NCBI GenBank assembly: GCA_019114755.1
Contig: DXEW01000030.1
Coordinates: 1 to 38,399 of the forward strand
DNA: 38,399 nt
Origin: Candidatus Borkfalkia faecavium
GTDB lineage: Bacteria > Bacillota > Clostridia > Christensenellales > Borkfalkiaceae
Direction of reading: 5' to 3'
Shown in pieces: positions 1 through 38,399 of the stretch. The notes under the pieces were generated by a model that did not search any database, was not told where the DNA came from, and saw only the letters and a list, made by a program, of their open reading frames with translations. The stretch's first letter is position 1. Every line of letters starts with the position of its first letter. Both the position numbers and the translations under genes were made by a program.

Positions 1-2
1 AG

Positions 3-2060
3 CGTTTTGATGAGCTTCTCGAGCAGTTCCATATTGCCCGCCCGAAGGGACTTACGGTCATGACCAAAGAAGAGGCGATCGCCGCGGCAGAGAAGCTCGG
101 CTATCCCGTTCTTCTTCGTCCTTCCTACGTCATTGGCGGTCAGAACATGACCATCGCCTTCACGGAAAACGACATTTCCCGCTACATGGACGTCATTCTT
201 GCCCAGCACATTGAAAATCCCGTGCTTTGCGATAAATACCTCATGGGCAGCGAGTTGGAAGTGGATGCTATTTCGGACGGTGTGGACGTGCTCATCCCCG
301 GCATCATGCAGCATATCGAGCGCGCGGGCGTGCACAGCGGCGACTCCATTGCCGTCTACCCGCCGTATAACCTCAGCGACATCATGCTGGAAAAGATCGT
401 CGACTGTTCGGTGCAGCTGGCGCTCTCCTTAAAGACAAAGGGGCTCATCAACATCCAGTACCTCGTGTACCGCAACGAATTGTACGTCATCGAGGTCAAC
501 CCGCGCGCCTCGCGCACCATCCCGTACATCTCCAAGGTCACGGGCGTGCCTATGGTCGAGCTCGCCACCAAGATCATGGTGGGGGCGAAACTGAAGAAGC
601 TCGGCTTCGGCACGGGGCTGTATAAAGAATCTCCTTACGTCGCCGTCAAGGTGCCCGTGTTCTCGTTTGAAAAGCTGAACGACGTCAACTCGCAGCTCGG
701 GCCGGAGATGAAGTCTACGGGCGAAGTGCTCGGCATCGGCAAGACCATCGAAGAGGCGCTGTTCAAGGGGCTCGTGTCGGCGGGCTTCAAGCTCTGCCAC
801 CCCGGCAAAGACCGCGAAGTGGGCGTGTACTTTACCGTCAACGACCAGGATAAGTTCGAGATCTTGGGGCTTGCCAAAAAGTTCAGCGACCTCGGCCTGA
901 ACATCTACGCCACCAAGGGGACGGCGGACACCATCCGCACCCTCGGTATCGAGGTCAATACCGTCGACCGCCTGTCGCAGAGCGACGAGATCCTGCGCCT
1001 GATGGACGAGGGCAAGATCGACTACATCGTCTACACGGGCAAGACGGACATGGCCTCCATCGACGACTATATCCGCATGTACCACCACGCCATCCTGCTC
1101 GGCATCACCACGCTGACCTCGCTGGATACCGCCAACGCCCTGGCGGACATCATCGCCAGCCGCTTCAACGAGAACAACACCGAGCTCGTCGATATCAACC
1201 GCCTCCGCAGCGAAAAGATGAAGCTCAAATTCATCAAGATGCAGAGCTGCGGCAACGACTATATCTTCTTCGACAACATGAACGGGGAGATTACCTGCCC
1301 CGAATCGCTGGCCATCAACTTTGTCGACAGGCATTACGGCATCGGCGGCGACGGCATCGTGCTCATCGAGCGCTCCGACGTCGCGGACGCGAAGATGCGC
1401 ATCTTCAACCAGGACGGCAGCGAGGGCGGCATGGCGGGCAACTCCATCCGCTGCGTGGCGAAGTACCTGTACGAAAACGGCTTCGTCCGCGACAAGCACC
1501 TGACCATCGAAACGCTCAGCGGCGTGCGCGACCTCACCCTGTACACTTCGGGCGGCAAAGTCGGCTCTGTCAGCGTCGATATGGGCAAGGCGATCCTTTC
1601 CGGCAAAGATATCCCTTCCACCTTGGAAGGGGATAGCGTCGTCGGCAGGAAGATCGAGGTGGGCGGCAAGGAATACACCGTCACCCTCGTCAACGTCGGC
1701 AACCCGCACTGCGTCGTCTTCTGCGATAAGGTAGACGCGGTCGACCTCGCGAACGTCGGCCCGCTGTTCGAATACGCGCCCTATTTCCCGCAGCGCATCA
1801 ACGTCGAGTTCGTGCGCGTAGTCAACGATACGACGCTGAAGATGCGCGTATGGGAGCGCGGCAACGGCGAAACGCTCGCCTGCGGCACGGGCGCCACGGC
1901 AAGCGTGGTGGCGGCGGTGCTCAACGGCTACTGCAAGGCGGGGGAAGACATCACCGTCAAACTGCGCGGCGGCGACCTCATCGTCCGCTACGATGAAGGC
2001 GGCGACGCCACCCTGACCGGCGCCGTGCGCAAGGTATACGAAGGCACGGTCGAGTTTTAA
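3..2060 (+). CDS. carB: Carbamoyl-phosphate synthase large subunit (C-terminal half) fused in frame to diaminopimelate epimerase
   Basis: The reading frame is already open at the window edge, so the N-terminal half of CarB lies outside. Residues visible first include RPKGLTVMTKEEA and LLRPSYVIGGQNM, the start of the second ATP-grasp (carbamoyl phosphate forming) domain; IEVNPRASRTIPYISKVTG is the ATP-grasp metal-binding segment. The MGS-like allosteric domain follows (VGVYFTVNDQDKF through SLDTANALADIIASRF, ending near base 1190). CarB makes carbamoyl phosphate from glutamine-derived ammonia, bicarbonate and ATP for pyrimidine and arginine synthesis. Normally CarB stops shortly after this domain; here there is no stop codon and the frame continues directly into a complete DapF at 1218. 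No out-of-frame remnant suggests a simple sequencing indel. The CarB identity is certain; whether the product stays one polypeptide is inference. Confidence 0.93.
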   Translation, partial: RFDELLEQFHIARPKGLTVMTKEEAIAAAEKLGYPVLLRPSYVIGGQNMTIAFTENDISRYMDVILAQHIENPVLCDKYLMGSELEVDAISDGVDVLIPGIMQHIERAGVHSGDSIAVYPPYNLSDIMLEKIVDCSVQLALSLKTKGLINIQYLVYRNELYVIEVNPRASRTIPYISKVTGVPMVELATKIMVGAKLKKLGFGTGLYKESPYVAVKVPVFSFEKLNDVNSQLGPEMKSTGEVLGIGKTIEEALFKGLVSAGFKLCHPGKDREVGVYFTVNDQDKFEILGLAKKFSDLGLNIYATKGTADTIRTLGIEVNTVDRLSQSDEILRLMDEGKIDYIVYTGKTDMASIDDYIRMYHHAILLGITTLTSLDTANALADIIASRFNENNTELVDINRLRSEKMKLKFIKMQSCGNDYIFFDNMNGEITCPESLAINFVDRHYGIGGDGIVLIERSDVADAKMRIFNQDGSEGGMAGNSIRCVAKYLYENGFVRDKHLTIETLSGVRDLTLYTSGGKVGSVSVDMGKAILSGKDIPSTLEGDSVVGRKIEVGGKEYTVTLVNVGNPHCVVFCDKVDAVDLANVGPLFEYAPYFPQRINVEFVRVVNDTTLKMRVWERGNGETLACGTGATASVVAAVLNGYCKAGEDITVKLRGGDLIVRYDEGGDATLTGAVRKVYEGTVEF
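1218..2060 (+). other. dapF: Diaminopimelate epimerase (DapF) domain of the CarB-DapF frame, possible internal start
   Basis: From ATG 1218 the frame encodes 280 residues, the normal full length of DapF, beginning MKLKFIKMQSCGNDYIFFD. DapF interconverts LL- and meso-diaminopimelate for lysine and peptidoglycan synthesis through a two-cysteine base mechanism. The second catalytic cysteine is present (ERGNGETLACGTG, Cys222). The first, Cys73 in the usual CGNGxR motif, is Ala here (GGMAGNSIRC; codon GCG at 1434-1436), although a Cys lies six residues later. No clear Shine-Dalgarno site precedes ATG 1218 (the upstream bases are CGCAGCGAAAAG), so independent initiation would be weak. The domain call is firm. 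Epimerase activity is uncertain because of the substitution. Confidence 0.9.
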
Positions 2061-2072
2061 GCGAGGTGCTCC

Positions 2073-2696
2073 ATGCAGGATATCTTTTATGAAGAGAGCG
2101 TGTCGCAGCACGACGAAGCTCCCGCGCGCCGCCGCTATATCCTCTTCACCGTGTTCGGCGTCCTGTGCGCCGCCATGGCGGCCTTCTCGCTGTTCACCAT
2201 CGCCATGACGCTGGTCATGCCGTCTCCTTCGGACGACGGCTGGACGGACGAAGCGGTGCGCAGCATGTGGCTGGGGATGATCCCCTGGGCGATCGCCCTG
2301 GCGGTGATGACGGCGGGCGCGGCGGTGATGCTCGTCAAGCGGCACAGCTTTTACGTCAGTTACGACTATACCTTCGTCTCGGGCGAGCTGCGCATCGGCA
2401 AGGTCTTTCACGGCCGTAAGCGCAAGCCGCTGTATGCCGTGGGGAGCGACCGCCTGATACTGATGGGGCGGTACGATTCGGCTACCTACCGCAAGAGCAA
2501 GGCCTCGCCCGACGTCAAAGAAGATATCCTCACGCCCAACCCGCAGCCGGGGGAGGGGAAAGAATTTTTCTACATCCTCGCCGTCACCAACGTCGGCAAG
2601 CGGCTTTTGGTGCTGGAATGCCGCATCGAGCTGCTCTCCAATATCCTGCGCTGGACGCGCAAAAATATCTTGGAATCGGAATTCAATCAGAAATGA
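2073..2696 (+). CDS. Hypothetical membrane protein with two transmembrane segments
   Basis: A 207-residue protein starting 12 bases after dapF, with GAGG upstream of the ATG. A charged N-terminus (about 22 residues) precedes a hydrophobic segment at roughly 22-49 and a second at roughly 69-88; the remaining 120 residues look soluble and contain basic patches (GRKRKP) and no recognizable catalytic motif. The topology suggests an inner-membrane protein with a cytoplasmic C-terminal domain, possibly PH-like (YVSYDYTFVSGELRIGK resembles beta strands), but I do not recognize the family. It overlaps the next gene by four bases (ATGA), so it is probably co-translated with the cysteine desulfurase. 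Function unknown. Confidence 0.75.
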   Translation: MQDIFYEESVSQHDEAPARRRYILFTVFGVLCAAMAAFSLFTIAMTLVMPSPSDDGWTDEAVRSMWLGMIPWAIALAVMTAGAAVMLVKRHSFYVSYDYTFVSGELRIGKVFHGRKRKPLYAVGSDRLILMGRYDSATYRKSKASPDVKEDILTPNPQPGEGKEFFYILAVTNVGKRLLVLECRIELLSNILRWTRKNILESEFNQK

Positions 2697-3814
2697 TCTA
2701 TTTAGACAATGCCGCGACCACCGCGCCCGATGCGGCTGCGGTGAGCGCGGCGCTCGCATTTTACGGCCAAAAATTTCATAATCCTTCCTCCCTGTACGGG
2801 GCAGGGTTCGAGGCGCACCGCGCCGTGCAGGATGCCCGCCGCTCTCTCCTCGCGCACATCGCCCCCGCAGGCGGCTTCGAGCTCGTGTTCACGGCGTCCG
2901 GCAGCGAGGCGGACAACCAGGCGATCTTCTCTTCTGTCCGCCGCGGCAATTTCGTCACCACCGCGGGCGAGCACGCCGCCGTGTATCAGTCGGCAAAAGA
3001 GCTGGAGCGCCGCGGCATCGAGGTGCGCTATGCCCGCCTGCATGCGGACGGCTCTGTCGACGGCGAAGATCTGCTGCGGCTGGTCGATGAACATACTTCC
3101 CTCGTCTCCGTCATCCACGTCAACAACGAGACGGGCGCCGTCAACGATATTGCCGCCCTTTCCGCCGCGGTCAAAAAGAAGAACGCCAAGGCGCTCTTCC
3201 ATAGCGACGGCGTGCAGGCGTTCGGCAAGATCCCGTTTTCGCTGCCGCAGAGCGTCGATCTGTACACGGTCAGCGCCCATAAGATCGGCGGCGTGCGGGG
3301 TGCTGCGGCGCTCATCCGCAAAAAAGGCGTGCCGCTGCATCCGCTCATCTTCGGCGGCGGGCAGGAAAACGGCCTGCGCAGCGGCACCGAAAACACCTTC
3401 GCCATCGTCCAGTTCGCGGCGGCGGCGGAAAAAAAGTTTTCTTCCCTCGGCCGCGATCTCGAACACGTCCGCGCCCTCAATAGCGCCGTGCGCACGGGGC
3501 TGGATACAGGCATCTTCACGATCTTATCGGCGGAAGACGCCTCGCCGTACATCGTCAGCGTGGCGGCGAAGGGGCTGCGGGGAGAAGTTCTCCTGCACAT
3601 GCTCGACGATGCGGGCGTACAGGTGGGTACGGGCTCTGCCTGTTCTTCCAAAAACAGATACAGCCGCGTCATGCTCGCCTGCGGGCTTGGCGAGGCGCTG
3701 GCAGACGGCGTGCTGCGCATCTCCTTCTGCGCCCAAAACACGGCAGAGGAAGCGGCCGAGGCGGTCGCCATTATCAACCGCTGCGCCGCGCAGCTGAAAG
3801 AGAGGACAAAGTGA
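2693..3814 (+). CDS. Cysteine desulfurase (NifS/IscS-like), likely sulfur donor to ThiI
   Basis: A 373-residue fold-type I PLP enzyme removing sulfur from cysteine as an enzyme-bound persulfide. The start MIYLDNAATTAPDAA is diagnostic and uses the ATG at 2693 that overlaps the preceding stop (ATGA). Further motifs: TASGSEADNQAI, HVNNETGAVND, SAHKIGG (PLP lysine), RSGTEN and the active-site loop GTGSACSSKNRYS carrying the persulfide cysteine. The next gene, two bases downstream, is thiI. This is the same arrangement as nifZ-thiI in Bacillus subtilis, where the desulfurase is dedicated to 4-thiouridine in tRNA. That partnership is inferred from adjacency; the enzyme class is clear. Confidence 0.93.
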   Translation: MIYLDNAATTAPDAAAVSAALAFYGQKFHNPSSLYGAGFEAHRAVQDARRSLLAHIAPAGGFELVFTASGSEADNQAIFSSVRRGNFVTTAGEHAAVYQSAKELERRGIEVRYARLHADGSVDGEDLLRLVDEHTSLVSVIHVNNETGAVNDIAALSAAVKKKNAKALFHSDGVQAFGKIPFSLPQSVDLYTVSAHKIGGVRGAAALIRKKGVPLHPLIFGGGQENGLRSGTENTFAIVQFAAAAEKKFSSLGRDLEHVRALNSAVRTGLDTGIFTILSAEDASPYIVSVAAKGLRGEVLLHMLDDAGVQVGTGSACSSKNRYSRVMLACGLGEALADGVLRISFCAQNTAEEAAEAVAIINRCAAQLKERTK

Positions 3815-3815
3815 T

Positions 3816-4976
3816 ATGGAAAAGGTCATCATCATCCGCTATTGCGAGATACATCTGAAAGGCAAAAACCGCGGCTACTTTGAAAAGGTGTTCATGAACA
3901 ACCTCGAAAAGTCCCTCTCCGGCATCCGCCACGAGATCAGGAAGCCGAGCGGCCGCTATGTGGTGGAAAATTTCGACGAGGCGCGTACGGACGAGATCGT
4001 TGCCCGCCTGCAAAAGGTGTTCGGCACCCACACGCTCAGCATCGCCTATAAGGTACCCGCGACGATGGACGACATCTTTGCGGCCGTCCTTGCGGTCGCG
4101 CCCGAGGCGGGGAGCTTTAAGGTGCAGGCAAACCGCGCCGACAAGCACTTCCCCCTCAATTCCATGCAGATCAACGCCGAAGTGGGCGGAAGGCTGCTGG
4201 AAGCGCGCCCCGCTTTGCGCGTAGACGTGCACGCCCCGCAGCACCTCATCGGCATCGACGTGCGCGAAAACGGCGACGCGCTGGTGTTCTGCGGCTGGAT
4301 CAAGGCGGCGGGCGGCATGCCCGTCGGCACATCGGGCAAGGGGATGCTGCTGCTCTCCGGCGGCATCGACAGCCCCGTGGCCGGCCACATGATCGCCAAG
4401 CGCGGCATGACCATCGAGGCGCTGCACTTCCACAGCTATCCATACACCAACCGCCAGGCGCGCGAAAAGGTAGAGGAGCTGGCGCACATCCTCGCGGGCT
4501 ACACGGGCGGGCTGGATCTGCATGTGGTCAGCGTCACCCACATCCAGGAGGCGATCCACAAATACTGCCCCGCCGAGATGATGATCACGCTGCTGCGCCG
4601 CTTCATGATGCGCATCGCCGAGCGGCTGTGCCGCCAGACGGGCGCGCAGTGCATCGTTACGGGCGAAAGCCTGGGGCAGGTGGCGAGCCAGACCATCGAG
4701 GGGATGACCTCTTCTGGGAGCGTCGTGCATGAACTCCCCATCCTGCGCCCGCTCGTCGGCTTCGATAAGACGGAGATCGTGGAGCGCGCGCGTGAGATCG
4801 GTACCTTTGAAACGTCCATCCTCCCGTATGAAGACTGCTGCACGGTGTTCCTTCCAAAACACCCGCTCATCCGCCCCGACCTTGCCAAGGTCGCCGAGCA
4901 GGAAAAAAAATTAGACGTCGAGGCGCTCGTCGCCGAGGCGTTCGCCTCTGCCGAACTGGTCGAGATCCATCGCTGA
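3816..4976 (+). CDS. thiI: tRNA 4-thiouridine sulfurtransferase ThiI
   Basis: A 386-residue ThiI that adenylates U8 of tRNA and inserts sulfur to give s4U. An N-terminal ferredoxin-like region (RYCEIHLKGKNRGYFEK) and THUMP domain (to about residue 165) precede the PP-loop ATP-pyrophosphatase domain with LLLSGGIDSPVAGHM near residues 178-192. ESLGQVASQT is a further conserved segment. There is no C-terminal rhodanese domain, so this is the short form that depends on a cysteine desulfurase partner, consistent with the gene directly upstream. Cysteines in YEDCCTVFLPKHP probably take part in sulfur transfer. The ATG lies two bases after the upstream stop, and a strong terminator follows directly. 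Confidence 0.95.
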   Translation: MEKVIIIRYCEIHLKGKNRGYFEKVFMNNLEKSLSGIRHEIRKPSGRYVVENFDEARTDEIVARLQKVFGTHTLSIAYKVPATMDDIFAAVLAVAPEAGSFKVQANRADKHFPLNSMQINAEVGGRLLEARPALRVDVHAPQHLIGIDVRENGDALVFCGWIKAAGGMPVGTSGKGMLLLSGGIDSPVAGHMIAKRGMTIEALHFHSYPYTNRQAREKVEELAHILAGYTGGLDLHVVSVTHIQEAIHKYCPAEMMITLLRRFMMRIAERLCRQTGAQCIVTGESLGQVASQTIEGMTSSGSVVHELPILRPLVGFDKTEIVERAREIGTFETSILPYEDCCTVFLPKHPLIRPDLAKVAEQEKKLDVEALVAEAFASAELVEIHR

Positions 4977-4980
4977 ATAG

Positions 4981-5034
4981 GGCCGCGCTGCCTGCAAAGC
5001 TGTTGCTGCTTTGCTGCCGTGCGGCCTTTTTTTT
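4981..5034 (+). terminator. Rho-independent terminator after thiI
   Basis: A long stem starts with GGCCGC (4981) and closes with GCGGCC (5021-5026); the inner arms pair GCAAAGC with GCTTTGC. Eight Ts follow at 5027-5034. It ends the carB-dapF to thiI operon just before the convergent PBP gene. Confidence 0.9.
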
Positions 5035-5039
5035 GGAGT

Positions 5040-7298
5040 TCAGCGTTTCCACCAGGCGGGCGGCAGGGGCATCGGCCTTTCTCCGTCCGGGCGGGGCGGA
5101 GGTTTGGGAGGCTCGCCTTCCTGTCCGCGCAGAAATACGGAGGGCAATACCGTCTCTTCGCCGTACACGCGCTCCCCGTCGTCGGCGATAAAATAGGGGG
5201 TCACCGTGTAGATATATTTGCCGCACGCGGGCAGGGTATCGGTAAAGCGTTTTTCTACTTTTCCGTCATAGAGGGTCTCTTTTTTGCGTATATCTTTCCT
5301 TTTTACGATATATGCATAGTACTCTGTGTAACATAGATCGATGATAACGCTCCCGTCCTTGCACCGCAGCGACGCCTTTTCCTGCGGGGCGGAAAAGAGG
5401 GTGCCGCGCTCTTTCGGCGCGCAGCAGGCGCGGAACAGCTCCTTTTGCACATAGCGCGCCGGCTGGCGCGGGGCGGCCAGCACTACGCGGTGCTCGCGCT
5501 CGTAGGCGGCCTTGTCGATGGCGCGGCACACGACCTTCCCGCTGACGGGGAAGGGGCGCGGGGCGCGGCGCTCGTACAGCTTTTTGTACAGCAGCATGGC
5601 GTAGTGGCAAGGGAGTCCTCCGCCCGTAATGTCCGTACGGGCATTGTCGGCGTTGCCCATCCACACGACGGCGGTATGGCTCCCCGTGCACGCCGCCGTC
5701 CAGGCGTCGGTATTGCCCGCCTCCGTGCCGCAGGTGCCCGTCTTGGCGGCGACGGCAAAGGGCAGGACGGCGAGCTTTTTTGCCGTCCCGCACCGCACGG
5801 CGCTTTGCAGCATGCCGCACACGAGCTCTGCGGTATCGTCGGAAAAGGCGCGCGTGCGCGCGTCCTGCCGCCTGTACAGCAGTTCCCCGTTTGGGCCTTC
5901 GATCTTGTCGATAAAGCGCAGGGGCGCGTAGACGCCCCCGCCCGCGAGGGCGGCATAGGCGCCCGCCAGCTCGCGCGGGGTATACCCGTTGCTGAGGCCG
6001 CCGAGCGCTAAGGCCAGGGTGTGGTCGTTTTCCTCGGCGGGCAGCCCCAGCCGACGCAGATAGCGGATGCCCGTCTCCACGCCCAGCCTCTCGAGGATGC
6101 GCACGGCGGGCACGTTGCGGCTTTCGGCCAGCGCCTCTCTCGCGGAGATATAGCCGCGGTATTCGTCTTTATAGTTGGAAGGGCAGTATCCGTTGAAATC
6201 TGCCTTTTCGTCCAACACGGGCGTGCAGGGGGAGATGAGCTTCTCTTCGATGGCGGGCGCGTACACGGCCAGCGGCTTGATGAGCGAGCCCGGCTGCCTG
6301 CGCAGCTCCCCCGCCGTCGAGTGCCAGGCGATGACGCCGCGCGTCTTGTTGTCGGCAAGCAGCATCGCCTTGCCCGAGCGGTCGGCGTCCGTCCGCAGCC
6401 CTTCGATATACGCCTGCATATCGGCGTCCAAATAGGTATAGATCTTGCATCCGCCGCGGAAGCGGTAGGGGGTGAAGAAGGGCAGGCTTTCCAGCTCTTC
6501 ATACACGCCGCGCAGGTACGAGCGCGCCGCCGCCCCGCCCTGTTCTCGGGCGGGCAGCACCTCTCGGAGCGCCTTTGCGTATTCCTCTTCTTTTAGCCAT
6601 CCCAGTTCCCGCATCCGCCGCAGCACGCCGTCGCGCGCCCGGCGGCACTTTTCGGGGGCGATGAAGGGGGAATAATTGTTGGGCGAGCGGATGACGGCCG
6701 CCAGCGTCGCCCCTTCGGCGGGGCTGAGCCGATCCGCGCTTTTCCCGAAGTAGTATTCCGCCGCCCCCGCGATGCCGTAACAGGCGTGCCCGAAGTAGAT
6801 GGTGTTCAGGTACATCTCCAGGATCTCGTCTTTTGTATAGCGCTTTTCCAGCAGGCGGGTGAGCTTGATCTCTTTGAGCTTTCGCCGCAGCGTCTTTTCG
6901 CCCGTCAGGTGGGTGTTTTTGACCAGCTGCTGGCTGATGGTGGAAGCGCCCTGCACGAACGCCCGCGCGCGCAGGTTTTTATACGCCGCCCGCGCCATGC
7001 CCGCATAGTCCAGCCCGTGGTGGCTGTAAAATTTTTTGTCTTCCGCGGCCAGGAAAGCGCGCCGCACGCACAGGGGGATATGGCAAAGGCGCACGCTGCG
7101 CGCCGCGCTCTTGAGCGAAATATCCGCGATCTCCTCTCTGTTCCCGTCCAGGACGCACGCCGCCTGCGAGGGCTGCTGCAGCAGGGCGGGCTGCAGCTTT
7201 GCGTCCGCCGTGACCTGCAGCCAGTACGCGCCCGCCGTCAGTACCGCCGTGAGCAGCAGACAGCCGCCGACGGCGGCGATGGTTTTGAAAATTTTCAT
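5040..7298 (-). CDS. Class A penicillin-binding protein (PBP1A family), transglycosylase/transpeptidase
   Basis: A bifunctional peptidoglycan synthase of 752 residues from ATG 7298, chosen over the GTG three codons upstream because AAGGTG sits six bases before this ATG. One N-terminal membrane anchor (about residues 4-28) is followed by the GT51 glycosyltransferase with EDKKFYSHHG (86-95, catalytic Glu) and QGASTISQQLVKN. The transpeptidase domain has SLIK (Ser338, acyl-enzyme), SRN (393-395) and KTGT (519 onward). The last 100 residues form a fibronectin-like, proline-rich tail. It acts outside the membrane in cell-wall elongation or septation. It stands alone on the minus strand and converges with thiI. 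The tail includes one copy of the GCATAGTACT motif (5314-5323). Confidence 0.95.
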   Translation of the reverse strand: MKIFKTIAAVGGCLLLTAVLTAGAYWLQVTADAKLQPALLQQPSQAACVLDGNREEIADISLKSAARSVRLCHIPLCVRRAFLAAEDKKFYSHHGLDYAGMARAAYKNLRARAFVQGASTISQQLVKNTHLTGEKTLRRKLKEIKLTRLLEKRYTKDEILEMYLNTIYFGHACYGIAGAAEYYFGKSADRLSPAEGATLAAVIRSPNNYSPFIAPEKCRRARDGVLRRMRELGWLKEEEYAKALREVLPAREQGGAAARSYLRGVYEELESLPFFTPYRFRGGCKIYTYLDADMQAYIEGLRTDADRSGKAMLLADNKTRGVIAWHSTAGELRRQPGSLIKPLAVYAPAIEEKLISPCTPVLDEKADFNGYCPSNYKDEYRGYISAREALAESRNVPAVRILERLGVETGIRYLRRLGLPAEENDHTLALALGGLSNGYTPRELAGAYAALAGGGVYAPLRFIDKIEGPNGELLYRRQDARTRAFSDDTAELVCGMLQSAVRCGTAKKLAVLPFAVAAKTGTCGTEAGNTDAWTAACTGSHTAVVWMGNADNARTDITGGGLPCHYAMLLYKKLYERRAPRPFPVSGKVVCRAIDKAAYEREHRVVLAAPRQPARYVQKELFRACCAPKERGTLFSAPQEKASLRCKDGSVIIDLCYTEYYAYIVKRKDIRKKETLYDGKVEKRFTDTLPACGKYIYTVTPYFIADDGERVYGEETVLPSVFLRGQEGEPPKPPPRPDGERPMPLPPAWWKR

Positions 7299-7371
7299 GC
7301 CGTACACCTTATTTTTTTACAGTATCTGAATTTTGGCGGGAATTATTTCAGCCGCGGCAAACTTGAAAGGC

Positions 7372-7400
7372 TTGAAAAAATTCCGAAAAGATTGTATAAT
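7372..7400 (+). promoter_or_regulatory. Sigma-A promoter of the miaB-mutS-mutL-miaA operon
   Basis: TTGAAA (7372-7377), 17-base spacer, TATAAT (7395-7400). The start point near 7407 would give a leader of about 70 nt before miaB, which has GGAAAG as ribosome binding site. Confidence 0.85.
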
Positions 7401-7476
7401 ATTTGTTATCGGTGCAGGTGTGCCGTTTTCTCTGTACAAGGCAGAGCCTGCAAGTTGTAAAATACGGAAAGACAAT

Positions 7477-8808
7477 ATGGAAAAAAAGTACTACATCGTC
7501 ACGTACGGATGCCAGATGAACGTGCATGAATCGGAAAAACTGGCGGGGATCTTGCGTTCCCGCGGCTATACCGAGGCCGCCTGCGAAGAGGGGGCCGACA
7601 TCGTCGTGTTCAACACCTGCTGCATCCGTGAAAACGCCGAAAACCACGCCTACGGCAACATCGGCGCCCTCAAAAAGCGCAAAAAGGCAGATCGCGGCTT
7701 TTTGATCGCCGTGGGCGGCTGCATGACGCAGCAGCCGGGCGCGGCGGAAAAGCTGCGCAAAAAATTTCCCTTCGTCGATATCGTCTTCGGCACCCACAAT
7801 TTAGAGGAATTCGGCGCCCTGCTCGACCAAAAGGCGGGGCAGAAAAAGGCGGTCGTCAGCATCCCCGAAAAAGAAGGCCCTGTGCGCGAAGAAGACATCT
7901 CCTACCGCACCAGCTATCCCAACGCCTGGGTGAATATCATGTACGGGTGCAATAATTTCTGCTCCTACTGCATCGTGCCGTATGTGCGCGGCAGAGAGCG
8001 CTCGCGCGCGCCCGAGGCGGTGGTCTCCGAGGCGTGGAAGCTGCTGGATGAAGGCTATAAAGAGATCACGCTGCTGGGCCAGAACGTCAATTCGTATGGG
8101 AACGATGCAGGGGGGCAGTGTTCCTTTCCGCAGCTGCTGCACAAGATCTGTGAAAAGGAAGGCAAATACCGCCTGCGCTTTATGACCAGCAACCCCAAAG
8201 ACTTCGGCGAAGAGCTGGTAGAGGCGATCGCCGCTCACGAGCAGGTGTGCAAGCTCATCCACCTCCCCGTGCAGGCGGGTTCCGACCGTATCCTGCGGCT
8301 GATGAACCGCAAATACACGGCGGAAGAGTACCTGAAAAAGGTGGAGATGCTGCGGCGGGCCGTGCCCGGCTGTCAGCTTTCCACCGACATCATGGTGGGC
8401 TTCCCCACCGAGACGGAAGAGGACTTTCAGGCTACGCTCGATTTGGTGAAGGCGGCAGATTTTTCGGCGGCGTTCACCTTCGTCTATTCCCGCCGCAGCG
8501 GCACGGCGGCGGCAGCCATGGAGGGGCAGATCCCCGAAGAGGTGCAAAAAGAGCGCATCATGCGCCTTGTCGAGCTGGTCAACGCCCAAACGCGGGAAAA
8601 ATCGCTTTCCTATCGCGGCAAAACAGTCGAGATCCTCTGCGAAGACTACGACGAAAAGAAAAATTTGTACCTCGGCCGCGACGAATACGGCAGGATGGGG
8701 TATTTCGCTTCAGGGCGCAGCCGCATCGGCGAATTTGTCAAGATCAAGGTCTCGGAAACCTCCGGCGTATCGCTGGCGGGCGAGCTTATCACGGAAGAAG
8801 GGGAATAA
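7477..8808 (+). CDS. miaB: tRNA-2-methylthio-N6-dimethylallyladenosine synthase MiaB
   Basis: A radical-SAM methylthiotransferase (443 residues) that converts i6A37 to ms2i6A37 in tRNAs reading UNN codons. Start ATG 7477 gives MEKKYYIVTYGCQMN; longer upstream in-frame sequence is promoter and leader. The UPF0004 domain holds the auxiliary cluster cysteines (YGCQMN, NTCCIREN, GGCMTQ). The radical-SAM cluster motif is YGCNNFCSYCIVPYVRGRE. A TRAM domain closes the protein (about residues 375-440). The operon also encodes MiaA, which makes the i6A substrate, so both steps of A37 hypermodification are co-transcribed with mismatch repair genes, a common Clostridia arrangement. Confidence 0.96.
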   Translation: MEKKYYIVTYGCQMNVHESEKLAGILRSRGYTEAACEEGADIVVFNTCCIRENAENHAYGNIGALKKRKKADRGFLIAVGGCMTQQPGAAEKLRKKFPFVDIVFGTHNLEEFGALLDQKAGQKKAVVSIPEKEGPVREEDISYRTSYPNAWVNIMYGCNNFCSYCIVPYVRGRERSRAPEAVVSEAWKLLDEGYKEITLLGQNVNSYGNDAGGQCSFPQLLHKICEKEGKYRLRFMTSNPKDFGEELVEAIAAHEQVCKLIHLPVQAGSDRILRLMNRKYTAEEYLKKVEMLRRAVPGCQLSTDIMVGFPTETEEDFQATLDLVKAADFSAAFTFVYSRRSGTAAAAMEGQIPEEVQKERIMRLVELVNAQTREKSLSYRGKTVEILCEDYDEKKNLYLGRDEYGRMGYFASGRSRIGEFVKIKVSETSGVSLAGELITEEGE

Positions 8809-8809
8809 A

Positions 8810-11392
8810 ATGAGCGGACTTTCGCCCATGATGCGGCACTATCTGCAAGTCAAAGAACAATACAAAGACTGCGTCCTGTTCTATCGCCTCGGCGATTTTT
8901 ACGAGATGTTTTTTGAAGACGCCAAAGAGGTGTCGCAGCTTTTGGACCTGACGCTGACGGGGCGCGACTGCGGCCTGGAAGAGCGCGCGCCCATGTGCGG
9001 CATCCCGTACCACGCGGCCGACAACTATATCGCCCGCCTCGTGGCCCTCGGCAAAAAGGTCGCCATCTGCGAGCAGCTCACCGAGCCCACCCCGGGCCGC
9101 GGCATGGTGGAGCGAGACGTCATCCGCGTCGTCTCCGCGGGCACCCTCATCGAAGAAAACCTCCTCGACGAAAAGAAGAACAACTACATCGCCTGCGCCT
9201 TCCGCGAGGGCAGCGCCTGCGCGCTCGCCTGGGCAGACATCACCACGGGCGAATTCTGTGCCCGCGATTTTTCGGGGGAAGATACGCTTCCCTCGTGTTT
9301 GGAATACCTGGTAAAGCTCTCTCCCGCCGAGGTCATCTGCAACGACGGGATGCTGCTCGGCTCCAAGGGTGCCCCCGCCCTGCGGGCGCTGCCGGCCTTT
9401 TCCTGCTATGTGCCGTGGGCGTTTTCTCCCCGCCACGCCGAAAAGGACCTGTTGGAGCAGCTGGGCTGCAAGACGCTCGAGTCCTTCGGCATCGCCGACC
9501 TTCCCGCCGTCATCTCCGCCTGCGGCGCCCTGATCGAATATCTGCGCGAGACGCAAAAGCACGCCCTCCGCATCATCGACGGCGTGCGCCTCGTCAAAGA
9601 AGGGGAGACGATGATGCTCGACAACACCGCCATCGCCGACTTAGAGCTCGTCCGCACGCTGGGCGACGGCAAAAAGCGCGGTTCTTTGCTGTGGCTGCTG
9701 GATAAGACGCGCACGGCGATGGGCGCGCGGCTGATGCACCGCCTCGTGCTCAACCCGCTGCGCAAAAAAGAGGAGATCGAATACCGCTTAGACGGCGTCG
9801 AAGAGCTGTTTGCCGCCACGGTCATCCGCATCGGCATCGCCGATACCCTGAAGGGCATCCGCGACATCGAGCGCATCGCCGGCAAGATCTCCAACAACAA
9901 CCTGACCCCGCGCGACTGTGAGGGGCTGGCGCAGTCGCTTTCCCTCATCCCCAACCTCAAATTCCAGCTTTCCGGCTTTTCTTCCCGCGCCATCGCCGAC
10001 ATTAACGCCTCGCTGGGCGACTTTTCGGCTTTATGCGATCTGCTGCAGCGCGCCTTTGTAGAAAATCCGCCCGTCGGCACCAAAGAGGGCGGCTTTATCC
10101 GCGCGGGGTACAGCAAAGAGCTGGACGAGCTGCGCGACGCGCGCGACAACGGCGCCCGCATGATCGGCGAGATGGAGGCGCGCGAGCGGGAGGGCACGGG
10201 TATCAAGAACCTGCGCATCAAGTACAACCGCGTGTTCGGCTACACCATCGAAGTCACCAATTCCTTTTTAGACAAGGTGCCGTACAACTACCAGCGCCGC
10301 CAGACGCTGGCAGGCGCGGAACGGTATGTGACGGACGAACTCAAGCAGCTGGAAGAGCGCATCCTCACCAGCTCTGAAAAGAGCCTCCGCCTCGAGGCGG
10401 AATTGTTTGAAGGCGTCAAGGCGACCCTCTCGCAGCAGCTGGGGCGGCTGAAGGCGCTCGCGGGCGCCGTTGCCATGCTCGACTGCCTCACCGCGCTCGC
10501 TTCGCTGGCGCGGGAGAGCAATTATTGCCGCCCCCGCATCCTGCCGGAAGGCGGGCAGCTGCTCATCAGCGAAGGGCGGCACCCCGTGGTGGAGGCGCTC
10601 TCCAAAGAGCGCTTCGTTCCCAACGATACGCAGCTGGGCGGCGACACCACGACCATGGTCATCACCGGCCCGAACATGGCCGGCAAGAGCACCTATATGC
10701 GGCAGACGGCGCTCATCGTCCTGCTGGCGCACCTGGGCAGCTTCGTGCCCGCGCGGGCGGCGGAGATCCCCGTCGTCGACCGCATCTTCACCCGCGTCGG
10801 CGCCAGCGACAACCTCATCTTGGACCAGAGCACCTTTATGGTGGAAATGACGGAAGTCGCCACCATCATCCGCGCCGCCACACAAAACTCTCTTCTCATC
10901 TTAGACGAAGTGGGCAGGGGAACGAGCACCTTTGACGGGCTGAGCATCGCCTGGGCGGTGCTCGAATACCTCACCGGGCACATCCGCGCCAAAACGCTGT
11001 TTGCCACCCATTATCACGAGCTGACCGAATTGGAAGGCAAGATCGGCGGGGTGAAAAATTATAAAGTCACCGTGCGCGAGACGGCGGGCGGCATCATCTT
11101 TTTGCGCAAGATCGTGCGGGGCGGCGCCAACAAGAGCTTCGGCATCGAGGTGGCGCGCCTGGCGGGCATCCCCGCCGATGTGACCTCGCGCGCCAAAGAG
11201 ATCTTGAAAAAGCTGGAAAAGAACGACATCGCCCGCACCGCCGTGCGCACGCAGGCGGCGGAGCCGTCCGTCTCCGAGGCGGAACGCATCCTTTCGGAGA
11301 TCGACATGAACACGCTCTCGCCCATGCAGGCCTTTTCGCTCCTTTCCGACCTCGTCGAAAAGGTCAAAAACAAGCAGGGGCAACAGGGATAG
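8810..11392 (+). CDS. mutS: DNA mismatch repair protein MutS
   Basis: An 860-residue MutS1 starting at ATG 8810, one base after the miaB stop. The mismatch-binding domain carries the Phe-X-Glu motif in YRLGDFYEMFFEDA (near residue 35). The connector, lever and clamp domains follow, then the ABC-type ATPase with Walker A GPNMAGKSTYMRQ and Walker B LLILDEVGRGTSTFDG, and the C-terminal helices. Together with MutL directly downstream it recognizes and signals replication mismatches. Seven bases separate it from mutL. Nothing is missing relative to the family. Confidence 0.97.
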   Translation: MSGLSPMMRHYLQVKEQYKDCVLFYRLGDFYEMFFEDAKEVSQLLDLTLTGRDCGLEERAPMCGIPYHAADNYIARLVALGKKVAICEQLTEPTPGRGMVERDVIRVVSAGTLIEENLLDEKKNNYIACAFREGSACALAWADITTGEFCARDFSGEDTLPSCLEYLVKLSPAEVICNDGMLLGSKGAPALRALPAFSCYVPWAFSPRHAEKDLLEQLGCKTLESFGIADLPAVISACGALIEYLRETQKHALRIIDGVRLVKEGETMMLDNTAIADLELVRTLGDGKKRGSLLWLLDKTRTAMGARLMHRLVLNPLRKKEEIEYRLDGVEELFAATVIRIGIADTLKGIRDIERIAGKISNNNLTPRDCEGLAQSLSLIPNLKFQLSGFSSRAIADINASLGDFSALCDLLQRAFVENPPVGTKEGGFIRAGYSKELDELRDARDNGARMIGEMEAREREGTGIKNLRIKYNRVFGYTIEVTNSFLDKVPYNYQRRQTLAGAERYVTDELKQLEERILTSSEKSLRLEAELFEGVKATLSQQLGRLKALAGAVAMLDCLTALASLARESNYCRPRILPEGGQLLISEGRHPVVEALSKERFVPNDTQLGGDTTTMVITGPNMAGKSTYMRQTALIVLLAHLGSFVPARAAEIPVVDRIFTRVGASDNLILDQSTFMVEMTEVATIIRAATQNSLLILDEVGRGTSTFDGLSIAWAVLEYLTGHIRAKTLFATHYHELTELEGKIGGVKNYKVTVRETAGGIIFLRKIVRGGANKSFGIEVARLAGIPADVTSRAKEILKKLEKNDIARTAVRTQAAEPSVSEAERILSEIDMNTLSPMQAFSLLSDLVEKVKNKQGQQG

Positions 11393-11398
11393 AAAGCT

Positions 11399-13414
11399 AT
11401 GGCAAAGATCAACATCCTCGACAGCAGCATTTATAACCGCATCGCCGCGGGCGAGGTGGTAGACAGGCCGTATTCCGTGGTCAAAGAGCTGGTCGAAAAC
11501 AGTTTAGACGCGCACGCGAAGAACATCACGGTTGCCATCGAACGGGGCGGCAAAGACCTCATCTGCGTCACCGACGACGGCGACGGCATCGAAAAGAGCG
11601 AGCTGCGCGCAGCCTTTTTGCCGCACGCGACCAGCAAGATCGCCAAGGTGGAAGACTTAGACGATATCCGCACCCTCGGATTTCGCGGCGAGGCGATCGC
11701 CAGCATCGCCTCCGTCTCCCGCATGCGCATCCGCTCGCGGGCGCGCGGGGCGGAGGAAGCGTTCGAGCTCTCGTGCGCGGGCGGAACGCTGGGCGAGGTG
11801 TCTCCCTGTCCTTTGGGAGAGGGAACGGAGATAAGCGTCGAAAACCTCTTCTACAACACCCCCGTGCGCGAGCGCTTCCTGCGCACGGATAAGGGGGAAG
11901 AGGCGGAGATCTCGAGTTATGTCTCCCGCTTTGTCCTCGGCAACCCGCAAGTCTCTTTCCGCTATTATATCGGCGGCAAACTGGCGCTGCAATCGTTCGG
12001 CGGGGGAGAAGAGGAGGCGGTGGCGGCCGTCTACGGCGGCGCCGCCGTGCAGCAGTGCTACCGCATCGACGCCGTCAAGCACGGCATCCGCCTGCACGGC
12101 TACCTCGGCAAGCCCTCCTTCACCAAGCCCAACCGCACCTATCAGAGCGTGTTCGTCAACGGCAGGTACGTCGTCAACAACACCATCGCCTCCGCCATCG
12201 GCAACGCCTACGGAGGGTATTTGATGAAGCGGCAATATCCCTTCTACGTCCTGTTTGTAGACGTGCCGCCCGCCGTCGTCGACGTCAATGTACACCCCAA
12301 CAAGGCGGACGTCCGCTTCGAGAACAATCAGGTGATCTACGGCTGCGTCTATTCGGTCGTCTCTGCCGTCTTGGACGGGAACGCCGCCGCGCTCGACTTC
12401 GTTGTCGGGGCGAAGGACGCCGCTGCGGTCGGGGAAGATTTTCCCAAGCAAGAGGATACACCGAAGATGGCGGAAATTTCGCCGTCAAAGCTTGAAAACG
12501 GGAGCGAAATCGCAAAAAACGCCGTTTTGCATAGTACTGTGTCTGAAACAGATCGCGAAAAAGACCTGTTCGCTTTTGCGCCGCCTTCGCAGATGCGCGG
12601 CGGCGAGCGGGCCGTGTTCCATGACAGCGGCGCCCATCCCGCAGCGCCCGCGGCGGAAAAGACGGGGCTTCCTTTCCCCGAAGCCGCGCCTGCCGGTGGC
12701 GCTTACTCCAAAACTTCGCCTGCCGATGCCGGGGCTTTTGCAGCCTCGCCCGGCGAAGATATATTCGCCGAAAACAAGCGCTTCCTCGAAGAGCAGGAGC
12801 GCATGGCGCGCGAAAAGGCGAAGCAGCAGAAATTCGTGTTCGAAAACGCCGTCTATAAGGGGAGCCTGTTCAACACCTACCTCATCTACGAGGAGGGCGA
12901 CAACGCCTATATCATCGACCAGCACGCCGCGCACGAGCGGCTGATCTTCGACCGGCTGAAGGCGGAGATGGAGGCGCGCAAGGTAGTCTCGCAGCCCATG
13001 CTGGTGCCGTATATCCTCACCCTCAACCGCGAAGAGGGGGCGTTTTTCGCCGAGCATCTTGCGACCATCCGCGACATCGGCTTCGACATTGAGGAATTCG
13101 GCGGCGGCAGCTTCAAAATTTCCGCCGTGCCCCTCGATCTGCAGGACATCGACCTTTCCGCCTTTTTTGCCGACGTGCTGGCGGAAGTGGGGACTCTCCG
13201 CGCCATCAAACTTTCCGAACTTCTGCGCGATAAGTTGGCGATGACCGCCTGCAAGCACGCCGTCAAGGGCGGCATGCTGCTGACGGACGCCGAACAACAG
13301 GCGCTGTTTGCCATGCTGCACGGCGATATGGGGTTGAAATGCCCGCACGGCAGGCCTGTCGCCGTCCGCATGACCAAGGCGGAGATAGAAAAATTATTCA
13401 AGAGGATCGTCTGA
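11399..13414 (+). CDS. mutL: DNA mismatch repair protein MutL (endonuclease type)
   Basis: 671 residues. The N-terminal GHKL ATPase shows RIAAGEVVDRP, LVENSLDAHA, DDGDGI and GFRGEA motifs. A low-complexity Ala/Pro/Glu linker (about residues 345-460) leads to the C-terminal dimerization and endonuclease domain with DQHAAHERLIFD, ACKHAVKGG and CPHGRP, motifs of MutL proteins that nick DNA in organisms lacking MutH. The last residue of the consensus DQHA-x2-E-x4-E motif is Asp instead of Glu here. The linker contains a copy of GCATAGTACT (12529-12538) in a stretch with codon use unlike the rest of the gene. The miaA gene follows almost immediately. Confidence 0.96.
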   Translation: MAKINILDSSIYNRIAAGEVVDRPYSVVKELVENSLDAHAKNITVAIERGGKDLICVTDDGDGIEKSELRAAFLPHATSKIAKVEDLDDIRTLGFRGEAIASIASVSRMRIRSRARGAEEAFELSCAGGTLGEVSPCPLGEGTEISVENLFYNTPVRERFLRTDKGEEAEISSYVSRFVLGNPQVSFRYYIGGKLALQSFGGGEEEAVAAVYGGAAVQQCYRIDAVKHGIRLHGYLGKPSFTKPNRTYQSVFVNGRYVVNNTIASAIGNAYGGYLMKRQYPFYVLFVDVPPAVVDVNVHPNKADVRFENNQVIYGCVYSVVSAVLDGNAAALDFVVGAKDAAAVGEDFPKQEDTPKMAEISPSKLENGSEIAKNAVLHSTVSETDREKDLFAFAPPSQMRGGERAVFHDSGAHPAAPAAEKTGLPFPEAAPAGGAYSKTSPADAGAFAASPGEDIFAENKRFLEEQERMAREKAKQQKFVFENAVYKGSLFNTYLIYEEGDNAYIIDQHAAHERLIFDRLKAEMEARKVVSQPMLVPYILTLNREEGAFFAEHLATIRDIGFDIEEFGGGSFKISAVPLDLQDIDLSAFFADVLAEVGTLRAIKLSELLRDKLAMTACKHAVKGGMLLTDAEQQALFAMLHGDMGLKCPHGRPVAVRMTKAEIEKLFKRIV

Positions 13415-13416
13415 TT

Positions 13417-14328
13417 TTGAAAGAGAAAATTCTGGTCGTCTGCGGCCCGACCGCCTCGGGCAAGACGGCGCTGGCGGTGCGCGCGGCGCAGCTTTTGGGC
13501 GGCGAAGTCGTCTCTGCCGACTGCATGCTCGTCTACAAGGGGCTGGATATCGGCACGGCGAAGCCGACGGCGGAAGAGAGGGGCGGCGTTCCCCATCATA
13601 TGATCGACGTCGTTCCGCCCACGGCGGCCTATTCTGTGGGCGACTATCAGGCGCAGGCGGACGCCGTCTGCGAAGATATCCTGCGCCGCGGCAAGGTGCC
13701 CGTCGTCTGCGGCGGCACGGGTTTTTACATCCAGTCTCTCCTGTTTTCGCGCGCGCACGGCGGCGCGGGCGCGGATGCGGCGGTGCGCGAAAAGTACGAG
13801 CGCATCGCCCGCGAAGAGGGGAACGGGGCGCTGTTTTCACGCCTTGCCGCCGTCGATCCCGAAAGCGCCCAAAGGCTCCATCCCAACGACGTCAAGCGCG
13901 TCGTCCGCGCGCTGGAGATCTTTGAACTGACGGGCAGGCGCAAGTCGGAGCAATGCGACGGCTTTGTGCCCCGCCGCCCGTACCTCGCCGTCGCCCTCGA
14001 TCATCCGCGCGAAGAGCTGTACCGCCGCATCAATTTGCGCGTCGAAAAGATGCTGGAAGCGGGGCTGGTGCGCGAAGTGGAAGGGCTTTTGGCGGCGGGC
14101 GTGGACGAAAACTGCCAAAGCATGCAGGGCATCGGCTATAAAGAGGTGCTCGAATACCTGAAAGGCAACTGTTCGCATAGTACTATGCGTGACATAATTC
14201 AGCAAAACACCCGCCGCTATGCCAAGCGGCAGATCACATTTTTCAAAAAACTGCCCGGCATCGTCTGGCTGGATCCTTCCGAGCCCGACCTCGCCGCGCG
14301 CGTTACGGAGTTATACGATGCAGAATAA
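13417..14328 (+). CDS. miaA: tRNA dimethylallyltransferase MiaA
   Basis: 303 residues from a TTG start at 13417, two bases after the mutL stop, with AGAGGA about nine bases upstream; the alternative is an upstream start inside mutL, which would add a non-homologous extension. MiaA transfers a dimethylallyl group to N6 of A37 in tRNA. Motifs: P-loop GPTASGKTALAV, SADCMLVYKGLDIGTAKP, HHMIDVV and GGTGFYIQSLL. The C-terminal part has QNTRRYAKRQITFF. The perfect 14-base palindrome containing GCATAGTACT lies inside the gene at 14175-14188. The gene overlaps the next one by 11 bases. Confidence 0.95.
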   Translation: MKEKILVVCGPTASGKTALAVRAAQLLGGEVVSADCMLVYKGLDIGTAKPTAEERGGVPHHMIDVVPPTAAYSVGDYQAQADAVCEDILRRGKVPVVCGGTGFYIQSLLFSRAHGGAGADAAVREKYERIAREEGNGALFSRLAAVDPESAQRLHPNDVKRVVRALEIFELTGRRKSEQCDGFVPRRPYLAVALDHPREELYRRINLRVEKMLEAGLVREVEGLLAAGVDENCQSMQGIGYKEVLEYLKGNCSHSTMRDIIQQNTRRYAKRQITFFKKLPGIVWLDPSEPDLAARVTELYDAE

Positions 14329-15547
14329 AATTCAGCAGCTTATCGAAGAGAGCGAGCGCTCGCTCGCCCCGCAGTTCCACAGCCTGGAACAGATCGCCTA
14401 TCATAATCAGAAAAAGGTATTGCAGGCCTTCCAGAACAACCGCATCGCCCTGCGCCACTTTGCGCCCACCAGCGGCTACGGCTACGGCGACGAGGGCAGG
14501 GATACCCTCGGCGCCCTGTTTGCCGACATCTTCGGCGCGGAGGCGGGCATCGTTTCGCCCAACATCCTCTCGGGCACGCACGCCCTTACCGTGGGGCTGT
14601 TCGGCCTCTTGTGTACGGGCGACACTCTCTTTTCCATCGCCGGTGACCCGTACGACACCCTGCACGAGGTGATCGCCGGCAAGGGCATCGGCTCGCTGGC
14701 AGACTACGGCATCGCCTTCAAAAAGTGCGATCTAAGGCATGGGGAGTTCGACTATGACGGCATCCGTGCGGGGCTTTCGGACCCTTCCGTCAAGGTCGTG
14801 TTCATTCAGCGCTCGCGCGGCTATGAATGGCGAGACGCGCTCAGCCAAAAACAGATCGCCGCCGCCTGCGCCTTCGTGCGTGAGTGCGGCTTTGAAGGCT
14901 GCATCTTCGTCGACAACTGTTACGGCGAATTTGTCGAAGAGACGGAGCCGACGCAAAACGGCGCCGACATCGCCGTCGGTTCGCTCATCAAAAATCCCGG
15001 CGGCGGCATCGCCCCCACGGGCGGGTACATCGTCGGCAAGCGCGCCTTCGTCGAGCGCATCGCCTGCCGCCTGACCGCGCCTTCCATCGGGGCGGAAGTC
15101 GGCTCGTATATGTACGGCTACCAGTCCTTCTACCAGGGCGTGTTTTTGGCGCCGCACGTCGTCTGCCAGGCGCTGAAAGGGGGCCTGCTCATCGGCGCCT
15201 GCCTCGAAAAGCTGGGCTTTGAGACCTCGCCCGCCGTCACCCGGCCGCCGTACGACATCACGCGCGCCATCCGCTTTCGTACCCGAGAAGAGCTCATCGC
15301 CTTTATCCAGGCGGTGCAGGAAGCGTCGCCCGTGGACAGCTTCGTGCAGCTGGAGCCGTGGGATATGCCGGGGTACGAGTCGGAAGTCATCATGGCGGCG
15401 GGCTGCTTCGTGCAGGGCGCTTCCATCGAACTCTCCGCCGACGCGCCCGTCCGTGAGCCGTACATCGCCTATTTTCAGGGCGGGCTCACTTACGAGCACT
15501 GCCGCTACGCCTTAGAAAAGATCCTCGAAAAGATCGTGCGGGAATAG
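14318..15547 (+). CDS. Methionine gamma-lyase family PLP protein (aluminium resistance family, YnbB-like)
   Basis: 409 residues, starting at ATG 14318 inside the end of miaA (11-base overlap). This is the PLP-dependent, Cys/Met metabolism-type family annotated as aluminium resistance or methionine gamma-lyase family protein, regularly found after miaA in Firmicutes. Visible features are FAPTSGYGYGDEGRDTL, SGTHALTVGLFGLL, the Asp-containing IFVDNCYGEF, and the likely PLP lysine in GSLIKNPGGGIAPTGGY. The substrate is not established from sequence; a C-S lyase role is inferred from family. It is the last gene of the miaB operon, followed by a terminator. Confidence 0.88.
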   Translation: MQNKIQQLIEESERSLAPQFHSLEQIAYHNQKKVLQAFQNNRIALRHFAPTSGYGYGDEGRDTLGALFADIFGAEAGIVSPNILSGTHALTVGLFGLLCTGDTLFSIAGDPYDTLHEVIAGKGIGSLADYGIAFKKCDLRHGEFDYDGIRAGLSDPSVKVVFIQRSRGYEWRDALSQKQIAAACAFVRECGFEGCIFVDNCYGEFVEETEPTQNGADIAVGSLIKNPGGGIAPTGGYIVGKRAFVERIACRLTAPSIGAEVGSYMYGYQSFYQGVFLAPHVVCQALKGGLLIGACLEKLGFETSPAVTRPPYDITRAIRFRTREELIAFIQAVQEASPVDSFVQLEPWDMPGYESEVIMAAGCFVQGASIELSADAPVREPYIAYFQGGLTYEHCRYALEKILEKIVRE

Positions 15548-15597
15548 CACCTTTGGCCGTATACCGACGTTTATAGAAGTTTATAAGAAAGAAGAAA

Positions 15598-15636
15598 GCG
15601 CCCTGCTTCGTCTGCCGCAAGCGGGGCGCGATTTTT
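15598..15636 (+). terminator. Rho-independent terminator of the miaB operon
   Basis: An 11-base-pair stem (GCGCCCTGCTT 15598-15608 with AAGCGGGGCGC 15619-15629, one G-U pair) followed by GATTTTT. Confidence 0.85.
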
Positions 15637-15947
15637 ATGCCGGAAAAGGGGCGGCACGCTGCCTGCCGTGCAGGATGCGCAATTTTTATATCGGGGAAGG
15701 GGAATAGCGGCGCGCGGCTTTCCATGTTGTCTAATACGCGGGGCGCGGGATGGGCGCATTTCACGACCGAAAACTGCGCATATGCGGCGCCGAAAACGCC
15801 GTTTGTGCGTATTAAAAAAACATTTTTCGTAAAGTTTTCACAAATCCTTGCCATCTGTGTTTCGGAGTGGTATAATAATACGGAATGTGCGGCCTGGCCG
15901 AACGCTTTGGGGCGCACGGCAAGAATTACTAGAGAGGTTGTTTACCA
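15637..15947. other. Intergenic spacer before uracil permease
   Basis: No gene seen. The sequence at 15626-15651 (GCGCGATTTTTATGCCGG and following) is repeated imperfectly at 15677-15702, so the terminator tail appears partly duplicated. The remainder is GC-rich until an AT-rich stretch at 15815-15845 just before the promoter. Confidence 0.5.
15848..15876 (+). promoter_or_regulatory. Sigma-A promoter of the uracil permease-upp operon
   Basis: TTGCCA (15848-15853), 17-base spacer, TATAAT (15871-15876). The leader of about 65 nt ends in AGAGAGG, which serves as ribosome binding site ten bases before ATG 15948. Confidence 0.8.
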
Positions 15948-17438
15948 ATGAAGCTTATCTATGGCGTGAAAGACAGGCCCAAAGCGGGGCAGCTCATCCT
16001 CTTCGCTTTGCAGCAGCTGCTGGCGATCTTGGCGGCGACCATCGCCGTGCCGATGATCGTCGGCAACGGCATGTCCATCTCGGCGGCGCTGTTCGGCGCA
16101 GGCGCGGGTACCATCGTGTACCTGCTGTTCACAAAGTTCAAAAGCCCCGTGTTTTTGGGCAGTTCCTTCGCCTTCATCGGCTCGATGACGGCGGCATTCG
16201 CGGGCGGCGTATCGGCGGCGCTGGGCTATCTCGGCCTCATCATCGGCGCGGTCTTTGCGGGGCTGGTGTATGTGGTCATCGCCATCGTCATCAAGCTGGT
16301 CGGCGTCAAGTGGATCGACAAGGTGATGCCCGCAACGGTCATCGGGCCGACGGTCGCCATCATCGGCCTTTCGCTCTCCACCAACGCCATCGCTGACCTG
16401 ATGTCGGGCGAGGTACTGAACGCTGCGGGCGAGATGGCCTGCTCCCCGTATCTGGCGCTTCTGTGCGGGCTGGTCGCCCTGGGCGTGACCATCGCCTGCT
16501 CGGTACACGGCAAAAAGATGCTGCGCATGATCCCATTCATCATCGGCATTCTCGCGGGCTACGCCGTGGCGGCGGTCTTTACCGTCATCGGCATCGCCTG
16601 CGACGTCGACGCCCTCAAGATCATCGACTTTTCCCTCTTTTCCAACATCGAATGGTTCCCGCATTTCACCTTTTTAGAGATCTTTGAAGGTCCTCTCACC
16701 CCCGCCGAGGGCGGCAGCATCGGGCAGTACATCGGCACCATCGCCGTGGCGTATATCCCCGTCGCCTTCGTCGTGTTCGCGGAGCACCTTGCCGACCACA
16801 AGAACATCTCTTCCATCATCGAAACGGACCTCTTGACCGATCCCGGTCTTTCAAGGACGCTCCTCGGCGACGGCGTCGGCTCGATGGTGGGCGCCTTCTT
16901 CGGCGGCTGCCCCAATACGACCTACGGCGAGTCGGTCGGCTGCGTGGCCATCTCCGGCAACGCCTCCGTCTCTACCACGCTCCTGACGGCGCTCTTTGCC
17001 ATCGCCTTCTCCTTTATCGGCGTGTTCACCACCTTCTTGGCGACCATCCCCGGCTGCGTGATGGGCGGCGTGTGCATCTCGCTGTACGGCTTCATCGCCG
17101 TCAGCGGCCTGAAGATGGTGCAGCAGGTCGATCTGAACGAAAACGCCAACCTGTTCACCGTCTCCGTCATCCTCATCGCGGGCGTCGGCGGGCTGACCCT
17201 CAACTTCGGCGGCATCACCGTCACCTCCATCGCCTGCGCGCTCATCCTCGGCATCCTTACCAACCTTCTGGTCAACATCGGCAAAAAGCGCCGCTTGCAG
17301 AAGGAAGCGGAAGGGCAGGGCGCGGCTTTGGATCGGTCCGCCGCGGCAGAAGAACAGGATACGGCGGCAGAAGGGCAGAGCGCCGCTGCCGATGCGGCCG
17401 TGCAGGCAGGGCAGAAAGGCGAGGGGGAGGAAAAATAA
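15948..17438 (+). CDS. uraA: Uracil permease (NCS2 family)
   Basis: 496 residues with about twelve to fourteen hydrophobic segments, typical of the nucleobase:cation symporter-2 family that imports uracil. Family signatures are [19 protein letters not shown] near the N-terminus and [14 protein letters not shown] in the substrate-binding half; the helix with [10 protein letters not shown] carries the conserved Glu. The last 50 residues form a hydrophilic, Ala/Glu/Gln-rich low-complexity tail, longer than usual. Co-transcription with upp (one-base overlap, TAATG) supports uracil over xanthine or guanine as substrate. Located in the cytoplasmic membrane. Confidence 0.93.
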
Positions 17439-18076
17439 TGCAGGCATATAACAACGTATTCATCTTCGATCATCCCCTCATCAAGCACAAAATCTCCATC
17501 CTCCGCGACAAGAATACGGGCATGAAGGAATTCCGCGAGCTGGTGGAAGAGATCACGCAGGTCATGACCTACGTCACCATGCAGGATATCGAGCTCGTCC
17601 CCGTCGAGGTGGAAACGCCGCTGGAAAAGACGGTGCAGTACCGCATCCCCGAAGAGAGCGTCGCCATCGTCCCCATCCTGCGGGCGGGGCTCGGCATGGT
17701 CAACGGCGTGCACAAGGTATTTCCCACCGCGCGCGTGGGCCACATCGGCATGTACCGCGACGAAGAGACGCTGCAGCCGCAGGAGTATTACTGCAAGCTG
17801 CCCGCCGGCATCGAAAACAAGACGGTCATCCTCGTCGATCCCATGCTCGCCACGGGCGGTTCCGCCTGCGATGCGCTGGCGGCGCTGAAAAAGCGCGGCT
17901 GCAAAAATATCCGCATGATGTCCATCATCGCCGCGCCCGAAGGCATCGAAAGGGTGGCGCGCGAACACCCCGACGTGCGCGTGTACGTCTCCACCCTCGA
18001 TAGAGGCCTCAACGAGAACGGCTATATCCTGCCCGGCCTCGGCGACGCGGGCGACAGGCTGTTCGGCACCAAATGA
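17438..18076 (+). CDS. upp: Uracil phosphoribosyltransferase
   Basis: 212 residues, the usual length. It converts uracil and PRPP to UMP. The ATG at 17438 overlaps the permease stop by one base, so import and phosphoribosylation are translationally coupled. Motifs: [17 protein letters not shown] near the N-terminus, [10 protein letters not shown], the PRPP loop [11 protein letters not shown] and [13 protein letters not shown] at the C-terminus. Gene is intact and ends at a terminator. Confidence 0.97.
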
Positions 18077-18089
18077 TCGAATAAAATTT

Positions 18090-18121
18090 GCGGCGGCTGC
18101 CCCTTGTGGGCGGCCGCTTTT
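18090..18121 (+). terminator. Rho-independent terminator after upp
   Basis: GCGGC (18090-18094) pairs with GCCGC (18113-18117) and GCCC with GGGC inside; TTTT follows at 18118-18121. Confidence 0.75.
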
Positions 18122-18135
18122 GCCTGTATAAACGA

Positions 18136-18160
18136 AGCCCCCGCGACTATCGCGGGGGCT
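18136..18160 (-). terminator. Perfect hairpin ending the ABC-transporter operon
   Basis: AGCCCCCGCG (18136-18145) and CGCGGGGGCT (18151-18160) form a perfect 10-bp stem with a 5-base loop, 28 bases past the stop of the minus-strand permease. The T tract on the minus strand is weak (TCGTTT), so it is a probable rather than certain terminator. Confidence 0.55.
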
Positions 18161-18188
18161 ATAAGAGGCTAAAGCCGAACCGGGCATT

Positions 18189-18845
18189 TTATGTATCATA
18201 TTCTTGCAAACGGCGCATGGATAATTTGCAACTTATTGTAGACATGATAGCATAAATCGCCATTCCTATGATCAAAGCGGCCGCTTTTGCGCCCGTGTTT
18301 ACAGAATTCAGCCCGTTCAGCGTGATGGAATATAACGGCGTTACCCAGCGTAAAACGATAAAGACGCCGATCAGCAAGAATACGACGATCGCACCTATTA
18401 CGAACGGAACCCCGATCTTATCCGGGGATTTGAAGTAACGAGGAAAAAAGATCAGGTTGAACACGCCGAGCAGTATTGCACCATTGCCGACCAAAGCAAG
18501 ATTCGCCGAGATCCCCGCTTGATTGACATACTGTTCCGCAGGCAAAACAGCGCCTTTAACTGCGCCGATAATTCCCACAAGCAATAAAATTATACACTGC
18601 AATCCAATCGTTACGAGTATTTTTGCAAGAGGGATATGCTCCTTTTTTACGGGCAATGCGCAGGAAAAGGAAATATCACCGTTTTCCCTTGTCATCATAC
18701 AGCAGAAAAATACCGAAAGGCAAGAGAAAAAGAAAATGACTTCATACGGATAATTCGGCACAAATACAAGCGCGGCAAAGGCGAGAAAGATAAAAGCCGT
18801 AGGGTGCAAGCATAAAGCTATTTCTTTTTTAATCAGATTCAGCAT
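18189..18845 (-). CDS. ABC-2 type transporter permease
   Basis: 218 residues with about six hydrophobic helices (clear segments near 15-28, 33-50, 80-98, 115-130, 150-168 and 190-205) and no enzymatic motif, matching the small ABC-2 permeases of Firmicutes that pair with a single ATPase. Its start overlaps the ATPase gene by 17 bases. The substrate cannot be told; relatives move antibiotics, peptides or lipids, or act in stress resistance. GC content and codon use are visibly lower than in the block to the left. Confidence 0.85.
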   Translation of the reverse strand: MLNLIKKEIALCLHPTAFIFLAFAALVFVPNYPYEVIFFFSCLSVFFCCMMTRENGDISFSCALPVKKEHIPLAKILVTIGLQCIILLLVGIIGAVKGAVLPAEQYVNQAGISANLALVGNGAILLGVFNLIFFPRYFKSPDKIGVPFVIGAIVVFLLIGVFIVLRWVTPLYSITLNGLNSVNTGAKAAALIIGMAIYAIMSTISCKLSMRRLQEYDT

Positions 18846-19689
18846 ACCTTTTCTCCTCGTTTGCCTTTTCCAAATGAACTATGATATTGTCTATCGTTGC
18901 GTCTGCAAAAGTAACTCCGTTCAATCTTTGCGTATCGTGCGGAAGAAGTCCTTCATATCCTTCCTTTACCGACTTGACACCGATGGCATTTGCTGCCGTT
19001 GCGTCTGCAAGAGAAGAAAAATGCGCCAACTTATATTGATCAAGCAATTCTTTTAGCGGACACGCCGCAAGAATTTTCCCTTGCGAAATATAAACGATAT
19101 CGTCTGCAATTCGCATAAGATCTGACGTTATGTGCGTAGAGAAAAGAACCGATACGCCTTCTTCGCGTACAAGCTGTAAAATAATGTCGCAAAACTCTTC
19201 ACGGGAAAGCGGATCGAGACCGCTTGTCGGCTCGTCCATAATGAGCAATTTTGCTCCGTGCGAGAGGGCGAGGGCAAGCGCAAACTTTACCTTCATTCCT
19301 TCGGAAAGCTCTTTTACCTTTTTACTTTCAATAAGCTCGAATTGCGAAAGGAATTTTTCATATTTACTTTGATTCCACGTCGGATAAAAAGGCGCGTATG
19401 CTTTGCGTATTGCTACGAGCGTATTCATAGGATAATATCGAAAACCGCCTCCGACATAACCTATCATTTGTTTAACAGCCATTTCCTCTTTGAGAAAATC
19501 TTTCCCAAAAGCAGAGACGCGTCCTTCTGCATTGATAAGGCGCAAAATACCCTTAATTGTTGTGCTTTTCCCTGCGCCGTTTCTTCCAATAAGTCCGGAA
19601 ATATGTCCCTGCTGTACACAAAAACTAACTTTGTCCAGTGTAAATTCAGGATAGACTTTCTTCAATTCTTTTACTTCAAGCGCGTTCAT
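18829..19689 (-). CDS. ABC transporter ATP-binding protein
   Basis: 286 residues: an ABC nucleotide-binding domain in residues 1-215 with Walker A GLIGRNGAGKSTTIKG, signature ELSEGMKVKFALALAL, Walker B LLIMDEPTSGLDPL and switch His in VLFSTHITSD, then a C-terminal extension of about 70 residues. It powers the ABC-2 permease encoded directly downstream. The start ATG overlaps the stop of the AbrB gene (ATGA at 19686-19689), so the three genes form one translationally coupled cassette. Confidence 0.93.
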   Translation of the reverse strand: MNALEVKELKKVYPEFTLDKVSFCVQQGHISGLIGRNGAGKSTTIKGILRLINAEGRVSAFGKDFLKEEMAVKQMIGYVGGGFRYYPMNTLVAIRKAYAPFYPTWNQSKYEKFLSQFELIESKKVKELSEGMKVKFALALALSHGAKLLIMDEPTSGLDPLSREEFCDIILQLVREEGVSVLFSTHITSDLMRIADDIVYISQGKILAACPLKELLDQYKLAHFSSLADATAANAIGVKSVKEGYEGLLPHDTQRLNGVTFADATIDNIIVHLEKANEEKRYAESD

Positions 19690-19913
19690 TTTTCCTCTTT
19701 ATCTCCGCTTTTAACTTGATTGACTGCATTCCAAAGCGTTTCCATATATGAAAACGGCTGCAAAGCAATACCTTGCCCTTTGTCTGCCATTAAAACCAAA
19801 GAATCTCCGGTATTTAACGAAAACATATCCCGCACCTCTTTTGGAATGACAATCTGCCCTTTGGGGCCGATTTTTACCGTAGTCAAAAACTTACCTTCGG
19901 GGAAATTCTCCAT
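19686..19913 (-). CDS. AbrB/SpoVT-type transcriptional regulator
   Basis: 75 residues with one swapped-hairpin AbrB domain: KIGPKGQIVIPKEVRDMF, then NTGDSLVLMADKGQGIAL. Such proteins dimerize and bind DNA at promoters. As first gene of the AbrB-ABC-permease operon it probably controls its own promoter; no operator can be identified with certainty. The ribosome binding site AAAGGAG lies seven bases before the ATG. Confidence 0.9.
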   Translation of the reverse strand: MENFPEGKFLTTVKIGPKGQIVIPKEVRDMFSLNTGDSLVLMADKGQGIALQPFSYMETLWNAVNQVKSGDKEEK

Positions 19914-19954
19914 AATACACTCCTTTGGTATAATTAGTATTACTTTTCTTACTT

Positions 19955-19983
19955 ATTATAACTCGTGATGTGTTGTGTGTCAA
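19955..19983 (-). promoter_or_regulatory. Perfect consensus promoter of the AbrB-ABC operon
   Basis: On the minus strand: TTGACA (19983-19978), 17-base spacer, TATAAT (19960-19955), both hexamers fully consensus. Such a strong promoter ahead of a regulator gene implies that repression is needed. Confidence 0.9.
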
Positions 19984-20023
19984 GCAAAAGTAGATAATTA
20001 AACGCGCACACCACAAAAAGTGT

Positions 20024-20036
20024 AAACATATGTTCG
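20024..20036. promoter_or_regulatory. LexA-box-like palindrome upstream of the candidate RNA promoter
   Basis: AAACATATGTTCG matches the Gram-positive SOS box GAAC-N4-GTTC except for the first base; AACATATGTT is a perfect 10-base palindrome. It ends nine bases before the -35 hexamer at 20045. Binding is not shown. Confidence 0.35.
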
Positions 20037-20044
20037 TATTTTAC

Positions 20045-20074
20045 TTGACAAATAGGTTTGTACTGTGATATAAT
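20045..20074 (+). promoter_or_regulatory. Sigma-A promoter of the candidate structured RNA
   Basis: TTGACA (20045-20050), 18-base spacer, TATAAT (20069-20074), both hexamers consensus. Transcription would start near 20081-20083. Confidence 0.8.
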
Positions 20075-20081
20075 GCGAATG

Positions 20082-20569
20082 TATCGGAGAAGATACAAGA
20101 AAAATGCCCGTATCGGTGAAAGAAACGAGAGGTTGAGTCTGTTCCCATTGCCTTATGCAGTTTGCGACTGTTCGGCTATATGGCTTTAACGGACTGGATC
20201 GGCTGGCGGCGAATCGGCCGTAAAAGCGGCATTTTGAAAAACAAAAAACGGTACCCGAGCAGGTTGGTTTCCGATTTAGCCCTGCACTTCTTTATAGTGT
20301 TGCGCAGTTACTTGCGAGCTTGCGACGACGGGTTGTGAAGAATAACTGTTTTGTTGCGCTGTGACCTGAGAAACTTTCAGTAGCCGACGGCAGTTGTCAC
20401 TGTTTATAACGGGCGGTTTTTACGACCGCTTGCGGTGGAGTAAATTACTTCCGCCGTTGCTTTTGTTGCGTTTTTTAGCGTAGACAAGAGCTGTTATAAG
20501 CATACCGTTTTTAGGACAATTCATAGTCATTTCGGTCCATAGGAAGGTAATGCTTTCTATGGACTTTTT
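20082..20569 (+). ncRNA. Candidate large structured non-coding RNA (about 490 nt) of the mobile element
   Basis: The stretch is bounded by a consensus promoter and an intrinsic terminator, yet neither strand holds a convincing reading frame. Many helices can be drawn: GTATC 20081-20085/GATAC 20092-20096; a long-range stem AAAATGCC 20101-20108/GGCATTTT 20228-20235 enclosing hairpins at 20170-20194 and 20200-20220; CAGTTA 20305-20310/TAACTG 20343-20348; GTGAC 20361-20365/GTCAC 20396-20400 enclosing hairpin 20366-20380; GCGGT 20413/ACCGC 20425; and a 10-bp stem 20433-20456. No motif of RNase P RNA, tmRNA or a T-box was seen. By size and context it could be one of the large ornate phage/element RNAs such as ROOL; that comparison was not run. 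A long untranslated leader of the mob operon is the main alternative. Confidence 0.55.
20535..20569 (+). terminator. Intrinsic terminator of the candidate RNA
   Basis: A 12-bp stem with one G-U pair (GTCCATAGGAAG 20535-20546 with CTTTCTATGGAC 20553-20564), six-base loop, then TTTTT. Confidence 0.85.
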
Positions 20570-20645
20570 GTTTTATTTCGCGCTATCTGCCTACCGCCTT
20601 ACACCGTAGGAATAGATAGAAAAATAAAAAATTTGGAGGAAAGTT

Positions 20646-20739
20646 ATGAGCAAGATAAAAACAATCAGACCGCCGTGATCGTGAAACCAAACAGAAAGTA
20701 ACAGCCGTAAAACGGCAAGCAAAAATTTTATTACTTTGA
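20646..20739 (+). pseudogene. Broken small ORF upstream of oriT (about 31 codons if repaired)
   Basis: GGAGGA (20635-20640) stands five bases before ATG 20646, an excellent start, but the frame ends after ten codons (MSKIKTIRPP). Dropping one base at 20667 joins it to an open frame reading DRRDRETKQKVTAVKRQAK and ending ILLL at TGA 20737-20739. The result would be a basic peptide of about 31 residues. I infer a single-base insertion; the alternative is a genuine ten-codon leader peptide. Family not recognized. Confidence 0.35.
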
Positions 20740-20851
20740 GGGCTCCCGCAAAAGATTGCGTAACAAGATTTTGTGGGAAAAGGAGAAACAACGGAGCGAA
20801 ATGTGCGGCGACGCTTGCGGCGCTGCACGGAAAGCAAAGTTTGTTTCGACG

Positions 20852-20894
20852 CGAAGTATAGCCCACTATACTTCGTTCCGAAGTTTAGTGGGCT
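20852..20894 (+). other. oriT: Putative oriT of the MobV (pMV158-like) type
   Basis: Two mutually exclusive hairpins overlap here: CGAAGTATA 20852-20860/TATACTTCG 20867-20875 (perfect 9 bp) and AGCCCACTATACTTCG 20860-20875/CGAAGTTTAGTGGGCT 20879-20894 (15 of 16 pairs). The right arm ends TTTAGTGGG-CT, close to the pMV158 nick region TAGTGTG/TTA, which also sits at the base of such a hairpin; the predicted nick is between 20892 and 20893. It lies directly upstream of a MobV relaxase, its expected location. An attenuator hairpin is the alternative. Confidence 0.7.
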
Positions 20895-20958
20895 CTGCGA
20901 GGCTTTTTAACAGGAAAAAATCAAAGGAGATAAATCTATAAGCTATTTAGTTTGTCAC

Positions 20959-22008
20959 ATGGAAAAGTATCACAAGACGGACATTGCGCCCGTCGAACAG
21001 GAGAACGAACGCGACGAAACCTATCGGGCGAGCAACCCGCAGATCGATTGCTCACGCACGAACGGCAACTATCACATTATCAAGCGGCAGCGCAGCTACA
21101 CGCAATTCATCAACGATAAGATCGAAGCTCTCTACTTGCCTACGAAAGTTCGGAAGGACGCCGTGCTTATGTGTTCTTTCGTCGTGGGTTCGGACAGAGA
21201 ATTTTTCAAAAGTTTATCAGTACGGGAACAGGAAAAATTCTTTGCGGATTGTACTCGTTTTTTTGCAGACAGATACAGCGAAGGCAATATTATCTCGGCG
21301 GTCGTACACATGGACGAAACTACGCCGCATCTGCATCTGAACTTAATCCCGATTGCTGACGGCAGACTCTGCGCCAAGCAACTGTTTGACCGCAAGGCAT
21401 TGCAGGAATTGCAGACTGACTTTTATTCTGTCGTGGGAAAGAAATGGAATTTACAACGCGGCAAGGAAGGAAGTCAGGAGAAGCACCTCTCCACGGCAGA
21501 GTATAAGGCGAAGAAAATTGTCGAGCAAGCGCGCGGGGAAGCGAGCGGCATACTCGCAGAAGCCGATCAAAAAGCGGAGCGCAAAGTGCAGATTGCCAGA
21601 CTTCACGCGGACGGCATTGTATCACAGGCGGAACGGACGGCGGAAAAAGCCAAACGGCAAGCGCAGGAATATCTGGACGGGATTGTGCAAGGCATCGATG
21701 CAGAGCGCAGCAAGCCCACGCCGAAACGCAAGAAACAAGCCGAAGAAGAACTTGTCTCTCTTCGCACGGAGAATGCCGCCTTGCGTCAATCGAAAGAAAT
21801 TGCCGACCGCGACCGCAGCGACTTGTTCGAACAGTTGCAAAAAGCCGAGCGGCGCGCCAAAGGCAAGGAACAGGCATTCGGGATGGTAAGCGATATGCTT
21901 GCCGCCTATCCGGACGAGTTCGACGCTTTGTTAAACAAATCGCGACAGAAGAAAGCAGAGCCCTATTATAAAGGTAACAGCCGTGGCAACGACCGCGGTG
22001 GCAAGTAA
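20959..22008 (+). CDS. MobV/Mob_Pre family relaxase (plasmid mobilization protein)
   Basis: Nicks oriT and pilots the transferred strand during mobilization. From ATG 20959 it has 349 residues. The metal-binding histidine motif is HMDETTPHLHLNLIP (117 onward) and the N-terminal domain spans about 200 residues. It is followed by a long coiled-coil region rich in Ala, Glu, Gln and Lys (about 190-320). Family members start with M-S-Y-L-V-C-H-M-E-K-Y-H-K; here SYLVCH is encoded directly upstream in frame, but the expected start codon at 20938 is ATA, eight bases after AAAGGAG (20923-20929). ATG 20959 has no Shine-Dalgarno site. So translation either starts at ATA, or is weak and loses the conserved first residues. 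Confidence 0.88.
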   Translation: MEKYHKTDIAPVEQENERDETYRASNPQIDCSRTNGNYHIIKRQRSYTQFINDKIEALYLPTKVRKDAVLMCSFVVGSDREFFKSLSVREQEKFFADCTRFFADRYSEGNIISAVVHMDETTPHLHLNLIPIADGRLCAKQLFDRKALQELQTDFYSVVGKKWNLQRGKEGSQEKHLSTAEYKAKKIVEQARGEASGILAEADQKAERKVQIARLHADGIVSQAERTAEKAKRQAQEYLDGIVQGIDAERSKPTPKRKKQAEEELVSLRTENAALRQSKEIADRDRSDLFEQLQKAERRAKGKEQAFGMVSDMLAAYPDEFDALLNKSRQKKAEPYYKGNSRGNDRGGK

Positions 22009-22055
22009 CAAAGGAACAAAAAACTGACCGCGGCGCAGGTGTCCTATCGGAGAAA

Positions 22056-22268
22056 ATGAGTAAAGGGATTGAAAGAGCGTCTGCGGCAGAAGAACGGGAA
22101 AAAGTCCGTATGAAACGGAAACGCGTACAATGGCGCGAGAGGAGAAATAATTATGAAAAAACCATTGACATGATAAGTAAATATTGGGAGGATATCGACC
22201 ACGGGGAAAATAAAGCAGCAAATGTGTGCGGAGCTCAACTCTGCACCCACCTCTATGAGCGAATATGA
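22056..22268 (+). CDS. Small basic hypothetical protein after the relaxase
   Basis: 70 residues, strongly charged in the first half (EEREKVRMKRKRVQWRERR), predicted helical, with CGGAG three bases before the ATG. Position between relaxase and recombinase is typical for small accessory proteins of mobilizable elements. It overlaps the following small ORF in another frame, so probably only one of the two is real. Family not recognized. Confidence 0.35.
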   Translation: MSKGIERASAAEEREKVRMKRKRVQWRERRNNYEKTIDMISKYWEDIDHGENKAANVCGAQLCTHLYERI

Positions 22269-22389
22269 GATCGGGGGAAGAAAATACATCGTTGTGAGCC
22301 ATTATGTCGGAAACAAGGACTTCAAAAAGGTATTCGACGATCTGGCTTTCAGTCAGGTGCTTGCGGATATGCAAAATTCCGTAAGGTGA
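22222..22389 (+). CDS. Small hypothetical protein, possibly TnpW-like
   Basis: 55 residues from ATG 22222 (or 44 from ATG 22255). The core EYEIGGRKYIVVSHYVGNKD resembles the short beta-hairpin opening (IGG-x-x-Y-IV) of transposon-encoded TnpW-type proteins found beside serine recombinases in Clostridia; I base this on pattern memory only. The stop lies just before the recombinase promoter. Ribosome binding is weak (GGGGAAAATAAAG upstream). Confidence 0.45.
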   Translation: MCAELNSAPTSMSEYEIGGRKYIVVSHYVGNKDFKKVFDDLAFSQVLADMQNSVR

Positions 22390-22404
22390 TTTGTATCGGG
22401 CGGC

Positions 22405-22433
22405 TTGAAATTTTCGGTGTGCCGTGCTATAAT
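22405..22433 (+). promoter_or_regulatory. Promoter of the serine recombinase with a palindrome over the -10 box
   Basis: TTGAAA (22405-22410), 17-base spacer, TATAAT (22428-22433). The -10 box is the centre of an imperfect palindrome GTGCCGTG...CATGGCAC (22419-22441), a likely operator. Confidence 0.75.
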
Positions 22434-22481
22434 CATGGCACATTGAAAATTCAGGCTGCTTTGATTCGAAGGAGTAAAAGA

Positions 22482-24125
22482 ATGCAATCAAAGCAAAACA
22501 ACAAAGACTACATTGTCGGAATGTATGTAAGACTCAGCCGCGACGACGAGCGCGCAGGAGAATCTCTCTCTATCGAAAACCAAAAAGCCATTCTTTCGGA
22601 ATATATAGAAACGCAGGGTTGGACGCTCCACGACATCTATGTGGATGACGGTATTTCGGGAACGACGTTTGAAAGGCCGGGCGTTAAGAGATTGCTTGAA
22701 GACGCAAAGCAAGGCGTCATCAATACGATCCTTGTAAAAGACATGAGCCGTTTCGGAAGAAACTATATCATGGTCGGGCAGTATCTCGATTACATCTTTC
22801 CCTCGTTCGGCATACGGTTTGTGGCGCTTTCGGACAACATCGACACGGAGAATAAGGATACCCCCGCGATGGACATGATGCCGATCACCAACGTATTCAA
22901 TGAATGGTGGGCGGCAACTACGAGTAAGAAGCTGCGCGCCGTCCGCGTTAAGAATGCTAAGGAAGGCAAAAACGGAATGTCCCACGCGCCATACGGCTAT
23001 ATTCTCGGAACGGATGAAAAGCGCACACTGCAAGTCAATCCAGAGACCGCACCCGTTGTCAGGCGCATCTTTGAGATGCGTGCGTGCGGCATGACGCCGA
23101 GAAAGATAGCGGATATTCTCAACGTGGAAAAAGTTCTTACGCCCAACGATTACAGAATTGCAACGACGGGCATCAACGGCGTGCGGAATTCTTCGCATCT
23201 GTGGCATACGACCGTATTGAGAACGCTTCTGAACAATCAGGCTTACATCGGCAATTTAGTCCAGCACAAGTCGACTACAATTTCATATAAAAACCACAAG
23301 TGGCAACGCCGCCCCGAAGAAGAATGGATCCTTGTCGAAAACGCGCACGAGGCTATCATCTCGAAAGAGTTGTGGGATAAGGTTAAGGAAGTCGAAAAAG
23401 CCGTAGGACACGGAAAGCACACCGCGAGAGGCTATATGCACCCGTTGTCGGGACTGATGTTCTGTGCAGACTGCGGTGCAAAAATGCGGCTGGGTTGGAA
23501 TACGACATACATAAAACGGCTTGGCAGAGAAAATACGTATTTCAACTTCAATTGCGGAACAAAGTCGCGTATGGGCTCGTCTGCCTGTTTCAGTCACTTT
23601 ATCCCCGTACCTGTTTTGGAACAGATCGTAAAACAAGACGTTGCTGCAAAAGCCAAGATGATCATTGGGCGTGAGGCTGAATTCAAACAGCGGTATTTAC
23701 AGCGGCAGACGACTCTTGCAGACGCCAATCAAGCTGAGGTCAAGAAAGAGTTGAAAAAAGCCGAAAAGCGATTGCGTGAACTCGAAAAGCTGATCGAAGC
23801 CGCATTTGAAGAGAAAGTTGCAGGAAAGATACCCGAAAACGTGTGTATTAAGTTGATTGAAAAGTACACCGCCGAACAGACGGAATTGCAAGAAAAGATG
23901 GTTTCACTTAACGACGGGCTTAAAGAAGTAACACAAGCCAAGACAGATGTGGACGAATTTATCCGCAGACTGAAACTGTACTTTGATTCGCCCACGCTGA
24001 CGCGCGAGATGTGTTTGGCACTATTCGACAGACTCATCATTGGAGGCAAAGAAACGGTCACGGGCAAGCCGCAGGAAATCCACATCTATTATAAGATCGA
24101 CATCGACTCGGTTTTATCCGTCTGA
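22482..24125 (+). CDS. Large serine recombinase (resolvase/recombinase/zinc-ribbon domains)
   Basis: 547 residues from ATG 22482, with AAGGAG eight bases upstream. The N-terminal resolvase domain has the catalytic serine in YVRLSRDDE (Ser19) and the arginine segment VKDMSRFGRNY. The recombinase domain (about 165-290) includes PYGYILG and GMTPRKIADILN. The zinc ribbon holds Cys328, Cys331 (CADCG), Cys358 and Cys369, and a coiled coil (about 395-480) follows. Such enzymes excise and integrate Tn4451-type and similar elements. The gene is intact with its own promoter, so the element is probably still able to move. It ends about 40 bases before the truncated second recombinase. Confidence 0.93.
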   Translation: MQSKQNNKDYIVGMYVRLSRDDERAGESLSIENQKAILSEYIETQGWTLHDIYVDDGISGTTFERPGVKRLLEDAKQGVINTILVKDMSRFGRNYIMVGQYLDYIFPSFGIRFVALSDNIDTENKDTPAMDMMPITNVFNEWWAATTSKKLRAVRVKNAKEGKNGMSHAPYGYILGTDEKRTLQVNPETAPVVRRIFEMRACGMTPRKIADILNVEKVLTPNDYRIATTGINGVRNSSHLWHTTVLRTLLNNQAYIGNLVQHKSTTISYKNHKWQRRPEEEWILVENAHEAIISKELWDKVKEVEKAVGHGKHTARGYMHPLSGLMFCADCGAKMRLGWNTTYIKRLGRENTYFNFNCGTKSRMGSSACFSHFIPVPVLEQIVKQDVAAKAKMIIGREAEFKQRYLQRQTTLADANQAEVKKELKKAEKRLRELEKLIEAAFEEKVAGKIPENVCIKLIEKYTAEQTELQEKMVSLNDGLKEVTQAKTDVDEFIRRLKLYFDSPTLTREMCLALFDRLIIGGKETVTGKPQEIHIYYKIDIDSVLSV

Positions 24126-25290
24126 CAACTTAAAACCCTAAAATAAGTTTTATGTCCATTTGACTTGTTAGAAGGTTATGCAGAATATTATTCTGTTGAA
24201 CTTGGAGAAAAAGTCACGCGCGGAATGACGGACAATGCCTTGAAAGCTATGTCCAACGGAGGAATTACTCCACTCGGCTATTATTTAGATGAAGAACAGC
24301 ATTTACAAATAGACGAGAAGAAAGCACCGTTTGTACGGGAAATATTCCAAAGATATGCCGACGGCGAGATGATTAAATCGATTATCGATGATATGAATGC
24401 TCGAGGCGTGGGAATTACCGTTCGGATGAAAAAGAAGGTCGGCAAAAAGGCTTACGAAAAATCACTCGATTATAACAATGTGCGCAGAATGCTTTCCAAC
24501 CGCAAATACATCGGAGAATATCGCTTTAAAGATATCGTTCTTGAAAATGCAATTCCCCCGATCATAGAAAAAGACTTGTTTGAAAAAGTACAAAAGCGAA
24601 TTGCCGTAAATACCCGTGCTCCGGCGATCCATAAAGCGGAAGATTTGTATTTACTCACCACGCACCTTTTTTGCGGCAAATGTAAGGCAATGATGATCGG
24701 TGAAAGCGGCAAAGGAAAGAGCGGTACCGTCTACCATTACTACAAATGCGTCAATGCAAAGAAAGGTCATTCTTGTGACAAAAAAGCCATCGCCAAAGAA
24801 AAAATTGAAAGTGCTGTCATCAATGCGGTTATGAAAAAAATCATGGATGACACGTTAATGGAACAGTTATCCTATAAACTTTACGATTTGCAAATGCAAA
24901 GCAATTCAATTTTGCCTGCACTACGAGAGCAATTATCAGATGTAGAAAAAGGTATTGATAATATGCTCGATGCAATACAGCAAGGCATTGTTCTGGAAAG
25001 CACAAAAAAACGGCTTTCCGATTTGGAAAACCGTAAAAAGCAATTAGAGATTGATATTGCGCAGGAAGAGATCAAGAATCCTCTCCTTACGAGAGAACAG
25101 ATCGAATTTGGATTGACGCGATTTCGTAATTTAGATATATCCACGCAGAGAGGAAAGCAAACACTGATCGACAGCTTTGTGAATGCAATCTTTCTTTTTG
25201 ACGATTACGCAGTCGTTACCTGCAACTATAAGGACGGTGAGGAAAAGATTACTTTTGAAGATATAGAAAATTCTGAACTTGGCGACTACA

Positions 25291-25320
25291 TAAAAAACAA
25301 ACCCGAACAGAAATGTTCGG
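25291..25320 (-). terminator. Terminator of the tRNA operon
   Basis: On the minus strand CCGAACA-TTTC-TGTTCGG (25320-25303) is a perfect 7-bp hairpin followed by GTTTGTTTTTT, located 14 bases after tRNA-Glu. It overlaps the end of the recombinase remnant. Confidence 0.85.
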
Positions 25321-25333
25321 ATTTGTTCGCATT

Positions 25334-25409
25334 TGGTGACCCCATCGGGACTCGAACCCGAGTTACCGCCGTGAAAGGGCGATGTCTTAGACCGCTTGAC
25401 CATGGGGCC
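25334..25409 (-). tRNA. tRNA-Glu (TTC)
   Basis: 76 nt with encoded CCA. Acceptor GGCCCCA/TGGGGTC, anticodon stem TCGCC/GGCGG with loop CTTTCAC (anticodon TTC), T arm TCGGG-TTCGAGT-CCCGA. All arms pair. Confidence 0.96.
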
Positions 25410-25479
25410 GCTTTGCTTTGCGGTAAAACCGCTCCGCTATATTCTAAAACCAAGGGGATTATCCCTTAGATTTATGCTT

Positions 25480-25557
25480 TGGTAGCGATGGGTGGATTCG
25501 AACCGCCGACCTGCCGGGTATGAACCGGCCGCTATAGACCAACTAAGCTACATCGCC
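25480..25557 (-). tRNA. tRNA-Met (CAT), elongator type
   Basis: 78 nt with encoded CCA. Acceptor GGCGATG/CATCGCT (first pair G-U), anticodon stem GCCGG/CCGGC with loop TTCATAC (anticodon CAT), T arm GGCGG-TTCGAAT-CCACC, which contains one internal C-A mismatch. The sequence is closest to elongator tRNA-Met; tRNA-Ile2 with lysidine also has a CAT gene anticodon, but its usual acceptor sequence differs. Confidence 0.9.
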
Positions 25558-26071
25558 ATTAAAATCGTGCGTTTAATGGCGGCAAACATACCGCGACTTA
25601 AGCGCACGTTTGTTATCTGTTGAATTTTTTAAGATTTCTCCGTTGCGCCCGCAAGGCTCGCTTCGGTCGGAATGACAGAGGAGAGGCGCACGCAAATCAA
25701 CAATCCCTCAAGCGCTACGCGCCAGCTCTCGTCGTGCGTGCGGCGAATAAACCGCACGACTCGGTCACCTCTCGGGCGGAGCCGTATGCCCTCGCCCATC
25801 TCGCGGAGCCAAATGGCGGGTGTCCGCCATTTAGAGAACTCTTCGCTCGTCCTTCTACAAGGGCGCCTTTACTGCGGCATAACCCCTTCACCAAAAATAT
25901 CTCCAGAGATTTTTGGTGAAAAATGAGGAACCGACTTCAAAAAATCTTTACCTCATTATAAAGCTCCTCGCGAAAAGTATCGAAGAACTTTTCGCGAAAA
26001 GCGAGGAGCCGGTGCGAAAGCAATTAATTCGGGCGAGCCCGAATTAATGCAAGGGCAACCGTGCTCCGAGC
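25558..26071. other. Long spacer inside the tRNA cluster
   Basis: 514 bases without a supportable gene. Short open frames of fewer than 100 codons exist but overlap palindromes and have no ribosome binding site. The second half consists largely of inverted repeats, listed separately. Confidence 0.6.
25811..26048. repeat. Cluster of four palindromes between tRNA genes
   Basis: Four inverted repeats in 238 bases: AAATGGCGG/CCGCCATTT (25811-25832); a near-perfect 34-base palindrome starting TTCACCAAAAAT (25887-25920); a compound hairpin with outer stem GCTCCTCGC/GCGAGGAGC and inner stem CGCGAAAAGT/ACTTTTCGCG (25963-26009); and ATTAATTCGGGC/GCCCGAATTAAT (26023-26048). They resemble REP- or MITE-type intergenic repeats. 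If transcribed, they would lie between two tRNAs of one precursor. Confidence 0.75.
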
Positions 26072-26148
<77 letters not shown>

Positions 26149-26181
26149 ATAAATTTACAAACTCATTTGTAAAGCCTTATT

Positions 26182-26210
26182 ATTTTATTAGATAACACGC
26201 AATTTGTCAA
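26182..26210 (-). promoter_or_regulatory. Promoter of the tRNA cluster
   Basis: On the minus strand TTGACA (26210-26205), 17-base spacer, TAAAAT (26187-26182), about 34 bases before tRNA-fMet. Confidence 0.85.
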
Positions 26211-26326
26211 CCGTTTTTTACTCTGCTTTTCAAAAATTTTAAAAAGATCCTTCCTCTTTGCCCGTCTGCCCCGGCTTTACGGCAGAAATTGCCTGTATTT
26301 ATGGTCAAAAACAATGCAAAAGCATA

Positions 26327-26355
26327 TTGCAAACGTCGCCTGAAAGTGATAAAAT
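26327..26355 (+). promoter_or_regulatory. Promoter of tilS placed for a leaderless transcript
   Basis: TTGCAA (26327-26332), 17-base spacer, TAAAAT (26350-26355). The expected start point, six to eight bases after the -10 box, coincides with the ATG at 26362, and no Shine-Dalgarno site is present. Confidence 0.65.
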
Positions 26356-26361
26356 AGCGCT

Positions 26362-27714
26362 ATGAACGTTAATTTGCAGAAATATACAAACCTGAAAATA
26401 TGTGTGGCCGTATCGGGCGGGCGCGACTCTATGGCGCTGCTGCACTATCTCAATGCGCACGCGGCGGAATATAACATTACCCTCACCGCCTTAAACTGCG
26501 ACCACGGAATGCGCGGCGAAACTTCTGCGCGCGACAGCGCTTTTGTGGCCGGCTACTGCGAAAAAGCGGGAATACCCCTCTCCTCTTTCGTTGCCGGCAA
26601 AAAGCCGACAAGCGAAAACGATGCGCGCTCGTGGCGGTTTGGCTGTTATCTGAAAGAGTCGCAAAACTGTGACTGCGTCGCCACCGCGCACCATTTGAAC
26701 GACAATGCCGAAACAGTGCTTTTTAACCTTGCACGCGGCACCGCGCTTGCGGGAATGGAAGGCATAACCGACGAGGACTTCAGCGCTCTTGCCGGCAGAC
26801 CGTTCAAGCTGATTCGGCCGTTTATCGCGTGCACGCGCACCGAGATCGACGAATATATTGAGGCAAACTCCATTCCATATGTGGACGACGAAACAAATTT
26901 TAAGGCCGACTACACGCGCAACAAGATAAGGCACAATGTGCTGCCGGCCTTAGATGAGGCCGTGCCAGGCGCGGCGAGAGCTATATACCGTTTTTCGCGC
27001 CTTGCGGCCGAGGATGAGGAATATTTGCGGCGCAAAGCCGATAAGCTCATTTTAAGGAGGGAACCTTACGGCTGTTACATTCTGTTCTGCGGAGAAAAAG
27101 TGATATTCCGCCGCGCTGCCGCAAAAATAGTGGCCGCTTATTATGGCAGAAAAGATTATACGAGCGAGCAGCTTGAACACCTTTTTGAATTGCAATTTGC
27201 CGAAAACGGCAAAAAATTTGAATTTTTAGGTCTTTACGCCTTCCATGAGGACGGGCGCGTATGCATTACCGACAAAGAGGTATTCTCAGCCGCGGCCGAC
27301 GGCAGGCCTTATGCAGATTTTTTAAATCTCATGACCAACAAGTATTGCGGGCAGATAGCTCACATATGCCGCTATGGCGACGGTGAGGATCACCTTGACG
27401 CACTGCGCAAGGGCATGCCGCAAGTCCCGTTCAAAGCGCTCCGCTTTGACGGCGGAAAAGTGCCGGCCTCTTCGGCGGTGCGCTTCATGCGCGCGGGAGA
27501 CAAGTTCACAAAGTTCGGCGGAGGGACAAAAAATCTCGGCGACTGGTTTACAGATAAAAAAATCCCCGTGAGGCTGCGCGGCAGCATCCCGTTGCTTGCC
27601 GACGGGAACGACATTCTGATCGTCTTCGGAGTGGAGATATCTGAAAAAGTCAAAGTGGATAAAGACACAAAAGACGACATGTGCGCCATTGCCGCCGACT
27701 ACGGCAAGATCTGA
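26362..27714 (+). CDS. tilS: tRNA(Ile)-lysidine synthase TilS
   Basis: 450 residues. TilS adenylates C34 of the CAT-anticodon isoleucine tRNA and attaches lysine, so that it reads AUA. The N-terminal PP-loop is CVAVSGGRDSMALLHYL (residues 14-30); NCDHGMRGETSARDSAFV and ATAHHLNDNAETVLFNLARG are the conserved substrate and ATP segments. The C-terminal TilS domain (about 365-435, FMRAGDKFTKFGGGTKNLGD and following) is complete. Ile codons here are a mixture of ATA, ATT and ATC, unlike the genes to the left. The gene is divergent from the tRNA cluster and appears monocistronic. Confidence 0.94.
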   Translation: MNVNLQKYTNLKICVAVSGGRDSMALLHYLNAHAAEYNITLTALNCDHGMRGETSARDSAFVAGYCEKAGIPLSSFVAGKKPTSENDARSWRFGCYLKESQNCDCVATAHHLNDNAETVLFNLARGTALAGMEGITDEDFSALAGRPFKLIRPFIACTRTEIDEYIEANSIPYVDDETNFKADYTRNKIRHNVLPALDEAVPGAARAIYRFSRLAAEDEEYLRRKADKLILRREPYGCYILFCGEKVIFRRAAAKIVAAYYGRKDYTSEQLEHLFELQFAENGKKFEFLGLYAFHEDGRVCITDKEVFSAAADGRPYADFLNLMTNKYCGQIAHICRYGDGEDHLDALRKGMPQVPFKALRFDGGKVPASSAVRFMRAGDKFTKFGGGTKNLGDWFTDKKIPVRLRGSIPLLADGNDILIVFGVEISEKVKVDKDTKDDMCAIAADYGKI

Positions 27715-27757
27715 CTGCACGCAAACTGCATAGCGGCACTTTAGTGTGATAAATCAC

Positions 27758-27786
27758 TTGACAGAATACAATCGATAATTTATTAT
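27758..27786 (+). promoter_or_regulatory. Promoter of ilvB-ilvN
   Basis: TTGACA (27758-27763), 17-base spacer, TATTAT (27781-27786). The leader is only about 80 nt, too short for a T-box or a classic leader-peptide attenuator. Confidence 0.7.
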
Positions 27787-27870
27787 AGATATAATACAGT
27801 ATTTTATATTTTTGCGGCCGCGCATGAGAAATTTTGCCTGCGCGAAAATATTGTGAACCTTGGAGGTCTT

Positions 27871-29541
27871 ATGAGAATGAAAGGAGCGGAAATTTTAATC
27901 AACTGCCTTCTGGAGCAGGGCGTAGACACCATCTTCGGTTATCCCGGCGGCACGGTGCTCGACATATACGACGCGCTTTACAGAAACGGCAAGATAAACC
28001 ACATTCTGACCGCGCACGAGCAGGGCGCGGCACACGCTGCCGACGGCTATGCGCGCGTTACCGGCAAAACCGGCGTTTGCTTTGCCACAAGCGGCCCGGG
28101 AGCCACCAACCTTGTCACCGGAATCGCGACGGCCTATATGGACTCCATTCCCATGGTCGCCATAACGGGCAATGTGGGGCTGAACCTTTTAGGCAGAGAT
28201 TCTTTCCAGGAGATAGACATCTGCGGCATAACCATGCCGATAACAAAGCACAACTTTATTGTAAAGGACGTTAAAGAGCTTGCCGACGTCGTGCGCAAGG
28301 CTTTCTACATAGCCAGCAGCGGCCGAAAGGGGCCGGTGCTTATAGACATACTTAAAAACGTTCAGACGGACGAGTGTGAATACGAGCCGAAAAAGCCCGA
28401 AAATTATAAGGCTCTGCCCGTTAGAAAGGAGAGGCTCGCCGCGGCGATAGCCGCCATAAAGGAGAGCAAAAAGCCGCTCATCATTTCGGGCGGCGGCATA
28501 ATCTCTTCAAACGCCTCTGCCCTTTTAAAGGAGCTGTATGAAAATCAGGACTGCCCCGTCGTGTACACGCTTATGGGCAAAGGCAGCATACCCGATGCCG
28601 ACCCGCACTGCTTAGGGATGCTGGGCATGCACGGCACGGTGGCCGCGGCAAAGGCGCTGATGAACGCAGACACGATAATCGCGCTGGGCACGCGCTTTTC
28701 CGACAGGGTAGCTCTGAACCGCGATATGTTCGCAAAGAACAAGACTGTTATACATATAGATATAGACAACGCCGAAATTGACAAGAACGTGCATTCAGAC
28801 ATACATGTGATGGGCGACTTATTCGAGGCGCTCTCCACCCTTCTTCCCGAACTTGAGAAGGCTGACAGGCACGAGTGGCTGAAAGAAGTCGGCGAATGGA
28901 AGGCAAGCGAAAAACTTAAGAAAGACACCAACTTCCTGGCATATAAAATAATAAGCGCGGCATCCCGCATGGCACCCGAGGATATACCTGTCGTTACCGA
29001 CGTAGGCCAGCACCAGATGTGGACGGCGCAGTATTACCACGTTAACAAGCCCCGCCTGTTCTGCTCTTCCGGAGGACTCGGCACCATGGGCTACGGCCTC
29101 GGCGCGGCGATAGGAGCATGCTTCGGCAGCGGCAAACCCGCCGTTTTAGTCACGGGCGACGGCTGTTTCAACATGAATTTAAACGAGCTCTCCACCGCAG
29201 TCACGCAGGGCACGCCGATAGCCATACTTTTGATGGACAACGGAGTTCTCGGCATGGTGCGCCAATGGCAGAAGATATTCTACGGCAGAAGATTTTCGCA
29301 GACGACGCTGAACAAAAAGACCGACTACGTTAAATTTGCCGAAAGCTTCGGCGCTAAGGGCCTGAGAATTGAGAACGAAAATGACGTTGAGCCCGTTTTA
29401 AAGGAAGCGTTCGACTATATTTCAAAGGGCGAGGGCCCCGTTTTGGTAGACTGCCGCATATCGCCCGACGAAAACGTGCTGCCCATGATAAAACCGGGCA
29501 TGGCGTATGACACACAGCTTTTGAAGATGGAGGAAAACTGA
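27871..29541 (+). CDS. ilvB: Acetolactate synthase, large (catalytic) subunit
   Basis: 556 residues. TPP-, FAD- and Mg-dependent first common step of valine, leucine and isoleucine synthesis, condensing pyruvate with pyruvate or 2-ketobutyrate. Evidence: FGYPGGTVLDIYDAL, the catalytic glutamate in HEQGAAHAADGYAR, TSGPGATNLVTGIA, and the TPP-binding GDGCFNMNLNELSTA segment; VLGMVRQWQ is typical of the anabolic form. The start is ATG 27871 four bases after GGAGG; ATG 27877, two codons later at ten bases, is equally possible. One base separates it from ilvN, its regulatory subunit. Confidence 0.96.
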   Translation: MRMKGAEILINCLLEQGVDTIFGYPGGTVLDIYDALYRNGKINHILTAHEQGAAHAADGYARVTGKTGVCFATSGPGATNLVTGIATAYMDSIPMVAITGNVGLNLLGRDSFQEIDICGITMPITKHNFIVKDVKELADVVRKAFYIASSGRKGPVLIDILKNVQTDECEYEPKKPENYKALPVRKERLAAAIAAIKESKKPLIISGGGIISSNASALLKELYENQDCPVVYTLMGKGSIPDADPHCLGMLGMHGTVAAAKALMNADTIIALGTRFSDRVALNRDMFAKNKTVIHIDIDNAEIDKNVHSDIHVMGDLFEALSTLLPELEKADRHEWLKEVGEWKASEKLKKDTNFLAYKIISAASRMAPEDIPVVTDVGQHQMWTAQYYHVNKPRLFCSSGGLGTMGYGLGAAIGACFGSGKPAVLVTGDGCFNMNLNELSTAVTQGTPIAILLMDNGVLGMVRQWQKIFYGRRFSQTTLNKKTDYVKFAESFGAKGLRIENENDVEPVLKEAFDYISKGEGPVLVDCRISPDENVLPMIKPGMAYDTQLLKMEEN

Positions 29542-29542
29542 C

Positions 29543-30082
29543 ATGGCGGAATATAAAAAGGATCCCAAAAAGAATACCATTGCCGCGCTCGTCTCCAACA
29601 AAAGCGGCGTTCTGACGAGAATAAGCGGACTGTTCGCCCGCCGCGGCTACAACATAGAGAGCCTTACGGTGTGCGCCACCGAGGACCCCGAACTTTCGCG
29701 CATGACGATAGTTCTTATCGGCGACGAATACACTCTCTACCAGATGATAAAGCAGATGGACAAACTCGACGACGTAAAAAAGATAGGTTGCGCCGACGAG
29801 CTCGACTGCGTTTACCGCGAACTGCTTCTCGTAAAAGTACCCGCCACCGCCGACGTGCGCAGCCAGATAGTCGAGATAAAGGAGATATATAAGGCAAAGG
29901 TCGTAGATCTCTCGGTGGATACGATGATCCTGGAGCTGACGGGCATACCCACCAAGCTCGACGCGTTTTTGAAGGTGATCGAGCCCTTCGGCATAATAGA
30001 GATGCAGCGCACGGGCGTGACTGTGCTTGCACGCGGCAGGCACACCCTGAAAGACAGGGACTGCTACGGGGATAACATCTAG
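29543..30082 (+). CDS. ilvN: Acetolactate synthase, small (regulatory) subunit
   Basis: 179 residues. An N-terminal ACT domain (about 10-85; ALVSNKSGVLTRISGLFARR) binds valine for feedback inhibition; the C-terminal half (about 90-165; ELLLVKVPA, IEPFGIIEMQRTGVTVLARG) stabilizes the complex with IlvB. The ATG lies one base after the ilvB stop, so equimolar coupled translation is likely. A copy of the 44-base hairpin repeat starts two bases after its stop codon. Confidence 0.95.
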   Translation: MAEYKKDPKKNTIAALVSNKSGVLTRISGLFARRGYNIESLTVCATEDPELSRMTIVLIGDEYTLYQMIKQMDKLDDVKKIGCADELDCVYRELLLVKVPATADVRSQIVEIKEIYKAKVVDLSVDTMILELTGIPTKLDAFLKVIEPFGIIEMQRTGVTVLARGRHTLKDRDCYGDNI

Positions 30083-30084
30083 TG

Positions 30085-30128
30085 TTCACGAAAAATCTTT
30101 TGCCTGCGGCAAAATCTTTTTCCGTGAG
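30085..30128. repeat. Dispersed 44-base near-palindrome, copy A
   Basis: Starts TTCACGAAAAATCTTTTGCC and ends AAAATCTTTTTCCGTGAG. It matches the reverse complement of 37858-37901 at 42 of 44 positions; the only differences are two bases in the loop. It sits directly after the ilvN stop and may act as terminator. Confidence 0.85.
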
Positions 30129-30612
30129 ATTTATAGTAATGTCGTAAAACGGCTTAACGGCGAAAGTAAATTCCGCCTTGCCGTTTTTCGTCGTTATTAG
30201 TTTTGAAACTTGCTGAAGTTAAAGATTTATTCCTTATAAAGTTTTTAATGCTCGCGCGACAAATTGGGACGAGCGGCACTCTTCATAGAACAGCGGACAC
30301 CCGCTGTTCGTGTGCCGCGGAGAGACCGCAACATGCCGAGCATTAGCGTGAGGCGTTGCGGAGCCGACCAACGAGGTTACGAGGCGACCGCGCGTAAGCG
30401 GCGAACTAAATTCGCCTTGCGCATGTTATTTATTTTTAAATAATCCATTTGTTTTGAATATATAACATAGCCATATAGAAGCGAAGAAACTTTACGCGCC
30501 CACTCGTCCCCCTTTGCTTAAGGGGGAATTAAAGGGGGATAGAATTCAAAATGATCTATTCCGCAACAGAGCCTGTAAACGATATATTATAATTCTACAC
30601 ACGGAGTTATTT
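30129..30612. other. Spacer between ilvN and ilvD
   Basis: No gene and no T-box seen. AACGGC...GCCGTTTTT (about 30152-30187) is a weak terminator candidate. A compound hairpin lies at 30273-30318 (outer GCGGCAC/GTGCCGC, inner GAACAGCGG/CCGCTGTTC with loop ACAC). The stretch 30410-30430 (AATTCGCCTTGCGCAT) recurs inverted near 37630, so part of this spacer is made of dispersed repeats. A TATAAT box is at 30588-30593, 20 bases before the ilvD start, without a good -35 box. Confidence 0.6.
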
Positions 30613-32274
30613 ATGCAAAATATATTTTCAACTTCCACCGATATGAGCTCGCAGCGCTCGCTCTTAAGGGCACTCGGCTGGACTGATTCCGAGATGAAAA
30701 AACCGCTCGTGGGCATAATCTGCGCACAGAGCGAGATAATACCCGGGCACATGCACTTAAACGAAGTTGCCCGCGCGGCTGCCGAGGGCGTTATAGCCGC
30801 GGGCGGAAAACCGGTGATAGTGCCATCCATAGGCGTGTGCGACGGCATCGCCATGGGACACGCGGGCATGAGGTACTCCCTCCCCTCCCGCGAAATAATT
30901 GCCGACAGCGCGGAGATACTTATCCGCGCGCACGCTTTCCAGGCGGCAATATTCATCGGCAACTGCGACAAAATTATACCCGGCATGCTGATGGCCGCGG
31001 CCAGAGTGAACATACCATCGATATTCGTTTCGGGCGGGCCTATGCTCGCAGGGCACGTGCGCGGCAAAAAGACCTCCCTTTCGACCATGTTCGAGGAGGT
31101 GGGCGCATACAACGCGGGCAAGATAGACGGCGACACGCTCAAGGCCTTTGAATGCGGCGCCTGCCCCACATGCGGCTCGTGCAGCGGCATGTTCACAGCA
31201 AACTCGATGAACTGCCTGTGCGAAGCGCTCGGCATGGCGCTCCCCGGCAACGGCACGATACCCGCAGTATATTCGCAGCGTCTGGCGCTTGCAAAGGAGA
31301 CGGGCGAAGCCGTGATGAAGCTGCTTGAAAAGGGCGTGCGCCCCTCCGACATAATGACCGCGGCGGCATTCAAGAATGCCGAGACTGTGGATATGGCTAT
31401 AGGCGCCTCCACCAACTCCGTGCTGCACCTTCTGGCGATAGCAAACGAGGCGGGCCTTAAGAATAAAGTTTCGATAGACATAATGAACGAGATCTCGGCC
31501 AGAACGCCCAATCTGTGCCGCCTTGCGCCTGCGGGAGAACACTACATCGAGGAGCTCAACGAAGCGGGCGGCATCTCCGCCGTCATGAAGGAGCTGTTGG
31601 ATAACGGCCTTCTGGACGGTTCGGTGCAGACCGTCGGCAGCAAGACGCTTGCCGAAACTGTTGCTGACGCAAAGATACTCGACAAAGATATAATCCGCAC
31701 CGTGGCCGACCCCTACTCAAAGACGGGCGGGCTTGTGATACTCAAGGGCAACCTGGCCGAGGAAGGTTCGGTAGTCAAAAAATCTGCCGTCGACCCCAGA
31801 ATGTATAAGCACAGCGGTCCCGCAAAGTGCTTTGACAGCGAGGAAGAGGCCATGCAGGCCATATCCTCGGGTAAGATTGTTAAAGGCGACGTCGTAGTCA
31901 TCCGCTATGAGGGCCCCGTGGGCGGCCCCGGCATGCGCGAGATGCTCACACCCACCTCCGCCATTGTGGGCGCGGGGCTGGGCGCGGACTGCGCGCTCAT
32001 AACCGACGGAAGATTTTCGGGCGCGACGCGCGGCGCGGCAATAGGACACGTTTGTCCCGAAGCTGCGGCCGGCGGACTTATAGGCCTTGTTAAAGACGGC
32101 GACATCATAGATATCGACATTGAAAACTGCGCTATAAACCTGCGCGTGAGCGACGAGGAGATCGCAAAGCGCAGAGAAAACTTCAGGCCGCTTGTAAAGC
32201 CCGTTGACGGCTACCTTGCACGCTACCGCGCGAGCGTTACCTCCGCCTCGGAGGGCGCGATTTTCAAAAAATAA
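30613..32274 (+). CDS. ilvD: Dihydroxy-acid dehydratase
   Basis: 553 residues from ATG 30613 (CGGAG six bases upstream); further upstream in-frame sequence is spacer. It dehydrates 2,3-dihydroxy-3-methylbutanoate and the valerate analogue to 2-keto acids, the third common step. Iron-sulfur cluster ligands are in IGNCDKIIPGM and CGACPTCGSCSGMF; further conserved segments are QRSLLRALGW at the N-terminus, GPVGGPGMREM and DGRFSGATRGAAIGHVCPEA. IlvC, the enzyme before it, is not in the window. A GC-rich hairpin follows at 32340. Confidence 0.96.
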   Translation: MQNIFSTSTDMSSQRSLLRALGWTDSEMKKPLVGIICAQSEIIPGHMHLNEVARAAAEGVIAAGGKPVIVPSIGVCDGIAMGHAGMRYSLPSREIIADSAEILIRAHAFQAAIFIGNCDKIIPGMLMAAARVNIPSIFVSGGPMLAGHVRGKKTSLSTMFEEVGAYNAGKIDGDTLKAFECGACPTCGSCSGMFTANSMNCLCEALGMALPGNGTIPAVYSQRLALAKETGEAVMKLLEKGVRPSDIMTAAAFKNAETVDMAIGASTNSVLHLLAIANEAGLKNKVSIDIMNEISARTPNLCRLAPAGEHYIEELNEAGGISAVMKELLDNGLLDGSVQTVGSKTLAETVADAKILDKDIIRTVADPYSKTGGLVILKGNLAEEGSVVKKSAVDPRMYKHSGPAKCFDSEEEAMQAISSGKIVKGDVVVIRYEGPVGGPGMREMLTPTSAIVGAGLGADCALITDGRFSGATRGAAIGHVCPEAAAGGLIGLVKDGDIIDIDIENCAINLRVSDEEIAKRRENFRPLVKPVDGYLARYRASVTSASEGAIFKK

Positions 32275-32339
32275 AGCCCGGATATGGCGCATATATTATA
32301 TGTAAAAGCCGATTTTAGGTGAAAATAATTAACAAAACG

Positions 32340-32373
32340 GCCCGCGGCGGGTAAAACTGAGCCCGCCGCGGGC
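32340..32373. repeat. Perfect 12-bp GC hairpin after ilvD
   Basis: GCCCGCGGCGGG (32340-32351) and CCCGCCGCGGGC (32362-32373) with a ten-base loop. It is not followed by a T tract on the plus strand (GAAAAATG), so it is not a clear terminator. Confidence 0.8.
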
Positions 32374-32432
32374 GAAAAATGCTGTTAATTTTGTTAAATT
32401 GCGTTAATTTTTTATCAATTTATAAAAATACA

Positions 32433-32461
32433 TTGACCGTGACGGCCGTGTATTATAAAAT
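32433..32461 (+). promoter_or_regulatory. Promoter with a long leader before the DUF4097-like gene
   Basis: TTGACC (32433-32438), 17-base spacer, TAAAAT (32456-32461). The leader up to ATG 32759 is about 290 nt; it contains small GC hairpins (for example GCGGCAG-TTTT-GCCGTAC near 32553) but no riboswitch I recognize. Confidence 0.6.
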
Positions 32462-32758
32462 ATAGTAGCAGCTATATTGCAACAGTTGAATTTTAAGGCT
32501 CCTTTACACTCAAGCGCGCGCACAGAATTTTCCGGTGCGGGGCGCAGATGTGCGGCAGTTTTGCCGTACGCCGCAGGGGAAAATCAGAGCGACAGTAAAT
32601 TTTACAGCAGGCGGAAAAATACAGTTCAGCCTGGCGGCAGAGCCACAACACACAGGGCGCGCGCAGGAAAGTGCGCGGCGCAAGTTCCCCTAAAATCAAG
32701 GGAAGGCAAACTTCCCTGCCGGGGCGGGCCCCCGTACTTAAAGGAGATAATACAATAA

Positions 32759-33514
32759 ATGAATATAAAGAAATTTGCCGCCTACCGAGCAAAGGCGGAT
32801 GTCGTTAAGATAGATATAATCGCATTCTGCGCCGAAGTTGCCGTTGTCGCAAACGAGGGCGACAAACTTTACATAGAGCACTCAAAAAATTTTTTCCCGC
32901 ACTTTGCGGAAAACGACGGAACCGTGACAATGCGTCAGCTCAAAGGACCCTTCTGGAACCTGAAGCGCACGACGATAATCGTGCACGTACCCGAATGCGC
33001 CGTGCCTGGCATGAACGTGAACATCCTTAAGGGAAACATAAAGATCGACGGCGGCATCTATGGTGACGTACAATTGGGCGGCAAACAGCTGAAGGCAGAA
33101 GTCTATAACTCCACATTTGAAAATCTAACGATAAAGGCTGACGAACTTGACGTTTGCGCCGACGGCATAACGGTTAAAAACCTTGCAAACGCGACGGCCG
33201 CAGACGGCAGAGTAGAGTTCGACAAGACCTTCTGCAAAAAAGCGGAATGCCGCATAAAGAAGGGCAACATAGGCCTGTGCAACTCCGCATGCGATTTTGC
33301 GTTGCTCAATTCTGACGAAGGCAATATCGCCGCAAGCATGGTCGGGGCCGAGAGCGACTACACCATCTCGCTCAAAGGCGCGGCCGTGAGCGGCAAAAAC
33401 AACCACTCTTCGAGCGGAAAATCGATAAAAGCAAGAGCTGAGCGCGGAAGCGTCGTTCTGGATTTCAGCAAAAACTCGTTTTTCGACGATGAACTGGGCG
33501 AAGCCCAGGCATAA
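32759..33514 (+). CDS. DUF4097-like beta-rich protein of unknown function
   Basis: 251 residues, no signal peptide and no membrane segment, so probably cytoplasmic. The alternating pattern (MNVNILKGNIKIDGGIYGDVQ, LTIKADELDVCADGITVKNL, GNIGLCNSACDFALLNSDEGN) suggests a right-handed beta-helix like the DUF4097 putative adhesin family. AAAGGAG stands ten bases before the ATG. Five cysteines are scattered without a metal motif. Its place between ilvD and leuC is unexplained; it has its own promoter. Function unknown. Confidence 0.7.
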   Translation: MNIKKFAAYRAKADVVKIDIIAFCAEVAVVANEGDKLYIEHSKNFFPHFAENDGTVTMRQLKGPFWNLKRTTIIVHVPECAVPGMNVNILKGNIKIDGGIYGDVQLGGKQLKAEVYNSTFENLTIKADELDVCADGITVKNLANATAADGRVEFDKTFCKKAECRIKKGNIGLCNSACDFALLNSDEGNIAASMVGAESDYTISLKGAAVSGKNNHSSSGKSIKARAERGSVVLDFSKNSFFDDELGEAQA

Positions 33515-33650
33515 ATGCATGTAAAACATTGCAAATAAAACAAAGCATATAACTATTGGTTTGCACACATATTTGCATAGTTTTGTTTGTAATATTACAT
33601 ATTTTACTGCGGTTTTGTAAATATAACTTTAATTTTTACAGTATCTGGCA

Positions 33651-33671
33651 GCGGCGGGCATTGCCCGCCGC
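33651..33671. repeat. Perfect 9-bp GC hairpin upstream of leuC
   Basis: GCGGCGGGC-ATT-GCCCGCCGC, ending 28 bases before ATG 33699. No T tract follows. Confidence 0.8.
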
Positions 33672-33698
33672 GCCGAGTACTTTTAAGGAGATAAAACT

Positions 33699-34958
33699 AT
33701 GCCGATGACAATGTCGCAAAAAATCCTTGCGGCGCATGCGGGACTTGAAGAAGTAAAGGCCGGCCAGCTCATAAACGCAAAGCTCGATATGGTACTCGCC
33801 AACGATATTACAGGCCCCGTAGCCATTAAAGAATTTAAAAAGGCTGGCGCAAAGGCGGTTGCCGACAGGGAGAAGGTTGCCCTCGTCATGGATCACTTTG
33901 CCCCCAACAAAGATATAAAGAGCGCGCAGCAGTGCAAGCTGTGCCGCGAGTTTGCATGCGAACAAAACCTGGAAAACTTTTTCGACGTGGGCACTATGGG
34001 CATTGAACACGCGCTGCTGCCCGAGCAGGGCCTTGTGGGCGCGGGCGACCTTATAATCGGCGCCGACAGCCACACCTGCACATACGGAGCGCTTGGCGCC
34101 TTTTCTACAGGCGTGGGCTCCACCGACATGGCGGCAGGCATGATGACGGACGAATGCTGGTTTAAAGTACCATCCGCAATAAAATTTGTTCTGAAAGGGA
34201 AACTTTCCAAAAATGTGTGCGGCAAAGACCTCATCCTGCACATCATAGGCATGATAGGCGTCGACGGCGCGCTGTACAGATCGATGGAGTTCTACGGCGA
34301 CGGCGTGAAGCACCTTTCGATGGACGACAGGTTCACCATATGCAACATGGCCATAGAGGCGGGCGCAAAGAACGGCATATTCCCTGTGGACGCGCAGACG
34401 CTGGAGTACATGAACGGAAGGTTCAAGCGAAGCCCGAAAATTTACATGGCGGACGACGACGCCGAGTATGACGAAGAATACGAGATAGACCTCTCGGCAT
34501 TGAAACCGACAGTATCCTTCCCCCACCTGCCCGAAAACACCAAGACGCCCGAGGAATGGGGCGATATAGAGATAGACCAGGTGGTGATAGGCAGCTGCAC
34601 GAACGGCAGGATATCCGACCTGCGCGCGGCCGCGCATGTTCTGAAGGGAAAACACGTTGCAAAAAATGTACGCACTATAATCATCCCCGCCACCAACGAA
34701 GTTTATCTTCAGGCGGTGAAAGAGGGGCTGGTTGAGACCTTTATAAAGGCGGGCGCGATAGTATCCACCCCCACCTGCGGCCCCTGCCTGGGCGGACATA
34801 TGGGCATTCTTGCCGAGGGCGAAAGGTGCGTTTCCACCACCAACCGCAACTTTGTGGGCAGAATGGGACATGTTACGAGCGAAGTATACCTCGCATCGCC
34901 GTATGTGGCGGCGGCAAGCGCAGTGGCAGGAAAACTTGCCACGCTTGATGAAATATAA
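33699..34958 (+). CDS. leuC: 3-isopropylmalate dehydratase, large subunit
   Basis: 419 residues, the size of the short (archaeal-type) LeuC. With LeuD it isomerizes 2- to 3-isopropylmalate in leucine synthesis. The [4Fe-4S] cluster cysteines are in [11 protein letters not shown] and [32 protein letters not shown] is the aconitase-family active-site segment. AAGGAG precedes the ATG by eight bases. leuD follows after a 77-base gap with a short GC hairpin (34968-34981). Confidence 0.96.
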
Positions 34959-35035
34959 GGGCACGGCGGCGCGGTTGCGCCTTATTCCCACCCCCCACTA
35001 TTTCACCGGAAGATAAAAATTTAAGGACGAAAATA

Positions 35036-35527
35036 ATGAAAGTTCAAGGCAGAGTTTTTAAATACGGTAACGACGTCGACACAGACGTTATAATTCCCGC
35101 GAGATATCTCAACACCACCTCAGAGACCGAGCTTGCCGGCCACTGCATGGAAGATATAGACCCTGACTTTATTAAGAAAGTGAAGGCGGGCGACATCATA
35201 GTGGCGGGCGACAACTTCGGCTGCGGCTCCTCGCGCGAGCATGCGCCGATTGCCATAAAGGCGAGCGGGGTCAGCCTGGTGATAGCAAACAGCTTCGCGC
35301 GCATATTCTACCGCAACTCCATAAACATAGGGTTGCCCATTTTAGAGTGTCCCGAAGCTGTTAAGGAAATAAGCGCGGGCGATATTGTGAGCTGCGACCT
35401 CGGCGAGGGCATCATCAAAAATGAAACTACCGGCAAGACCTTCACCGCGGAACCCTTCCCTCCTTTTATCCAGGAGATAATGAAAGATGGCGGCTTACTC
35501 CCGCATATCACAAAAACACAAAAATAA
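35036..35527 (+). CDS. leuD: 3-isopropylmalate dehydratase, small subunit
   Basis: 163 residues, small archaeal-type LeuD matching the LeuC type. It supplies the swivelling domain of the active site: [16 protein letters not shown] and [20 protein letters not shown] are the signature segments, the latter holding the substrate-recognition loop. AAGGACG precedes the ATG. Normal length for the family. Confidence 0.96.
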
Positions 35528-35548
35528 ATTTGAACAGATAATTTGATC

Positions 35549-35578
35549 GCGGCGCGGCGGCAACTGCCGCCGCGCCGC
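35549..35578. repeat. Perfect 14-bp GC hairpin between leuD and leuB
   Basis: GCGGCGCGGCGGCA (35549-35562) and TGCCGCCGCGCCGC (35565-35578); the two-base centre means that in RNA the inner pair would open. It ends 31 bases before leuB. Confidence 0.85.
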
Positions 35579-35609
35579 AGCCATTACACCATAAAAAGGG
35601 GATACGAAT

Positions 35610-36683
35610 ATGAACTATAACATAGCCGTGCTTTCGGGCGACGGGATAGGACCCGAGATATGCGCGGGCGCAATTAAAGTTTTGAACAAAATTGGCGAAA
35701 AGTTCGGCCACGCCTTTAACTTCGAGGAGCTGCCAATAGGCGGCGTGGCGATAGATAACTACGGCACCCCTCTTCCCGATTTCACCGTAAAAAAGTGCCT
35801 TGCCTCCGACTCCGTACTTTTAGGCGCGGTGGGCGGCTATAAGTGGGACAATCTCCCCGGCGACAAGCGCCCCGAAAAGGGACTCCTCGGCATACGCAAG
35901 GCCATGGGGCTTTATTCAAATATCCGCCCCGCAAAGCTGTGGAAGAGCCTTGCACATGCCTCGCCCTTAAAGTATGAGCTTGTAAAAGACGGCGTTGAGA
36001 TAATAATCGTACGCGAGCTCATCGGCGGCATATACTTCGGCGAGCGCGGCAGGGGCGAAGAGAACGGCGCCGAGTTTGCCTGGGACACCGAAAATTATTC
36101 CGTGCCCGAGATAGAGAGGATCACCAAAATAGCCTGCGAACTTACTTCAAAGCGCAGCAAAAAGCTCGTTTCCGTAGACAAGGCCAACGTTTTGGAGAGC
36201 TCGCGCCTGTGGAGAAAGACGGTGCACGAATACGCCGCAAAGCACTACCCCGAGATAGAGGTCAGCGACGTGCTCGTCGACAACATGGCCATGCAGATAG
36301 TTAAAAACCCTGCCCAGTTCGACGTGGTGGTGACCTCGAACATCTTCGGCGACATACTCTCCGACGAGGCGGCGCAGGTGACGGGCTCGATAGGAATGCT
36401 CGCCTCCTCCTCGCTCGGCGACGGCACGCGCGGGCTGTACGAACCCATACACGGCTCTGCGCCCGACATTGCGGGGCAGGACATAGCCAACCCCATTGCC
36501 ACCATTCTTGCGGCGGCGATGATGCTGCGCGACAGCTTTTCGCTCACGGCCGAATACGACGCGATTGTAGGCGCCGTTGAAAAGACGCTTGCCGAGGGCT
36601 GGCGCACCGCAGATATTTACAGCGAAGGCTGCAAAAAGGTAAAGGGCAGCGAGATGGCAGACCTCATCTGCGAGCGCGTGTAA
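35610..36683 (+). CDS. leuB: 3-isopropylmalate dehydrogenase
   Basis: 357 residues. NAD-dependent oxidative decarboxylation of 3-isopropylmalate to 2-ketoisocaproate. Signatures: [13 protein letters not shown] at the N-terminus, the substrate arginines around [38 protein letters not shown] and [14 protein letters not shown] (metal-binding Asp residues), and [14 protein letters not shown] for cofactor binding. AAAAGGGGAT lies upstream of the ATG. Of seven early Ile codons five are ATA and none is ATC, the usage seen in this right block. Confidence 0.97.
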
Positions 36684-36757
36684 GCACTTTTACGGCAAAG
36701 TTTGTAATGTAAATATAACTTTGCAAATATAATATAAATTAAACTTGGCATTATAGG

Positions 36758-36789
36758 TAGCCGCGGCGCGCTCAACCGCGCCGCGGCTA
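36758..36789. repeat. Perfect 13-bp GC hairpin between leuB and the YggS gene
   Basis: TAGCCGCGGCGCG (36758-36770) and CGCGCCGCGGCTA (36777-36789) around loop CTCAAC. No T tract on the plus strand. It lies 73 bases before the next gene, with a TATAAT box (36728-36733) just upstream. Confidence 0.85.
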
Positions 36790-36862
36790 TAAATTTAAAC
36801 AGCGCAGAAAATAGCCGCACGGCGCTCGGCTTTAAGATAAAAAACTGCGCGGAAGGCATTTT

Positions 36863-37528
36863 ATGATTGAAGAGAACGTTAAAAAACTGCTTGAAGAGAT
36901 TAAAGAAAACCCCTACGGCGAAAAGGTTACGCTTGTTGCGGCGGTAAAGACGCAGACGGTGGAGAGCATAAACCGCGCAATTGCCGCGGGGATAACGGAT
37001 ATCGGCGACAACCACGTGCAGGAGTTCCGCGACAAGTACGACGAAATTACGGGTAGCCCCCGCCGCCACTTTATAGGGCACTTACAGACCAACAAGGTGA
37101 AATACCTTATCGGCAAAACATTCCTCTACCAATCGGTTGACCGCCTTGAACTCGCCGAAGAGATTTCAAAACGGAGCGCGCGCGCAGGCGTGACCTCTGA
37201 CTGCCTGGTGCAGATTAACATAGGCAACGAAGAGACGAAGGGCGGGTTTGAATATGAATACGGGCTTGATGCGTGCAGGAAGATTGCCGCGATGCCCGCG
37301 CTGAAAGTTAAGGGGCTGATGGCAATGCTGCCGTTCACCGACGACGAGGCCGTGCTCCGCCCGCTGGCAAAGAAGATGCGCGCGCTGTACGACGCTTTGC
37401 GCGGCGAGATGGACGGCATCGAATACCTTTCGATGGGAATGAGCGGCGACTGGAAGCTGTGCGTGGAGTGCGGCTCGAATATGGTAAGGCTGGGCACCTC
37501 AATTTTCGGTACAAGGCGCTATAATTAA
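36863..37528 (+). CDS. YggS family pyridoxal phosphate homeostasis protein
   Basis: 221 residues, single-domain fold-type III PLP-binding protein. The PLP lysine is Lys29 in LVAAVKTQ; GDNHVQEFRDKY, HFIGHLQTNKVKYL, VQINIGNEETKGGF, LSMGMSGDW and VRLGTSIFGTR are family signatures. It binds PLP and affects vitamin B6 and keto/amino acid balance rather than catalysing a known reaction; in other bacteria its loss disturbs isoleucine and valine metabolism, which fits its place beside ilv/leu genes. A strong terminator follows. Confidence 0.94.
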   Translation: MIEENVKKLLEEIKENPYGEKVTLVAAVKTQTVESINRAIAAGITDIGDNHVQEFRDKYDEITGSPRRHFIGHLQTNKVKYLIGKTFLYQSVDRLELAEEISKRSARAGVTSDCLVQINIGNEETKGGFEYEYGLDACRKIAAMPALKVKGLMAMLPFTDDEAVLRPLAKKMRALYDALRGEMDGIEYLSMGMSGDWKLCVECGSNMVRLGTSIFGTRRYN

Positions 37529-37562
37529 AGAGAATTAAAGTAATACTGAAATATTGAAAATC

Positions 37563-37599
37563 GGCAGAGTTTGCAAGTTGCAAACTCTGCCCGTTTTTT
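37563..37599 (+). terminator. Rho-independent terminator after the YggS gene
   Basis: Perfect 12-bp stem GGCAGAGTTTGC (37563-37574)/GCAAACTCTGCC (37580-37591), then CGTTTTTT. Confidence 0.92.
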
Positions 37600-37731
37600 A
37601 ATCATTATAATCGGTACAATTCAAAAATACAATGTGCGCAAGGCGAATTCAGGTAGCCGCTTCCACATCTTACGGTGCGAGCGGCAAATGAACCGCACGC
37701 CGCGCCATAGAAAAACTTTTTCAAACGCACG

Positions 37732-37765
37732 AAAAAATGCCGTGCAAGGACTTGCACGGCATTTT
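37732..37765 (-). terminator. Terminator of the ssb-rpsR operon (bidirectional shape)
   Basis: AAAATGCCGTGCAA (37734-37747) and TTGCACGGCATTTT (37752-37765) form a perfect 14-bp stem; on the minus strand it ends in six Ts. It lies 140 bases after rpsR. The rest of the 37600-37905 spacer holds short GC repeats and no gene. Confidence 0.85.
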
Positions 37766-37857
37766 CTGTCAACTTACAAAAAAACTTAAAAAAATTAAGA
37801 CGAAGCGCGGTAGCACGAATTTAGTTCGGGCGTTAAGCCGCGCTACGACAAATTTCC

Positions 37858-37901
37858 CTCACGGAAAAAGATTTTGCCAAAGGCAAAAGATTTTTCGTGA
37901 A
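37858..37901. repeat. Dispersed 44-base near-palindrome, copy B (inverted)
   Basis: Starts CTCACGGAAAAAGATTTTGCC on the plus strand in shortened form CTCACGGAAAAAGATTTTGC; reverse-complement match to 30085-30128 with two differences. It sits four bases after the rpsR stop, as copy A sits two bases after ilvN. Confidence 0.85.
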
Positions 37902-37905
37902 TCTC

Positions 37906-38154
37906 TTATTCCCCTTTGAAGGGAAGAAGAGCCGCAACGCGTGCGCGCTTAATCGCCTTTGAAAGCTCGCGCTGGTGCTTTGCGCAGGTGCCGCTCATAC
38001 GGCGGGGAACTATTTTGCCGCCCTCGGTGATGAACTTCTTCAAACGGGCAACATCCTTGTAATCTATAACTTCTACCTTTTCCTGGCAGAATACGCAAAC
38101 CTTTTTGCGCGAAGATTTTTTATAGTTCTTCCTTACGGGTTTATTATCTTCCAT
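37906..38154 (-). CDS. rpsR: 30S ribosomal protein S18
   Basis: 82 residues. Binds with S6 to the platform of the small subunit. [17 protein letters not shown] is a zinc-ribbon-like start (Cys20, Cys23), and the core is [30 protein letters not shown]. The cysteine-containing form is common in Clostridia and is the zinc-binding paralogue type. AAGGAG stands seven bases before the ATG. Downstream of ssb, the usual rpsF-ssb-rpsR order. Confidence 0.97.
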
Positions 38155-38208
38155 AATTAACTCCTTATTATCTTATGCGGCAGATTTGGCCGCGTACGGG
38201 CAGTTTAC

Positions 38209-38397
38209 TCAGAACGGAATGTCGCCGTCGTCGTCAAACGACTGCAAAGCGGGCTTTTTGCGCTCTGTATGGGCGACGGGCGCGGAATAATCGCCGTCGT
38301 CCGAGGCACCCTTCGGGGTGATGAACTCAACGTCCTGCGCGATTACGTCTACCGACGTGCGCTCTATGCCCTCTCTGTCTTCGTAAGTTCTGAGCTC
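38209..38397 (-). CDS. ssb: Single-stranded DNA-binding protein, C-terminal part (cut by window edge)
   Basis: The last 62 codons: ELRTYEDREGIERTSVDVIA and following, the end of the OB fold, then a short acidic linker and the terminal DDDGDIPF, the peptide by which SSB recruits replication and repair proteins. The N-terminus lies beyond the window. It is followed 54 bases later by rpsR. Confidence 0.94.
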   Translation of the reverse strand, partial: ELRTYEDREGIERTSVDVIAQDVEFITPKGASDDGDYSAPVAHTERKKPALQSFDDDGDIPF

Positions 38398-38399
38398 GA

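Follow-up and report, generated by a model that had tools for sequence, protein, structure and literature searches.

What is a stretch of some 490 nt that lies between a consensus promoter and an intrinsic terminator, offers no supportable protein and precedes a relaxase gene? The locus lies in a window of 38,399 nt, by which we mean the whole stretch of DNA analysed (Candidatus Borkfalkia faecavium, assembly GCA_019114755.1, contig DXEW01000030.1, positions 1 to 38,399 of the forward strand). A sequence-only reading had proposed a dedicated structured noncoding transcript at the head of a mobilizable element, perhaps ROOL or GOLLD, a relative of these, or a new class. The features discussed below are collected in Table 1.

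Table 1. Features of the RNA locus and of the element around it (positions in the window).
Feature	Position	Strand	Basis
Mobile element as far as shared	18238..24175	.	blastn vs G348:C2, 98.6%; Pfam
LexA/SOS-type operator, candidate, TAAACATATGTTCG	20023..20036	+	8 bp 5' of the -35
Sigma-70 type promoter, TTGACA-18-TATAAT, extended -10	20045..20074	+	12/12, kept in homologues
Large structured noncoding RNA, ~490 nt	20081..20569	+	5' end inferred from promoter; folding and alignment
5' domain closed by long-range stem 20101-20108 / 20228-20235	20101..20235	+	consensus helix 1
Nearly invariant long-range helix, 20242-20253 (CAAAAAACGGTA) with 20503-20514 (TACCGTTTTTAG)	20242..20514	+	complementarity and conservation
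3' domain: helix 20401-20410 / 20493-20502 around three hairpins	20401..20502	+	inside the stretch used for model R1
Conserved motif GTTATAAGCATACCGTTTTTAGGAC (RTAC-NN-T5), similar to a motif in other mobV elements	20493..20517	+	pattern counts in box-to-mobV intervals
Intrinsic terminator, 13-bp stem 20534-20546 / 20553-20565, then T5	20534..20569	+	consensus helix 23
10-codon micro-ORF MSKIKTIRPP-stop, Shine-Dalgarno GGAGG	20646..20678	+	recurrence across loci
oriT-like inverted repeat CGAAGTATAGCCCACTATACTTCG	20852..20875	.	kept in several homologues, by eye
mobV relaxase gene (Mob_Pre)	20938..22008	+	PF01076, E 5.6e-50, read from internal ATG at 20959

The promoter, the terminator and the folding described by the sequence-only reading were all present where it had placed them. 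The promoter joins TTGACA (20045-20050) to TATAAT (20069-20074) across an 18-bp spacer, with TG ahead of the -10, and scores 12/12. A scan at a loose threshold found two promoters, both scoring 12/12, against a mean of 2.3 in shuffles, so the number of sites as such is at chance level. The score was 11-12/12 in the window and in eight of nine relatives, the ninth (L002) being truncated by the contig start. Among 16 loci, the -10 element was TATAGT in L032 and L034, and no matching -10 was found in L024. The terminator, also conserved in homologues, is paired in 98.9% of the cells of the consensus; the scan found three terminator-like sites, with 1.7 expected. With its consensus promoter, its terminator and no protein frame common to the relatives, 20081-20569 looks like a transcription unit. 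A second 12/12 promoter, on the minus strand at 19955-19983, points into a MazE/AbrB-like gene and an ABC transporter, divergently from the RNA and with the LexA-type box between the two promoters.

We compared the relatives for coding potential. The longest plus-strand ORF in the window RNA has 58 codons, and single sequences contain plus-strand ORFs of 58-150 codons, the longest of them in L029. In the 5' domain, a reading MALTD..KNKKRYPS keeps one frame in the window and in several relatives, yet by eye it is shifted in L026 and L032. The share of variable sites by codon position was 0.54, 0.43 and 0.55 overall and 0.5, 0.3 and 0.5 in the 5' domain, a pattern that could be taken, like these ORFs, as a sign of coding sequence, either an undescribed gene or one in decay. 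We regard such a gene as scarcely credible. Most indels relative to the window (106 of 125) are not multiples of 3 and break the frame, no common ATG with a Shine-Dalgarno sequence was seen among the relatives, and the pair changes described below are compensatory. From the ORF comparison and the indel frames a protein-coding stretch was judged unlikely, in agreement with the earlier view that no supportable protein is present on either strand.

Of 201 genomes of the family, 11 were matched by a DNA search with 20075-20570 as query, one of them the window's own; five other genomes gave nearly full-length matches and the remainder were partial or weak. Three weak matches (L018, L019 and L023) were left aside. 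Another copy, at C25:4-434, lies in the window's own genome, with 73% identity across 424 nt of the query. A 20-base pattern of the 3' end matched 18 stretches in a collection of 84,980 species genomes, under titles naming uncultured Clostridia, Christensenella, Christensenellaceae, Ruminococcus and Candidatus Gallimonas. R1, a covariance model of the 3' domain with 178 positions, was run on 396 genomes of the order and matched five, the window's own among them, from four genera and three families. Beyond the order, where 391 genomes were searched at the class level and 398 at the phylum level, the window's own genome alone matched under strict filters. The model also scored divergent and partial copies among the 17 sources examined. 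The extended pattern TTTWTTGTNRTACVATTTTTT gave a single match in 248 genomes of the order and is therefore too strict for a survey. At one locus (L015, 1432-2100, on G010:C11), a 5' fragment of the RNA lies between two copies of a stretch of about 1.1 kb, by duplication or misassembly; we take the repeat, from reading its genes, to hold the 3' end of an ATPase gene and an oxidase-like gene.

The folding energy of 20045-20569 was -186.6 kcal/mol, compared with -150.0 +/- 6.5 kcal/mol for 100 dinucleotide shuffles (z -5.65), and no shuffle was as good. Fourteen sequences were aligned (A2; L002 without its 5' end), omitting L039, which is nearly identical to the window, and the partial or divergent L028, L034, L037, L025, L031, L022, L015, L024 and L030. 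The A2 consensus has 132 pairs, 24 of them changed on both sides. Its cells were paired in 97.9% of cases, against 38-46% when the 3' partners were slid, and its covariation score of 0.218, against 0.05-0.06 in the slid versions, was reached by none of 500 shuffles. In the 3' domain, aligned for 19 sequences (A4, with L022 omitted for an insertion), both sides changed in 25 of 51 pairs and the score was 0.359, against 0.07-0.11 slid; because each structure was predicted from the very alignment used for its counts, all these counts are biased towards the structures.

Changes placed on a tree gave a similar picture. In 12 cases both partners changed on the same branch; 2000 partner permutations gave 2.9 such cases on average and 10 at most. 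The slid versions had 4-11, near the real value, so the raw count separates little; the canonical-to-canonical changes do separate, at 10 of the 12 against 0-3. One-sided changes kept the pair in 97 of 130 cases, against 51-61% in the slid versions. An all-pairs covariation test (all columns, R-scape-like, tree-preserving null), which took 18 of the A4 sequences, found none of them significant, whether the threshold was E 0.05 or E 1. The consensus folded at -119.6 kcal/mol on the plus strand and at -57.1 kcal/mol on the minus strand, and the plus strand was better in 14 of 14 sequences. Covariation in homologues, the check proposed with the sequence-only reading, is thus seen in the named-pair, tree and 3'-domain counts and is missing from the all-pairs test. 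With that one test negative, homologues, pair changes, strand asymmetry and the conserved promoter and terminator bear out a dedicated structured transcript rather than a spacer.

The long-range closing stem that had been drawn from the single sequence (20101-20108 with 20228-20235) reappeared as helix 1 of the consensus, with 100% of its cells paired and both sides changed in two of eight pairs. The longest helix (20242-20253 with 20503-20514) has 12 pairs, 10 of them invariant, and covariation is silent on it because there is hardly any variation; for the same reason, the two most conserved long helices rest mainly on complementarity. Further features were noticed beside these helices. By eye in the alignment, the invariant GGAC at 20514-20517 could pair with GTCC of the terminator, a candidate for the anti-terminator fold of an attenuator. 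In L026, L032 and L038 (and with one mismatch in L040), the terminator is followed by AAAACGGTATGC, which complements GCATACCGTTTT within the RNA, so that the two might form an alternative pairing. In L037 and L025 an insert in the middle of the RNA resembles, by eye, the GGGCTCCCGC hairpin region that in the window lies 3' of the RNA.

We next turn to the family to which the RNA belongs. Searched against Rfam, the window RNA had no match at the gathering score, and up to E 10 it had unrelated chance matches only. One relative searched up to E 10 likewise had chance matches only, as had the sister loci scanned at that level, and a scan of 20 sister loci yielded tRNAs and one 6S RNA and no family for the RNA. 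No covariance-model match to ROOL, GOLLD, OLE or raiA was obtained. The phage and plasmid collections gave no blastn match to the RNA, and two exact patterns had no match in IMG/VR, which gives no support to a phage- or prophage-borne RNA of the ROOL or GOLLD kind. By these tests the proposed identity with ROOL or GOLLD is not supported, while the structured transcript itself is, and the suggested link to tRNA genes was mixed. ROOL and GOLLD, RNA-only homo-oligomers, often have tRNA islands as neighbours. The tRNA genes of the window (25334-26148) lie outside the shared element, and a tRNA gene was present in the fetched stretch at 5 of 21 related loci and at 6 of 20 sister loci. This distribution is as compatible with tRNA genes being neighbours at which such elements integrate as with a tie between tRNA genes and the RNA. 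Opposite-strand tRNA genes 3' of mobV were also noted in L029 (3814-4117; Glu, Met, Met, as in the window), L035, L040 and L042, and tRNA 3' ends may be integration sites.

We favour, tentatively, a new class of RNA. It resembles GOLLD and ROOL in its several hundred nucleotides, its elaborate fold and its place on mobile DNA, but differs in having no Rfam match at E 10, in being carried by MobV elements with none found in phages, and in its LexA-type box. The raiA-motif or ModT RNA, described as a structured noncoding RNA widespread in Bacillota (PMC11706538), is likewise structured and noncoding, including in Clostridia; the window RNA differs from it by the missing Rfam match, by being element-borne and by its patchy distribution. 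Among the literature matches listed, drawn from sources seen in part, none described a LexA-controlled structured RNA of MobV elements, which is weak evidence of absence since subscription journals were thinly covered.

The element itself contains the MazE/AbrB-like gene, the ABC transporter, the RNA, mobV and a serine recombinase (22476-24125). The shared unit is 98.6% identical to a stretch of G348, a genome of another family, and this identity suggests that the unit probably moved recently. The RNA had been placed at the head of a mobilizable element; it does belong to one, but lies inside it, between the ABC-transporter cargo and mobV. With a Mob_Pre relaxase, a serine recombinase and a unit shared across families, the element has the make-up of a MobV integrative mobilizable element, its oriT being assigned by likeness and its transfer predicted. 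In G348 (L074/L075, G348:C2:110000-149999), the element interrupts a resident large serine recombinase gene at a Leu-Leu-Glu-Gly site, so that its N-terminal part is found to the left of the element and its C-terminal part to the right; CAAATGGACAT / ATGTCCATTTG occur close to the two ends. The right flank of the element in the window is, as in G348, a recombinase lacking its N-terminal part.

The promoter of the RNA has a conserved neighbour. RAAC-N4-GTTY lies exactly 8 bp ahead of the -35 (TTGAC) in all 16 loci with an upstream region, the window included. The pattern was written after inspection of the sequences; the box was not used in finding the loci, as the family search relied on 20075-20570 and the collection search on the 3' pattern. 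A similar box was found upstream of lexA in seven of seven genomes, and none was found at recA in the stretches examined in the seven genomes. The first base is A instead of G in 14 of 16 boxes at RNA loci and in 6 of 7 lexA boxes. YRAACRWWYGTTYR occurs at eight places in the window's genome (1.73 Mb, 90% complete), the RNA locus and lexA among them, and its reversed control at none. The other sites adjoin genes that, by their translations, presumably encode NAD kinase-ArgR, MraZ (two sites), a radical-SAM protein and an ArsR-type regulator, and one unassigned gene. The two LexA-like boxes by the presumed mraZ (L061/L062, at G000:C17:91823 and 91929) raise the possibility that the division cluster is under SOS control.

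The box is close to the published GAAC-N4-GTTC/GTTT of Bacillus and Clostridia; GAAC-N4-GTTC is the LexA consensus in Bacillus, and GAAC-N4-GTTT/GTTC is used for Clostridia (PMC4234289). Judged by its sequence, the promoter of the RNA thus carries an operator of the host's LexA type, from which we infer LexA binding and SOS induction. These comparisons leave the existence of the structured RNA and of the LexA-type box well supported. The box, together with the context of mobV, micro-ORF and oriT-like repeat, adds to what the sequence-only reading had described.

We then considered what lies downstream. The mobV gene is found 3' of the RNA in 14 of 21 related loci and in the window; one of these 14 loci, L039, differs very little from the window, and the relaxases of L026 and L040 are divergent. 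At the other seven loci, L033, L034 and L037 end too soon, L015 has mobV further along the contig, and the partial RNA copies L031, L025 and L022 have no mobV within the stretch examined. L030, 20 bases at a contig edge, stands outside the 21 loci. The inferred start of mobV in the window is AUA (20938-20940), with GGAG ahead. Inferred starts in 36 of 42 readable records were ATA 29, ATT 4, ATC 2 and ATG 1, with a Shine-Dalgarno sequence ahead, so that mobV appears to have a conserved non-canonical initiation. Measured against plasmids, the best among the matches listed shared 33% identity with the window mobV; one IMG/VR locus shared 25%.

Between the RNA terminator and mobV lie both the micro-ORF and the oriT-like repeat. 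A micro-ORF ending in Pro-Pro-stop was present in 9 of 10 examined loci of the window RNA family and in 20 of 30 mobV upstream regions, compared with 3 in 3000 mononucleotide shuffles and none in 30 minus strands or in 30 downstream stretches. It looks like a stalling leader peptide. The repeat appears to resemble a pMV158-type oriT, and pMV158-like MobV/Mob_Pre elements likewise have a Mob_Pre relaxase with an oriT-like inverted repeat upstream; they are not known to carry such an RNA. In the intervals from RNA end to mobV at 10 loci, no promoter scored above 9/12, and 5 of the 10 held a 9/12 site, with about 1.6 expected in all. The sole strong promoter seen ahead of mobV is the one adjoining the LexA-type box, and the RNA terminator thus stands before the gene as in an attenuator or leader, with the weak 9/12 sites as the only other candidates.

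The arrangement is wider than the window RNA. Relatives of mobV were found in 40 of 151 genomes of the family, in more places than the 30 loci fetched and analysed. A LexA-like box was present upstream of mobV in 19 of the 30 loci, the window included: 19 boxes in 45.0 kb upstream against none in 54.7 kb downstream, and none with the reversed pattern. At several of the 11 loci that lack a box the upstream stretch is short, and L098 and L099 look alike. Apart from the window, the boxed loci (L080-L083, L086, L088-L091, L093, L095-L099, L102, L104 and L105) mostly have strongly folded other sequence in the same position. With 40 shuffles each, the plus-strand z of the 19 box-to-mobV stretches ranged from -1.6 to -8.2, against +0.35 to -2.35 for 18 mobV coding controls. 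On the minus strand it ranged from +0.54 to -7.19 and was -2.19 or lower in 18 of 19, and since these minus strands fold well too, the strand is not resolved there. RTAC-N2,3-T5, a pattern chosen after the sequences had been viewed, occurred 30 times in the 19 intervals, against 1.09 expected and one occurrence in 30 kb of mobV coding sequence; 11 of the 19 had two matches and the window one, and in L091 and L093 the pattern fell on terminator stems, which accounts for two of the 30. One group of the sister stretches could be aligned (A5).

Transcript signals, conserved structure, box, synteny and micro-ORF can all be read from the sequences. The parts recur in one order, from the box and promoter through the folded RNA, terminator, micro-ORF and oriT-like repeat to mobV, and this suggests an SOS-gated leader. 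We propose, giving the idea an even chance, that the RNA is an SOS-induced leader that gates mobV in cis, a backbone part of small MobV elements of gut Clostridia that LexA would keep repressed until DNA damage. LexA at the box would repress the RNA promoter, and the SOS response would de-repress this one promoter. Most transcripts would end at the RNA's own terminator and give a free RNA of about 490 nt, while a fraction would read through the micro-ORF and the oriT-like repeat into mobV. The RNA fold and the terminator would set, in cis, how much transcription reaches the relaxase gene and so tie mobilization to the SOS response, and the micro-ORF and the AUA start would keep mobV translation low. 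In this scheme we infer not only LexA binding and induction but also termination, read-through, the influence of the RNA fold on that read-through, and the use of AUA as start codon. Attenuator and leader-peptide systems share the promoter, structured leader, intrinsic terminator, micro-ORF and regulated gene; here, in contrast, the leader measures about 490 nt and has a LexA-type box. The SXT/R391 ICEs show the same link of SOS to element transfer. There, SOS acts via a protein repressor, whereas here a LexA-type box lies directly at the promoter of an RNA that precedes the relaxase gene.

The attenuators known to us are far smaller than this RNA, and its size argues for a role of its own, against the leader reading. 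We consider it nearly as likely that a stand-alone ornate RNA acts in trans: made in bulk under SOS and ending at its terminator, it would serve as a scaffold, cage or regulator that aids mobilization, perhaps like GOLLD or ROOL, with transcription of mobV incidental. The long conserved stretches and the RNA's own promoter and terminator would suit such a product, as would the behaviour of two known RNAs: GOLLD becomes more abundant in phage lysis, and one strain contains as much ROOL as 16S rRNA (PMC12286853). Against a role in trans, the RNA lies upstream of mobV on the same strand in the window and in the 14 of 21 loci where mobV was seen, boxes with folded stretches of other sequence hold the same position, and second promoters for mobV are only weak.

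Two other explanations seem improbable to us. As a sponge, the RNA would use repeated RTAC-NN-UUUUU modules to bind up a U-binding host protein under SOS. The excess of the motif, with two matches in 11 of the 19 intervals, speaks for this idea, but the window has a single copy whose U run is paired in the consensus, the terminator stems account for two of the matches, and no protein is known. More improbable still is a single-stranded DNA signal, such that the hairpins would work in transfer as DNA, in the manner of an oriT or a single-strand origin. Single-strand origins and oriT are folded DNA, the locus adjoins mobV and an oriT-like repeat, and the minus strand also folds well in 18 box-to-mobV stretches other than that of the window. 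Against it, the promoter, the terminator and the LexA-type box are conserved, the consensus of the window family folds about twice as well on the plus strand, and a separate oriT-like repeat lies downstream. The single-strand-origin motif CS-6 was rejected by eye, the hexamer not being conserved.

Returning to the SOS-induced leader in cis, we suggest, somewhat more tentatively, that the window RNA represents a branch within a new superfamily, giant SOS-induced leader RNAs that would govern MobV elements across the clade. Its members would share the box, the promoter, an ornate RNA of several hundred nt with RTAC-NN-UUUUU modules, the terminator, the Pro-Pro-stop micro-ORF, the oriT and an AUA-start relaxase gene, and would form a multi-layer switch that releases the relaxase only under DNA damage.

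Large structured RNAs without an assigned function are a standing puzzle. Here, with DNA damage as the predicted inducer, mobV as a recurrent neighbour and candidate sister families for comparison, function becomes directly testable. If the proposal is true, gut Clostridia would have an RNA-based route by which DNA damage could raise the transfer of small mobile elements, and this RNA may link DNA damage to their spread.
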